Shown here in pieces: positions 1-64,000 of a DNA stretch of 64,000 bases (the first letter of the stretch is position 1; every line of letters starts with the position of its first letter). Under the pieces are notes generated by a model. The model ran no database searches and was not told the origin of the DNA. It saw only the letters and a list, made by a program, of their open reading frames with translations. Position numbers and translations under genes: made by a program. The DNA is from Pegea sp. RAD2-039. Taxonomy: Eukaryota > Chordata > Thaliacea > Salpida > Salpidae. The stretch lies in contig JAQGEQ010000162.1 of NCBI GenBank assembly GCA_034620365.1, positions 62,001-126,000 of the forward strand, written 5' to 3'.

Positions 1-190
1 TAAAGATGACTCCCTGATGGGTTCATTGTCAGTGACGGCATCATTATTTTCAATATCATGGTTACTAGTCACCGAAAAATTGTTTTGTTGACTCTAAACA
101 ATCAAAATACAATGATGACGTCACAACCGACGTCAACGGCGTCATCTTCTTATATTTGTTTAGAAAAAGTTCTTCGCTCAGTTTACTCTT
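1..190. repeat. Start of duplicated unit, CRE-rich segment (copy 1)
   Basis: This segment matches 32,103-32,292, 39,930-40,110 and 62,768-62,945 with few changes, so the window opens inside a duplicated unit. On the minus strand all copies keep a short acidic reading stretch (in the 40-kb copy, ENNDADTDND then TRESSSF) and a second frame beginning MTPxTSVVTSSL. Which frame, if either, is coding is unclear, because stops appear at different places in different copies. The copy here is continuous with about 1.6 kb of extra sequence to its right that the other three copies lack. Confidence 0.7.
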
Positions 191-480
191 GATCTTTAAA
201 TTTCTTAACTGTGATTGATAACTTTACAACCACACAAGTTCACCAGTGACGTCATCGATTCAATTCGATGTAATACTGTTTCAATTGGGAAAGCTTTGAC
301 ACATATTCAGCATATTTACTTTGGTCACGTGATGGATAACGTTCTTGACGCGTAAATGGTAGTGGAGTTGATGACGTCGATGATAATGATTGTTGTTAGT
401 GCGTTTCACTTCATTGGGAGTGTAGGGAATGGTCTTCCTGTCAAATTGATACTCAATTGATGCTAATGATGACGTCACAA
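111..480. promoter_or_regulatory. Cluster of CRE/ATF-like palindromes
   Basis: Perfect TGACGTCA palindromes lie at 116-123, 247-254 and 470-477, and near matches at about 129-135 and 372-379. This is a very high density for AT-rich DNA. TGACGTCA is the classical binding site of CREB/ATF bZIP factors. A caution is that the motif also encodes Thr-Ser in candidate minus-strand coding frames, so some copies may simply be codons. The duplicate at 32.2 kb keeps one perfect site (32,215-32,222), while the 40-kb and 62.9-kb copies have mostly lost it. Confidence 0.3.
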
Positions 481-484
481 ACAC
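252..484 (-). pseudogene. Possible ELL/occludin-domain C-terminal fragment
   Basis: Minus-strand frame 252-395 encodes 47 residues before a stop and ends SKYAEYVSKLSQLKQYYIEL. The spacing of Lys, Tyr, Leu and Lys resembles the end of the occludin/ELL homology domain (pattern K-x-x-x-YL-x-x-KL-x-x-IK-x-x-I-x-E), which in ELL proteins takes part in transcription-elongation complexes. Just upstream a second frame (up to 484) reads SIEYQFDRKTIPYTPNEVKR. The two look like parts of one gene separated by a frameshift or small intron. The block is present only in the first unit. The family call is a weak motif match from memory. Confidence 0.28.
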
Positions 485-655
485 TTGTCAATAGAATAGT
501 AGAGATTTTTGAGGTAATAATTGATTGAGAGTAACAGCAAGAGAACAAGCAAGTGATCTGTCAATAATTCAATCGTGTCATCATCTACTCAGTGAAATTT
601 ACAAATTAATTCTGTTTTTTTTTAAACTATTTTAATTAATTATCTAAAAATTTGG

Positions 656-921
656 AAAAAGAAATGGGTCCAATACTACCGGTTAGGCTGTGACACTTAT
701 TTAGAGAAATGATCGGATGACTTTTATTAATATTCTGGTCAAAGTACTACAATAGAGAAAATTGCCTAAAGAAATCAGGTAGAACATTGAACCAATTAGA
801 ATCAGAAAGAAGTTCGAACATCTGATCATAACACAGTGTACACAGCTCCTAACCTCATACCGTCCACCATCTCAAGCCTCCTAGTAGCTGGATTACAAGC
901 GCACGCCACAACGCCCGGCGA
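656..921 (-). mobile_element. 7SL (SRP RNA)-related element, copy 1, near full length
   Basis: On the minus strand the element starts CGCCGGGCGTTGTGGCGTGC and continues with a CTTGTAATCCAGCTACTAGG stretch, matching the Alu domain of 7SL/SRP RNA in order. Further positions, such as GATCAGATGTTCGAACTTC, align with the start of the SRP S-domain. The 3' end reads AGCCTAACC then GGACCCATTTCTTTTT, matching the 7SL 3' strand and a Pol III T-run terminator. The middle is diverged, and no convincing SRP54-binding asymmetric loop is visible. It is therefore more likely a SINE or retropseudogene than a working SRP RNA gene. Confidence 0.65.
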
Positions 922-2390
922 AAATACGTTTTCGAAATAATATTTATACCTTTTTTCTTACAATAATATTTCTCCTTAAACATCAATTTCCTAATTTCAT
1001 TGCTTATTTAATAATTACATAAATAAAAACTTGTTTTGTTCTTACTTATTTAATACAAAGAAAACTCTTAACTAAATTGCTGTTTTAGGTTATTGCACAA
1101 TTAGTACTTGGAAGCAGCTGTCATCAGACATTGTCATCTTAAGATCACTCGCGTTGTTTAAGTAAAAGTTGAACTCATCTAATATTGCCAACATTACCAT
1201 TTATAAATTGTGATTTGTTTTCTTTTTGATAAAATTAACTTTATAGGTATTATTTGTGAAAATGTATGTTAACGAGAGCTACTCTCTTCAGGCATTGTGC
1301 CTCGCGTTTATTGTAATAAATAAATAAATAAATAGACAAATGAATAATAGAAATCTAGCAATTTTCGCTAAAGACTAAAAATAATTTTAGTTTAGTTTAA
1401 TTTTAAAAACATTACCAGAAAACGATGGAATTATTTTTGTGAAATTTATAATATTTTAAATTTATTTTAGTAATTTTGAATTTAAGTTGAACATGAAACG
1501 TCAAAGAGAAAGCAAAACTTGTTTCTATATTATTATTTAGTTTGCAATTTTTAAATGTGATTAAGTTACATGCATTTAGTATAGTCAATTTTAAATATAT
1601 CAGTTGACCAACTAGAATTTTTGATCACAAAATACAGTTAAAATGATAAAGTTGAATTCCTCTATTTAATCAAAGCTGATATTTTGGTTTACATTTTTTG
1701 ATCACTTAATTCTATATTGGCTTCACTTTCAAAGCCATTAGTAGTCATCTAACATTCTTAACGTATTATTGTAGTACCTGTTTTACTTATTAACTTTTAC
1801 TGTATTGCTAAAGCAAATTGTACACATTTCACAATCAAGCTTTTTCTGGCTTATACTTTTAACTTTTAAAATTAAGTTTTGTTGATTGTATTTATGAGCT
1901 AAAGATACAAATTAAACTGAATTGAAATATAACTACAGAACTCATTAACCGTAGTTTTTTTATTGAATTTAGATTTATTAAAAACTCACAAAAGATTAAA
2001 CGATTGACACAAGGTATACACAAAGGACATACTAAATGAAATTAATTAAATGAGCTTCGTTTACTTTAGCTTTGATTACATAAAGATTTGTTGATAAATT
2101 CATTTCTTTCACTGACAAGTAGTACAGATTTTCTAATATAGTGTAAACACTAAATTTTATTCAATTATAAGTTTTATTTAAATAATTTTCTCTTTCATCT
2201 GATTACATATAATTATACGATTGGATACAACGAGAAATTTATACAAAAATTCAGTTCAACATCAATTAATAAAATATTCAACATATACCAAACATAAAAC
2301 CTCATTTGCTATTCTAATGTACTCGAATTTTTTTGGTCAAGCATTAGTTAATACACCTTGTCAAAAAAATGCGTTTGTCCCAACTTTTCG
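922..2390. other. AT-rich spacer with a LINE 3' tail and one old duplicated block
   Basis: No gene is supported here. The stretch holds a LINE tail (1,258-1,336). From about 1,800 onward it is homologous to 32,285, 40,125 and 62,955 onward. Around 2,190 it carries a block (CTCATTCATCTGATT...) also found at 14,937, 32,668, 40,497, 43,436, 51,777 and 63,331. In the Y copies that block is preceded by TTTATTTCAG and reads SSHSSDSTI on the plus strand, so it may be an old exon. Confidence 0.5.
1258..1336 (+). mobile_element. 3' tail of a CR1-like LINE
   Basis: The sequence GAGAGCTACTCTC, then GGCATTGTGCC, then TTTATTGTAATAAATAAATA parallels the 3' end of the LINE fragment ending at 22,535 (GAGAGGTGCTCTC, GGCACCCTCC, TTTATTGTAATAAATAAATA). 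Both have a small hairpin followed by a TAAA-type repeat tail, as in many non-LTR retrotransposons. No reverse transcriptase sequence precedes this copy, so it is a severely 5'-truncated insertion or a SINE borrowing the LINE tail. Confidence 0.6.
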
Positions 2391-4360
2391 GTAAAGACAC
2401 TTTCAGTAGTAATGTATCAAGGTAGAATGTAAGACGTAAAGGAAAAAAGAAGTATATGCAAATGAAAAGGCAAAAGTAAAATCGACAAAATGAATATTAT
2501 AAAGATGAAACTATCGATTTTGGCAGGCACGTTTGTGAATGAATAAGCTATTGCAACAAACGCACATTTGGCTGCAATGTAATTGAGATTTAAAGATCGT
2601 GGAACTATTATCTATCAGAATTGATTTGTTTTGGTTCACGAAAGATGTTGATGAATGTCTTCAAACTTCACGTTCATCTGCAAATTAAAAAACTGTTTGT
2701 TAAACTGTTTGTAAACAAATTTTTGTTTTTGTATTCAAAATTTGATAAGTATTTATAATTATTTTGATGTTTTGTAAATAAATAAAAACATTTTCTTCAA
2801 TCTAAAGATAAAAATTAAAATTATTCAAAAAGTGAAAAACAATTTGTGGATTTTGTGTTTTTAAAACTGAAATAAGTGAAAACAAGAAAAATTTTATTGG
2901 TCATTTAAAGCTGTTTTCTCATTTGATAAAAGCAATAATAGAAAACAAACGAAAATTTGATGAAAAACGCTTATTATTGGATCACAAATTTTTACAATTA
3001 TTACAAAAATCATTTTATAAAAGTTTCTTGGAGTCTTAAATCAAAAAGCCTTTATTTATTTCAAGTTGAATTATTTATATTTACTTCTAACAAAAAAACT
3101 TTGCAACAAAGTAGCAACATGAAATTAGTGACTTTGAAGTCAAAGTATTTAGCATCCAAATGCAATTCTTTGTTGATATTAGATGTTTGCTGGAGTCTCT
3201 CAAGATAAGATTTTAAGAGGACTGCATCAAAACAACAAATATTTTAATGAAAATCAATGTAACCTGAATAAACTACAGCGACTGATAAAAGTTTAGATTT
3301 TCTCCTTTGGCATTCAGATATTCTCATTAGCTAACATTTGTCTAAATAGTCCAAATATCTTCATCATCTGCCTGATAAGTGAGATCAAATCTTAACCAAC
3401 AAATCGATTAATCTTTAATTTACAAACTACCTGATAATTAACCTATTTTTTAGAAAGATCTCTTTGTTGAAATCTTTATATTGTACCATAATGTTTAAGT
3501 TTGCTTCAAATCTTAGAAAAATATTCGTAGATATCAGAATTCTACTGGAATCTATAAATACAGAGAAAACCAACACATAATGTAAATGATTTAAATTCGA
3601 ACTAACCTGACCAAACAACAGCAACTGAAAAAACGTCTGATTTTATCATTTTGTATTTAGACATTGTCATCAGCCGAGATTTGTCAATCAAGTTCAGATC
3701 ATCTCTTATTAATTACAAAAGCTTTATAGTTAACCAACAAACCCAGTAATTTTCAATTTTTCAAGTTTTGTTTTAAGATAATCAGTTGTGAAACTCAAAA
3801 TTTTTATCAAAATTTAAACATGTAGCTGATGAGATTAATTGTCAAAAATGAGATTTAGTTTTTGCTAAGAGTTGTTTATTATTTGAAACTGACCAGCAAA
3901 GTTCGAACATTAGGAGAAAAATTTGGTTTCTTTGATTCTCTAACCAAAATCTCATCGAAGTAAGAGTAAGTAGTTGTACTCTCATGTGACCTACAAAACT
4001 AAGAATGTAGGATTCTGTGAAGAAAATCAATCATTAAATTAAATCACAAGATAGCGCTGTAGTAACAACTTACCTGACAGATTTTGCAAGACATGTTTCT
4101 AAATCTCATCAACTGTGCTTCACTTTGTAAACAAAGATTTGTAAATATCAGATGTTTGCTTGATTATAAACTAAAACAAAAAGTTAAAAAAGGAAAATTC
4201 AACAAGTTCAGATATCTTCATCAACTCCAGTATTGTATAAAAAGTAGCTTCCAAATCTCTCAGAAATTTCATTGATTTTCAATTTAATGGTAAAAAAAGA
4301 TCAAAATAAGTTGATCATCTCTAAAAGATTAGTTATCAGTTATAATTTATAGTTGTATTT
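2391..4360 (-). pseudogene. Q1: degraded multi-exon gene, family Q (LEDGF/TFIIS-N-like?)
   Basis: Minus-strand exons can be traced by splice sites and by conservation with nine other copies. A D exon lies at about 4,200-4,275. The ES exon at 3,894-4,014 follows TTCTTCACAG, precedes GTCAG, and reads YFDEILVRESKKPNF with one TAG near its start. The next exon lies near 3,640-3,700. Another, after GATGCAG at about 3,220, reads SYLERLQQTSNINKELHLDA. In better-kept copies the last exon ends EARKQLDK and a stop. The whole is helical and charged. The D+ES pattern resembles the TFIIS-N/LEDGF integrase-binding fold, but only weakly. Stops and frame breaks make this copy a pseudogene. Confidence 0.4.
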
Positions 4361-5985
4361 TCATGAAAAATATTTTCTGTTTAAGAAAAAACTCAAAGAA
4401 GTTATTTAAATTTGACAAAAAGGTGAGGAGAAATATTCTCATACGTAGAAAACGATTTTATTGATTTTGAAAATAAAATCTTCATCTGATTAAAGGATGA
4501 TGTTAACAACAAAGACTAATAACCCTAAATTAAGAACTCACTTTGGGAATCATCCAAAGAAAACTTTCCTTCAAGAAATTTTTATCAAATGCGTTCTATC
4601 AAACAAAATATTCAAGATTTACTTTTATATAAACTAGTTATTTGTAGAAGCCAGAACTGCAAAACTGAATTTATATTTTATCTGCATCTTTTAAAGTAGT
4701 CTATCAAATTATTAAGAAATCAAGATCTTTTCTAGAGTTCAATCAAAACACACATTTGTAAAAAAATAATGAAATTAAAAAAATTGCTTTAGAAACTAAA
4801 ACTTAAATTAATTACTATTATATAAAAGCTTATTTTTATAGAAAGTTAATGAAACAGCTTTAATTATTATTTATTATCAGCATATTTAAAATAAAAAAAT
4901 GTTTGTTTCAATTAAATAGTTCAATTAACTAAACTGAAAAGTTAAATTATTCTTTGACAAGATTGTGTAAAAGAATTGAAAATTAGACATTTAATACAAA
5001 ATAAATATATATATGTAAACTGCAAATATCAACCTCAAAACAAATTTAAAGTAAGAACAAGATATCATCTTTATGTAATGTATATGATAATTAAATTAAT
5101 AAATGAAATTAACAAATCTCAAGAAAGTTCAAAACTCATTGACAATTATAAAGTTTAAATAAATAAATAACAAAATACTTACAACTTCAAGCATTGAACA
5201 TAATTACTCATGATTTTGACAACCAAAAAGCAAAACAAAAACCATGAAAGTTGTTTAATTTTTTCCTGAAGAAATATGTAAAAATAAATAAACATCTTTA
5301 TTACATTTTTAAGGCTTGAATTACAAACTTTAAATTTATCAATTCAATATTTAATTTTCTAACATTTTATAAACAGCTAAAAATAGTATGACTTTTAAAC
5401 ATCATTTAAAAATTTAAATTAACATTAAATAACTATTAATAAAACACATAAACATCATAATTATATAAACTATGATTTTTATATATATAAACAAAAACAT
5501 AAAACCAAATTGCCTGAATAATAAATTTAGTCAATTATAAAAATGATTTAAAACTAAATGACAAACTTTTAAGAAGTTGATATGAAATATCTGTCTAAAA
5601 GAAGAAGTAGTAAGATTAATTATTTAAAATTTATATGTTTGTCATTTAAAGTTATTAAGACAAGTGAAGTTATATTAGCTTGTAATTGTAAAAAGCTGTT
5701 TATTTAAATTAAAAAACTAAGCACTGATATGCTAAAGTCTTCATTTTAAATTATATCTTTTTCTATTGATAGAACGTAGTAACAAATTGTTGGTTAAAAA
5801 GATTTTTAATTTGTATTTATTTTTATTATAAAGCTCTCATAAGTTAGGAACTGGTTTTGTCATTTGTCTTACTACTTTTACTAATAAAATTACTCTTTTA
5901 AAACATCAAACTGAAACAGTGATGACTTAAAAAAATTTGCGCTGATTGACCGTAAAATAGTTCTTAACTAAGATTTCAAATAGTT
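4361..5985. other. AT-rich DNA without a recognised gene
   Basis: Very AT-rich, with scattered short open frames that have no splice-site support and no homologous copy in the window. The stretch 4,360-4,420 is still the upstream intron region of Q1, with the TTAAGAAAAAACTCAAAGAA block shared with 11.83 and 50.55 kb. Nothing else could be supported. Confidence 0.5.
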
Positions 5986-8000
5986 CTTAAAACTATCAAA
6001 AGATTCCATTATCAACCAATTTCACATTTTGGTTAAGTGGCTCCTCTGCCTTCTAAGATTAACTTTAACATTTTAATCAGATAAGGAAGTGATTTAGAGC
6101 CAATGGTTTTTTCGACAATTTAAAGAGAGAGCAGTGAGAAGGTTGTTATGTTTAGATACGCTAACAGTTGTATGCTAGTTGATCATGTGATCAGCTAATG
6201 TTGTGTTTATATTTGCAAGCTTTTTATCAGTGCCATAGTAAGCTGATGATTTCTATAGCGCCTCTACTGGTTACTAATGTTTTGGTCGCTATGCTTCGTT
6301 GCTTACAAATGATTTCTGTATCACGTGTTTAACAGTTGTTTACAAAAACAGTTTCATATGTTGTGCCTGAAATAAACAAGTGTTATACAAGATTTTATTG
6401 GAATCGAAGCAGCGTTTTCGGGTTGATGAAACATATGTTGTTGATGACATCAGCAATTAAGTCACTATTCAAAAAAGAAGCTTAGAGAAGAGTCTTACAT
6501 CAACAATGTACTGGGACTAGAAGAAACACTAATGGTATCACTAGTGGAGAGTGCTAGAACTTGTTGTAGAATGTTTTAAAAGTCTTCAGTTGTTGTAGAG
6601 ATATTAACTTCCAATTTTAATTCAGAAACTATTAAAAAAAATTTTTTAATGACTCATTTAGAGGTTTAGAAATTAAGAAACTAAATCACAAAACATAAAA
6701 CCGTATCTGTTACTGAAACAGAACACAGTTGTATATTTTTAAACGTTTATGAAAATGTAGTTTTATATAAACCTAAATATTGTAGTTAAACATTTACTTA
6801 AAGTAATTGTCTTGTTTGTTTTGATTACGAATAACAGAAACAATTTAAAGGCCTTTGCGGTAGTTTAAGTTTAAAAGCAATTGATATATAAATAAGAAAT
6901 AAAGCAATTTATTTTGTAGTAAGCAGTTCAGTTAGCAATTACAGAAGCTTTTGATTATAGAAAAAAATTGGAAATTTTGAACTTTTATACTTGCTTATTG
7001 TTCACTTCAGCAAAGCAATTGGCAAAAAGATAGCTTACAACAAAGAGTGGTGCTCCCGGTTTCATTTTAGGGAAATAAACGCTCAAAGCTCTCATAGATC
7101 TCATCTTAAATAGTTCGTTAAAAACCTCAAAAAAAGACAAAATACCCTCACTATCCAAGTCTAATATAACAATCTTACAAGCAATTTGATTATTTTAACA
7201 AGTAGCACCGACTTGAAGATTTTCCATGATAATAACATCAAGTATCTATCCACCAACTTGGAATCCAAAGTTAGACTCTCTCGTATGGCTTACAAGCAAC
7301 AAATACAAGAATATATTTAAAGTTAGTTGATAAAATCTTTGAAAACTTATCAAAGATGATCTTACAAATATTTGAAAGACTAAAGATAAAAATAATTATT
7401 TCAAAAGCTTCATCTCACCAACAAGACTTTATGAAACGACTTCACGAGAAACGCTGAGAAAATAATTGAAAAACACAAAATTGATCATAATATGATTTTA
7501 TTAAACATTTTCTTCAATATAGAAGAAGTGAAACAGAAAATCAAGTTGAGAATAAAGTTGTCCTATAGTTAAGATAAAAACTTCCCAATTAGTCTTTGCT
7601 TTCTCGTTTTTGTTATCAAAGCCATCTTTGTGGATTTACAAAACATTGTTGCACCTAACAATTAGTAGATGACATCAACATACTTTTGATTTTACAAATC
7701 TTGTTTTATAAAAGATACACAAAAGTTGTAAAATAAATTTTTTGATGAACAATAATCTGTAAAACTTTAGACTAATTCTACACTGATAATTATTAATCAT
7801 TATTTCAAATGAGATAAAACAAACCAAATGAGAGTTTCTCCTAGTAAATCAATCTTTACATCAGCAACATACTCTTCAGTTTTAACAAATTCTGTTCAAT
7901 TCTGAGCCTTCATTTAATTATAGTTTGTTTAAGCCATTGCAATATTCGAGACAAGTTTTTCGACCTTGTGATTATTCATAAATTGTTAATTCCAATTAAA
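5986..8000. repeat. Duplicated block Z1
   Basis: Matches 53,756-55,760 almost throughout, and continues collinearly into the following Q2-P1 region (matching 55.8-59.1 kb). A third, partial copy is at 22,545-22,905. The block contains the remains of a plus-strand exon at about 6,395-6,580 that is open in the 54-kb copy but carries a stop and indels here. The segment 7,000-7,950 shows no gene. Confidence 0.8.
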
Positions 8001-8039
8001 TTAGATGTAAAAGAAAAAATATTTATATGCAACCACAAG

Positions 8040-9010
8040 GTCGAAGGTAAATGCAGGCAATGGAATGCTATAAAAATGAAATTGTCGATTTTGATATACA
8101 TGATTGTGATTAAATCATCCGATTAAATAAACGTACATCTGGCTGCAATGTGATTTAGATTTGATGATCGTGGAACTATTATTTATCTAGCTGTTTTCTT
8201 GCTTCATATGAAGAATCGGTTTGTTTTGGCTCACCAAAGATGTTGATGAATGCCTTCAAACTTCTCGTTCTTCTGTAAGTTCAGAGAAGTGTTCATTAAA
8301 CTGTTTGTAAACAAATATTTGGTTTTTGTATTCAAAATTTGATAAGTATTTATAATTATTTTGATGTTTTGTAAATAAATCAATAACATTTTCTTCAATC
8401 TAAATATAAATTTCGAATTTATTTAAAATTTGAGAAAAAATTTGTGGATTTTGTGTTTTCTAAAACTGAAATAATTGAAATCAGAAAAATTTTATTGGTG
8501 ATTTAAAGCTGTTTAAACAGTATTACAGGTTTACCTTGTTAGATAGGGTTCAATTTATATACTCTAACAATTTTCTATGAAAATTATGATCATAAAATCA
8601 GTAGTTTAGTTTTATTTCAAATCTGTTCGTTGATATTAGATGTTTGCTGGAGTTTTTCAAGATAAAATTATAATAGGACTGCATCAAAAACAACAAATAT
8701 TTTTAATGAAAATCAATGAAACCTGAACAATCTACAGCAACTGAAAAATGTTTAGATTTTCTCTTGTTGCATTCGGACATTCTCATCAGTTGACATCTGT
8801 ATAAATTGTCATCTGAATCTTCATTATCCACCAGATAATTAAAAAAAGTTTGAAATTTGACCAACAAACTCAGTAATTTCGTATTTTGAAGTTTTATTTA
8901 AAGTTAATCAAATGGGTAACCCAAACTTTTAATAAAAAGTAGCTGATGATATAAATAGTTGAAAATGTAATGTAGTTTTTACTAAGAGTTTTTTTTAGTT
9001 TAATACTGAC
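8040..9010 (-). pseudogene. Q2: truncated family Q copy
   Basis: Minus-strand family Q exons are visible. One exon at about 8,730-8,835 reads EDSDDNLYRCQLMRMSECNK and then ends at TTCAG|GTTTC. Another follows GATGCAG near 8,675. Remains of the terminal exon (the ARKQLDK region) and a 3' segment lie at 8,130-8,280. The upstream D and ES exons are missing: the copy stops at about 9,005 just past the CTGGTCAG splice donor position and runs into unrelated AT-rich sequence. The same truncation occurs in Q5 and Q9, so it predates their duplication. Confidence 0.4.
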
Positions 9011-9339
9011 CAGCTTCTTATAGAAAATTTAGAAGCAGTTTAAATAAATATCTATTACTCGTACGACTTTTAGATTCAATATTAATTTTAATCTAAATGA
9101 ATAATCAAAACTGTGTTTATAGAAAGTAATAACAAATATGCAATTCAGTTTTGATCTAGAGTTAAGTAATATGAAATGTAATTGTTGTTTAAAAACTTTT
9201 AAAAATATTAAAAGTAATAAAATTATAATTTATATCTATATATATTTACAAAATACACTTAAATAAACATCAAATTAAAATATTTATCATTATATAAATA
9301 ATTCTATAAACAAAATAAAACAAACAGTGTGTATATATT

Positions 9340-9442
9340 TGATCAACATACATACCATACAATGCCTAGAAGCTTATAACCTCAAACCTTCCACTATCTC
9401 AAGCCTCTTGGTAGCTGGATTACAAGCATATGCCAGAACGCT
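9340..9442 (-). repeat. 7SL-related 5' head fragment, copy A
   Basis: On the minus strand it reads GCTTGTAATCCAGCTACC, then AAGAGGCTTGAGATAGTGG, the 5' Alu-domain portion of the elements at 656-921 and 13.87 kb. It diverges after about 90 bases. Two more copies at 34,240-34,353 and 57,075-57,192 lie at the same place beside PCGF-like copies, so this fragment moved as part of the larger duplication. Confidence 0.6.
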
Positions 9443-9711
9443 CAGCGAATGTGACTTTTCAAAATATTATTTAAAGGCAAAGTGTTTTTTTTTATATAAT
9501 CTTCTCTTTCGAAAGTCACTTTTCAAATATTGATCAACTAAAGAAATAAAAGAGAAATGAAACAAAATTTAGTTTTGTTTGTTTACAAAAAACATTTACA
9601 AAAACATCACATTTTTTCGATTTAGTAACCAGTTTGTTCGATGTTCTTTTTATCATGTGTTTTGCATGCCACAGTTTGAGGTGTTACATTTTTTCAAATA
9701 AGTTTACTTAC

Positions 9712-11344
9712 AAATGGTTGTTTTGAAACTTTCTAATAAGCGTTTGCTTCCATATGGGTTTTTGAAGAATGAATGCTTGTATTCATTTCTTCATCTCCTA
9801 TCAATTCTTCGTTCTTGCGAGTAAATTTCTTCAAAATTTTAGGATTTAAAGGTTTTTTTGAGTTGTCAACAGAAGAGGTTATATCAAAGTCACTTTCATT
9901 ATTTGTTTTACTACACTCAGATGTTTCTGATGCTATTTGTGTTGACATCATGGAAGAAGGTTTAACCGATCTCGGCTTATATTGTAATTTCCAGACTGGA
10001 ATCGGCTTCTTTTGCAACGCCCTTAAGGAAGATGTGCTTAAGGTCGATTGATTCTTGTCTGTTTTGTCACTATTAAATAAGTTTTCCTGTGACAGGACAC
10101 CACAACTTTTTCCAATATAATTATATACTTGAAAATCAAGAGAATGATAAATCTCATTCTTATTTCTTTGAATTTTATCTTTTTCTAAAAGAGATGTTAT
10201 CGCTGACTGTATAGTTTCATTTGTCTGAGACATATTTAAAGCACTCGTAGAAGCATGATCTGAAGTTGATAAAGAAGTTTTCTCATCAGAATTGTGGGAA
10301 GAAAATGTTTCAAAGATGTTCTCTAACTTATTCAAACTTGTGTTCGGAGTTGTGTGCCAAAAATTCGTTGCACAATGATTGGATGAGTTGCCGTTTGTTT
10401 TTTTACAATTTGATAGAAACAAAACATCTTGGTTTATTAACTTTTATTGTCATTTTTGTTCAAAAATTAGGGACTTCACTGTTTCTCAAAAGTTTTGAAT
10501 AATCATGCTTTATTATGCATTGATGATCGTTCTTTTTTCATATAAAATGTAAATTCAATCTCTAATATCTAAATAGAAAATTTATTTGACCAAAATAAAA
10601 TAGTTTATATATAAAATACCTTCCGGTTTTTTCCCAAACACCTCTTTTAGTGTCTTATCATTGTTAAGATATTCCTCATTGCACTCCAACACCACCTTTT
10701 GTTAAAACAAATAACTTTTAAACCTTTTTTCCAAACCAATTTTTCTACTTTAACATAATTACAAGTTATAAAATATACAAAACATGAAGACTTAAAAGTA
10801 AAAAAACTTGACTTAATATATTCAGTGAAGTTAAAAATAATTATAATTGGTTTATATACTTAAAGTTTTATTTGTTTAACAAACATTAGAAGTGGTTTAA
10901 AAAATCGTTCGTATTTTCTATGTCACTTATTTTAAATAAATACTTTTGAATCTACATTTTAAAAGTGCATAAAAGTATAAAATAATTACTTGAGTAGAGG
11001 TTTCCCGTCTATGTACACTTTCTAGCTTGGTAAAAACAAGTTTTTCAACTGATCTTACTGAGCTATTTTAGTTAATGATGATTTCAAACGGATCAATCTC
11101 GGGAATAATCTTTACAAAATGACTGTCCTCAACTTCATTGAGGTTGCTACAATAAAAACCATTTTTTGATGAAACGTATTTTTAAGAATAAATTTAAAAT
11201 CATACAAAGCTATATAATTGATAAAAAGAAATTCTTGATTAAAAAAGTCAACACAAACAATTTTCAAATTAAAGTAACTTTATAATCACCCAGTTAAATG
11301 TTTCAGTTTCAAAGTATATGCTCTGCTAGGATCTTCACTAAATT
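9712..11344 (-). pseudogene. P1: PCGF/Psc-like gene copy lacking its RING exons
   Basis: Four minus-strand exons with matching phases: linker 11,290-11,344 (EFSEDPSRAYTLKLKHLT), RAWUL-like part 1 10,990-11,146 (HFVKIIPEIDP, then SVEKLVFTKLE), RAWUL-like part 2 10,620-10,695 (VVLECNEEYLNNDKTLKEVF), and tail exon 9,712-10,427 ending at CCATTT|GTAAGT. PCGF proteins are core subunits of Polycomb repressive complex 1, with an N-terminal RING and a C-terminal RAWUL domain. The RAWUL call rests on the hydrophobic pattern and exon order. A TAA interrupts the first RAWUL exon and a TAG sits just before the tail donor. RAWUL part 2 is the only intact copy in the window. Both RING exons are deleted, so this copy cannot make a complete protein. 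Confidence 0.6.
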
Positions 11345-11617
11345 CTAAGAAAAAAAAAATATTGTAAATTTTAGATGAAAAAAAGATTCTGATAATCGTT
11401 TTTATTTTATTTATTTTATTTTGACTTATTTTCATGATTTTACAATAAACATTGTATCCTAGATACTAAAGTCTTAATTTTGTCTCAAATTATCGTGAAT
11501 TCTGAATTTACCACTAAAACAAATTATAAAAAAAGGTTTAGTAATAAAAAATGGATATTTAAAAATAAAATATAAAAAATTAGTTACTTTTTTGCTGAAC
11601 TTCGGTTTATCAAAAAA
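11345..11617 (-). pseudogene. RING deletion scar and last exon of gene J, copy 1
   Basis: Immediately 5' of the linker exon, where P3 has about 480 bp with both RING exons, this copy has a short T-rich joint (about 11,383-11,420). P2 has the same joint. Exon J3 at 11,474-11,513 follows TTTTAG and reads GKFRIHDNLRQN then stop. The following J2 exon is cut at about 11,615, where the sequence switches from gene J to a family Q D exon. Confidence 0.5.
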
Positions 11618-11760
11618 ATGTCTTTTTAAACCATCAAAAGTTGAAACATTTTCAACAAGTTCATATATCTTCATCAACTCCAGTATTGTGGAAAAAGTAG
11701 CTCCAAAATCTATCAGAAATTTCATTGATTCCCAATCTAATGGAAAATAAAAGATCAAAA
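11618..11760 (-). pseudogene. Q3: isolated D exon of family Q fused to gene J remains
   Basis: Reads ESMKFLIDFGATFSTILELM, then KIYELVENVSTFDGLKRHFF, on the minus strand, and continues without a stop into DKPKFSKK, which belongs to gene J exon J2. It matches the D exon at 50,325-50,450. The join at about 11,612-11,620 is a recombination point between two duplicated units. The fused frame is open, but no matching downstream exons exist, so a product is unlikely. Confidence 0.45.
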
Positions 11761-12817
11761 TAAGTTGATCATCTCCAAAAGATTAGTTATCAGTTATAAT
11801 TATACAGTTGAACCATCATGAAAAATATTTTCTGTTTAAGAAACAACTCAAAGAAATTATTCAAATTTGACAAAAAGGTTAGGAGGAATAGTGAGATTTC
11901 TTGTTTAATCTTATGATATTCTTATAGAATTTGTAATTAAGATTTTTTCTTAGTTTCTTCATCTTATAATAAAAAATTAAATCTAAAAACAAATTTTATT
12001 AGCAGTGGAAATTATGAAGAAACTATTATTTAATATTTTCTTAAAGAAAAACGGTTTGTTGGATGTCTGTAATTGATATTTATCAGATATTAATTTTCTT
12101 CGAATATTATGTCTGTATTTGATTGAGATCAGATTTTAATTTTCATCGATAATTTTAATATGATCAGTTAACTTCAGATGGCAATTTAAATTTTAAATTA
12201 GACGAAAAGTAATATTTCTATTTGATAATATCTAAGTTGTTGGATCAAGTCTTTTCTAGGTAATTTTTGGTTAATTGTTATTGGGACATGTTGATGCTTC
12301 AGTATTCTGCACTATGTTGGAAAACCTACCTTTCTTCACAAGTATAAAGTTCCAAAGGATAAAACATCACTGTGAATCTTCATCTTGTGATTTCCGAAAT
12401 TATATTCAAAACTTTTGATTCAAATATTATTTGTTTTTTTAATCTTAGATTACTTTGAACTTTTTGTTTTTACAAGTTATTCGTAAATAATTTTGGCAAA
12501 CTTTCAAATTGATGTTGCGCAATGAATGCACCTACTTGTTTATTGATTTATTTGATGTATTCTTACATCATCAGCTGTAAAAATTCTTTTCAAACTTCTC
12601 TATCTTCCATCTTGAATAGTTTTGTAAATTTATTACTTTTTGATTTCATCTCAGAAGTTGTGTTTTGTAAATTACACTTGTTCATTGAGAATGCATAAAA
12701 GAAAGATCAAAGTTTTTGTCTGAATAACCTTAATAAAGATTATTCTCATTAATAATCTGTCATTCTTTTAACTACATGATTACAGTTTCTTTTTAAACGT
12801 TTCTTTTTACATATTTT
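11761..12817. repeat. Duplicated block W1
   Basis: Collinear with 50,470-51,490, from the TTAAGAAACAACTCAAAGAA intron block to the ACTACATGATTACAGTTTC left edge of the microsatellite. Short minus-strand stretches with coding-like composition occur (for example VGAFIAQHQFESLPKIF in the 51.2-kb copy). No start, splice pair or recognised domain could be tied to them. Confidence 0.7.
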
Positions 12818-12934
12818 CCTCATCATCATCATCACCACCATCAACATCATCGTCATCATCATCATCATCATCACCATCATCATCATCAACATCATCATCA
12901 TCATCATCATCATCATCATTATCATCATCATCAA

Positions 12935-12966
<32 letters not shown>

Positions 12967-13013
12967 ACATCATCATCATCATCATCATCATCATCAGCAT
13001 CATCATCTTCATC

Positions 13014-13092
<79 letters not shown>

Positions 13093-13143
13093 GCACATCA
13101 TCATCATCATCATCATCATCACATCATCATCATCATCATCAAG

Positions 13144-13183
<40 letters not shown>

Positions 13184-13341
13184 ACATCAACATCATCAAC
13201 ATCATCAACATCATCAACATCATCAACATCATCAACATCATCAACATCATCAACATCATCAACATCATCAACATCATCAACATCATCATAATCATCATCA
13301 TCACCATCATCAGATCATCATCATCATGATCATCATCAACA
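12818..13341. repeat. Long ATC/TCA trinucleotide microsatellite
   Basis: About 520 bp of TCA/ATC repeats on the plus strand (GAT/TGA on the minus strand). Scattered AAC and CAC variants occur, and within 13,180-13,290 there is a regular 9-bp period (AACATCATC). Two short phase slips (GCACATC near 13,093 and CACATC near 13,120) divide the array. Open frames through it (poly-Met on the minus strand) are by-products of the repeat. The paralogous site at 51,490-51,510 holds only CGATCATCATCAA, so the expansion is specific to this copy or was lost in the other. Confidence 0.97.
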
Positions 13342-13870
13342 ACTAATTTACATTCAGAAATTCAACATGAGTTTATTGCTCTTATTAGTATCATTGATTC
13401 TTTAGATTAAGTGTTTAATGCAGTCTATTTGCTAAAAAAGTTTGCTTCTTTAAATACATCTTTCAATTCCTTATTCTAGTCATATGCATCAGAAACTACA
13501 TATATAAAGTCTAATTATATAACAGTTTAAATAATTACTTCATTAAAAAGAAAATTTACTTTACAATTCTCTATTTAGTTTCTAACACTGATTTTGTCAA
13601 AAAACAGAAATTAAATTTTGGTCATATTCGGATAAATATGGAAAACTTGTTACAATTTGTAAACTAACAGAAATGGACCATGAAAATATTTATTTATCTT
13701 TTCAAAATGGAAAATTGCTTTTTGCTTTGTTTAAAAGCGTTGTTTACTTCTGTTATACTAAAGTTGTGATTTTTTAAAAGTCTGAATTTACAAAGGTAAA
13801 AAATATTTGCAAAATTTAATAGATTAATATAATTTTAGATAAAATTTTAATCACTTTTTTAAAAATATAA
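13342..13870. other. Right part of block W1, no gene
   Basis: Up to about 13,610 this follows 51,515-51,720 (ATTGCTCTTAT, TGCAGTCTATTTGCT, TACAATTCTCTATTTA), with extra sequence in this copy. The remainder to the 7SL-like element is AT-rich. No exon or repeat was supported. Confidence 0.5.
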
Positions 13871-14151
13871 AAAGAAATGGGTCCAATCTTTTTGGTTAGG
13901 CTGTGACACTTGTTTAGATGTATTGATGGGGATATAGAATATAAGACACCCCTGTCGAAGCATCAGAATGCAGAGAACTAACTGAGGATATTTGAGGATC
14001 TAGCAAGCTAGACAGAACTATAGAGAATTATCATAAAGCTGCAAGAATACTCGACAACCATACAAGTGCACACAGCTTCTAACCTCATACCGTCCACCAT
14101 CTCAAGCCTCCTAGCAACTGGATTACAAGCGCACGCCACAACGCCCGGCGA
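13871..14151 (-). mobile_element. 7SL (SRP RNA)-related element, copy 2, near full length
   Basis: The minus-strand 5' end CGCCGGGCGTTGTGGCGTGC and the 3' end CACAGCCTAACC then CCCATTTCTTTTT match copy 1. The centre differs but is shared with copy 3 at 42.4 kb, including a perfect hairpin GATCTAGCAAGCTAGAC. The 5' ~100 bases hold the Pol III A-box-like region of 7SL. The length of about 281 bases is close to a normal SRP RNA, yet the S-domain is not recognisable. Copies 2 and 3 were duplicated with the attached Y block, while copy 1 is an older relative. Confidence 0.65.
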
Positions 14152-15220
14152 AAGAAATTTATAAAGTTAATATTTAAACTTTGTTTTTGATGATTATTTT
14201 TCTGCTTAAACATTATTTACCCAATTTTTTAGCCTATCTTTTAAGAAAACAATTTTAAAAACAAATTTTATTCATACTTGTTTATTATAAAAAATATTTA
14301 ACTAAACTATTATTTTAAGTTAATTGAAGTCTGGCAACCATTATTAAATTTGTAATGTTTTTTAACATTAAATGTTATCACTAAAAATTGAAGCCTTTTT
14401 ATGAATCTTTTAATATTTTAGCATTTAACATACATTGGTAAATTCAATTTTAATTACTGAATTTGGCCAATAATTTTTAATTAAATTCTAATTATATTTA
14501 TAAAAAAGTTGATTTACTCTGTTTTATCAAAGCTGATATATTTTCTAACTCTTTTTTATCAATTAATTCCGCAATTTAGTTCATTTCACTGAGCAATCAG
14601 TAATCACTTAACAATGTCTTAACCCAAAATTTGTTTATTATTCCTTCTGTTTAACTTATTCACTATTACTTACTCAATACAGCAATTTTTACACATTTTA
14701 TAAATAAGCTTGTTCTTTCTTTTACTAAAAATTTGATAATTAAGTTAATTTGAATTTTACTTATGAATATTATTTACAGTTTAAACTAAAATTAAATTTA
14801 ACTATTTCTTTCATTAGATGCATTTTTTTACGGAAATGTCACCTTAACTAGCTTCACTGAAAAATACTAAAGAGTACTTATTATAAAGTAAATTCTAATT
14901 TGATTCAACTATTTGTTTTATTTCAGAATCTTCTCATTCATCTGATTCTACGATCATATACAACGAAAAAATCTATACAAGAAAAATAATTTCAATATCA
15001 ACTACTAAAAATCATTCAACGTAACAGTCTTGATAAAGTGAAGTTGTTTTGCCTACATTTTAAATATGCCTTTTGTGTTAAATTAAATGTAAGACTATTT
15101 TGTTGACTGAAAAGTTTATAAAAATAATTATAGCAACTTGATTCTATTAATTAAAAAGTTTTATTATTAAACAATTAGTATTTGTAAAATTGTAGAAATA
15201 TAATTTCACTAATTTTCTAC

Positions 15221-15535
15221 CGTTTGCCTTTGATTGATCAGCCACATTGTTAACCTTGCATTTAAGAGCTTTCTTAGAAATTTCAGCAGCTGGAGATACT
15301 TCAATAGGAGGCTTAGTAAATTTTTAGTTGTTTCTTCACAGTCTTGGAAATCTTCTCGACTTTAATGAAACCTGTTCAAATAAATTTTAATATATTTTAA
15401 TTTGCTAAATATCAATTTCCTTTTTTGTTACGTTTTTTAAAAAGGTGAAAATCAGTTTGAGCCCAACACCATCTCTTCCTGGCTAATATCCTTCTTGGCT
15501 AACAACCTTTCTTCCTGCTTCACAACATCTTCCAT
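15221..15535 (-). pseudogene. H/G gene start, copy 1
   Basis: Exon H starts at an ATG (15,535) and reads MEDVVKQEERLLAKK, then DISQEEMVLGSN, before a TGA. Exon G (about 15,221-15,373) follows after an intron ending TTTGAACAG, and ends at G|GTAGAA. In this copy G is out of frame because a few bases are missing relative to the 52-kb copy, where it reads SREDFQDCEETTKNSTK and then PPIEVSPAAETSKKA. The product is a short, charged, probably disordered N-terminus. No family was recognised. H is best preserved here and G is best preserved at 52 kb. Confidence 0.4.
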
Positions 15536-17029
15536 TATGACTTAAAGGACACTTTTCAATTTCTTTTTAAATACAAACAAACTTTTATTCTAAGCTTATA
15601 TTTAACAATCTCTAAATATTTTTTATACAAACTATATTTTAAAACAAATTAAATAATAATTAAAATATTTAATCTGATCCTAAAAGCATTCAAATCAAGA
15701 TACTATAGTGGCTTAGTTTTAAAAAGAATTCTTCAAGATCAGTTAGATTAACATAATTACATAAGTTCTTCGTCTACATTCAAAAATTCAATTAGAAATA
15801 TAAAAGATTAGTAACAATAGTTTGAAAAGAGTGTAAAATGACTGCCTAAAGGCAAATGATATAATAATCTTATGTCTTGGAATTATAGCATTTTCTTATA
15901 TTGCACAACAGTAATTTACATTCATCAAGAAAGATTGCAAAATTTTTAATTTTACTAAATAATAGCTGGTTTATATAGTTTTATGGCTATTAATCTACTT
16001 TAGATAAAATTGAAAGCTTGCAGACAGGGATAGAACATTTTTATTTTCAAGCCGTCTGCTTAAAAACTTAGTTTAATTTGCAAATTAAAGCATAATCTTT
16101 CTCTAATCATATTTCATCTTTTCAATTAAACTTTTAATTGTTTTCAACATAAAAATTAATAAGAAATATTTTTTTCAATCAAAATAGGCTTTTGCAAAAA
16201 GTACAATTCGATTTTTAGCAGTCAAAGAACTTTCCTGTAGATAACCAAAAGTTAAAAGTTTTTAGTTCCAATAAAATATTAATGTTTATAAACTTTATTG
16301 TTATAAAGTTGGTATAAAGTTTATATTCAAATATTATAAAATTGTTAGTTATCTAATATCGAATACATAACTTAATCATATAATTTGTATATAGCTTGTC
16401 ATCGAAGCTGATTTGTCAATGTTTCCTGAATTGTTGTTACCTAAAAATTCTCAAAAGAAAGAAAATTGGATATAGAAGAAACTAACTACTTTCAAAAGTT
16501 TGACTTGCTGAGATGACAGGAGTTATTTTACGTGAAATTGAGTTTTGATGAAAGGGTTTCTTCGATGATAATGACTCAACTAATTAGTCGACCCAGCTGG
16601 ATTTCAAAAGCAATTAATTTATAATTATTTAGTCAATGATCTAAAACTAGTTAACGATCAAAATAAATACATTTTAATTCTTTGTAATATGAATTTAATT
16701 TGATTAAATTTTTTTTTGTCTGTCACTATAGCTTTGAATGAATTTTCAAAAAGTAATTAATACTTTCCATTATTTGATAAAATCAATAATAAAAATTAAA
16801 CGAATGTCTGATGGAAAAGTTTTATCATTCGATCACAAATTTTTACAATTTTATAAAATGATTTGATTAAGGTTTTTGGAGTCTTAAATCAAATAGGTTT
16901 TATCTATTTTTTAAGTTGAAGTAATTATATTTACCCTAAAAAAAAACGTTTGCAAAAACAAGTTAGCAGCAGGAAAATAGTGACTTTGAAGTCAAAGTAT
17001 TTAGCATCGAAATGCAATTGTAAGAAATC

Positions 17030-18830
17030 TAAATGATAGGCATCAAGATAGAATGTAATACGTAAAAGAAAAAAGAAGTATATGCAAATGAAAGGCCGAA
17101 AGTAAAAGTGACAAGATGAAAATTATAAAGATGAAACCATCGATTTTAGCTGGCGCATTTGTGAATGAATAAGCTATTGCAACAAACGCACATCTGGCTG
17201 CAATGTGATTGAGATTGGATGATCGTGGAACTATTATTTATCTAGCTGTTTTCTTTCTTCATCTGCAGAATCGGTTTTATTTTGGTCTACGAAAGATGTT
17301 GATGAATGTCTTCAAATTTCACATTCGTCTGCAAGTTAAAGAAACTGTTTGTTAAACTGTTTGCTAGAAATGTACTTATATGTGCAATCCAAATCTAATT
17401 AGTTCTTATAAATTTTCCATTTAAACTTTATATTAAACTTTTCTTGTTCAGAGAACAGTTCTGTAATTTGATGTTTTACAAATAAAAGAAATACATTTTC
17501 TACAATTTCGATTAAAAATTTTAAATTGTTTCTAATGCGAAAAAATTTCGTTGGTTGTTTTGAAAATTGCAATAGATATATATGAGGGAAAACTTAATTG
17601 GAGATTTAAGGCTGTTTAAACAGTAGTACAAGTTTAACTTGTTAGATGCATTTCAGTTTTAATCTTTCAACTTTATATAAAAATAATGATCATGAAAATA
17701 CTAATTTAGTTTAAACTAAATGAAGTAACCTAATCAAACAAGAATCAGCTAACTTCTTTTAAAAGATGAAAACTTCCAAACAACAAGTAGCACTTTTGAA
17801 ACTACCTCATAAACAAAAGATTGTCTGGCGAGATCTCTTAGTTATTAGATTGATGAGATTAGATATTCTTTGATTTAACTGAAAATTCTCGAATATATTT
17901 TTTGAATATAGATATTTAGTGGAAACCATCAAACTAGAGATTCTAAGACAATTGTATGAAAATATCAAAACATTTTTATTGAAAATCGATCAAACCTGAA
18001 CAAATTACAGCATCATATAAAACGTTTCGATTTTCTCATTTTGTAATCAGACAACCTCATCAACCGATGTTTGTCTATCGAGTTCAAATATTTTCATCTT
18101 CCACCTAATAAGTACAAAAGAAGTTTTAATTTCGACCAACACTAACAATTGTGTTTGTTTTGAAACTGACCATCAATATGCTTTATGTTTTTATTCTATT
18201 TTATCCAAAATCTCTAATATTGAGAGAGGAATTTCGATTCTTTTATTTTCATTCACTACCCCTTCGAAGTTCTGCTTTCATTTTATCTACAAGTTTCAAA
18301 ATGGTGGATTCTGTGAAGAAAAACAATCATTAAAATAAACCACTAGGTAGCGCTATAATGAGAAGTTACCTGACAGATTGCGCCAGAAGTCATCTCTTAG
18401 AACGTTATTCAGTTTTTCTCTTTATTTTCGTGACAAAGTTGTTTTAAGCAAATTTGTTAAAGTTTTGTTAGTTTCTATGAAAAAAAATTATAAAATGATT
18501 TGAACAAAGCAAGAGCAACTAATTTGTAAATAAGTTTCGAACTAACTTGAACTAACAAAAGTAATCAAAGAAATTTAGTTTACTTCATAAGTAGGAACAT
18601 CTACAACAAGTGCAGATATCTCCATCAACTCCAATATTGTTGCTGAAGTGGCTTTCAAATCTGTCAACAATTTCATTAATATTTAATCTAGAAGTAAATA
18701 AGATTTGAAACAAGTAAATAATCACCTTAAAAATATTGTTCTTCGAAAGATTAGTTAAAAAATTAGATTCCAAATGTAAACGATCAGTTTTACTTCTATG
18801 GTCTCGTTCATCGAACAGAAATGTTTTTGT
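17030..18830 (-). pseudogene. Q4: family Q copy in block Y1
   Basis: The exons run 5' to 3' on the minus strand. A pre-D exon (about 18,690-18,800) reads RDHRSKTDRLHLESNFLTNL. The D exon (about 18,600-18,680) reads MKLLTDLKATSATILELMEI. A short RDDFWRNLS exon ends at TGTCAG|GTAAC near 18,370. The ES exon (18,190-18,330) reads STILKLVDKMKAELRRGSE and then shifts frame to KRIEIPLSILEILDKIE. The terminal exon at about 17,235-17,330 ends DSADEERKQLDK stop. Taken together, pre-D, D and ES resemble an all-helical TFIIS-N/LEDGF-type domain. At least one frameshift makes it non-functional as read. Confidence 0.42.
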
Positions 18831-19049
18831 TTACTGAAAAAGCAATTCAATGAAGCAATAACATCTAATATTTGTTTAAATATTAAAAAATATATTAAAA
18901 AAATTAATAATAATAACAGTGAAACAACATCTGAAAACTTTAAAAGTAAATGTTGTGTCTAAAGAGCAAAACTGGAAGGACTTCAACAGTTATCAGTTTA
19001 CTCTGGGATATAGGAAGAGTGCTGCTCAAGAATTAAAAGTAAACAAAGG

Positions 19050-19760
19050 TGCAATTGGACAAAAGAGGAGTATAAAAAAGTGATTTAAGCAAACTATTCT
19101 TAATTTTTAAGAACAACAGCATGAATAACGAAGCAAACAAACTGCAACTGGCTTAAAATGTTAGCTTTGAATATAATTAAAATTTTGATTCAGCTAGATG
19201 TACAACCATCGCAGAATTTATTAAACTAACGAAGACTAACACAACTAGAGTTTCACAAAGTAGAATTAAAAGTACAAGTAAAAATCAATGAAATAAAAGA
19301 GAAGTTGATAGAAGGATAATAACATCACAACCAACACTAGCTAGTCAATCTAAAGCAAGCAGTAGGTCTGTTTTAACACAACGACCTTTGAACTCAGTGA
19401 ATCAAATACATTTTCCGCACAACGTAATGACTTATTAGGATATCAGACCCAAATTTAAGATCATCATATCAATAGAACTGTATCGAATGTCATTATTAAT
19501 TAGAAAATGTTTGACAAATTTGATGAAAAACTGGAGTACATCTTGCGCATAGCAGAAAGATTATCATTTAAACAAACATCACACGAAGAGTCATCCAAGG
19601 TGACTCGTTCTCTGCTGTATCTCATTAATTTCATTTTTAAACTATTGGATAGAATACTAGATAAGATTTACAACAAAATAAAATCATACTTGTTCTATAT
19701 GGATGACTTGAAAACCTATGCTTTAATAATCATCTATCTAAATACAAGTAACTAGAAAGA
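19050..19760 (+). mobile_element. Non-LTR reverse transcriptase debris
   Basis: The plus-strand frame 19,507-19,755 contains SYLFYMDDLKTYA, which matches the reverse-transcriptase catalytic motif form F/L-Y-MDD-L-K-L-Y-A found in several LINE clades. No other RT motifs are in frame, and the frame stops soon after. This stretch replaces about 190 bp of different sequence at 48,090-48,275 in block Y2, so the two copies have undergone different internal deletions of a longer element. Family and full extent are uncertain. Confidence 0.35.
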
Positions 19761-21240
19761 GAAATCAGAAAAATGTTAAAAGTAAACACGAAAATAATTC
19801 AAGGTGTGTTTGTTACTTTTGAAATAACATCGAAGGAGTTTGAGAAGTTTACTGAACAAAATATCATCATCATTTCAAGGTGATGAAGTTCAAAAGATTG
19901 CTCTGTGAAGAACAGCAAACATACTACGGAAAGTTCTGATGCTAAATTGAATTTGAAATATTTGCTGCGTTTTTACTTGTTACTTACTTTTACTGTTTGT
20001 TATCAACTGCAAAACTATGTGTCTTCCTCCAAGCAAATCATCACTGCCATAAGGGATTTCCCAATTTTACATTTCTTCTTTTTGAATAGTTGTTAGTGAC
20101 GCTCTCTTTTATTCATCTGTAACCATGGCACTAATATAAGCCTTATATTTAGTTGTGGTGACTGGTAACCAGAAATTCTATTTTCAAAAAAAAACTTCTT
20201 AATAATTATAGTTCTTATTTTGTATTTTTAAAAGAGAAATCAATGAAACAACCAAAAAAATCATTATATTGTCAATTTTATCTTAAATAAGGAGATCTAT
20301 ACCAATTTCCAACATGAAGTATAAAGTACAAGAGTTACAACTCAGAATAAAAATGATGAAATGACGATATAGAACTTAAATAAGAATATAAAATTATTTA
20401 AAAAATGTATAACTCACTCGTGGTAATCTTTGAAAGTCATCCACCTATATATTTACTTTAAAAGGTTTTTGCTGGATTCGTTTTATTTCTAAGGAAAAGA
20501 ATATTAGAAGATTAGTTAAATGTCCTAAATGAGTTGAAATTTCAATTTTTTATAATTAGAAACAATCCATCTTTAAAATAGAAAAGAAATAATATTTTAA
20601 ATCCAATTTACAAGATATAAAAGCACTTGAAATTATTTTCATGATCTTTTAAAATGGAATCATTTTGATATATAATAACTTAGTTCTTACAGAAAATTTT
20701 GAAACAATTTAAATTAATGTTTATTTTTCCTATGACTTTTAGATTCAATATTAATTTTAATCCAAATGAATAATTAAAACTGTGTTTATAGAAAGTAATA
20801 ACAAATATGCAATTTAGTTTTGATTTATAGTTAAGTATTATAAAATATAATTGTTCTTTAACAAAATCTTAAAAATAATAAAATTAATAAAATATTGAAT
20901 TAAATCTAACAGAAAAATATTTAAAAAATACACTTAAATAAAAAGCATTATGTATACTTTTAAAATAGATTTAGAAGTAGGTTTTCAAAATATATAATTT
21001 ACAAAAAATAAATTTTAAAAATTACTCTAAAATTGAAATGAAAAATTAAATCATGAAACTAATTATTTTTTAAATCCAAATAATTATAGACCTTAAAGAT
21101 TACTATAAACTTATTGTTTACTTTTGTAGATGTTTATAATTCAGACAAATTATAAAAAGTTTTAGCAAAACTTCTCCTACATAAAATTAACTAAATCAAT
21201 CAATTTATATCTCAAAGTTTTGAAAAGGTTTTAACTTCAA

Positions 21241-22075
21241 AAAAAATTAAAAAAAGGTAATACTTACAACTTTAAGCTTCTATAACAACCATAAAATTAA
21301 TAAAACACCTAAAACAATTAATTTATAAGATTTAAAAGATAAATAATTAACTTTTTAAGATATAAAATTGTTTGAAACTAAACAACAAGTAGATACAAAG
21401 TTGATACAAAAAATCACTTTAAAACTACAAGTCATGAGATTCAAAACTTTTATGCTCGACATTTAAAAGTTACTGCTAAAAAACATTTACAAATTTTCAT
21501 TTTTATAAAACTATAATTTACCAAGCAGCTAAGAAGTACAAATCAACCTCTAATTAATTTTAATTTATATATATTTTTCAGTTTCAATAAATTTAGTAAC
21601 ATAAGTCTGAGTTAAAAAAAACTGAATGATTTAATAAGACCATCTGTAGGTTTGCTATAAAACTATGAATAGTAAATAATTGGGTTATTCAATTATCTTA
21701 CTACTATGACCTGTAAAATTACTCTTTCATAGCATCAAACTAAAAACCTTATTATTTTGACAAAATATGCGCAAAATAATCCGAACATATTATTAACAAT
21801 GAATTATTATCAACCAAAATATTTAATTGTCTTTCACTTAAAAATATCAAAGAAAACCCCCATTACCGAAATCACAATTTAGTTTAGGTGGTCTACTTAA
21901 CTTCCCACTTATCAATAATTAGCAACATTAATCGGATTAGACTTATTTTTTAAAAGATAGATGTGGCTTAATATCAAAGTTACACATTTTTATTTGAAAA
22001 ATTTAAGCTTTATACTCGTGGTGGTTTAGAGTTAGTTTTATTTTCAGTAGCTAAGTATTTACATCATCATTACAA
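21241..22075. other. AT-rich DNA without a recognised gene
   Basis: Between the end of block Y1 and the LINE fragment. Part of it (21,240-21,900) shows faint, rearranged similarity to 5.16-6.0 kb (lysine- and isoleucine-rich short frames, ACTACTATGACC-like motif), suggesting an older duplication. No exon could be supported. Confidence 0.45.
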
Positions 22076-22535
22076 AGGTATCTACTCCTACTATTTCCTA
22101 CTCCAATATCCTTTCAAATATCTCTGAGATGGTAGATCTAGACATAACAGTTGATATAGTATCTAAGGCTATTTCTTCTCTAAAATCAACAGTTTCCAAC
22201 ACCCCAGATCAAATCCCAGCTTTGTTTTTAAGAAAAAGTACTTCTTCTTTAGCGCTACCCTTATCGCTACTCTTTAACATGACTCTTAAGCGGGGAAGAC
22301 TTCCACAAATTTGGAAGAATGCTATCATTACTTCAATTTATAAGAAGGGTCCCAGAAACACTGCATTTAGCTACAGACCAGTTTCGCTGACTTCGGTTAT
22401 CTGCAGAACTCAAGAACATATCATTCACAACCACATAACTAGATCTAATTTGTGAGAATGTGTGTTAGCGAGAGGTGCTCTCTTTAGGCACCCTCCTTCA
22501 CATTTATTGTAATAAATAAATAAATAAATAGATAA
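22076..22535 (+). mobile_element. CR1-like LINE fragment: RT segment plus 3' tail
   Basis: The plus-strand frame from about 22,076 to the stop at 22,453-22,455 encodes an internal part of a non-LTR reverse transcriptase: VSKAISSLKSTV, then DQIPALFLRK, LSLLFNMTLKRGRLPQIWKN, AIITSIYKKGPRN, and SYRPVSLTSVICRTQEHII. These correspond to RT motifs 1-2a (the usual SPGPDGIP is changed to SNTPDQIP, and NYRPVSLTS to SYRPVSLTS). The RT then breaks off and is joined directly to the element's 3' tail (22,456-22,535) with AATAAATAAATA repeats. Most of the RT, including the catalytic YADD region, is deleted, so the copy is dead. Confidence 0.85.
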
Positions 22536-22544
22536 AAGTATCCT

Positions 22545-22905
22545 AGTTGATTAGCTAATGTTGTGTTTATAGTTGCAAGCTTTTTATCAGTGGCATAGTC
22601 GGCTGATGACTTTTAATATAGCGCCTCTACTGGTTACTATGGTTTGGTTGTCACGCTTCGTTCCTTACAAATGTTTTCTGAGTCACGTGCTTATAAAATC
22701 TTTATAAAAACGGTTTCGCATGAGTAGAAAGAACGTGTGGTTGATAGCAAAAAGGAATTTGAAAGGTTTTTTTGCAATATAGCAGCGCTGTCAGACTGAT
22801 GAAACAGAAGGTCTCCATAACATTAACAATTAAGTAACTTTTAATTCAAAAGTCTATAGAAAGATTTATTTCATCTACAATATACTAGAATTAGAGAAAG
22901 ATTTA
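22545..22905. repeat. Block Z3 fragment
   Basis: Matches 6,175-6,580 and 53,935-54,310 (TTGATTAGCTAATGTTGTG, GCGCCTCTACTGGTTACTA, CGCTTCGTT). The exon seen at 54,138-54,323 is heavily degraded here. Only this part of block Z is present, bounded on the left by the LINE tail. Confidence 0.7.
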
Positions 22906-25345
22906 TTTCATCATTATTGAGGGAGCTATGAGGGTGCTACTGATTGTTGATTTATATTTTTAAAAGATAACTTCTTGACATTGGATTTACAAATACCAAG
23001 TTTAAAAAAAGCAGAATAGCAAATCTTGTTCGATTTGTAATGTTTGATTTATAGGATTTAGAATTATTAGTATTAATAAAACTATTAATATTAGTATAAT
23101 TTAATGTATGTTGAAGAATAAAATTGTATTTCAATAAAAATGAAAAAATGTATATCAAAAAGAAAAGTAGAAATGGAAATGGTGTTTATGGTAATATTAC
23201 TTTAATATTATTAGATGGTATTATTTTTGGTATTGATGTTTTTATTTATATTAATTAAAAATATCTGTTTCAAGTATTGAGTAACTAAAAAAATAAAAGA
23301 ATTTAAAACATTTTATTAATTTTAAGCATTTTAAAGTTATTTTCTAATAGATTAGAATTAATATAATTAACATTCAATTTGAGATTGAACTTTCGACAAT
23401 CAAACTTTGTATTAAGCTGCTAGTATAAAAAGCAAGAACTTCTTAATCTGTATTGTACAGCAATTTGGCATAAAATTTATAAAAAATAAAGGATAAAAGT
23501 TTACAGGTACTTATCTTGTGATTTAATTTGATTTGTTTGTGTAGCTTATCAAAGCATAGTTCTTTTATCATTGAAAGCTGCTTGAAGGCTTGAGTAGGTG
23601 GATGGTTTATGCAAAATACTGCTTAACTCTTTATAATTTTATGTTTAAATTACTTCTTGCTTGACAAACACAACAAAAGTACATTTAGAAGCATTGTTTA
23701 TTTAGCTTTATCAACGGTTTTTGTAAATAATAAAATTAGATTATAATTCAAAATTTATTACTTTAAGAGATAAACAACAAAATTATAAATATTTTTTAGA
23801 CCAGCAGTTATCCGAATGGAAATATCTTTTATCGTTCATTTCTACTGGTTTTCAATTCTATACGTAGTATGGAAGCACTATTTTGTCATGCTCTAAACTT
23901 ACTTGAACATGAGACTTGAGGAAAATGCACAAAAGCCAGCGCTAGAACGACTCTCTATTTAAATCTCATCATCATCCTGGTATATCCCAAAAAGCTAAAG
24001 CAATAGCAAAACATCAGTAAAAAAATCCTAATTAGAATTTAAACAACATAAATAAGCTGCTAATCAATGAAGATATTATCAAATCATATTTTGAAGACTT
24101 TTAATTCAATGTATAAACTGTTGAAAGCAACGAGACATCTACCAAATTTTTGTAAACAATCTTCAATCAAATTTGGTTTTTATATTTTGACTTTTACTTC
24201 GACAAGGATTTTATTTCTATATAAATATAACATCCTTTGTTCACAGCACCTGTGTTTCTATCCATTGTGTTGTATTGACGAACAGTTTAAGTAAAAATAA
24301 GAGAGGTTTACTCTAAGTCATGAGGAATACTTAATCCAAATCTATAAGAGTAAGCTTAAACACAGAAAACAGATAAAAAATCTGTTTAATTATTTAGGTC
24401 AGCCCAAGCAGATGGCTCATAATAGGGAGAAATTATGTAATCATCTTGAATTTTATATCTTTGATGATACTGTTTTAAGTTGCTGGCTAGTATTTCTGAG
24501 CAGCAAACACAACAAACTGAAAGTTGTTCTGCACGTGTTATATTTTAATTTAATAAACGATAATTTGTAGGTAGAAAGTTTATATAATTTTCAAGCTTAT
24601 ATTTCCTACAAACTTTGCACTAAAGATTTTGTATAGTTAGTACAATAATTTCAATAATAAAAACTCTTACTAGTTCTTCAAAAAAAATAGAATAATTTTT
24701 TTTGTTTTTATTTACTACATACAAGTATGGAAACCATTTGAAGATAAAAAATTATAAAACACAAAAACAGAAGTATCAATCATCTTTTTACAGATTCATG
24801 ATAATAAGTGGACAAATGTTTACATACACAAGGGCAAACATTAGTGAAAATGTATTAAAATATTTGAATAGAAGGTATAAGAATCATGTACACTTTAATA
24901 CTGAAGAAGTTAATAAACAAATATTAAATGCAACATTGACATGAAATTATAGCATTTATTAATACTTCATTTTTTAAATAGCAGATGTAACAGATACAAC
25001 ACGATAATACTAAATAATCAGCACCAAAAATTTATAATAGAAATATTTGTGACATTCTGTAAAACAATATTTAAAATATTATTTGTTTATATGAAAACAA
25101 ATAATTTAAATCTAAATAGTTATATTTAAATAACATTTGAAACAGCATGAAGTTTATTCTAAGATATCTGGAAAATGTCACTGAAAACATTTTAAAACCT
25201 AAGTGACAAAAGTTGTGGCAAATAGCACCTTTATACTGTCAAGGAGTTCTTTGATTAAAAGAATTATAGATACTAAGAACTTCTTAAGCAAATGGTCTAA
25301 AGTTATTTGTTTATCAATCGAAAAGTTCTTTACAGATATCGTTTT
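22906..25345. other. AT-rich DNA without a recognised gene
   Basis: About 2.4 kb with no copy elsewhere in the window, no splice-supported exon and no recognised repeat. Several open frames of 60-80 codons occur, as expected by chance at this composition. The longest (24,702-24,944, plus) has no homologous copy to support it. A few simple-sequence patches (for example 23,200-23,240) are present. Confidence 0.5.
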
Positions 25346-25350
25346 TATGT

Positions 25351-27042
25351 TTAATAATCAATCATAGCGTCTTTTTCTCTTAAGTGACTTTTCAGCTGAA
25401 AAACGTCTACCTCTAGCGTCTTTTTTGTTGTTGATAGTTCTTTAACAAGTCTTACGTCTTCCTTCACAACATCTGCTGTCAGCATTATATCTACTATAAT
25501 GTGAAGATTCTTCTTTACATTTTTCACATTCTTTTCTTGTATTATCTTTGTATCGATTATTGGAAGTGCTTTCATGTTTTAGTTCTGCTGATGTTGGTGA
25601 AAAACGAGATGGATGAACTCGTAGTAATTCTCCATCATTGTATTCACAAACATTTTCATAATGTTTTGGAAGTTTTCTTTTTCTGGAACTAGTTTTTCTT
25701 TTTTTTCGCGACTTTAGAACTTTTTTGAATCTTATAGTTCTTTCTCTGGTGGGAGATAACTCGGTTGTTGAATACTCTTCATCCGAGGAATCTAAGAATC
25801 TTTTAACTTTTTTTGCTTTTTGTCTCTCAACAGGAGCATTTACAAGGGTTACTGTTTCTTTTGGTATTTGCACTTCTTGCCTATTATTGTCATTATCAAA
25901 TTCAATAACGCTGTTTCTTAAACTATTTATATTACATTCACTAGCGTCATCGGAGTCCAATGTGAGATCGATAATGCTAGTTGAACTAACATCTTTGCTT
26001 GAATCACGTTTTTTGTGCAAATGTTCCAACTGTTTGTTTGTCTCTATTATCTTTTCAATTTTTTTCGAATTTTCAGGCCTAACCTTTCGACATTGTTTTT
26101 GAACTTTTGTAGATTCAACTGCTGTTGTCGCTTGATTAGGACTTGCTGTACATGTCGTTAGTTCTTTATTACTTGTTTCAGCAAGAGAACAGTGTTGAAT
26201 ACTAATGCTATGAGGAACTTCAACTGGTTTTTCAAGGAAAGTTTCACGGACTGTTATCAAGTAACTCTTTTTCAGTCTTATTTCTAGCCTCGTCATTTGC
26301 ATCAGCTTTTGTAACTGGGGAAACTTCTTCAATCTCTTCTTCATCATCGTCAATTATGAAAACAGCAGCCTTAGCTCGTTTGTGTTTTCTCCAATTATTG
26401 AGTAAATCTCCCATAGTAGCTGGTTCACGTTTCACAAGATCTTTATTTAAGATACTACCGTTTTGTGCGTCTTTCATAACTTGACTAAATTGGTTTTCTC
26501 CTTCGCTGCTTTCTTGACCCCCTGTATTGGCTACATAGTTTAAAACATATTTAGCATATTGTTTAGACCAGCCAGATGTTGTTGGTTGCTCGTATTGGTT
26601 TCCAAAATAACTACTTTGGGCTGAATGTTGAGATTGAGAGGTCTCACTTTTTTCTTCAGAAGAAAGTATTCCAGATTCGTTTTCTTTTTCTAAGACTGAA
26701 TTGTCTTTTAGTTGTCTATCTGTTGATCAATTATCGCTTACGGGAGGCTTATACCAACCACCCAAGTGATTATGTATTGCTGAAGAGCTTTGTTTTGTTG
26801 TGAGTTTGTCTGAATACTTGGATGCTGTTTCGGTATTTTGAGGTTTTTTTGTTGTTGTTTAATCAAGGTTCTAGAGCTTAATTTACAAGAATCCTTTTTA
26901 AATGTTACTCTAGTAAGCTCAACTGGTATTAATTTAAGATTTCGTTGTCTATTTTGATTTTTCAAAAGCCTTGGATCTTTTCCATGTTTGATTAAAGTTG
27001 AGCTCCACTTAGCCAGTCTTAGTCCAGGTTTTCTTTTATCTA
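25351..27042 (-). pseudogene. PCGF-like gene 3' tail: disordered, two SIM-like motifs, coiled coil
   Basis: The minus strand codes for about 560 residues in pieces. It starts KRKPGLRLAKWSS, shifts frame in an A-run near 26,850, meets a TGA at 26,727-26,729, shifts again near 26,250 and near 25,480, then ends in a charged coiled-coil-like stretch KELSTTKKTLEVDVFQLK and a stop at 25,351. Visible motifs are VFIIDDDEEE (26,334-26,363) and IIDLTLDSDD (25,946-25,975), both of the SUMO-interaction form (hydrophobic core followed by acidic residues), and a basic KSRKKRK/SRKRK nuclear-localisation-like cluster near 25,700. It directly follows the P2 tail exon on the same strand. Long unstructured tails occur in Drosophila Psc and Su(z)2. 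No other copy of this segment exists in the window. Membership of the PCGF-like gene is inferred from position. Confidence 0.5.
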
Positions 27043-27123
27043 AGTTTGTTCGATGTTCTTTTTATCATGTGTTTTGCATGCCACAGTTTGAGGTGTTACA
27101 TTTTTTCAAATAAGTTTACTTAC

Positions 27124-28757
27124 AAATGGTTGTTTTGAAACTTTCTTATAAGCGTTTGCTTCCATATGGGTTTTTGAAGAATGAATGCTTGTATTCATTT
27201 CTTCATCTCCTATCAATTCTTGGTTCCTCCAAGTAAATTTCTTGAAAATTTTAGGATTTAAAGGTTTCTTTCAGTTGTCAACAGAAGAAGTTATTTTAGA
27301 GTCTCTTTCATTATTTGTTTTACTACACTCAGATGTTTTTGATACTATTTGTGTTGACTTCGTGGAAGAAGGTTTACCCGATCTCGGCTTATATTGTAAT
27401 TTCTAGACTGGAATCGGCTTCTTCTGCAATGTCCTTAAGGAAGATGTGTTTAAGGTCGATTGATTCTTGTCTGTTTTGTCACTATTAAATGAGTTTTCCT
27501 GTGACAGGACTCCACAACTTTTTCCAATATAATTATATACTTGAAAATCAGGAGACTGATAAGTCTCATTCTTATTTCTTTGATTTTTATCTATTTCTAA
27601 AAGAGATTTTATCGCTGGCTGTTTAGTTTCATTTGTCTGAGACATATTTAAAGCACTCGTAGAAGCATGATCTGAAGTTGATAAAGAAGTTTTCTCATCA
27701 GAATTGTGGGAAGAAAATGTTTCAAAGATGTTCTCTAACTTATTCAAACTTGTGTTCGGAGTTGTGTGCCGAAAATTCGTTGCACAATGATTGGATGAGT
27801 TGCCGTTTGTTTTTTTACAATTTGATAGAAACAAAACATCTTGGTTTATTAACTTTTATTGTCATTTTTGTTCAAAAATTAGGGACTTCACTGTTTCTCA
27901 AAAGTTTTGAATAATCATGCTTTATTATGCATTGATGATCGTTCTTTTTTCATATAAAATGTAAATTCAATCTCTAATATCTAAATAGAAAATTTATTTG
28001 ACCAAAATAAAATAGTTTATATATAAAATACCTTCCGGTTTTTTTCCCAAACACCTCCTTTAGTGTCTTATCATTGTTAAGATATTCCTCATTGCACTCC
28101 AACACCGACTTTTGTTAAAACAAATAACTTTTAAACCTTTTTTCCAAACCAATTTTTCTACTTTAACATAATTACAAGTTATAAAATATACAAAACATGA
28201 AGATTTAAAAGTAAAAAAACTTGACTTAATATATTCAGTGAAGTTAAAAATAATTATAATTTGTTTATATACTTAAAATTTTATTTGTTTAACAAACATT
28301 AGAAGTGGTTTAAAAAATCGTTCGTATTTTCTATGTCACTTATTTTAAATAAATACTTTTGAATCTACATTTTAAAAGTGCATAAAAGTATAAAATAATT
28401 ACTTGAGTAGAGGTTTCCCGTCTATGTACACTTTCTAGCTTGGTAAAAACAAGTTTTTCAACTGATCTTACTGAGCTATTTTAGTTAATGATGATTTCAA
28501 ACGGATCAATCTCGGGAATAATCTTTACAAAATGACTGTCCTCAACTTCATTGAGGTTGCTACAATAAAAACCATTTTTTGATGAAACGTATTTTTAGGA
28601 ATAAATTTAAAATCATACAAAGCTATATAATTGATAAAAAGAAATTCTTGATTAAAAAAGTCAACACAAACAATTTTCAAATAAAAGTAACTTTATAATC
28701 ACCTAGTTAAATGTTTCAGTTTCAAAGTATAAGCTCTGCTAGGATCTTCAGTAAATT
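27124..28757 (-). pseudogene. P2: PCGF/Psc-like gene copy lacking its RING exons
   Basis: Exons: linker 28,703-28,757, RAWUL-like part 1 28,403-28,559 with a correct acceptor, RAWUL-like part 2 28,032-28,108, and tail exon 27,124-27,839, ending at the same CCATTT|GTAAGT donor. Disruptions are a TAA in RAWUL part 1 (shared with P1), a seventh A in the run of part 2 that shifts the frame, a TAG at 27,403-27,405 replacing the Trp of PVWKLQYKP, and a TGA near 27,280. Near the tail donor it keeps AAG where the other three copies have TAG. It lacks both RING exons through the same joint as P1. It is the only copy joined to the long 3' tail segment. Confidence 0.6.
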
Positions 28758-28886
28758 CTAAGGAAAAAAAAATATTGTAAATTTCAGATGAAAAAAAGAT
28801 TCTGATAATCGTTTTTATTTTTTTTATTTTATTTTGACTTATTTTCATGAGTATATAATAAACATTGTATCCTAGATACTAAAGTC

Positions 28887-29345
28887 TTAATTTTGTCTGA
28901 AATTATCGTGAATTCTGAATTTACCACTAAAACAAATTATAAAAAAAGGTTTAGTAAAATAAAAAACGTATATTTAAAAATAGAATATTAAAAATTAGTT
29001 ACTTTTTTGCTGAACTTCGGTTTATCACCATGATTCAAAAGTTTCTTTTAACTAAATAGTTAAAATTGTTTGTATAAAGTTCCGCAGAATACCTTTTTCT
29101 AACAATTATATTTTCTGTAAAATTTTAACTCTTTCTTTAAACAGTTTCAGTCATTTAAGCAAACTTTTTACCTCTTATTTCTTCCAAAGAATATGTTGCT
29201 TCTGTTACTCGAAGCAAATGTTGAACATTAGATGAGAAAATAAGAATATTTCGTTTTGTTTATTTGCAATTTTTTGTTATCTTCAAACTATAACTTTTTC
29301 TGTTGTTTGTATCTATTGGCAAATGGTCCATCACAATATATAATT
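28887..29345 (-). pseudogene. Gene J, copy 2: unrecognised gene upstream of the PCGF unit
   Basis: Three minus-strand exons agree in splice phase. J1 ends at 29,172 (LLRVTEATYSLEEIR, then donor GAG|GTAAAA). J2 is 29,003-29,114 (ENIIVRKRYSAELYTNN, then FNYLVKRNF and a TGA, then IMVINRSSAK). J3 is 28,887-28,926 (GKFRIHDNLRQN stop). The first base split between J1 and J2 and the second between J2 and J3 restore codons GAA and AAT. An earlier possible exon near 29,290-29,335 reads DGPFANRYKQQKKL. No family was recognised. The gene ends shortly upstream of where the PCGF start lies in P3. Confidence 0.4.
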
Positions 29346-29636
29346 TCTTATCGATCCAAATTTTTCAACAATTTAAATATTTATGGAAGGTTAACTAGAT
29401 AAGGTAATTATGAATATCAATAGTAAATTACTTTATAGCAATTATTTTATGCTAATTTAAATTTTAACCTATTGAACAGCTGAAACACAAAAATGTTTTG
29501 AGTACAACTACTGAATTAAAACTACATTACTTCTAATTTTTATAAGATGTCACAAATCAAAATTTAGCACAAAAAAATACTCCACATTAACATGAGTTAG
29601 ATAAAAATGTTTGGACTTAAATCATTTTGTTTTCAG

Positions 29637-30189
29637 CAGAATATTTCAACCCTTGTGAAGAAAGCACCCGAGACATTTAAAACTGAATAACAAAAGTAAC
29701 AGTTAAGAAATTGTTGATGAAGATGAAGATGATGAGGATTTGGTTGTAAATGTTTCTGGTATTAGTTACAAAGGTGACATCGAAGATGTTTCTGAGGAAA
29801 AAAAAATTAAAGGTTCAAATACAAATCTATTAAAGATCTTATTTATAATTGCTACGAACAAGCATAAAATATCTAATAATCAAAGTAACTACAAACACAA
29901 ACTTATTATTAATCAGCAGTAACTTTTTCTAACATAAATCATTCAAAACGAGAAAAATAATTTGGAAAAACAACCGGAAAAAGTGATAAAAATTAATTTT
30001 GTTTTTAAACAAAAGCTTAAATGAACTTGATTTATAAATAATTTGTTTGCAGCTGAAGTCTTAAAAGAGTCAAGTGAGGAGGATTTTAAAGATCAAAAAG
30101 ATATTAGAGTGAAGGAGGAAGTTAAAGATGAAAAAGATTTTAAGTTAAAATGGAAACTTGAAAGTAAAAGAAAATTCCTGTGTGGCTGA
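29637..30189 (+). pseudogene. Gene F/E, copy 1 (plus strand, acidic then Lys-rich)
   Basis: Exon F begins after TTGTTTTCAG and, in its main frame, reads QEIVDEDEDDEDLVVNVSG then ISYKGDIEDVSEEKKIKGS. Exon E begins at 30,053 after TTTGTTTGCAG and reads EVLKESSEEDFKDQKDIR then VKEEVKDEKDFKLKWKLE, broken here by a TGA at 30,187-30,189 that is CGA in the other two copies. The product would be strongly charged, possibly nuclear. No family was recognised. It faces away from the PCGF/J genes. Confidence 0.4.
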
Positions 30190-32100
30190 TTTAAAAAAAA
30201 TTTCAAACTTGAATAAAGTTTTAAGATCTTTTTAACTAAAGGAAACTCACGATTAAAAGATCTAAAGAAAGTCATTCTGATATGATTTTAATTTACAAAC
30301 ATATATACTTACTGTTCATGAAAAACAAACACTTTTCACTTGCTCAAAATATGGAAGTTTTTTTTGCACAGAAAGTTAACCTTAACCAAAATATACAATA
30401 AGTTCATCAACATGTAACCTATGAAATGATTAACTTATAATCAAACATTACGAAAAAAGTTTTGTAAATCATTTCAAAAAGTCATCTTCATAATAAGTAG
30501 AAAGATTTTTTCCAGTATTAATCAAAGAACAAAACCAAAGTATTTATTTGGCCAACAGGTGTTGTTCTGGTTTATAATTGAAATTGTCAACTTAAAATCT
30601 GCACAAAATATTAGAAACCGGATGAAAATATGCAATTGACAAATACAAAAGCGCCAAAAATGCTCAAATCTTATAAAATATTTCTGTTGATATAAACACT
30701 ATACTTTAAGGTTTTTAATTAAAGTTATTCTGTTTTTGAAATTATTTTTTTGAAGTTATATTGTGCTTTTGAGTCATAATTTACTTTTTTGAGTTTTACA
30801 ATCAACTATTAGTAATAAGTAATATTATTTAAACAGACTTTTAGATCAGTCTCACATTTAAAATTAGTAAAAATTCTCAGACAATTTAACAACAAATTCC
30901 ATTTTATCTTTTGAATTCAGCAAATTCTTAAAGATAAAAAAGACATTTTATCAATAATAACTGTGCTTCAAGTTTTCTTGAAGTTTCTTCAGTATTTATG
31001 TGAATGACGTAAAATTATTCTATATAAATACAACCCTTAGAAAAATTAATGGTTCTTGCCAAACACTCTGGTGGTAAATCAGTTAATCTTCAATCTTTAT
31101 TAGAATCTGTTAATTTCTGACTTAATCAACAGCTAGGTACAAATTCAAAATTTCTACCTCTCGACAAATAAACTTCCAACATTTACTTCAACTAATTTTT
31201 AATTAGACAAAAACAAAAATTCTCATTATCAATTCATTAAAGACTTGATGATCTTTATCTCTCACTTAAGTTATTTACTGATAATTGGTTCATCTACTTT
31301 ATAAAAAATTCATAAATCTTTTAAGAGCAGAGAGATATGGATACTCCCTTATAAGTTCTTCACTTTAAAAAAGCTCTTTTAAATCTTCAATCCATTCTAA
31401 GATCATTTATCAGGAAGACTCCACTTAAAGAAAAACATTGATTATTAGAAATAAATGTTTGATCAATTTATTCATAAATGCTAAAAACGTATTTTATGGT
31501 GACTTTGGTAGTTGACCTTTCAAACCAAGAATTAAAATGAATTTAAATTTTTTTCGAGACGTCCATCTATTTTGTAGAAGTTAGATTTTTTCTTATGTTT
31601 TATTGTTCATTAACATTTATATTCAGATAACATCTGTAAAACATACTAACCGTTCTAATAATATTTGAAGCTGAATTTTTTGTACGAGTCGTCTTTCTGA
31701 AGAAAAGAAAAATAAATTGGTCATTAATATTTTACTTATTTTATAAATCTCTTGTGGTACCCACAAACGCAAAACTTTATATGGTTAATAAATACAGTAA
31801 GGAGACTGTCTCCATCAAATATTACTTGCAATAATTCTAATCTTTGGAACCGTCGAAATGGCGGTGTACAAAAAATAAAACTAGAAGCTCACTTAAAAGT
31901 AAATAAGTGTAAAGCTGAATGTCTTTTAAACGAGCTGGCTAAATATTCTACGTGTTTCTTCTGCTGTCTTACAATTATAAAAGAACTTAATAAAAATTCC
32001 ATAAAATTGTAGCTGTTTATGAAATATTTTTTCATATCATGAAATTATATACTCATTATATTATTCTTTTGCAATTTAACTTCTTTGAGGATGAGAAAAT
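30190..32100 (+). pseudogene. Possible downstream exons of the plus-strand gene, copy 1
   Basis: Mostly non-coding, but two stretches look like exons conserved in the other units. The first, 31,049-31,171, reads MVLAKHSGGKSVNLQSLLES, a TGA, then LNQQLGTNSKFLPLDK. The second, 31,840-31,960, reads NLWNRRNGGVQKIKLEAHLK then AECLLNELAKYS. A shorter candidate near 30,515-30,560 reads INQRTKPKYLFGQQ and is followed by GTG. Stops interrupt at least the first. The remaining sequence is AT-rich with no feature. Confidence 0.3.
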
Positions 32101-32292
32101 GAAGATGACTTCCTGATGAAGTCATTGTCAGTGTTTGCATCATTATTTTTAAAATCATGGTTACAAGTCACCGAAAAATTGTTTTGTTGACTTCAAACAA
32201 TCAAAAGACAATGATGACGTCACAACCAATGTCAACGACGTCATCTTCTTATATTCGTTTAGAAAAAGTTGTTCGCTCAATTTAAGCTAAAG
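32101..32292. repeat. CRE-rich segment, copy 2
   Basis: Homologue of 1-190. Holds one perfect TGACGTCA (32,215-32,222) and a near match about 20 bases on. After 32,292 it jumps directly to sequence matching 1,800 onward, so about 1.6 kb present in the first unit is missing. Confidence 0.6.
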
Positions 32293-32879
32293 TAAATTAT
32301 ATACATTTCATAATCAAGCTTTTTCTAGCGCATACTTTCAACTTCTAAAATTAAGTTTTATTGATTTGTACTTATGAGCCAAAGATACAAATTAAACTGA
32401 ATTGAAAGATAACTCAAGAATTCATTAATTGTAGTTTTATTATTATATTTAGATTTAGCAAAAACTCACAAAAGTTTAGACGAATTTCACAAGATATACA
32501 CAGAAGATACTAAATGAAATCAATTAAATGAGCTTCTATTACTTTACCTTTGATTACATAAAATTGTGTTCATAAATTCCCTTCTTTCACTGATAACTAT
32601 TACATAATTTCTAATATAGAGTAAACACTAAATTTAATTCAATTATATGTTTTATTTAAATAATTTTCTCATTCATCTGATTATATCTAATTATACGATT
32701 GTATACAAAGAGATATCTATACAAAAATTCAGTTCAACATCAAATAATAAAATATTCAACATATACCAAACATAAAATCTCATTTGCTATTCTAATGTAC
32801 TCGATTTCTTTTGGTCAAGCATTAGTTAATACATCTTGTCAAAAAAATGTGTTTGTCCCAACTTTTCTGTAAGGACACT

Positions 32880-33930
32880 TTCAGTAGTAGTGTATCAAGG
32901 TAGAATGTAAGACGTAAAATAAAAAAAGTATATGTAAATGAAAGGCTGAAAATAAAAATGACAAGATGAATATTATAATGATGGAACCATCGATTATGGC
33001 AGACAAATTTGTGAATGAATAAGCTATTGCAACAAACGAACATCTGGCTGCAGTGTGATTGAGATTAGATGATCGTGGAACTATTATTTATCTAGCTGTT
33101 TTCTTGCTTCATATGCAGAATCGGTTTGTTTTGGTTCATGAAAGATGTTGATGAATGCCTTCAAACTTCTCGTTCTACTGCAAGTTGAGAGAAGTGTCAT
33201 TAAACTGTTTGTAAACAAATATTTGGTTTTTGTATTCAAAAATTTATAAGTATTTATAATTATTTTGATGTTTTGTAAATAAATCAATAACATTTTCTTC
33301 AATCTAAATATAAATTTCGAATTTATTTAAAATTTGAGAAAAAAATTGTAGATTTTGTGTTTTTTAAAACTGAAATAATTGAAATCAGGAAAATTTTTAT
33401 TGGTGATTTAAAGCTGTATAAACAGTTATACAGGTTTATCTTGTTAGATATGGTTTAATTTATATACTCTAGCAATTTTCTTTGAAAATTATAATCATAA
33501 AATTAATAGTTTAGTTTTATTTCAAATCTGTTCGTTGATATTAGATGTTTGCTGGGGTTTTTCAAGATAAGATTATAATAGGACTTCATCAAAAACAACA
33601 AATATTTTTAATGAAAATCAATGAAACCTGAACAATCTACAGCAACTGAAAAATGTTTAGATTTTCTCTTGTTGCATTCGGACATTCTCATCAGCTCACA
33701 TTTGTCTAAATTGTCATCTGAATCTTCATTATCCACCAGATACTTTAAAAAAGTTGGAAATTTGACCAACAAACTCAGTAATTTCGTATTTTGAAGTTTT
33801 ATTTAAAGTTAATCAAATGGGTAACCCAAACTTTTAGAAAAAAGTAGCTGATGATATAAATAGTCGAAAATGTAATGTAGTTTTTACTAAGAGTTTTTTT
33901 TAGTTTAATACTGACCAGTTTCTTATAGAA
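32880..33930 (-). pseudogene. Q5: truncated family Q copy with intact last exon
   Basis: The last exon (about 33,084-33,183) reads SLKAFINIFHEPKQTD then YEARKQLDK and a stop, after an acceptor ending CTTGCAG. Upstream, the EDSDDNLDKCELMRMSECNK-type exon lies at about 33,640-33,740 before TTCAG|GTTTC, and the exon after GATGCAG lies near 33,575. The D and ES exons are absent, as in Q2 and Q9. Downstream of the stop is a conserved 3' segment (TTGCAGCCAGATG, TTGTTGCAATAGCTT) shared by all copies. Confidence 0.42.
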
Positions 33931-34239
33931 AATTTATGAGCAGTTTAAATAAATATCTAATACTAACATGACGTTTAGATTTAATATTAATTTTAATATA
34001 AATGAATAATCAAAACTGTGTTCATAGAAAGTAATAACAAATATACAATTCAGTTTTGATCTAGAGTTAAGTAATATAAAATGTAATTGTTCTTTAAAAA
34101 ATCTTAAAAATAATAAAAGTGATAAAATATTAATTATATCTATGTATATTTACAAAATACACTTAAATAAAAATCAAATTAAAATATTTATCATTATATA
34201 AATAATTTTATAAACAAAATAAAACAAACAGTGTGTATA

Positions 34240-34353
34240 TATTTGATCAACATACATACCATACAATGCCACGAAGCTTATAACCTCTAACCTTTCACTA
34301 TCTCAAGCCTCTTGGTAGCTGGATTACAAGCATATGCCACAACGCTCAGCGAA
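34240..34353 (-). repeat. 7SL-related 5' head fragment, copy B
   Basis: Same fragment as at 9,340-9,442, in the same position beside a PCGF-like copy. Reads GCTTGTAATCCAGCTACC then AAGAGGCTTGAGATAGTG on the minus strand. Confidence 0.6.
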
Positions 34354-34614
34354 TGTGATTTTTCAAAATATTATTTAAAGGCAAAGTGTTTTTTTTATAT
34401 AATCTTCTCTTTCGAAAGTCACTTTTCAAATATTGATCAACTAAAGAAATAAAAGAGAAATGAAACAAAATTTAGTTTTGTTTGTATACAAAAAACATTT
34501 ACAAAAACATCACATTTTGTCGATTTAGTAACCAGTTTGTTCGATGTTCTTTTTATCATGTGTTTTGCATGCCACAGTTTGAGGTGTTACATTTTTTCAA
34601 ATAAGTTTACTTAC

Positions 34615-36222
34615 AAATGGTTGTTTTGAAACTTTCTAATAAGCGTTTGCTTCCATATGGGTTTTTGAAGAATGAATGCTTGTATTCATTTCTTCATCTC
34701 CTATCAATTCTTCGTTCTTGCGAGTAAATTTCTTCAAAATTTTAGGATTTAAAGGTTTTTTTGAGTTGTCAACAGAATAGGTTATATTAAAGTCACTTTC
34801 ATTATTTGTTTTACTACACTCAGATGTTTCTGATGCTATTTGTGTTGACATCATGGAAGAAGGTTTAACCGATCTCGGCTTATATTGTAATTTCCAGACT
34901 GGAATCGGCTTCTTTTGCAACGCCCTTAAGGAAGATGTGCTTAAGGTCGATTGATTCTTGTCTGTTTTGTCACTATTAAATGAGTTTTCCTGTGACAGGA
35001 CACCACAACTTTTTCCAATATAATTATATACTTGAAAATCAGGAGAATGATAAATCTCATTCTTATTTCTTTGATTTTTATCTTTTTCTAAAAGAGATGT
35101 TATCGCTGACTGTTTAGTTTCATTTGTCTGAGACATATTTAAAGCACTCGTAGAAGCATGATCTGAAGTTGATAAAGAAGTTTTCTCATCAGAATTGTGG
35201 GAAGAAAATGTTTCAAAGATGTTTTCTAACTTATTCAAACTTGTGTTCGGAGTTTTGTGCCTAAAATTCGTTGCATAATGATTGGATGAGTTGTTGTTTG
35301 TTTTTTTACATTTTGATAGAAACAAAACATCTTTGATTATTAACCTTTTTTGTCGTTTTTAGTCAAAAATTAGGGACTTCACTGTTTCTCGAAAGTTAAG
35401 AATAGTCATGTGCTCATTGTGCATTGATGATCGTTCTTTTTTCATATAAAATGTAAATCAGTTACTAAATAGTTTATATAAAAAATACCTTCGAATCTTC
35501 AGGTTTTTTCCCAAACACCTACTTTAGTGTCTTATCATTGTTAAGATCTTCCTCATTGCACTCCAACACCACCTTTTGTTAAAACAAATAACTTTTAAAC
35601 CTTTTTTTCCAAACCAATTTTTCTACTTTAACATAATTATAAGTTAAAAAGATACAAAACATGAAGATTTAAAAGTACACAAACTTGACTTAATTTATTC
35701 AGTGGAGTTAAAAATAATTATAATTTGTTTATATACTTAAAATTTTATTTGTTTAACAAACATTAGAAGTGGTTTAAAAAATTGTTAGTATTTTCTATGT
35801 CACTTATTTTAAATAAATACTTTTGAATCTACATTTTAAAAGTGCATAAAAGTATAAATTAATTACTTGAGTAGAGGTTTCCCGTCTATATACACTTTCT
35901 AACTTGGTAAAAACAAGTTATTTAACTAATCTTACTGAGCTATGTTGATTAATAATGATTTTAATTGGATCAATCTCGGGAATAATCTTTACAAAATGAT
36001 TGTCCTCAACTTCATTGAGGTTGTTACAACAAAAACTATTTTTTGATGAAATGAATTTTTTAAGAATAAATTTAAAAACATACACAGCTATATAATTGAT
36101 AAAAAGAAATTTCTGATTAAAAAAGTCAACACAAACATTTTTCAAACAAAAGTAATTTTATAATCACCTAGTTAAATGTTTCACTTTCAAAGTATAAGCT
36201 CTGCAAGGATCTTCAGTAAGTT
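34615..36222 (-). pseudogene. P3: PCGF/Psc-like gene, RAWUL-like domain and tail exons
   Basis: Continues from the RING exons. Linker 36,168-36,222 (ELTEDPCRAYTLKVKHLT), RAWUL-like part 1 35,867-36,023, part 2 35,489-35,572, tail exon 34,615-35,330 (716 bp, starting DVLFLSKCKKTN, rich in Ser, Thr and Asn, with a short PVWKLQYKPRS block). The exon order and pattern (VRxVEKL, then VVLECNEExLNNDKTLKxVF) fit a C-terminal RAWUL domain, the part that binds partner subunits in PRC1. Defects are the part 1 acceptor changed from AG to AA, a stop after SVRLVK, TAG in part 2 (TLK stop VFGK) and TAG before the tail donor. Part 2 is 8 bp longer than in P1. Confidence 0.6.
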
Positions 36223-36287
36223 CTAAGGGAAAAAAATATTGTAAAATTTAGATGAAAAAAAGCTTTTTTTACAAAACGTTTTTTTAC

Positions 36288-36660
36288 CTCCTTGGCTTAT
36301 CTGTGGATATATTTTTAATATATCTACAATCAGCCTTTCTAATTCTCTGTCCTCAAGAAATGGTTTGTCAGCATGATCATACATTATATGATGGCAGGTG
36401 GGAAATGATGAATCGGTTTGAAGATGGTCTTCAATACATTTCTTACAAACTAAAACGAGTTAAAAGTAAATATTTCTCTGTTAAAAATATTTAAAAAAGA
36501 GATTATTATAAAAATAACCACTTAAAGAAACATCCTTACAATAGTGAAGACATGTTTTCAAAACCTTAACTTTGTACAGGAAGGATTTGCAGATATTACA
36601 ACTGATAGTTTTTAGTATGAATTGATCAATAGACGTTAATTTGTCCATGTTTGTTCTCAT
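36288..36660 (-). pseudogene. P3: PCGF-type RING finger, two exons, open frame
   Basis: Exon 1 (36,540-36,660) starts at ATG and encodes 40 residues, and exon 2 (36,288-36,449) adds 54. The split codon T|TT gives CLHYFCKKCIEDHLQTDSSF then PTC. RING ligand positions are C21, C24, C37, H39, C42, C45, residue 56 and C59. The spacing is identical to BMI1/PCGF4 as I recall it (18, 21, 34, 36, 39, 42, 53, 56). Residue 56 is Phe, not Cys, so one zinc ligand is missing. After the RING, DKPFLEDRELERLIVDILKI matches the PCGF 'PLLxxxxDxxLQDIVYKLVP' segment. PCGF proteins pair with RING1 as H2A ubiquitin ligases in PRC1. Both splice sites are good. This is the best-preserved RING in the window. Confidence 0.72.
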
Positions 36661-36821
36661 TAGATGAGGACTGAATCCAGGCAAAATTCTGCAGCATGTT
36701 GCTTATCAAAAGGATATATTTGACATATTAATTTATAATTTAAACAATTTTATTGTTTTTAAAATTATTTTGACTCATTTTCATGATTATACAATAAACA
36801 TTGTATCCTAGATACTAAAGT

Positions 36822-37290
36822 TTAATTTTGTCTCAAATTATCGTGAATTTTGAATTTAACACTAAAATAAAATATAAAAAGGTTTAGTAAAATAAAAAAC
36901 GGATATTTAAAAATAAAATATTAAAAGATAGTTACTTTTTGCTGAACTTCGGGTTATCACCATGATTCAAAAGTTTCTTTTAACTAAATAGTTAAAATTG
37001 TTTGTATAAAGTTTGGCAGAATAGCTTTTTCTAACAATTATATTTTTCTGTAAAATTTTTACTCTTTCTTTAAACAGTATCAGTCATTTAAGCAAACTTT
37101 TTACCTCTTATTTCTTCCAAAGAATATGTTGCTTCTGTTACTCGAAGCAAATGTTGAAACAGATGAGAAAATAAGAATATTTCTTTTTGTTTATTTGCAA
37201 TTTTTTGTTATCTTCAAACTATAACTTTTTCTGTTGTTTGTATCTATTGGCAAATGGTCCATCACAAAAAATAATTTCTTATCGATCCAA
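36822..37290 (-). pseudogene. Gene J, copy 3
   Basis: J1 ends at 37,105, J2 is 36,936-37,047 and J3 is 36,822-36,861. This copy has five A bases at the start of J2 where copy 2 has four, giving a frameshift, and TGA again follows VKRNF. J3 ends with the stop about 160 bp upstream of the RING exon ATG, so J and the PCGF gene lie head-to-tail at very short spacing. Function unknown. Confidence 0.38.
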
Positions 37291-37567
37291 ATTTTTCAAC
37301 TATTTGAATACTTATGGAGGGTTAACTAGAGAATGTAATTATGAATATCAATAGTAAATTACTTTATAGCAATTATTTTATGCTAATTTATATTTTAACC
37401 TATTGAACAGCTGAAACACAAAAATGTTTTGAGTACAACTACTGAATTAAAACTACATTACTTCTAATTTTTATAAGATGTCACAAATCAAAATTTAGCA
37501 CAAAAAAATACTCCACATTAACATGAGTTAGATAAAAATGTTTGGACTTAAATCATTTTGTTTTCAG

Positions 37568-38168
37568 CAGAATATTTTAAACCTTGTGAAGAAAGCACCA
37601 GAAAGATTCAAAACTGAATAACAAAAGTAACAGTCAAGAAATTGTTGATGAAGATGAAGATGATGAGGATTTGGTTGTAAATGTTTCTGGTATTAGTTAC
37701 AAAGGTGACATTGAAGATGTTTTTGAAGAAGAAGAAAAAATTAAAGGTTCAAATATAAATCTATTAAAGATCTTATTTATAATTGCTACGAACAAGCATA
37801 AAATATCTAATAATTAAAGTAACTACAAACACAAACTTATTATTAATCAGCATTAACTTTTTCTAACATAAATTATTCAAAACAAGAAAAACAAATTGGA
37901 AAAACAACCGGAAAAAGTGATAAAAAGTAATTTTGTTTTTAAACAAAAATTTAAATGAACTTGGTTTATAAATAATTTGTTTGCAGCTGAAGTCTTAAAA
38001 GAGTCAAGTGAGGAGAATTTTAAAGATCAAAAAGATATTAGAGTGAAGGAGGAAGTTAAAGATGAAAAAGATTTTAAGTTAAAATGGAAACTTGAAAGTA
38101 AAAGAAAATTCCTGTGTGGCCGATTTAAAAAAAATTCAAACATGAATAAAATTTTTAGATCTTTTTAA
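37568..38168 (+). pseudogene. Gene F/E, copy 2
   Basis: Exon F starts after TTGTTTTCAG at 37,568. Its opening reads EYFKPCEE and then changes frame to KHQKDSKLNNKSNSQEIV and the acidic DEDEDDED run, ending at TAA 37,814-37,816. Exon E (37,987-38,168) is open: EVLKESSEENFKDQKDIR, then KWKLESKRKFLCGRFKKN, to a stop. The spacing between F and E is about 170 bp. A frame change inside F argues for a pseudogene, unless an additional intron is present. It is transcribed away from gene J, with about 280 bp between the visible exons, so that gap could hold a shared promoter. Confidence 0.4.
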
Positions 38169-39925
38169 CTAAAGGAAACTCACGATTAAAAGATCTAAAG
38201 AAAGTCATTCTGATATGATTTTAATTTACGAACATATATACTTACTGTTCATGAAAAACAAACACTTTTCACTTGCTCAAAATATGGAAGTTTTTTTTGC
38301 ACAGAAAGTTAACCTTAACCAAAATATACAAAAAGTTTATCAACATGTAACCTATGAAATGATTAACTTATAATCAAACATTACGAAAAAAGTTTTGTAT
38401 ATCATTTCAAAAAGTCATCTTCATAAGAAGTAGAAAGATTTTCTCCAGTATTAATCAAAGAACAAAACCAAAGTATTCATTTGGCCAACAGGTGTTGTTC
38501 TGGTTTATAATTGAAATTGTCACCTTAAAATCTGCGCAACATATCAAAAACCGGATGAAATTATGCAATTGACAAATACAAAAGCGTCAAAAATGCTCAA
38601 ATCTTATAAAATATTTCTGTTGATATAAACACTATACTTTAAGGTTTTTAATTAAAGTTATTCTGTTTTTGAAATTATTTTTTTGAAGTTATATTGTGCT
38701 TTTGAGTCATAATTTACTTTTTTGAGTTATACAATCAACTATTAGTAATAAGTAATATTATTTAAACAGACTTTTAGATCAGTCTCACATTTAAAATTAG
38801 TAAAAATTCTCAGACAATTTAACAACAAATTCCATTTTATCTTTTGAATTCAACAAATTCTTAAAGATAAACACGACATTTTATCAATAATAACTGTGCC
38901 TCAAGTTTTCTTGAAGTTTCTTCAGTATTTATATGAATGACGTAAAATTATTCTATATAAATACAACCTTCAGAAAAATTAATGGTTCTTGCCAAACACT
39001 CTGGTGGTAAAACAGTTAATGTTCAATCTTTATTAGAATCTGTTAATTTCTGACTTAATCAACAGCTAGGTACAAATTAAAAATTTCTACCTCTCGACAA
39101 ATAAACTTCTGACATTTACTTCAACTAATTTTTAATTAGACAAAAACAAAATTTCTCATTATCAATTCATTAAAGACTTGATGATCTTTATCTCTCACTT
39201 AAGTTATTTACTGATAATTGGTTCATCTAGTTTATAAAAAATTCACAAATCTTTTAAGAGCAGAGAGATATGGATACTCCCTCCTAAGGTCTTCACTTTA
39301 AAAAAGCTCTTTTAAATCTTCAATCCATTCTAAGATCATTTATCAGGAAGACTCCACTTAAAGAAAAGCATTGATTATTAGAAATAAATGTTTGATCAAT
39401 TTATTCATAAATGCTAAAAACGTATTTTTATGGTGACTTTGGTAGTTGACCTTTCATACCAAGAATTAAAATGAATTTAAATTTTTTTCGAGACGTCCAT
39501 CTATTTTGTAGAAGTTAGATTTATTCTTATGTTTGTAATTGTTCATTAACATTTTACTGATTTTATAAATCTCTTGTGGCACCCACAAACGCTAAACTTT
39601 AAATGGTTAATAAATACAGTAAGGAGACTGTCTCCTTACCCTCATCATCCTTGAAGATCAAAATTTTTGGAACCGTCGAAATGGCGGTGTACGAAAAATA
39701 TAAAATTAGAAACTCACTTAAAAGTACAATAAGTGTAAAGCTGATTGTCTTTTAAACGTGCTGGCTAAATATTTTACGTGTTTCTTCTGGTGTCTTACAA
39801 TTATAAAAGCAATTTTATAATTAATTACATAAAATTGTAGCTGTTTATGAACTTTTTTCTTGTTTCATGAAATTATATATTCATTATATAATTCTTTTGC
39901 AATTCAACTTTTTTGAGGATGTGAA
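38169..39925 (+). pseudogene. Possible downstream exons of the plus-strand gene, copy 2
   Basis: Candidate exons match copy 1. Near 38,450-38,492, INQRTKPKYSFGQQ sits between CTCCAG and GTG. At 38,982-39,104, MVLAKHSGGKTVNVQSLLES is followed by VNF stop LNQQLGTN. Near 39,670, GTVEMAVYEKYKIRNSLKS lies in a frame that differs from the 31.85-kb copy because of an indel. No family was recognised. Confidence 0.3.
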
Positions 39926-39929
39926 AATG

Positions 39930-40115
39930 AAGATGACTCCCTGGTTGGGTCATTGTCAGTGTCGGCATCATTATTTTCAATACCCTGATTACTAATCACC
40001 GAAAAATTGTTTTGTTGAATTCAAACAATCAAAAGACAATGAAGACGTCACAACTGACGTATACGGCGTCATCTTCTTATATTTGTTTAGAAAAAGTTCC
40101 TCGCTCAGTTTAACC
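39930..40115. repeat. CRE-rich segment, copy 3
   Basis: Homologue of 1-190. The CRE palindromes are reduced to GACGTCA and TGACGTA forms. The minus strand reads ENNDADTDNDPTRESSSF without a stop over the conserved part. Confidence 0.6.
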
Positions 40116-40709
40116 TAAAGTAAATTATATACATTTCATAATCAAGCTTTTTCTGGCTTATACTTTTAACTTCTAAAATTAAGTTTTGTTGATTTGTACT
40201 TATGAGCCAAAGATACCAATTAAACTGAATTGAAAGATAACTCAAGAACTCATTAATTGTAGTTTTATTATTACATTTAGATTTAGCAAAAACTCACAAA
40301 AGTTTAGACGAATTTCACAAGATATACACAGAAGATACTAAATGAAATTAATTAAATGAGCTTCTATTACTTTAGCTTTGATTACATAAAAATTTGTTCA
40401 TAAATTCCCTTCTTTCACTGATAACTATTACATAATTTCTAATATAGAGTAAACACTAAATTTAATTCAATTATATGTTTTATTTAAATAATTTTCTAAT
40501 TTATCTGATTACATCTAATTATACGATTGTATACAACGAGAAATCTATACAAAAATTCAGTTCAACATCAAATAATAAAATATTACACATATACCAAACA
40601 TAAAACCTCATTTGCTATTCTAATGTACTCGATTTCTTTTTCAAGGTTTAGTTAATACACCTTGTCAAAAAATACGTTTGTCCCAACTTTTCTGTAAGGA
40701 CACTTTCAG

Positions 40710-42350
40710 TAGTAGTGTATCAAGATAGAAAGTAAGACGTAAAATAAAAAATTAGTATATGCAAATGAATGGCTGAAAATAAAAATGACAAGATGAATGT
40801 TATAATGATGGAACCATCGATTATAGCAGACAAATTTGTGAATGAATAAGCTATTGCAACAAACGAACATCTGGCTGCAATGTGATTGAGATTTGATTAG
40901 CGTGGAACTATTATTTATCTAGCTGTTTTCTTGCTTCATCTACATAATCGGTTTGTTTTGGTTCATGAAAGATGTTGATGAATGTCTTCAAAATTCACGT
41001 TCGTCTGCAAGTTAAAAAAACTGTTTGTTAAACTGTTTGTAATCAAATTTTTGTTTTTGAATTCAAAATTTGATAAGTATATCTAATTATTTTGATGTCT
41101 TGTAAATAAATAAAAACATTTTCTTCAAAATAAAGATAAAAATTAAAATTATTTAAAAATTAAAAACAATTTGTGGAATTTTTGTTTTTAAAACTGAAAT
41201 AAGTGAAATCAAGAAAAACTTTATTGGTCATCTCAAGCTGTTTTCTCATTTGGTAAAATCAATATTAGAAAACAAATGAACGTTTGATAAAAAACGTTTA
41301 TTATCGGATCACAAATTTTTACAATTATTACAAAAATCATTTTATAAAAGTTTCTTGGAGTCTTAAATCAAAAAGCTTTTATTTATTTCAAGTTGAATTA
41401 TATATATTTACTTCTTAAAAAAACTTTGCAACAACAAAGTAGCAACATGAAAGTAGTGACTTTGAAGTCAAAGTATTTAGCATCCAAATGCAATTCTTCG
41501 TTGATATTAGATGTTTGCTGGAGTCTTTCAAGATAAGATTATAAGAGGACTGCATCAAAACAACAAATATTTTTAATGAAAATCAATGAAACCTGAATAA
41601 ACTATAGCAACTGAAAAAAGTTTAGATTTTCTCCTGTTGCATTCGGACATTCTTATCAGCTGACTTTTGTTTAAATAGTTCAAATATCTTCATCATCTAC
41701 CTGATAAGTACGATCAAGTCTTAACAAACAAATCTATTAATCTTTTATTTACAAAATACCTGATAATTACCAGATTTAAAAAAAAAATCTCATTGGTTAA
41801 ATCTTTAAGTTTGCTTCAAATCTTAGAAAAAGATTCGTAGATATCAGAATTCTGCTGGAATCTATAAATATAAAGAAAACTGCAATAAACCAATAAATAA
41901 TGTAAATGATATCAAATTGAACTAACCTGAACAAACAACAGCAACTGAAAAAACGTCTGATTTTATCATTTTGTATTTAGACATTCTCATCAGCCGAGAT
42001 TTGTCAATCAAGCTCAGATCATCTCTTATTAGTTACAAAAGCTTTATATTTGACCAACAAACCCAGTAACCTTCAATTTACAAGTATTGTTTAAAGATAA
42101 TCAGTTGTGTAACTCAAAATTTTTATCAAAATTTAAACTTGTAGCTGATGAGATTAGTTGTCAAAAATGAGATTTAGTTTTTGCTAAGAGTTGTTTATTA
42201 TTTGAAACTGACCTGCAAAGTTCAAACATTAGGAAAAAAATTTGGTTTCTTCGCTTCTCTATTCAAAATCTCATCGAAGTAAGAGTAAGTAGTTGTACTC
42301 TCATGTGACCTACAAAACTCAAAATGTAGGATTCTGTGAAGAAATTTTAA
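40710..42350 (-). pseudogene. Q6: family Q copy, long
   Basis: Contains the terminal exon (about 40,915-41,010), the exon after GATGCAG near 41,555, the ESECN-type exon near 41,610-41,700, another at 41,940-42,050 and most of the ES exon at about 42,215-42,338. The copy ends abruptly at 42,345 inside the ES acceptor region, where the 7SL-like element and its flank begin. It is collinear with Q1 over about 1.6 kb. Frames are interrupted in several exons. Confidence 0.4.
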
Positions 42351-42371
42351 AAATTACCTTTTTAAAAATAG

Positions 42372-42653
42372 AAAAAGAAATGGGTCCAATCTTATTGATT
42401 AGGCTGTGACACTTGTACTGATGTACTGATGAGGATATAGAATATAAGAGACCCCTGTCGAAGAATCAAATTGCAGAGAATTAACTGAGGATATTTGAGG
42501 ATTTAGCAAGCTAGATAGAACTATAGAGAATTATCATAAAGCTGCAAGAATACTCGACAACCATACAGTGCACACAGCTTCTAACCTCATACCGTCCACC
42601 ATCTCAAGCCTCCTAGCAAGTGGATTACAGGCGCACGCCACAACGCCCGGCGA
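42372..42653 (-). mobile_element. 7SL (SRP RNA)-related element, copy 3, near full length
   Basis: Duplicate of copy 2 together with its right flank. Same 5' head (CGCCGGGCGTTGTGGCGTGC), same 3' end (GGACCCATTTCTTTTTC), with point differences such as CCTGTAATCCACTTGC. The left flank differs from copy 2 beyond the element, so the duplication boundary coincides closely with the element's 3' end. Confidence 0.65.
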
Positions 42654-43724
42654 AGGAAATTTATAAAGTTAATTTTTAAACATTGTTTTTGATGATTATT
42701 TTTCTGCTTAAACATTATGTTCCAAATTTTTTAGCCTATCTTTTAAGATAACAATTTTAAAAACAAATTTTATTCATACTTGTTTATTATAAAAAATATT
42801 TAACTAAACTTAGTATTTTAAGTTAATTGAAGTCTGGCAACCATTATTAAATTTGTAAAGTTTTTTTAACATTAAATTTTACCACTAAAATTTAAAGCCT
42901 TTTTATGAATCTTTTAATATTTTAGCATTTAACATACATTGGTAAATTCAATTTTAATTACTGAATTTGGCCTATAATTTTTAATTAAATTCTAATTATA
43001 TTTAAAAAAAAGTTGATTTACTCTGTTTTATCAAAGCTGATATTTTTTCTAACTCTTTTTTATCAATTAATTTCACAATTTAGTTCATTTCACTAAGCAA
43101 TCAGTAATCACTTAACAATGTCTTAACCCAAAATTTGTTTATTATTCCTTCTGTTTAACTTATTCACCATTACTTACTCAATACAGCAATTTTTACACAT
43201 TTTATGAATAAGCTTGTTCTTTCTTTTAATAAAAATTTGATAATTAGGTTATTTTGATTTTTACTTATGAGTATTATTTACAGTCTAAACTAAAATTAAA
43301 TTTAACTATTTCTTTCATTAGATGTATTTTTTTATGGAATTGTCCCCTTAACTAGCTTCAATAAATAATACTATAGAGTACTTATTATAAAGCAAACTCT
43401 ATTTTTATTCAACGTTCTGTTTTATTTCAGAATCTTCTCATTCATCTGATTCTACGATCATATACAACCAAAAAATCTATACAAGAAAAATAATTTCAAT
43501 ATCAACTACTAAAAATCATTCAACGTAACAGACTTGATAAAGTGAAGTTGTTTTGCCTACATTTTAAATATGCCTTTTGTGTTAAATTAAATGTAAGACT
43601 ATTTGGTTGACTGAAAAGTTTATAAAAATAATTATAGCAACTTGATTCTATTAATTAAAAAGTTTTATTATTAAACAATTAGTATTTGTAATGTTGTAGA
43701 AAAATTTTTTCACTAATTTTCTAC

Positions 43725-44038
43725 CGTTTGCCTTTGATTGATCAGCCACATTGTTAACCTTGCATTTAAGAGCTTTCTTAGAAGTTTCAGCAGCTGGAGA
43801 TACTTCAATAGGAGGCTTAGTAAATTTTTAGTTGTTTCTTCACAGTCTTGGAAATCTTCTCGACTTTGATGAAACCTGTTCAAATAAATTTTAATATATT
43901 TTAATTTGCTAAATATCTATTTCCTTTTTTGTTACGTTTTTTAAAAAGGTGAAAAGCATTTTGAGCCCAACACCATCTCTTCCTGGCTAATCACCTTTTG
44001 GCTAACAACCTTTCTTCCTGCTTCACAACATCTCCCAT
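43725..44038 (-). pseudogene. H/G gene start, copy 2
   Basis: Exon H starts at ATG 44,038 (MGDVVKQEERLLAK) and then loses the frame through a small deletion compared with copy 1. Exon G (43,725 to about 43,876) has the same frame damage as copy 1. The clear degradation order is H/G copy 3 (G intact), copy 1 (H intact), copy 2 (both damaged). Confidence 0.38.
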
Positions 44039-45837
44039 TATGACTTAAAGGACACTTTTCAATATCTTTTTAAATACAAACAAAATTTTATTCTAAGCTA
44101 ATACTTATCAACCTCTAAACAATTTTCTTCATACAAGCTATATTTTAAAACAAATTAAATTAAAATACAAGAAGAACAATGTAAGATATATTACAAAATA
44201 TAAACTAACCAAAATTAAGAACCTAATTATTCAAAATTAGTATTACTTGAAACAATAGTGCTTTAAGTAATAAATATTGAATAAAAGATTATGCAATTGA
44301 ATGACTTATCAGATACTAAAGAAGTGTTTGTATCACTAAAGTTAAATTTTTTTCAATAAAGCTATTAGACAATGTCAATTGATGCTATTAACACTTTACC
44401 AACAAAGTCTAATACAATCTTTGATCAAAAATCTCTTGATCAAATTTTGATTAAAATAATAATTAAAATAATTAATCTGATCCAAAATGCATTCAAATCA
44501 AGATACTATAGTGGCTTAGTTTTAAAAAGAATTCTGCAAGATCAGTTAGATTAACATAATTACATAAGTTCTTCATCTACATTCAAAAATTCAAGTAAAA
44601 AGATAAAAGTTTAGTAACAATAGTTTGAAAAGAGTGTAAAATGACTGCCTAAAGGCAAATGATATAATAATCTTATGTCTTGGAATTATAGCATTTTCTT
44701 ATATTGTATAACAGCAGTTTACATTAAAGAAAGAAATTAAAATCTTCAATTTTGCTAAATAATAGCTAGTTTATATAGTTTTATGGCTATTAATCTACTT
44801 TAGATAAAATTGAAAGCTTGCAGACAGGGATAGAACATTTTTATTTTCAAGCCGTCTGCTTAAAAACTTATTTTAATTTGCAAATTAAAGCATAATCTTT
44901 CTCTAGTCATATTTCATCTTTTCAATTAAACTTTTAATTGTTTTCATCCTAAAAATTAATAAGAAATATTTTTTTCAATCAAAATAGGCTTTTGCAAAAA
45001 GTACAATTCGATTGTTAGCAGTCAAAGAACTTTCCTGTAAATAACCAAAAGTTAAAAGTTTTTAGTTCCAATAAACTATTAATGTTTATAAACTTTATTG
45101 TTATACAGTTGGTATAAAGTTTAGATTTAAATATTATAAAACTGTTAGTTAATTAATATCAAATACATAACTTAATCATATAATTTGTGTATAGTTTGTC
45201 ATCGAAGCTGATTTGTCAATGTTTCCTGAATTGTTGTTACCTAAAAATTCTCAAAAGAAAGAAAATTGGATATGGAAGAAACTGACTACTTTCAAAAGTT
45301 TGACTTGCTGAGATGAAAGGAGTTATTTTAGGTGAGATTGAGTTTTGATGAAACGGTTTCTTCGATGATAATAACTCAACTAATTAGTCGATCTAGCTGG
45401 ATTTCAAAAGCAATTAATTTATAATTATTTAGTCAATGATCTAAAACTAGTTAACGATCAAAATAAATACATTTTAATTCTTTGTAATATGAATTTAATT
45501 TGATTAAATTTTTTTTTGACTGTCACTATAGCTTTGAATGAATTTTCAAAAAGTAATTAATACTTTCCATTATTTGATAAAATCAATAATAAAAATTAAA
45601 CGAATGTCTGATGGAAAAGTTTTATCATTCGATCACAAATTTTTACAATTTTATAAAATGATTTGATTAAGGTTTTTGGAGTCTTAAATCAAATAGGTTT
45701 TATCTATTTTTTAAGTTGAAGTAATTATATTTACCCTAAAAAAAACGTTTGCAAGAACAAGTTAGCAGCAGGAAAATAGTGACTTTGAAGTCAAAGTATT
45801 TAGTATCGAAATGCAATTGTAAGAAATCTAAATGATG

Positions 45838-47640
45838 TGCATCAAGATAGAATGTAATACGTAAAAGAAAAAAGAAGTATATGCAAATGAAAGGCCGAAA
45901 GTAAAAGTGACAAGATGAAAATTATAAAGATGAAACCATCGATTTTAGCTGGCGCATTTGTGAATGAATAAGCTATTGCAACAAACGCACATCTGGCTGC
46001 AATGTGATTGAGATTGGATGATCGTGGAACTATTATTTATCTAGCTGTTTTTTTTGCTTCATCTGCAGAATCGGATTGTTTTGGTTCACGAAAGATGTTG
46101 ATGAATGTCTTCAAATTTCACATTCGTCTGCAAGTTACAGAAACTGTTTGTTAAACTGTTTGCTAGAAACGTACTTATATGTGCATTCCAAATCTAATTA
46201 GTTCTTATAAATTTTCTATTTAAACTTTATTTTAAACTTTTCTTGTTCAGAGAACAGTTCTGTAATTTGATGTTTTACAAATAAAAGAAATACATTTTCT
46301 ACAATTTCGATAAAAAAATTTAAATTGTTTCTAATACCAAAAAATTTCTTTGGTTCTTTAAAAAATTGCAATAAATATAAATGAGGGAAAACTTAATTGG
46401 TGATTTAAAGCTGTTTAAACAGTAGTACAAGTTTAACTTGTTAGATGCATTTCATTTGTAATCTTTCAACTTTATATAAAAATAATGATCATGAAAATAG
46501 TAATTTAGTTTAAACTAAATGAGGTAACCTAATCAAACAAGAATCAACTAACTTCATTTAAAAGATGAAGACCTCCGAACAACAAGTAGCACTTTTGAAA
46601 CTACCTCATGAACAACATATTGTCTGGCGAGATCTCTTAGTTATTAGATTAATAAGATTAGATATTCTTTGATTTAACTGAAAATCTTCGAATATATTTG
46701 TTGAATATAGATATTTAGTGGAAACCATCAAACTAGAGATTCTAAGACAATTGTATGAAAATATCAAAACATTTTTATTGAAAATCGATCAAACCTGAAC
46801 AAATTACAGCATTTAATAAAACGTTTCGATTTTCTCATTTTGTAATCAGACAACCTCATCAACCGATGTTTGTCTATCGAGTTCAAATATTTTCATCTTC
46901 CACTTAATAAGTAAAAAAGAAGTTTTAATTTCGACCAACACTAACAATTGTGTTTCTTTTGAAACTGACCATCAATATGCTTATTGTTTTTATTCTATTT
47001 TATCCCAAAATCTCTAATATTGAGAGAGGAATTTCGATTCTTTTATTTTCATTCACTACCCATTCGAAGTTCTGCTTTCATGTTATCTACAAGTTTCAAA
47101 ATGATGGATTCTGTGAAGAAAAACAATCATTAAAAGAAACCACTAGAAAGCACTATAATGAGAAGTTACCTGACAGATTGCGCAAGAAGTCATCTCTTAG
47201 AAAGTTCTTCAGTTTTACTTTTTATTTTTGTAACAAAGTTGTTTTGAGCAAATTTGTTAAATATTTGTGAGTTTCTATGAAAAAAATTATAAAATGATTT
47301 GAACAAAGCAAGAACAACTAACTTGTAAATAAGTTTCGAACTAACTTGAACTAACAAAAGCAATCCAAGAAATTTCGTTTACTTCATAAGTAGGAACATC
47401 TACAACAAGTGCAGATATCTCTATCAACTCTAATATTGTTGCTGAAGTGGCTTTCAAATCTGTCAACAATTTCATTAATATTTAATCTAGGAGTAAATAA
47501 GATTTGAAACAAGTAGATGATCACCTTAAAAATATTGTTCTTCGAATGATTAGTTAAAAAATTAGATTCCAAATGTAAACGATCAGTTTTACTTCTATGG
47601 TTTCGTTCATCGTACAGAAATGCTTTTGTTTACTGAAAAA
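45838..47640 (-). pseudogene. Q7: family Q copy in block Y2
   Basis: Direct counterpart of Q4. The pre-D exon reads SKTDRLHLESNFLTNHSKNN. The D exon region (47,395-47,480) on the minus strand keeps the ATSATILELIEI pattern. The ES exon (about 46,975-47,110) reads SIILKLVDNMKAELRMGSE and shifts frame as in Q4. The shared frameshift shows that the damage predates the Y1/Y2 duplication. Confidence 0.4.
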
Positions 47641-49765
47641 GCAATTCAATGAAGCAATAACATCTAATATTTGTTTAAATATTAAATAATATAATAAAAA
47701 AATTAATAATAATAACAGTGAAACAACATCTGAAAACTTTAAAAGTGAATGTTGTGTCTAAAGAGCAAAACTGGAAGGACTTCAACAGTTATCAGTTTAC
47801 TCTGGGATATAGGAAGAGTGCTGCTCAATAAGGAATGAAGCGAAATTTTTTTAAACAAATTCTTCTATCCAAAACCCTGCTATATTGAAAAAGATTAAAA
47901 TGACTTTTGTCATTAAAAATATTTAAAAGTTTCTTTATGATAATAGAAGCCATATTCAATTGAAAGAAACAATCCAGCAGTATCCAAACTTCTACAATAT
48001 CTTCAATCGATATTAAAAGTAAACAAAGGTACAATTGGACAAAAGAGGAGTATAAACTAGTGATTGAAGCAAACTATTCTACATTTTTAAGAAAAACAAG
48101 TATCAGACAATTAAATAATTTAGCAATGCAGGATTTAACTTATAAATAGAAGGACTTGTTGTAGCGGTACAAAATTAAACGTTAAATACTAAATTTATTC
48201 GATTCTACAATAGGAGGATGTACAACAGATACTGAGGACTGTAATAGTAAGAACTTCAAAGAATACAAAAAAAGAAATCTAAATACAAGTAACTAGAAAT
48301 AGAAATCAGAAAAATGTTAAAAGTAAACACGAAAATAATTGAAGGTGTGTTTGTTACTTTTGAAATAACATCGAAGGAGTGTGAGAAGTTTACTGAACAA
48401 AATATCAGCATCATTTCAAGGTGATGAAGTTCAAAAGATTGCTCTGTGAAGAACAGCAAACATACTACGGAAAGTTCTGATTCTAAATTGAATCTGAAAT
48501 ATTTGCTGCGTTTTTACTTGTTACTTACTTTTACTGTTTGATATCAACTGCAAAACTATGTGTCTTCCTCCAAGCAAATCATCACTGCCATAAGGGATTT
48601 CCCAATTTTACATTTCTTCTTTTTGAATAGTTGTTAATGACGCTCTCTTTTATTCATCTGTAACCGCGGCATTAATATAAGCATTATATTTACTAGTGGT
48701 GACTGCTACCCAGACATTCTATTTTCAAAAAAAAACTTCTTAATAATTATAGTTCTTATTTTGTATTTTGAAAAGAGAAATCAATGAAACAACCAAAAAA
48801 TCATTATATTGTCAACTTTATCTTAAATAAGGAGATCTATACCAATTTCCAACATGAAGTATAAAGTACAAGAGTTACAACTCAGAATAAAAATGATGAA
48901 ATGACGATATAGAACTTAAATAAGAATATAAAATTATTTAAAAAATGTATAACTCACTCGTGGTAATCTTTGAAAGTCATCCACCTATATATTTAATTTA
49001 AAAGGTATTTGCTGGATTCGTTTTATTTCTAAAGAAAAGAATATTAGAAGATTAGTTAAATGTCCCAAATGAGTTGAAATTTCAATTTTTTATAATTAGA
49101 AACAATCCATCTTTAAAATAGAAAAGAAATAATCTTTTAAATTCAATTTAAAAGATATAAAAGCACTTGAAATGATTTTCATGATGTTTTTAAATGGATT
49201 CATTTTGATATATAATAACTTAGTTCTTACAGAAAATTTTGAAACAATTTAAATATATGTTTATTTTTCCTATGACTTTTAGATTCAATATTAATTCTAA
49301 TCCAAATGAATAGATAAAACTGTGTTTGAAAAAAGTAATAACAAATATGCAATTTAGTTTAGATTTAGAGTTAAGCATTATAAAATATAATTATTCTTTA
49401 ACAAAATCTTAAAAATAATAAAATTAATAAAATATTGAATTAAATCTAACAAAAAAATATTTAAAAAATACACTTAAATAAAAAGCATTATGTATACTTT
49501 TAAAATAGATTTAGAAGTAGGTTTTCAAAATATATAATTTGCAAAAAATAAATTTTAAAATTCACTCTAAAATTGAAATGAAAAATTAAATCATGAAACT
49601 AATTATTTTTTAAATCCAAATAATTATAGACCTTAAAGATTACTACAAACTTATTGTTTACTTTTGTATATGTTTATGATTCAGACAAATTATAAAAAGT
49701 TTTAGCAAAACTTCTCCTACATAAAATTAACTAAATCAATCAATTTATATCTCAAAGTTTTGAAA

Positions 49766-50470
49766 AGGATTCGTAGATAGCAGAATTCTGCTGAAATCTA
49801 TATATACAGAGAAAACCAACAAATAATGTAAATGATTTAAATTCGAAATAACCTGAACAAACAACAGCAACTGAAATCTGATTTTATTATTTTGTATTTA
49901 GACATTCTCATCAGCCGAGATTTGTCAATCGATCAGATCATCCACCATTAATTACAAAAGTTTTATATTTTACCTACAAATCCACTAATTTTAAATTTAC
50001 AAGTTTTGTTTTAAGATAATCAGTTGTGAAACTCAAAATTTTTATCAAAATTTAAATATGTAGCTGATGATATAAATAGTTAAAAATGAGATTCAGTTTT
50101 TGCTAAAAATTGTTTATTATTTGAAACTGACCAACAAAGTTCGAACATTAGGAGAAACATTTGTTTTCTTCGATTCTCTATCCAATATCTCATCAAAGTA
50201 AGAGTAAGTAGTTGTACTCTCATGTGACCTACAAAACTAAAATTGTTGGATTCTGTGAAGAAAATCAATCATTAATGTAAATCACAAGATAGCGCTATAG
50301 TAACAATTTACCTGACATTTAAAAAATGTCCTTTTAAACCATCAAAAGTTGAAACATTTTCAACAAGTTCAGGTATCTTCATCAACTCTAGTAGTGTGGA
50401 AGAAGTAGCTTCAAAATCTCTCAGAAATTTTATCGATTCTAAATCTAATGGAAAATAAAAGATAAAATAA
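49766..50470 (-). pseudogene. Q8: partial family Q copy with a well-kept D exon
   Basis: The D exon (about 50,320-50,445), after an acceptor ending CCATTAG, reads LESIKFLRDFEATSSTLLEL, then MKIPELVENVSTFDGLKGHF, and ends at TGTCAG|GTAAA. It is fully open and is the best example of this exon. The ES exon follows at about 50,134-50,254 after TTCTTCACAG. The copy is joined on its left to block Y2 at 49,766 and lacks the 3' exons beyond about 49,790. The D exon pattern (spaced Leu/Ile, Thr at the turn) is what suggests a TFIIS-N/LEDGF-like helical fold. The match is weak. Confidence 0.42.
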
Positions 50471-51719
50471 GTTGATCATCTCCAAAAGATTAGTTATCAG
50501 TTATAGCTTTACAGTTATACCATCATGAAAAATATTTTCTGCTTAAGAAACAACTCAAAGAAGTTATTTAAACTTGACAAAATGGTGAGGAGGAATAGTG
50601 AGATATTTTCTTAGTTTCTTCATCTTATAATAAAATATTAAATCTAAAAACAAATTTTAATGGCAGTGGAAGATTATGAAGAATCTATTATTTATTATTT
50701 TCTTAAAGAAAAAACGGTTTGTTGGATATCTGTAATTGATATTTATCAGATATTAATTTTCTTCGAATATTATATCTGTATTTGAAGAAACAACTGATTG
50801 TTGGATGTCGGTATTTGATTGAGAAAAATATTAATTTTCATCAAGGATTTAAATCAGTCAACTTTAAATGGCAATTTAAAGTTTAAATTAGACGAAAAGT
50901 AATATTTCTATTTGATAATATCTAAGTTGTTGGATCAACTCTTCTCTAGGTAGTTTTTAGTTAATTGTTTTTTGAACATGTTGATGCTTCAGTATTCTGG
51001 ACTATATTGGAAAACCTACCTTTCTTCAAGTATAAAGTTCCAAAGGATAAAACATCACTGTGAATCTTCATCATGTGATTTCTCAAATTATATTCAAAAC
51101 TTTTGATTCAAATATTATTTGTTTTTTTAAATCTAAGATTAGTTTGAGCTTTTTGTTTTTACAAGTTATTCGTAAAAATTTTTGGCAAACTTTCAAATTG
51201 ATGTTGCGCAATGAATGCACCTACTTGTTTATGGATTTATTTGATGTATTCTTACATCATCAGCCGAAAAAATTCTTTTCAAACTTCTCTATCTCCCATC
51301 TTGAAACGTTTTGTAGATCTTACAATTTTTGATTTCATCTCAGAAGTTGTGTTTTGTAACTCACACTTGTTCATTGAGAATGCATAAAAGAAAGATCAAA
51401 GTTTTTGTTTGAATAACTTTAATATAAATTATTCTCATTAATAATCTGTCATTCTTTCAACTACATGATTACAGTTTCTTTTTACATATTTCGATCATCA
51501 TCAATTAATTTATAAACACATTCAAAAATTTAACATGATTGTATTGCTCTTATCATTGATTCTTTAGGTTAACTGCTTAATGCAGTCTATTTGCTCAAAA
51601 AGTTTGCTTCTCTAAATACATCTTTGTATTCCTTGTTTTAAAATTTCCTCGTTCACTGTACAATTCTCTATTTAATTTTTAAAACTGAATTTGTCAAAAA
51701 GCATAAACTAAATTTTTGT
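50471..51719. repeat. Duplicated block W2 with collapsed microsatellite
   Basis: Matches 11,761-13,610, except that the 520-bp ATC array of W1 is reduced to CGATCATCATCAA at about 51,490. It also holds a small local repeat of the AATTGATATTTATCAGATATT type near 50,730-50,830. No gene is supported, although the minus-strand stretch VGAFIAQHQFESLPKIF at about 51,180-51,240 has coding-like composition. Confidence 0.7.
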
Positions 51720-53755
51720 CATTTATTATAAAGTAAACTCTATTTTAATTCAACGTTCTGTTTTATTTCAGAATCTTCTCATTCATCTGATTCTACGATC
51801 GTGTACTACGAAAAAATCTATACGAGAAAAATAATTTCAATATCAATTACTAAAAATCATTCAACGTAACAGTCTTGATAAAGTGAAGTTGGTTTCCCTA
51901 CATTTTAAATATGCCTTCACTGTTAAAATAAATGTAAGACTGTTTTGTTGACTGAAAAGTTTATAAAAATAATTATAGCAACTTGATTCTATTAATTAAA
52001 AAGTTTTATTATTAAACAATTAGTATTTGTAAAATTGTAGAAATATAATTTCACTAATTTTCTACCGTTTGCCTTTGATTGATCAGCCACATTGTTAACC
52101 TTGCATTTAATAGCTTTCTTAGAAGTTTCAGCAGCTGGAGATACTTCAATAGGAGGCTTAGTAGAGTTCTTAGTTGTTTCTTCACAATCTTGGAAATCTT
52201 CTCGACTTTGGCTGAGATCTGTTCAAATAAATTTAAAAATATATTATTTTGCTAAATATCAATTTCCTTTTTTGTTACGTTTTTTAAAAAGTGAAATGCA
52301 GTTTGAGCCCAATACCATCTCTTCCTGGTTAATATCCTTCTTGGCTAACAAATTTTCTTACTGCTTTACAGCATCTTCCATTATGACTTAAAGGACACTT
52401 TTCAATCTCTCTTTAAATACAAACAAAATTTTATTCTAAGCTTATACTTAACAACCTCTAAACATTTTTTCATACAAACTATATTTTAAAACTTAATAAA
52501 CTAAAATACAAGAAGAACAATGTAAGATATATTACACAATATAAACTAAGCAAAATTAAGAACCTAATTATTCAAAATTAGTAATACTTGAGATAAAAGT
52601 GCTTTAAGTAATAAATATCAAATAAAAGATTATGCAATTGAATGATTTATCAGATACTATAAAAGTGTTTGTAGCAATAAAGTTAAACTTTTTTCAATAA
52701 AGTTATTAGCCAATTTCAATTGATGTTATTAACACTTCACCAACAAAGTCTAATAAAAATTTTGATCAAATGAAAATAATAATTAAAATAATTAATCTGA
52801 TCCTAAAAGCATTCACACCAAGATACTATAGTGGCCAAGAAATTATAGTTAATAGTATAAAACAGAATTCTGCAAGATCAGTTAGATTAACATAATTACA
52901 TAAGTTCTTCATCTTCATTAAAAAATTTCAAGTAAACAGATAAAAGTTTAATAACAATAGTTTGAAAAGTGTGTAAAATGACTGCCTAAGAGCAAATGAT
53001 ATGATAATTTCACATCTTAGAATTATAGCATTTCTTATATTCTATAACACAAGTTTAGATTAAATAAAGTTTGAACAATTTTAAATTTTACTAAATAAAA
53101 GCTGGTTTATAAACTTTTAAGGCTATTAATCTACTTTAGATAAAATTGAAAGCTTGCAAACAGGGATAGAACATTTTTATTTTCAAGCTGTCAGCTTAAA
53201 AATTTAGTTTAATTTGAAACTTAAAGCAAAATCTTTCTCTAATCATAATTCATCTTTTTAATTAAACTTTTAATTGTTTTCAACATGAAAATTAATAATA
53301 TTTTTTTTTTTTCAATTAAAATGGATTTTTGCAAAAACTATAATTCGATTTTTAGCAGTCAAAGAGTTTTCCTGAAAGTAACCAAAAGCTAAAAGTTTTT
53401 AGTTCAAATAAACTATTAAAGTTTATACACTTTATTGTTATAAAGTTGGTATAAAGTTTAGATTCAAATAATATAAACTTGTTAGTTAATTAATATCGAA
53501 TACATAACTTAATCATAAAATTTGTAAATAGTTTGTCATCGAAGCTGTTTTGTCAATGTTTCCTGAATTGTTTTTACCTAAAAACTCTCAAAAGAAAGAA
53601 AATTGGATATGGAAGAAACTAACTACTTTCAAAAGTTTGACTTGCTGAGATGAAAGGAGTTATTTTAGGTGAGATTGAGTTTTGATGAAACCGTTTCCCT
53701 GATGATAATGACTCAACTAATCAGTCGATCTAGCTGGATTTCAAAAACTATTGGA
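51720..53755. repeat. Duplicated block Y3 (partial)
   Basis: Matches 14,885-16,620 and 43,380-45,420. It starts abruptly inside the flank of the SHSSDST block and ends at about 53,755, where block Z2 begins. Divergence from Y1 and Y2 is greater than between Y1 and Y2, so it is the older copy. Apart from the H/G exons no gene is seen. Confidence 0.8.
52066..52381 (-). pseudogene. H/G gene start, copy 3 (best G exon)
   Basis: Exon H starts at ATG 52,381 (MEDAVKQ), then a TAA replaces the GAA of the other copies, then ENLLAKKDINQEEMVLGSN and on to SLFKKRNKKG. Exon G (52,066-52,218) after TTTGAACAG reads DLSQSREDFQDCEETTKN, STKPPIEVSPAAETSKKA, and VNNVADQSKAN to the donor G|GTAGAA, with no stop. 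Low-complexity, charged, probably disordered. Function not recognised. Confidence 0.42.
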
Positions 53756-55760
53756 GGATTCCACTATCAACCAATTTCATATTTTGGTTAAGTGGCTGGC
53801 CTGCCTTCTGAAATTTAAACACCTTAATATATTAATTAGATTAGGAAGTGATTTAGAGTCAATGGTTTTTCGACCAATTTGAAGAGAGAACCATGAGACA
53901 GTTGTTATGTTTAGATACGCTAACAGTTGTATGCTAATTCATCATGTGATCAGCTAATGTTGTGTTTATAATTGTTAGATTTTATCAGTGCCATAGTAAG
54001 CTGATGAATTCTATAGCGCCTCTACTGGTTACTATTGTTTTGGTCGTTATGCTTCGTTGCTTACAAATGATTTCTGTGTCACGTGTTTAACAATTGTTTA
54101 CAAAAACAGTTTCATATTTTGTGCCTGAAATAACCAAGTGTTTTACAAGATTTTGTTGCAATCAAAGCAGCGTTTTCCGGTTGATGAAACATATGATGTT
54201 TATGACATCAGAATTAAAAAAAAGCTTAGAGAAGAGTTTTACATCAACAATGTAATGGGACTAGAAGAAAAACAAATGGTATCTCTAGTGGAGATTGCTA
54301 GAAGTTGTTGTAGAATGTTGTAGAAGTCATCAGTTGTTGTAGAAATATTTACTTCAAATTTTACTTCAGAAACTCTTATAAGAAAACTTTTAATGACTCA
54401 TATAAAGGTTTAGAAATTAAGAAACTAAATCACAAAACATAAAACCTTATCTATTACTGAATCAGAATACAGTTGTATAATTTTAAATGTTTATGAAAAT
54501 GTAGTTTTATATAATCCTAAAAACTTTAGTCGAACATTTACTCAAAGTAATTGTTTTGTTTGTTTTGATTACGAATAACAGAAACAATTTAAAGGCCTTT
54601 GCGGCAGTTTATGTTTAAAAGAACTTGATCTATAAAAAAGAGAGAAAGCAATTTACTTTGTAGTGAGCAAATCAGTTAGCAATTACAGAAGAGTTTGATT
54701 ATAGAAAAAAATTGGAAATTTTGAACTTTTATACTTGCTTATAGTTAACTTCAGCAAAGCAACTGACAAAAAGATAGCTTACAACAAAGAATGTTGCTCC
54801 GGTTGTCATTTTAGGGAAATAAACTCTCAAAGATCTCATATGTCTTATCAAAAATAGTTCATTAAAAACCTCAAAAAAAGATAAAATACCCTCACTATCC
54901 AAGTCTAATATACCAATCTTACAAACAATTTGATTATTTTAACAAGTAGCACCGACTTGAAGAATTTGCATGATAATAACATCTAGTATCTATCCACCGA
55001 CTTGGAATCCAAATTAAGACTCTCTCGTTTGGCTTACAAGCAACAAATGCAAAAATATGTTTAAAGTTAGTTGATAAGAGCTTTGAAAACTTATCAAAGA
55101 TGATCTTACAAATATTTGAAAGAATAAAGATAAAAATGATTATTTCAAAAGCTTCATCTCACCAACAAGTATTTATGAAACCACTTCACGAGAAACGCTG
55201 ACAAAAAATTCAAAAACACAAAATTGATCATAATATGATTTTATTAAACATTTTCTTCAATATAGAAGAATTGAAACAGAAAATCGAGTTGAGAATAAAG
55301 TTATCTTATAATTAAAATAAAAACTTCCCAATTAGTCTTTGCTTTCTTGTTTTTGTTATCAAAGCCATCTTTGTAGATTTACAAAACATTGTTGCACCTA
55401 AAAATTAGTAGATGACATCAACATACTTTTGATTCTACAAATCTTCTTTTATAAAAGATACACAAAAGTTGTAAAATAAATTTTTTGATAAACAATAATC
55501 TGTAAAACTTTAGACTAATTCTACACTGATTATTTTTAATCATTATTTTAAATGAGATTAAACAAACCAAATTAGAGTTTCTCCTAGTAAATCAATCTTT
55601 ACATCAGCAACATAATCTTCAGTATTAACAAATTCTGTTCAATTCTGAGCCTTCATTTAATTATAGCTTTCCTAAGCCATCACAATATTCGAGACAAGTT
55701 TCTACCTTGTGATTGTGATTGTTAATTCCAATTAAATTAGATGTAAAGGAAAAAGTATTT
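53756..55760. repeat. Duplicated block Z2
   Basis: Near-complete copy of 5,986-8,000. Includes the GCGCCTCTACTGGTTACTA and ATCACGTG/TCACGTG-type segment and the exon described next. 54,330-55,760 shows no gene. Confidence 0.8.
54138..54323 (+). pseudogene. Open C-terminal-like exon in block Z2
   Basis: The plus-strand frame reads QRFPVDETYDVYDIRIKKK, then LREEFYINNVMGLEEKQMVS and LVEIARSCCRML, before a stop. In Z1 the same region has a TAA and a frameshift, yet keeps the second half as LREESYINNVLGLEETLMVS. In Z3 it is ruined. Conservation of the amino-acid pattern across Z1 and Z2 suggests real coding ancestry. No family was recognised and no start or acceptor could be fixed. Confidence 0.35.
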
Positions 55761-56790
55761 ATATGCAAATAAACCACAAGGTCGAAGATAAATGCAGGCA
55801 ATGGAATGCTATAAAAATGAAATTGTCGATTTTGATAGACATGTTTGTGAATAAATATTCAATTCAACAAACTCACATCTGGCTGCAATGTGATTTAGAA
55901 TTGATGATCGTGGAACTATTATTTATCTAGCTGTTTTCTTGCTTCATCTGCAGAATCGGTTTGTTTTGGTTCATGAAAGATGTTGATGAATGCATTCAAA
56001 CTTCTCGTTCTTCTGCAAGTTGAGAGAACTGTTTATTAAACTGTTTGTAAACAAGTATTTGGTTTTTGTATTCAAAAATTTATAAGTATTTATAATTATT
56101 TTGTTGTTTTGTAAATAAATCAATAACATTTTCTTTAATCTAAATATAAATTTCGAATTTATTTAAAATTTGAGAAAAATTTGTAGATTTTGTGTTTTCT
56201 AAAACTGAAATAATTGAAATCAGGAAAAATTTTATTGGTGATTTAAAGCTGTTTAAACAGTATTACAGGTTTACCTTGTTAGATATGGTTCAATTTATAT
56301 ACTCTAGCAATTTTCTTTGAAAATTATGATCATAAAATCAGTAGTTTAGTTTTATTTCAAATCTGTTCGTTGATATTAGATGTTTGCTGGAGTTTTTCAA
56401 GATAAGATTATAATAGGACTGCATCAAAAACAACAAATATTTTTAATGAAAATCAATCAAACCTGAACAATCTACAGCAACTGAAAAATGTTTAGATTTT
56501 TTCTTGTTGCATTCGGACATTCTCATCAGTTGACATTTGTCTAAATTGTCAACTGAATCTTCATTATCCACCAGATAGTTTAAAAAAGTTGGAAATTTGA
56601 CCAACAAACTCAGTAATTTCGAATTTTGAAGTTTTATTTAAAGTTAATCAAATGGGTAACCCAAACTTTTATAAAAAAGTAGCTGGTGATATAAATAGTT
56701 GAAAATGTAATGTAGTTTTTACTAAGAGTTTTTTTTTAGTTTAATACTGACCAGCTTCTTATAGAAAATTTAGAAGCAGTTTAAATAAAT
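55760..56790 (-). pseudogene. Q9: truncated family Q copy
   Basis: Counterpart of Q2 and Q5: terminal exon at about 55,925-56,020, exon after GATGCAG near 56,430, and the SECNK-type exon at 56,490-56,585. It ends at about 56,755, beyond which the flank matches 9.0-9.3 kb. D and ES exons are missing. Confidence 0.4.
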
Positions 56791-57074
56791 ATCTCTTACT
56801 CGTACGACGTTTAGATTCAATATTAATTTTAATCTAAATGAATAATCAAAACTGTGTTCATAGAAAGTAATAACAAATATACAATTCAGTTTTGATCTAG
56901 AGTTAAGTAATATGAAATGTAATTGTTGTTTAAAAACTTTTAAAAATATTAAAAGTAATAAAATTATAATTTATATCTATATATATTTACAAAATACACT
57001 TATATAAACATCAAATTAAAATATTTATCATTATATAAATAATTTTATAAACAAAATAAAACAAACAGTGTGTA

Positions 57075-57192
57075 TATATTTGATCAACATGCATACCATG
57101 CCATGCCACGAAGCTTTTAACCTCAAACCTTCCACTATCTCAAGCCTCTTGGTAGCTGGATTACAAGCGCACGCCACAACCCTCAGCGAATG
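57075..57192 (-). repeat. 7SL-related 5' head fragment, copy C
   Basis: Third copy of the fragment at 9,340 and 34,240, here less mutated over the Alu-domain core (GTTGTGGCGTGCGCTTGTAA on the minus strand is kept intact). Confidence 0.6.
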
Positions 57193-57452
57193 TGACTTTT
57201 CAAAATATTATTTAAAGGCAAAGTGTTTTTTTTTATATAATCTTCTCTTTCGAAAGTCACTTTTCAAATATTGATCAACTAAAGAAATAAAAGAGAAATG
57301 AAACAAAATTTAGTTTTGTTTGTATACAAAAAACATTTACAAAAACATCACATTTTTTCGATTTAGTAACCAGTTTGTTCGATGTTCTTTTTATCATGTG
57401 TTTTGCATGCCACAGTTTGAGGTGTTACATTTTTTCGAATAAGTTTACTTAC

Positions 57453-59060
57453 AAATGGTTGTTTTGAAACTTTCTAATAAGCGTTTGCTTCCATATGGGT
57501 TTTTGAAGAATGAATGCTTGTATTCATTTCTTCATCTCCTATCAATTCTTCGTTCTTGCGAGTAAATTTCTTCAAAATTTTAGGATTTAAAGGTTTCTTT
57601 CAGTTGTCAACAGAATAGGTTATATTAAAGTCACTTTCATTATTTGTTTTACTACACTCAGATGTTTCTGATGCTATTTGTGTTGACATCGTGGAAGAAG
57701 GTTTACCCGATTTCGGCTTATATTGTAATTTCCAGACTGGAATCGGCTTCTTTTGCAACGCCCTTAAGGAAGATGTGCTTAAGGTCGATTGATTCTTGTC
57801 TGTTTTGTCACTATTAAATAAGTTTTCCTGTGACAGGACACCACAACTTTTTCCAATATAATTATATACTTGAAAATCGGGAGAATGATAAATCTCATTC
57901 TTATTTCTTTGATTTTTATCTATTTCTAAAAGAGATTTTATCGCTGACTGTTTAGTTTCATTTGTCTGAGACATATTTAAAGCACTCGTAGAAGCATGAT
58001 CTGAAGTTGATAAAGAAGTTTTCTCATCAGAATTGTGGGAAGAAAATGTTTCAAAGATGTTTTCTAACTTATTCAAACTTGTGTTCGGAGTTTTGTGCCT
58101 AAAATTCGTTGCACAATGATTGGATGAGTTGTTGTTTGTTTTTTTACATTTTGATAGAAACAAAACATCTTTGATTATTAACCTTTTTTGTCGTTTTTAG
58201 TCAAAAATTAGGGACTTCACTGTTTCTCGAAAGTTAGGAATAGTCATGTGCTCATTGTGCATTGATGATCGTTCTTTTTTCATATAAAATGTAAATCAGT
58301 TACTAAATAGTTTATATAAAAAATACCTTCGAATCTTCAGGTTTTTTCCCAAACAACTACTTTAGTGTCTTATCATTGTTAAGATATTCCTCATTGCACT
58401 CCAACACCACCTTTTGTTAAAACAAATAACTTTTAAACCTTTTTTTCCAAACCAATTTTTCTACTTTAACATAATTATAAGTTAAAAAGATACAAAACAT
58501 GAAGATTTAAAAGTACACAAACTTGACTTAATTTATTCAGTGGAGTTAAAAATAATTATAATTTGTTTATATACTTAAAATTTTATTTGTTTAACAAACA
58601 TTAGAAGTGGTTTAAAAAATCGTTCGTATTTTCTATGTCACTTATTTTAAATAAATACTTTTGAATCTACATTTTAAAAGTGCATAAAAGTATAAAATAA
58701 TTACTTGAGTAGAGGTTTCCCGTCTATATACACTTTCTAACTTGGTAAAAACAAGTTATTTAACTAATCTTACTGAGCTATGTTGATTAATAATGATTTT
58801 AATTGGATCAATCTTGGGAATAATCTTTACAAAATGATTGTCCTCAACTTCATTGAGGTTGTTACAACAAAAACTATTTTTTGATGAAATGAATTTTTTA
58901 AGAATAAATTTAAAAACATACACAGCTATATAATTGATAAAAAGAAATTTCTGATTAAAAAAGTCAACACAAACATTTTTCAAACAAAAGTAATTTTATA
59001 ATCACCTAGTTAAATGTTTCACTTTCAAAGTATAAGCTCTGCAAGGATCTTCAGTAAATT
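57453..59060 (-). pseudogene. P4: PCGF/Psc-like gene, RAWUL-like domain and tail exons
   Basis: Linker 59,006-59,060, RAWUL-like part 1 58,705-58,861, part 2 58,327-58,410, and tail exon 57,453-58,168, all the same lengths as in P3. Part 1 shares with P3 the lost acceptor (AA for AG) and the stop after SVRLVK. Part 2 has a TAG after TLK. The tail has a TGA at 57,600-57,602, a position also hit in P2, and TAG before the donor. P3 and P4 are therefore sister copies, with some P2-like sites that suggest gene conversion. Confidence 0.6.
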
Positions 59061-59126
59061 CTAAGGGAAAAAAATATTGTAAAATTTAGATGAAAAAAAG
59101 ATTTTTTTACAAAACGTTTTTATTAC

Positions 59127-59488
59127 CTCCTTGGCTTATCTGTGGATATATTTTTAATATATCTACAATCAGCCTTTCTAATTCTCTGTCCTCAAGAAAT
59201 GGTTTGTCAGCATGATCATACATTATATGATGACAGGTGGGAAATGATGAATCGGTTTAAAGATGGTCTTCAATACATTTCTTACAAACGAAAACGAGTT
59301 AAAAGTAAATATTTCTCTGTTAAAAATATTTAAAAAAGAGATTATTATATAAATAACCACTTAAAGAAACATCCTTACAATAGTGAAGACATGTTTTCAA
59401 AACCTTAACTTTGTACAGGAAGGATTTGCAGATATTACAATTGATAGTTTTTAGTATGAATTGATCAATAGACGTTAATTTGTCCATG
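59127..59488 (-). pseudogene. P4: PCGF-type RING finger, damaged
   Basis: Exon 1 59,379-59,488 starts at the second ATG, because an extra T shifts the frame at the first. Exon 2 is 59,127-59,288. The ligands and the Phe at the seventh position are as in P3. Exon 2 has a nonsense change (CAA to TAA) in the EDHLQTDSS segment, and its acceptor is CG instead of AG, so the RING cannot be made. Both changes are private to this copy. Confidence 0.7.
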
Positions 59489-59662
59489 TTTTTTTCTCAT
59501 TAGATGAGGACTGAATCCAGGACAGATTCTGCAACATGTTGCTTATCAAAAGGATATATTTGACAAATTAATTTATAAGTTAAACAATTTTATTGTTTTT
59601 AAAATTATTTTGACTCATTTTCATGATTATACAATAAACATTGTATCCTAGATACTAAAGTT

Positions 59663-60130
59663 TTAATTTTGTCTCAAATTATCGTGAATTTTGAATTTAA
59701 CACTAAAATAAAATATAAAAAGGTTTAGTAAAATAAAAAACGGATATTTAAAAATAAAATATTAAAAGTTAGTTACTTTTTTGCTGAACTTCGGGTTATC
59801 ACCATGATTCAAAAGTTTCTTTTAACTAAATAGTTAAAATTGTTTGTATAAAGTTTGGCAGAATACCTTTTTCTAACAATTATATTTTTCTGTAAAATTT
59901 GTACTCTTTCTTTAAACAGTTTCAGTCATTTAAGCAAACTTTTTACCTCTTATTTCTTCCAAAGAATATGTTGCTTCTGTTACTCGAAGCAAATGTTAAA
60001 ACAGATGAGAAAATAAGAATATTTCTTTTTGTTTATTTGCAATTGCATGTTATCTTCAAACTATAACTTTTTCTGTTGTTTGTATCTATTGGCAAATGGT
60101 CCATCACAAAAAATAATTTCTTATCGATCC
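59663..60130 (-). pseudogene. Gene J, copy 4
   Basis: J1 ends at 59,947, J2 is 59,777-59,889 and J3 is 59,663-59,702. Shares the five-A frameshift of copy 3. The upstream segment with PFANRYKQQKKL is present near 60,065-60,110. Confidence 0.38.
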
Positions 60131-60411
60131 AAATTTTTCAACTATTTGAATACTTATGGAGGGTTAACTAGATAAGGTAATTATGAATATCAATAGTAAA
60201 TTACTGTATAGCAATTATTTCATGCTAATTTATATTTTAACCTATTGAACAGCTGAAACACAAAAATGTTTTGAGTACAACTACTAAATTAAAACTACAT
60301 TACTTCTAATTTTTATAAGCTGTCACAAATCAAAATTTAGCACAAGAAATACTCCACATTAACATGAGTTAGATAAAAATGTTTGGACTTAAATCATTTT
60401 GTTTTCAGCAG

Positions 60412-61009
60412 AATATTTTAAACCTTGTGAAGAAAGCACCAGAAAGATTCAAAACTGAATAACAAAAGTAACAGTCAAGAAATTGTTGATGAAGATGAAG
60501 ATGATGAGGATTTGGTTGTAAATGTTTCTGGTATTAGTTACAAAGGTGACATTGAAGATGTTTTTGAGGAAGAAGAAAAAATTAAAGGTTCTGATATAAA
60601 TCTATTAAAGATCTTATTTTTAATTGCTACGAACAAGCATGAAATATCTAATAATCAAAGTAACTACAAACACAAACTTATTATTAATCAGCATTAACTT
60701 TTTCTAACATAAATTATTCAAAACGAGAAAAATAAATTGGAAAAACAACCAGAAAAAGTGATAAAAAGTAATTTTGTTTTTAAACAAAAATTTAAATGAA
60801 CTTGGTTTATAAATAATTTGTTTGCAGCTGAAGTCTTAAAAGAGTCAAGTGAGGAGAATTTTAAAGATCAAAAAGATATTAGAGTGAAGGAGGAAGTTAA
60901 AGATGAAAAAGATTTTAAGTTAAAATGGAAACTTGAAAGTAAAAGAAAATTCCTGTGTGGCCGATTTAAAAAAAATTCAAACATGAATAAAATTTTTAGA
61001 TCTTTTTAA
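60412..61009 (+). pseudogene. Gene F/E, copy 3
   Basis: The F exon, after TTGTTTTCAG, keeps the EYFKPCEE opening with the same frame change as copy 2, then reads DLVVNVSGISYKGDIEDV and runs open to 60,697, past the stop seen in copy 2. Exon E (60,828-61,009) is open and identical in protein to copy 2. Identity to copy 2 is very high, so the 23-kb-apart duplication is recent. Confidence 0.42.
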
Positions 61010-62767
61010 CTAAAGGAAACTCACGATTAAAAGATCTAAAGAAAGTCATCCTGATATGAATTTAATTTACGAACATATATACTTACTGTTCATGAAAAAC
61101 AAACACTTTTCACTTGCTCAAAATATGGAAGTTTTTTTTGCACAGAAAGTTAACCTTAACCAAAATATACAAAAAGTTTATCAACATGTAACCTATGAAA
61201 TCATTAACTTATAATCAAACATTACGAAAAAAGTTTTGTATATCATTTCAAAAAGTCATCTTCATAAGAAGTAGAAAGATTTTCTCCAGTATTAATCAAA
61301 GAACAAAACCAAAGTATTCATTTGGCCAACAGGTGTTGTTCTGGTTTATAATTGAAATTGTCACCTTAAAATCTGCGCAACATATCAAAAACCGGATGAA
61401 ATTATGCAATTGACAAATACAAAAGCGTCAAAAATGCTCAAATCTTATAAAATATTTCTGTTGATATAAACACTATACTTTAAGGTTTTTAATTAAAGTT
61501 ATTCTGTTTTTGAAATTATTTTTTTGAAGTTATATTGTGCTTTTGAGTCATAATTTACTTTTTTGAGTTATACAATCAACTATTAGTAATAAGTAATATT
61601 ATTTAAACAGACTTTTAGATCAGTCTCACATTTAAAATTAGTAAAAATTCTCAGACAATTTAACAACAAATTCCATTTTATCTTTTGAATTCAACAAATT
61701 CTTAAAGATAAACACGACATTTTATCAATAATAACTGTGCCTCAAGTTTTCTTGAAGTTTCTTCAGTATTTATATGAATGACGTAAAATTATTCTATATA
61801 AATACAACCTTCAGAAAAATTAATGGTTCTTGCCAAACACTCTGGTGGTAAAACAGTTAATGTTCAATCTTTATTAGAATCTGTTAATTTCTGACTTAAT
61901 CAACAGCTAGGTACAAATTAAAAATTTCTACCTCTCGACAAATAAACTTCTGACATTTACTTCAACTAATTTTTAATTAGACAAAAACAAAATTTCTCAT
62001 TATCAATTCGTTAAAGACTTGATCATCTTTATCTCTCACTTAAGTTATTTACTGATAATTGGTTCATCTACTTTATAAAAAATTCACAAATCTTTTAAGA
62101 GCAGAGAGATATGGATACTCCCTCCTAAGGTCTTCACTTTAAAAAAGCTCTTTTAAATCTTCAATCCATTCTAAGATCATTTATCAGGAAGACTCCACTT
62201 AAAGAAAAGCATTGATTATTAGAAATAAATGTTTGATCAATTTATTCATAAATGCTAAAAACGTATTTTTATGGTGACTTTGGTAGTTGACCTTTCATAC
62301 CAAGAATTAAAATGAATTTAAATTTTTTTCGAGACGTCCATCTATTTTGTAGAAGTTAGATTTATTCTTATGTTTTATTGTTCATTAACATTTTACTGAT
62401 TTTATAAATCTCTTGTGGCACCCACAAACGCTAAACTTTAAATGGTTAATAAATACAGTAAGGAGACTGTCTCCTTACCCTCATCATCCTTGAAGATCAA
62501 AATTTTTGGAACCGTCGAAATGGCGGTGTACGAAAAATATAAAATTAGAAACTCACTTAAAAGTACAATAAGTGTAAAGCTGATTGTCTTTTAAACGTGC
62601 TGGCTAAATATTTTACGTGTTTCTTCTGGTGTCTTACAATTATAAAAGAATTTTATAATAAATTACATAAAATTGTCGCTGTTTATGAAATTTTTTCTTG
62701 TTTCATGAAATTATATATTCATTATATAATTCTTTTGCAATTCAACTTTTTTGAGGATGTGAAAATG
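61010..62767 (+). pseudogene. Possible downstream exons of the plus-strand gene, copy 3
   Basis: Near-identical to copy 2: the INQRTKPKYSFGQQ stretch at about 61,292-61,333, and MVLAKHSGGKTVNVQSLLES at 61,823-61,945 with the same TGA after VNF. The GTVEMAVYEK stretch is near 62,508. No stronger evidence. Confidence 0.3.
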
Positions 62768-62945
62768 AAGATGACTCCCTGGTTGGGTCATTGTCAGTGT
62801 CGGCATCATTATTTTCAATACCCTGATTACTAATCACCGAAAAATTGTTTTGTTGAATTCAAACAATCAAAAGACAATGAAGACGTCACAACTGCCGTAT
62901 ACGGCGTCATCTTCTTATATTTGTTTAGAAAAAGTTTCTCGCTCA
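62768..62945. repeat. CRE-rich segment, copy 4
   Basis: Homologue of 1-190 and almost identical to copy 3. CRE palindromes are degraded (GACGTCA, GCCGTATA). Confidence 0.6.
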
Positions 62946-63539
62946 GTTTAACCTAAAGTAAATTATATACATTTCATAATCAAGCTTTTTCTGGCTTATA
63001 CTTTTAACTTCTAAAATTAAGTTTTGTTGATTTGTACTTATGAGCCAAAGATACCAATTAAACTGAATTGAAAGATAACTCAAGAACTCATTAATTGTAG
63101 TTTTATTATTACATTTAGATTTAGCAAAACCTCATAAAAGTTTAGACGAATTTCACAAGATATACACAGAAGATACTAAATGAAATTAATTAAATGAGCT
63201 TCTTTTACTTTAGCTTTGATTATATAAAGATCTGTTGATAATTTTACTTCTTTCACTGATAAATATTACATAATTTCTAATATAGAGTAAACACTAAATT
63301 TAATTCAATTATATGTTTTATTTAAATAATTTTCTCATTCATCTGATTACATCTAATTATACGATTGTATACAGCGAGAAATCTATACAAAAATTCAGTT
63401 CAACATCAAATAATAAAATATTACACATATACCAAACATAAAACCTCATTTGCTATTCTAATGTACTCGAATTTTTTTGGTCAAGCATTAGTTAATACAC
63501 CTTGTCAAAAAAATACGTTTGTCCCAACTTTTCTGTAAA

Positions 63540-64000
63540 GACACTTTCAGTAGTAGTGTATCAAGATAGAATGTAAGACTTGAAGGAAAAAAAGTATATG
63601 CAAATGAAAGACTGAAAATAAAAATGACAAGATGAATGTTATAATGATGGAACCATCGATTATAGCAGACAAATTTGTGAATGAATAAGCTATTGCAACA
63701 AACGAACATCTGGCTGCAATGTGATTGAGATTTGATTAGCGTGGAACTATTATTTATCTAGCTGTTTTCTTGCTTCATCTGCAGAATCGGTTTGTTTTGT
63801 TTCATAAAAGATGTTGATGAATGTCTTCAAAATTTACGTTCGTCTGCAAGTTAAAAAAACTGTTTGTTAAACTGTTTGTAATCAAATTTTTGTTTTTGAA
63901 TTCAAAATTTGATAAGTATTTCTAATTATTTTGATGTCTTGTAAATAAATAAAAACATTTTCTTCAAAATAAAGATAAAAATTAAATTTATTTAAAAATT
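63540..64000 (-). pseudogene. Q10: family Q copy cut by the window end
   Basis: The 3' segment and terminal exon region (about 63,755-63,850) match Q6 closely. The rest lies beyond the window. By analogy with Q6 the missing part should hold the ES exon and perhaps a full 7SL-like element. Confidence 0.4.

Follow-up and report, generated by a model that had tools for sequence, protein, structure and literature searches.

A probable lineage-specific, long-tailed PCGF paralogue and its decaying duplication array in the salp Pegea sp. RAD2-039

Subunits of PRC1 are usually seen as stable genes of few copies. The stretch of Pegea sp. RAD2-039 DNA analysed here (64,000 nucleotides, C72:62001-126000 in an assembly of 105.7 Mb and 387 contigs; hereafter the window) holds four related copies of what appears to be a PCGF-type RING gene, and the question that it raises is what such an array represents and whether any member of the family still encodes a protein. 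Our best explanation, to which we give a probability of about 0.8, is that a lineage-specific, long-tailed PCGF paralogue has been kept on contigs C50 and C58, and that the copies on C72 and C94 are a decaying duplication array. The open-access literature that we searched yielded no prior report of a PCGF array.

The four copies in the window

All four copies lie on the minus strand. In the one at 34.6 kb, exon 1 (36540-36648) carries the start codon and the first half of the RING and ends at a GT donor in phase 1, exon 2 (36288-36449) carries the second RING half, and exon 3 (36168-36222) forms the linker between RING and RAWUL. The first part of a putative diverged RAWUL follows in exon 4 (35867-36035), which is interrupted by a TAA stop (35920-35918), and the RAWUL strand region in exon 5 (35489-35572), which is interrupted by a TAG stop (35521-35519). 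The sequence-only reading had joined six exons with consistent phases into a gene. Exons 1 to 5 are indeed flanked by AG and GT and followed by a long last exon, but the frame is closed by the stops in exons 4 and 5, and the last-exon remnant (34535-35459) starts out of frame; it contains an open reading frame at 34636-35325, and its homology to the full tail stops at 34535. The RING ligands fall at positions 17, 20, 33, 35, 38, 41, 52 and 55, a spacing that we take to be that of BMI1 at a constant offset. This agrees with the earlier description, except that the seventh ligand, numbered 56 there, is Phe and not Cys (codon 36405-36403), leaving seven of the eight ligands. Because a zinc-ligand Cys is replaced by Phe and two exons contain stops, this copy is a pseudogene.

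The copy at 57.5 kb (57373-59487) likewise has exons 1 to 5 and a truncated last exon. Exon 1 (59379-59487) and exon 3 (59006-59060) flank an exon 2 (59127-59288) with the acceptor CG rather than AG and a TAA at codon 47, within the RING, where seven of eight zinc ligands are kept; exons 4 (58705-58873) and 5 (58327-58410) each contain the same stop as at 34.6 kb. Both RING exons are absent from the two remaining copies. The one at 9.7 kb (9632-11344) has exon 3 (11290-11344), an exon 4 (10990-11158) with the acceptor GG and a stop at codon 139, a shortened exon 5 (10620-10695) and a last-exon remnant with an open frame at 9733-10422. The one at 27.1 kb (25442-28757) has exons 3 (28703-28757), 4 (28403-28571) and 5 (28032-28108) and a last exon whose long tail continues in several frames to ~25442, and the open frames at 25442-27061 are this frameshifted tail. 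The two share the same loss of ~482 bp spanning both RING exons: in the coordinates of the 34.6-kb locus, homology halts at 36265 and restarts at 36748. Tail homology stops past KNIEQT in every window copy but that at 27.1 kb. The last-exon frames that persist are 229 codons long at both 9.7 and 34.6 kb, 143 at 27.1 kb and 187 at 57.5 kb. Related copies thus lie where they had been placed, near 9.7, 27.1 and 57.5 kb, but they do not make up four reconstructable genes: none of the four is complete or open, two are without a RING, the cited copy is short of one zinc ligand, and lesions are present in every one.

The window has a GC content of ~27%, and 82% of it is duplicated within itself in a self-comparison. 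The block holding the 34.6- and 57.5-kb copies repeats at a spacing of 22.8 kb with 97.5% identity over 8.2 kb, and homology between window copies runs kilobases past the gene ends. The window would on this evidence be part of the decayed section of the family, built from duplicated blocks. Ten other open frames in the window gave Pfam matches only below the curated cut-offs; one frame, at 22051-22455 on the plus strand, resembles part of a LINE reverse transcriptase by eye, a match that Pfam did not return. A 519-bp TCA trinucleotide tract (12820-13338; 174 copies, 87% matches) lies inside the array. Elsewhere in the assembly, TTAGGG repeats occur close to the ends of C108, C125 and C139 and also on C342; an assembly search for TTAGG found none, and one for COX1 gave no match.

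Four minus-strand elements in the window (658-919, 13871-14149, 42374-42651 and 57059-57187) resemble 7SL/SRP RNA, scoring 75.7, 68.3, 66.9 and 37.2 bits against Rfam RF00017, with only the first above the cut-off. The three long elements are alike in their 5' Alu-domain part and at the 3' end and unlike in the middle; this comparison leaves out the canonical 7SL row, which is wrongly oriented in the alignment. A first look at the genome gave 347 such candidates, and 25 of the 26 that were scored match RF00017. Strong matches (256-263 bits) number four, on C258 and C1; weak matches (58-83 bits) number 21, with 14 on C72 (all minus), two on C280 and five on C282. It is possible that an Alu-domain RNA family was amplified together with the PCGF array.

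Copy number and selection across the genome

The family has at least 21 copies, distributed over C72 (12), C94 (4), C50 (3) and C58 (2); they were located by a 690-bp probe (20 places) and by the RING exons (one more), and these counts are lower bounds. The local amplification proposed earlier is borne out by four copies in the window and at least 21 in the genome, with the open members on other contigs, and so is the proposed decay: by the codon table, all 16 copies on C72 and C94 are broken, among them C72_186k, which retains only part of the last exon, and C94_40k, whose 5' part is N. All five copies on C50 and C58, by comparison, have a PCGF-type N-terminal C3HC4 RING with eight zinc ligands and exons 1 to 5 free of stops. 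Three are open through to the stop, with last exons of 637 (C58_588k), 565 (C58_670k) and 1,717 codons (C50_400k), the last of which would stay open by chance, given base composition, with a probability of ~9e-63. C50_400k is without the usual exon 4 acceptor and needs an in-frame AG 12 nt further on. C50_380k is open across the 356 codons examined, and C50_503k has a frameshift where the last exon begins. The last exon is accordingly long in this family, contrary to the earlier view that every exon is tiny. We also modelled exon 4 as a pair of exons and discarded that model, since its phases do not fit and the open copies can be read through exon 4 undivided. SUMO-interaction motifs looked abundant in the tail by eye; there are three, against a shuffle mean of 1.16, and 51 of 500 shuffles reach three. 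The reading of the protein as a SUMO-targeted ligase was dropped because this count is not above that of shuffles.

Part of this copy number could be an artefact of assembly, in which haplotypes or misjoined repeats of fewer loci account for C94 and a section of C72 and for the pair of copies on C58. The identity between C72_121k and C94_16k is 99.8%, which means that C94 may in part duplicate C72. Contigs C229 and C230, which carry a different PCGF gene (below), are 99.2% alike over 3.0 kb where they overlap. The open copies at C58:588565 and C58:670790, 82 kb apart, differ by 0.4% in their introns and have last exons of 637 and 565 codons, as would result either from a recent duplication followed by an in-frame alteration or from an artefact of assembly. 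These similarities make inflation an alternative of some weight, if an unlikely one: it is difficult to reconcile with four distinct copies within a single 64-kb window, or with the divergence of several percent among the other C72 copies.

The open and the broken copies differ in their substitutions. Across exons 1 to 5, dN/dS lies between 0.09 and 0.54 in all ten C50/C58 pairs, with Fisher p values of 0.025, 0.019 and 1.7e-4 for three of them; for one pair the tail gives 0.0014 (all uncorrected, from pairs that are not independent). Six pairs were compared in the tail: five have dN/dS values of 0.45-0.71, and the two C58 copies, which form the remaining pair, have a dS of 0 and nine non-synonymous changes. 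The open copies therefore look constrained yet fast-evolving. Six of the 16 C72/C94 copies were compared with one another. Of their 15 pairs, 13 have a dN/dS of at least 1 or a dS of 0 and the other two have 0.96 and 0.73, each pair carrying just 0-6 synonymous changes; the Fisher p values for two array pairs, again uncorrected and from non-independent pairs, are 0.51 and 0.083. Pairs of an open and an array copy give 0.43-1.19. The argument that the array is neutral draws mainly on its lesions and less on dN/dS.

It might be argued that the array copies are not dead, and that transcribed RING-only, tail-only or non-coding products regulate the open genes, for example as small RNAs or interfering proteins. 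The last-exon frames that persist in all four window copies, including the two of 229 codons, and the orientation of homologous copies on a single strand within C72 and on a single strand within C94 would fit such a role. Young copies, however, can retain long open frames, a synonymous excess is absent from most array pairs tested, and the array copies have lost splice sites, ligands and frames, so that we consider this quite improbable. Very improbable is the larger scheme of a germline conflict system on a Polycomb subunit, with a fast-evolving, lineage-specific, huge-tailed PCGF kept in several copies under selection and a decayed array, interleaved with 7SL-derived Alu-domain RNA copies, acting back via small RNAs or chromatin.

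PCGF identity and the region after the RING

The joined RING exons of the 34.6-kb copy match Pfam PF13923 at 34.3 bits (cut-off 27), and among solved structures the best matches are a RING2-BMI1 chimera (3.9e-10), PCGF5 (8.3e-9) and PCGF6 (4e-7), followed by RNF4 at 1.3e-6, above the remaining PCGF chains. The PCGF identity first proposed from the sequence is upheld by these matches. Other RING genes in the genome include one on C29 that is RING1-like (74% identical over 47 residues), as well as C1:2592369 (L061) and C139:230197 (L062), which by eye we take to be MuRF/TRIM54-like and RNF181-like, respectively.

Canonical PCGF genes are present as well. A spliced gene on C46 matches PCGF1 at 8.6e-40 with a provisional splice, and its RAWUL scores 44.8 bits, above the cut-off. 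An intronless gene for a 247-residue PCGF on C229 (C229:7716-8460 region, L058) and C230 (L059) matches PCGF1 at 4.9e-35, with a C229 RAWUL of 23.4 bits, below the cut-off; it is perhaps a retrogene, and the two contigs look like haplotypes. The array gene and the C46 gene have the intron phases 1,1,2,0 in common. Intron 1 interrupts the RING at the same site in both and intron 4 precedes the same RAWUL strand, while introns 2 and 3 can be aligned only roughly.

The sequence-only reading had also seen a RAWUL-like pattern in two exons, and had named a failure to match the RAWUL profile as evidence against itself. Pfam gives no RAWUL match even in the open copies, and a profile comparison gives a weak one (probability 3.1%, P 0.014; one of 60 column shuffles scored higher). 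We also compared the stretches on each side of intron 4 with C46, C229 and PCGF1, using 2000 shuffles and the intron as an anchor. The stretch after intron 4 matches C46, with p 0.0005 for C58_588k and none of 2000 shuffles reaching the score of C50_400k; in the same test it matches neither C229 (p 0.68, 0.70) nor PCGF1 (0.29, 0.26). The stretch before intron 4 matches C229 (p 0.01, 0.028) and neither C46 (0.27, 0.20) nor PCGF1 (0.20, 0.16). Because of the intron phases common to the C46 gene and this intron-anchored match, we favour the view that the region after the RING is a diverged RAWUL, which falls short of proof. A survey of RING1 and PCGF in 178 eukaryotes (PMC10638273) describes RAWUL domains missed by Pfam and ten species with a putative PCGF that has a RING and no recognisable RAWUL.

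The missing Pfam RAWUL, together with the RNF4 and TRIM chains in the structure search, could instead be taken to indicate an unrelated RING protein, for example of RNF4 or TRIM type, that resembles PCGF in its RING by chance. Those chains have weaker E-values than the PCGF chains that top the search, and the agreement with C46 in four intron phases, in the position of the RING intron and in the region after the fourth intron makes this very improbable. Processed retrocopies can be dismissed, because introns are kept wherever copies keep exons and because homology reaches kilobases outside the gene.

A kept paralogue and its decayed relatives

The gene that we believe to be a long-tailed PCGF paralogue has the PCGF-type C3HC4 RING in common with canonical members of the family (PCGF1/3/5 and BMI1; here the C46 and C229/C230 genes). 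It differs from them in being multi-copy, in a putative RAWUL below Pfam detection, in a fifth intron, in a shorter exon 3 (55 against 130-133 nt) and in a last exon that can reach 1,717 codons. A PCGF-type RING and then a very long C-terminal region are also seen in Drosophila Psc and Su(z)2, a duplicated gene pair. The very long region after the putative RAWUL in the three open copies resembles theirs in architecture; such a copy number and such decay are not known from Psc and Su(z)2. Another parallel is Drosophila Stellate and Suppressor of Stellate, where a protein gene present in many copies is accompanied by arrayed, degenerate relatives; the gene described here belongs to a different protein family.

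A PRC1-type protein is the most likely product of the open members on C50 and C58. Its N-terminal RING would pair with RING1, for which the C29 gene is the candidate partner, and would be followed by a strongly diverged RAWUL and by a tail encoded in one exon, as long as 1,717 codons in the longest copy. Repeated duplication of gene-carrying blocks would have filled C72 and C94 with copies, and these, deprived in one case or another of the RING exons, of a zinc ligand, of splice sites, of the frame or of the tail, would now be drifting.

If this is true, the array gene illustrates a limit touched on in PMC10638273, that Pfam profiles can miss a real RAWUL. With its 1,717-codon last exon, its RAWUL under Pfam detection and its at least 21 copies, the family would then allow one to test the limits of divergence in a PRC1 subunit and to ask whether Polycomb genes can enter rapid turnover.
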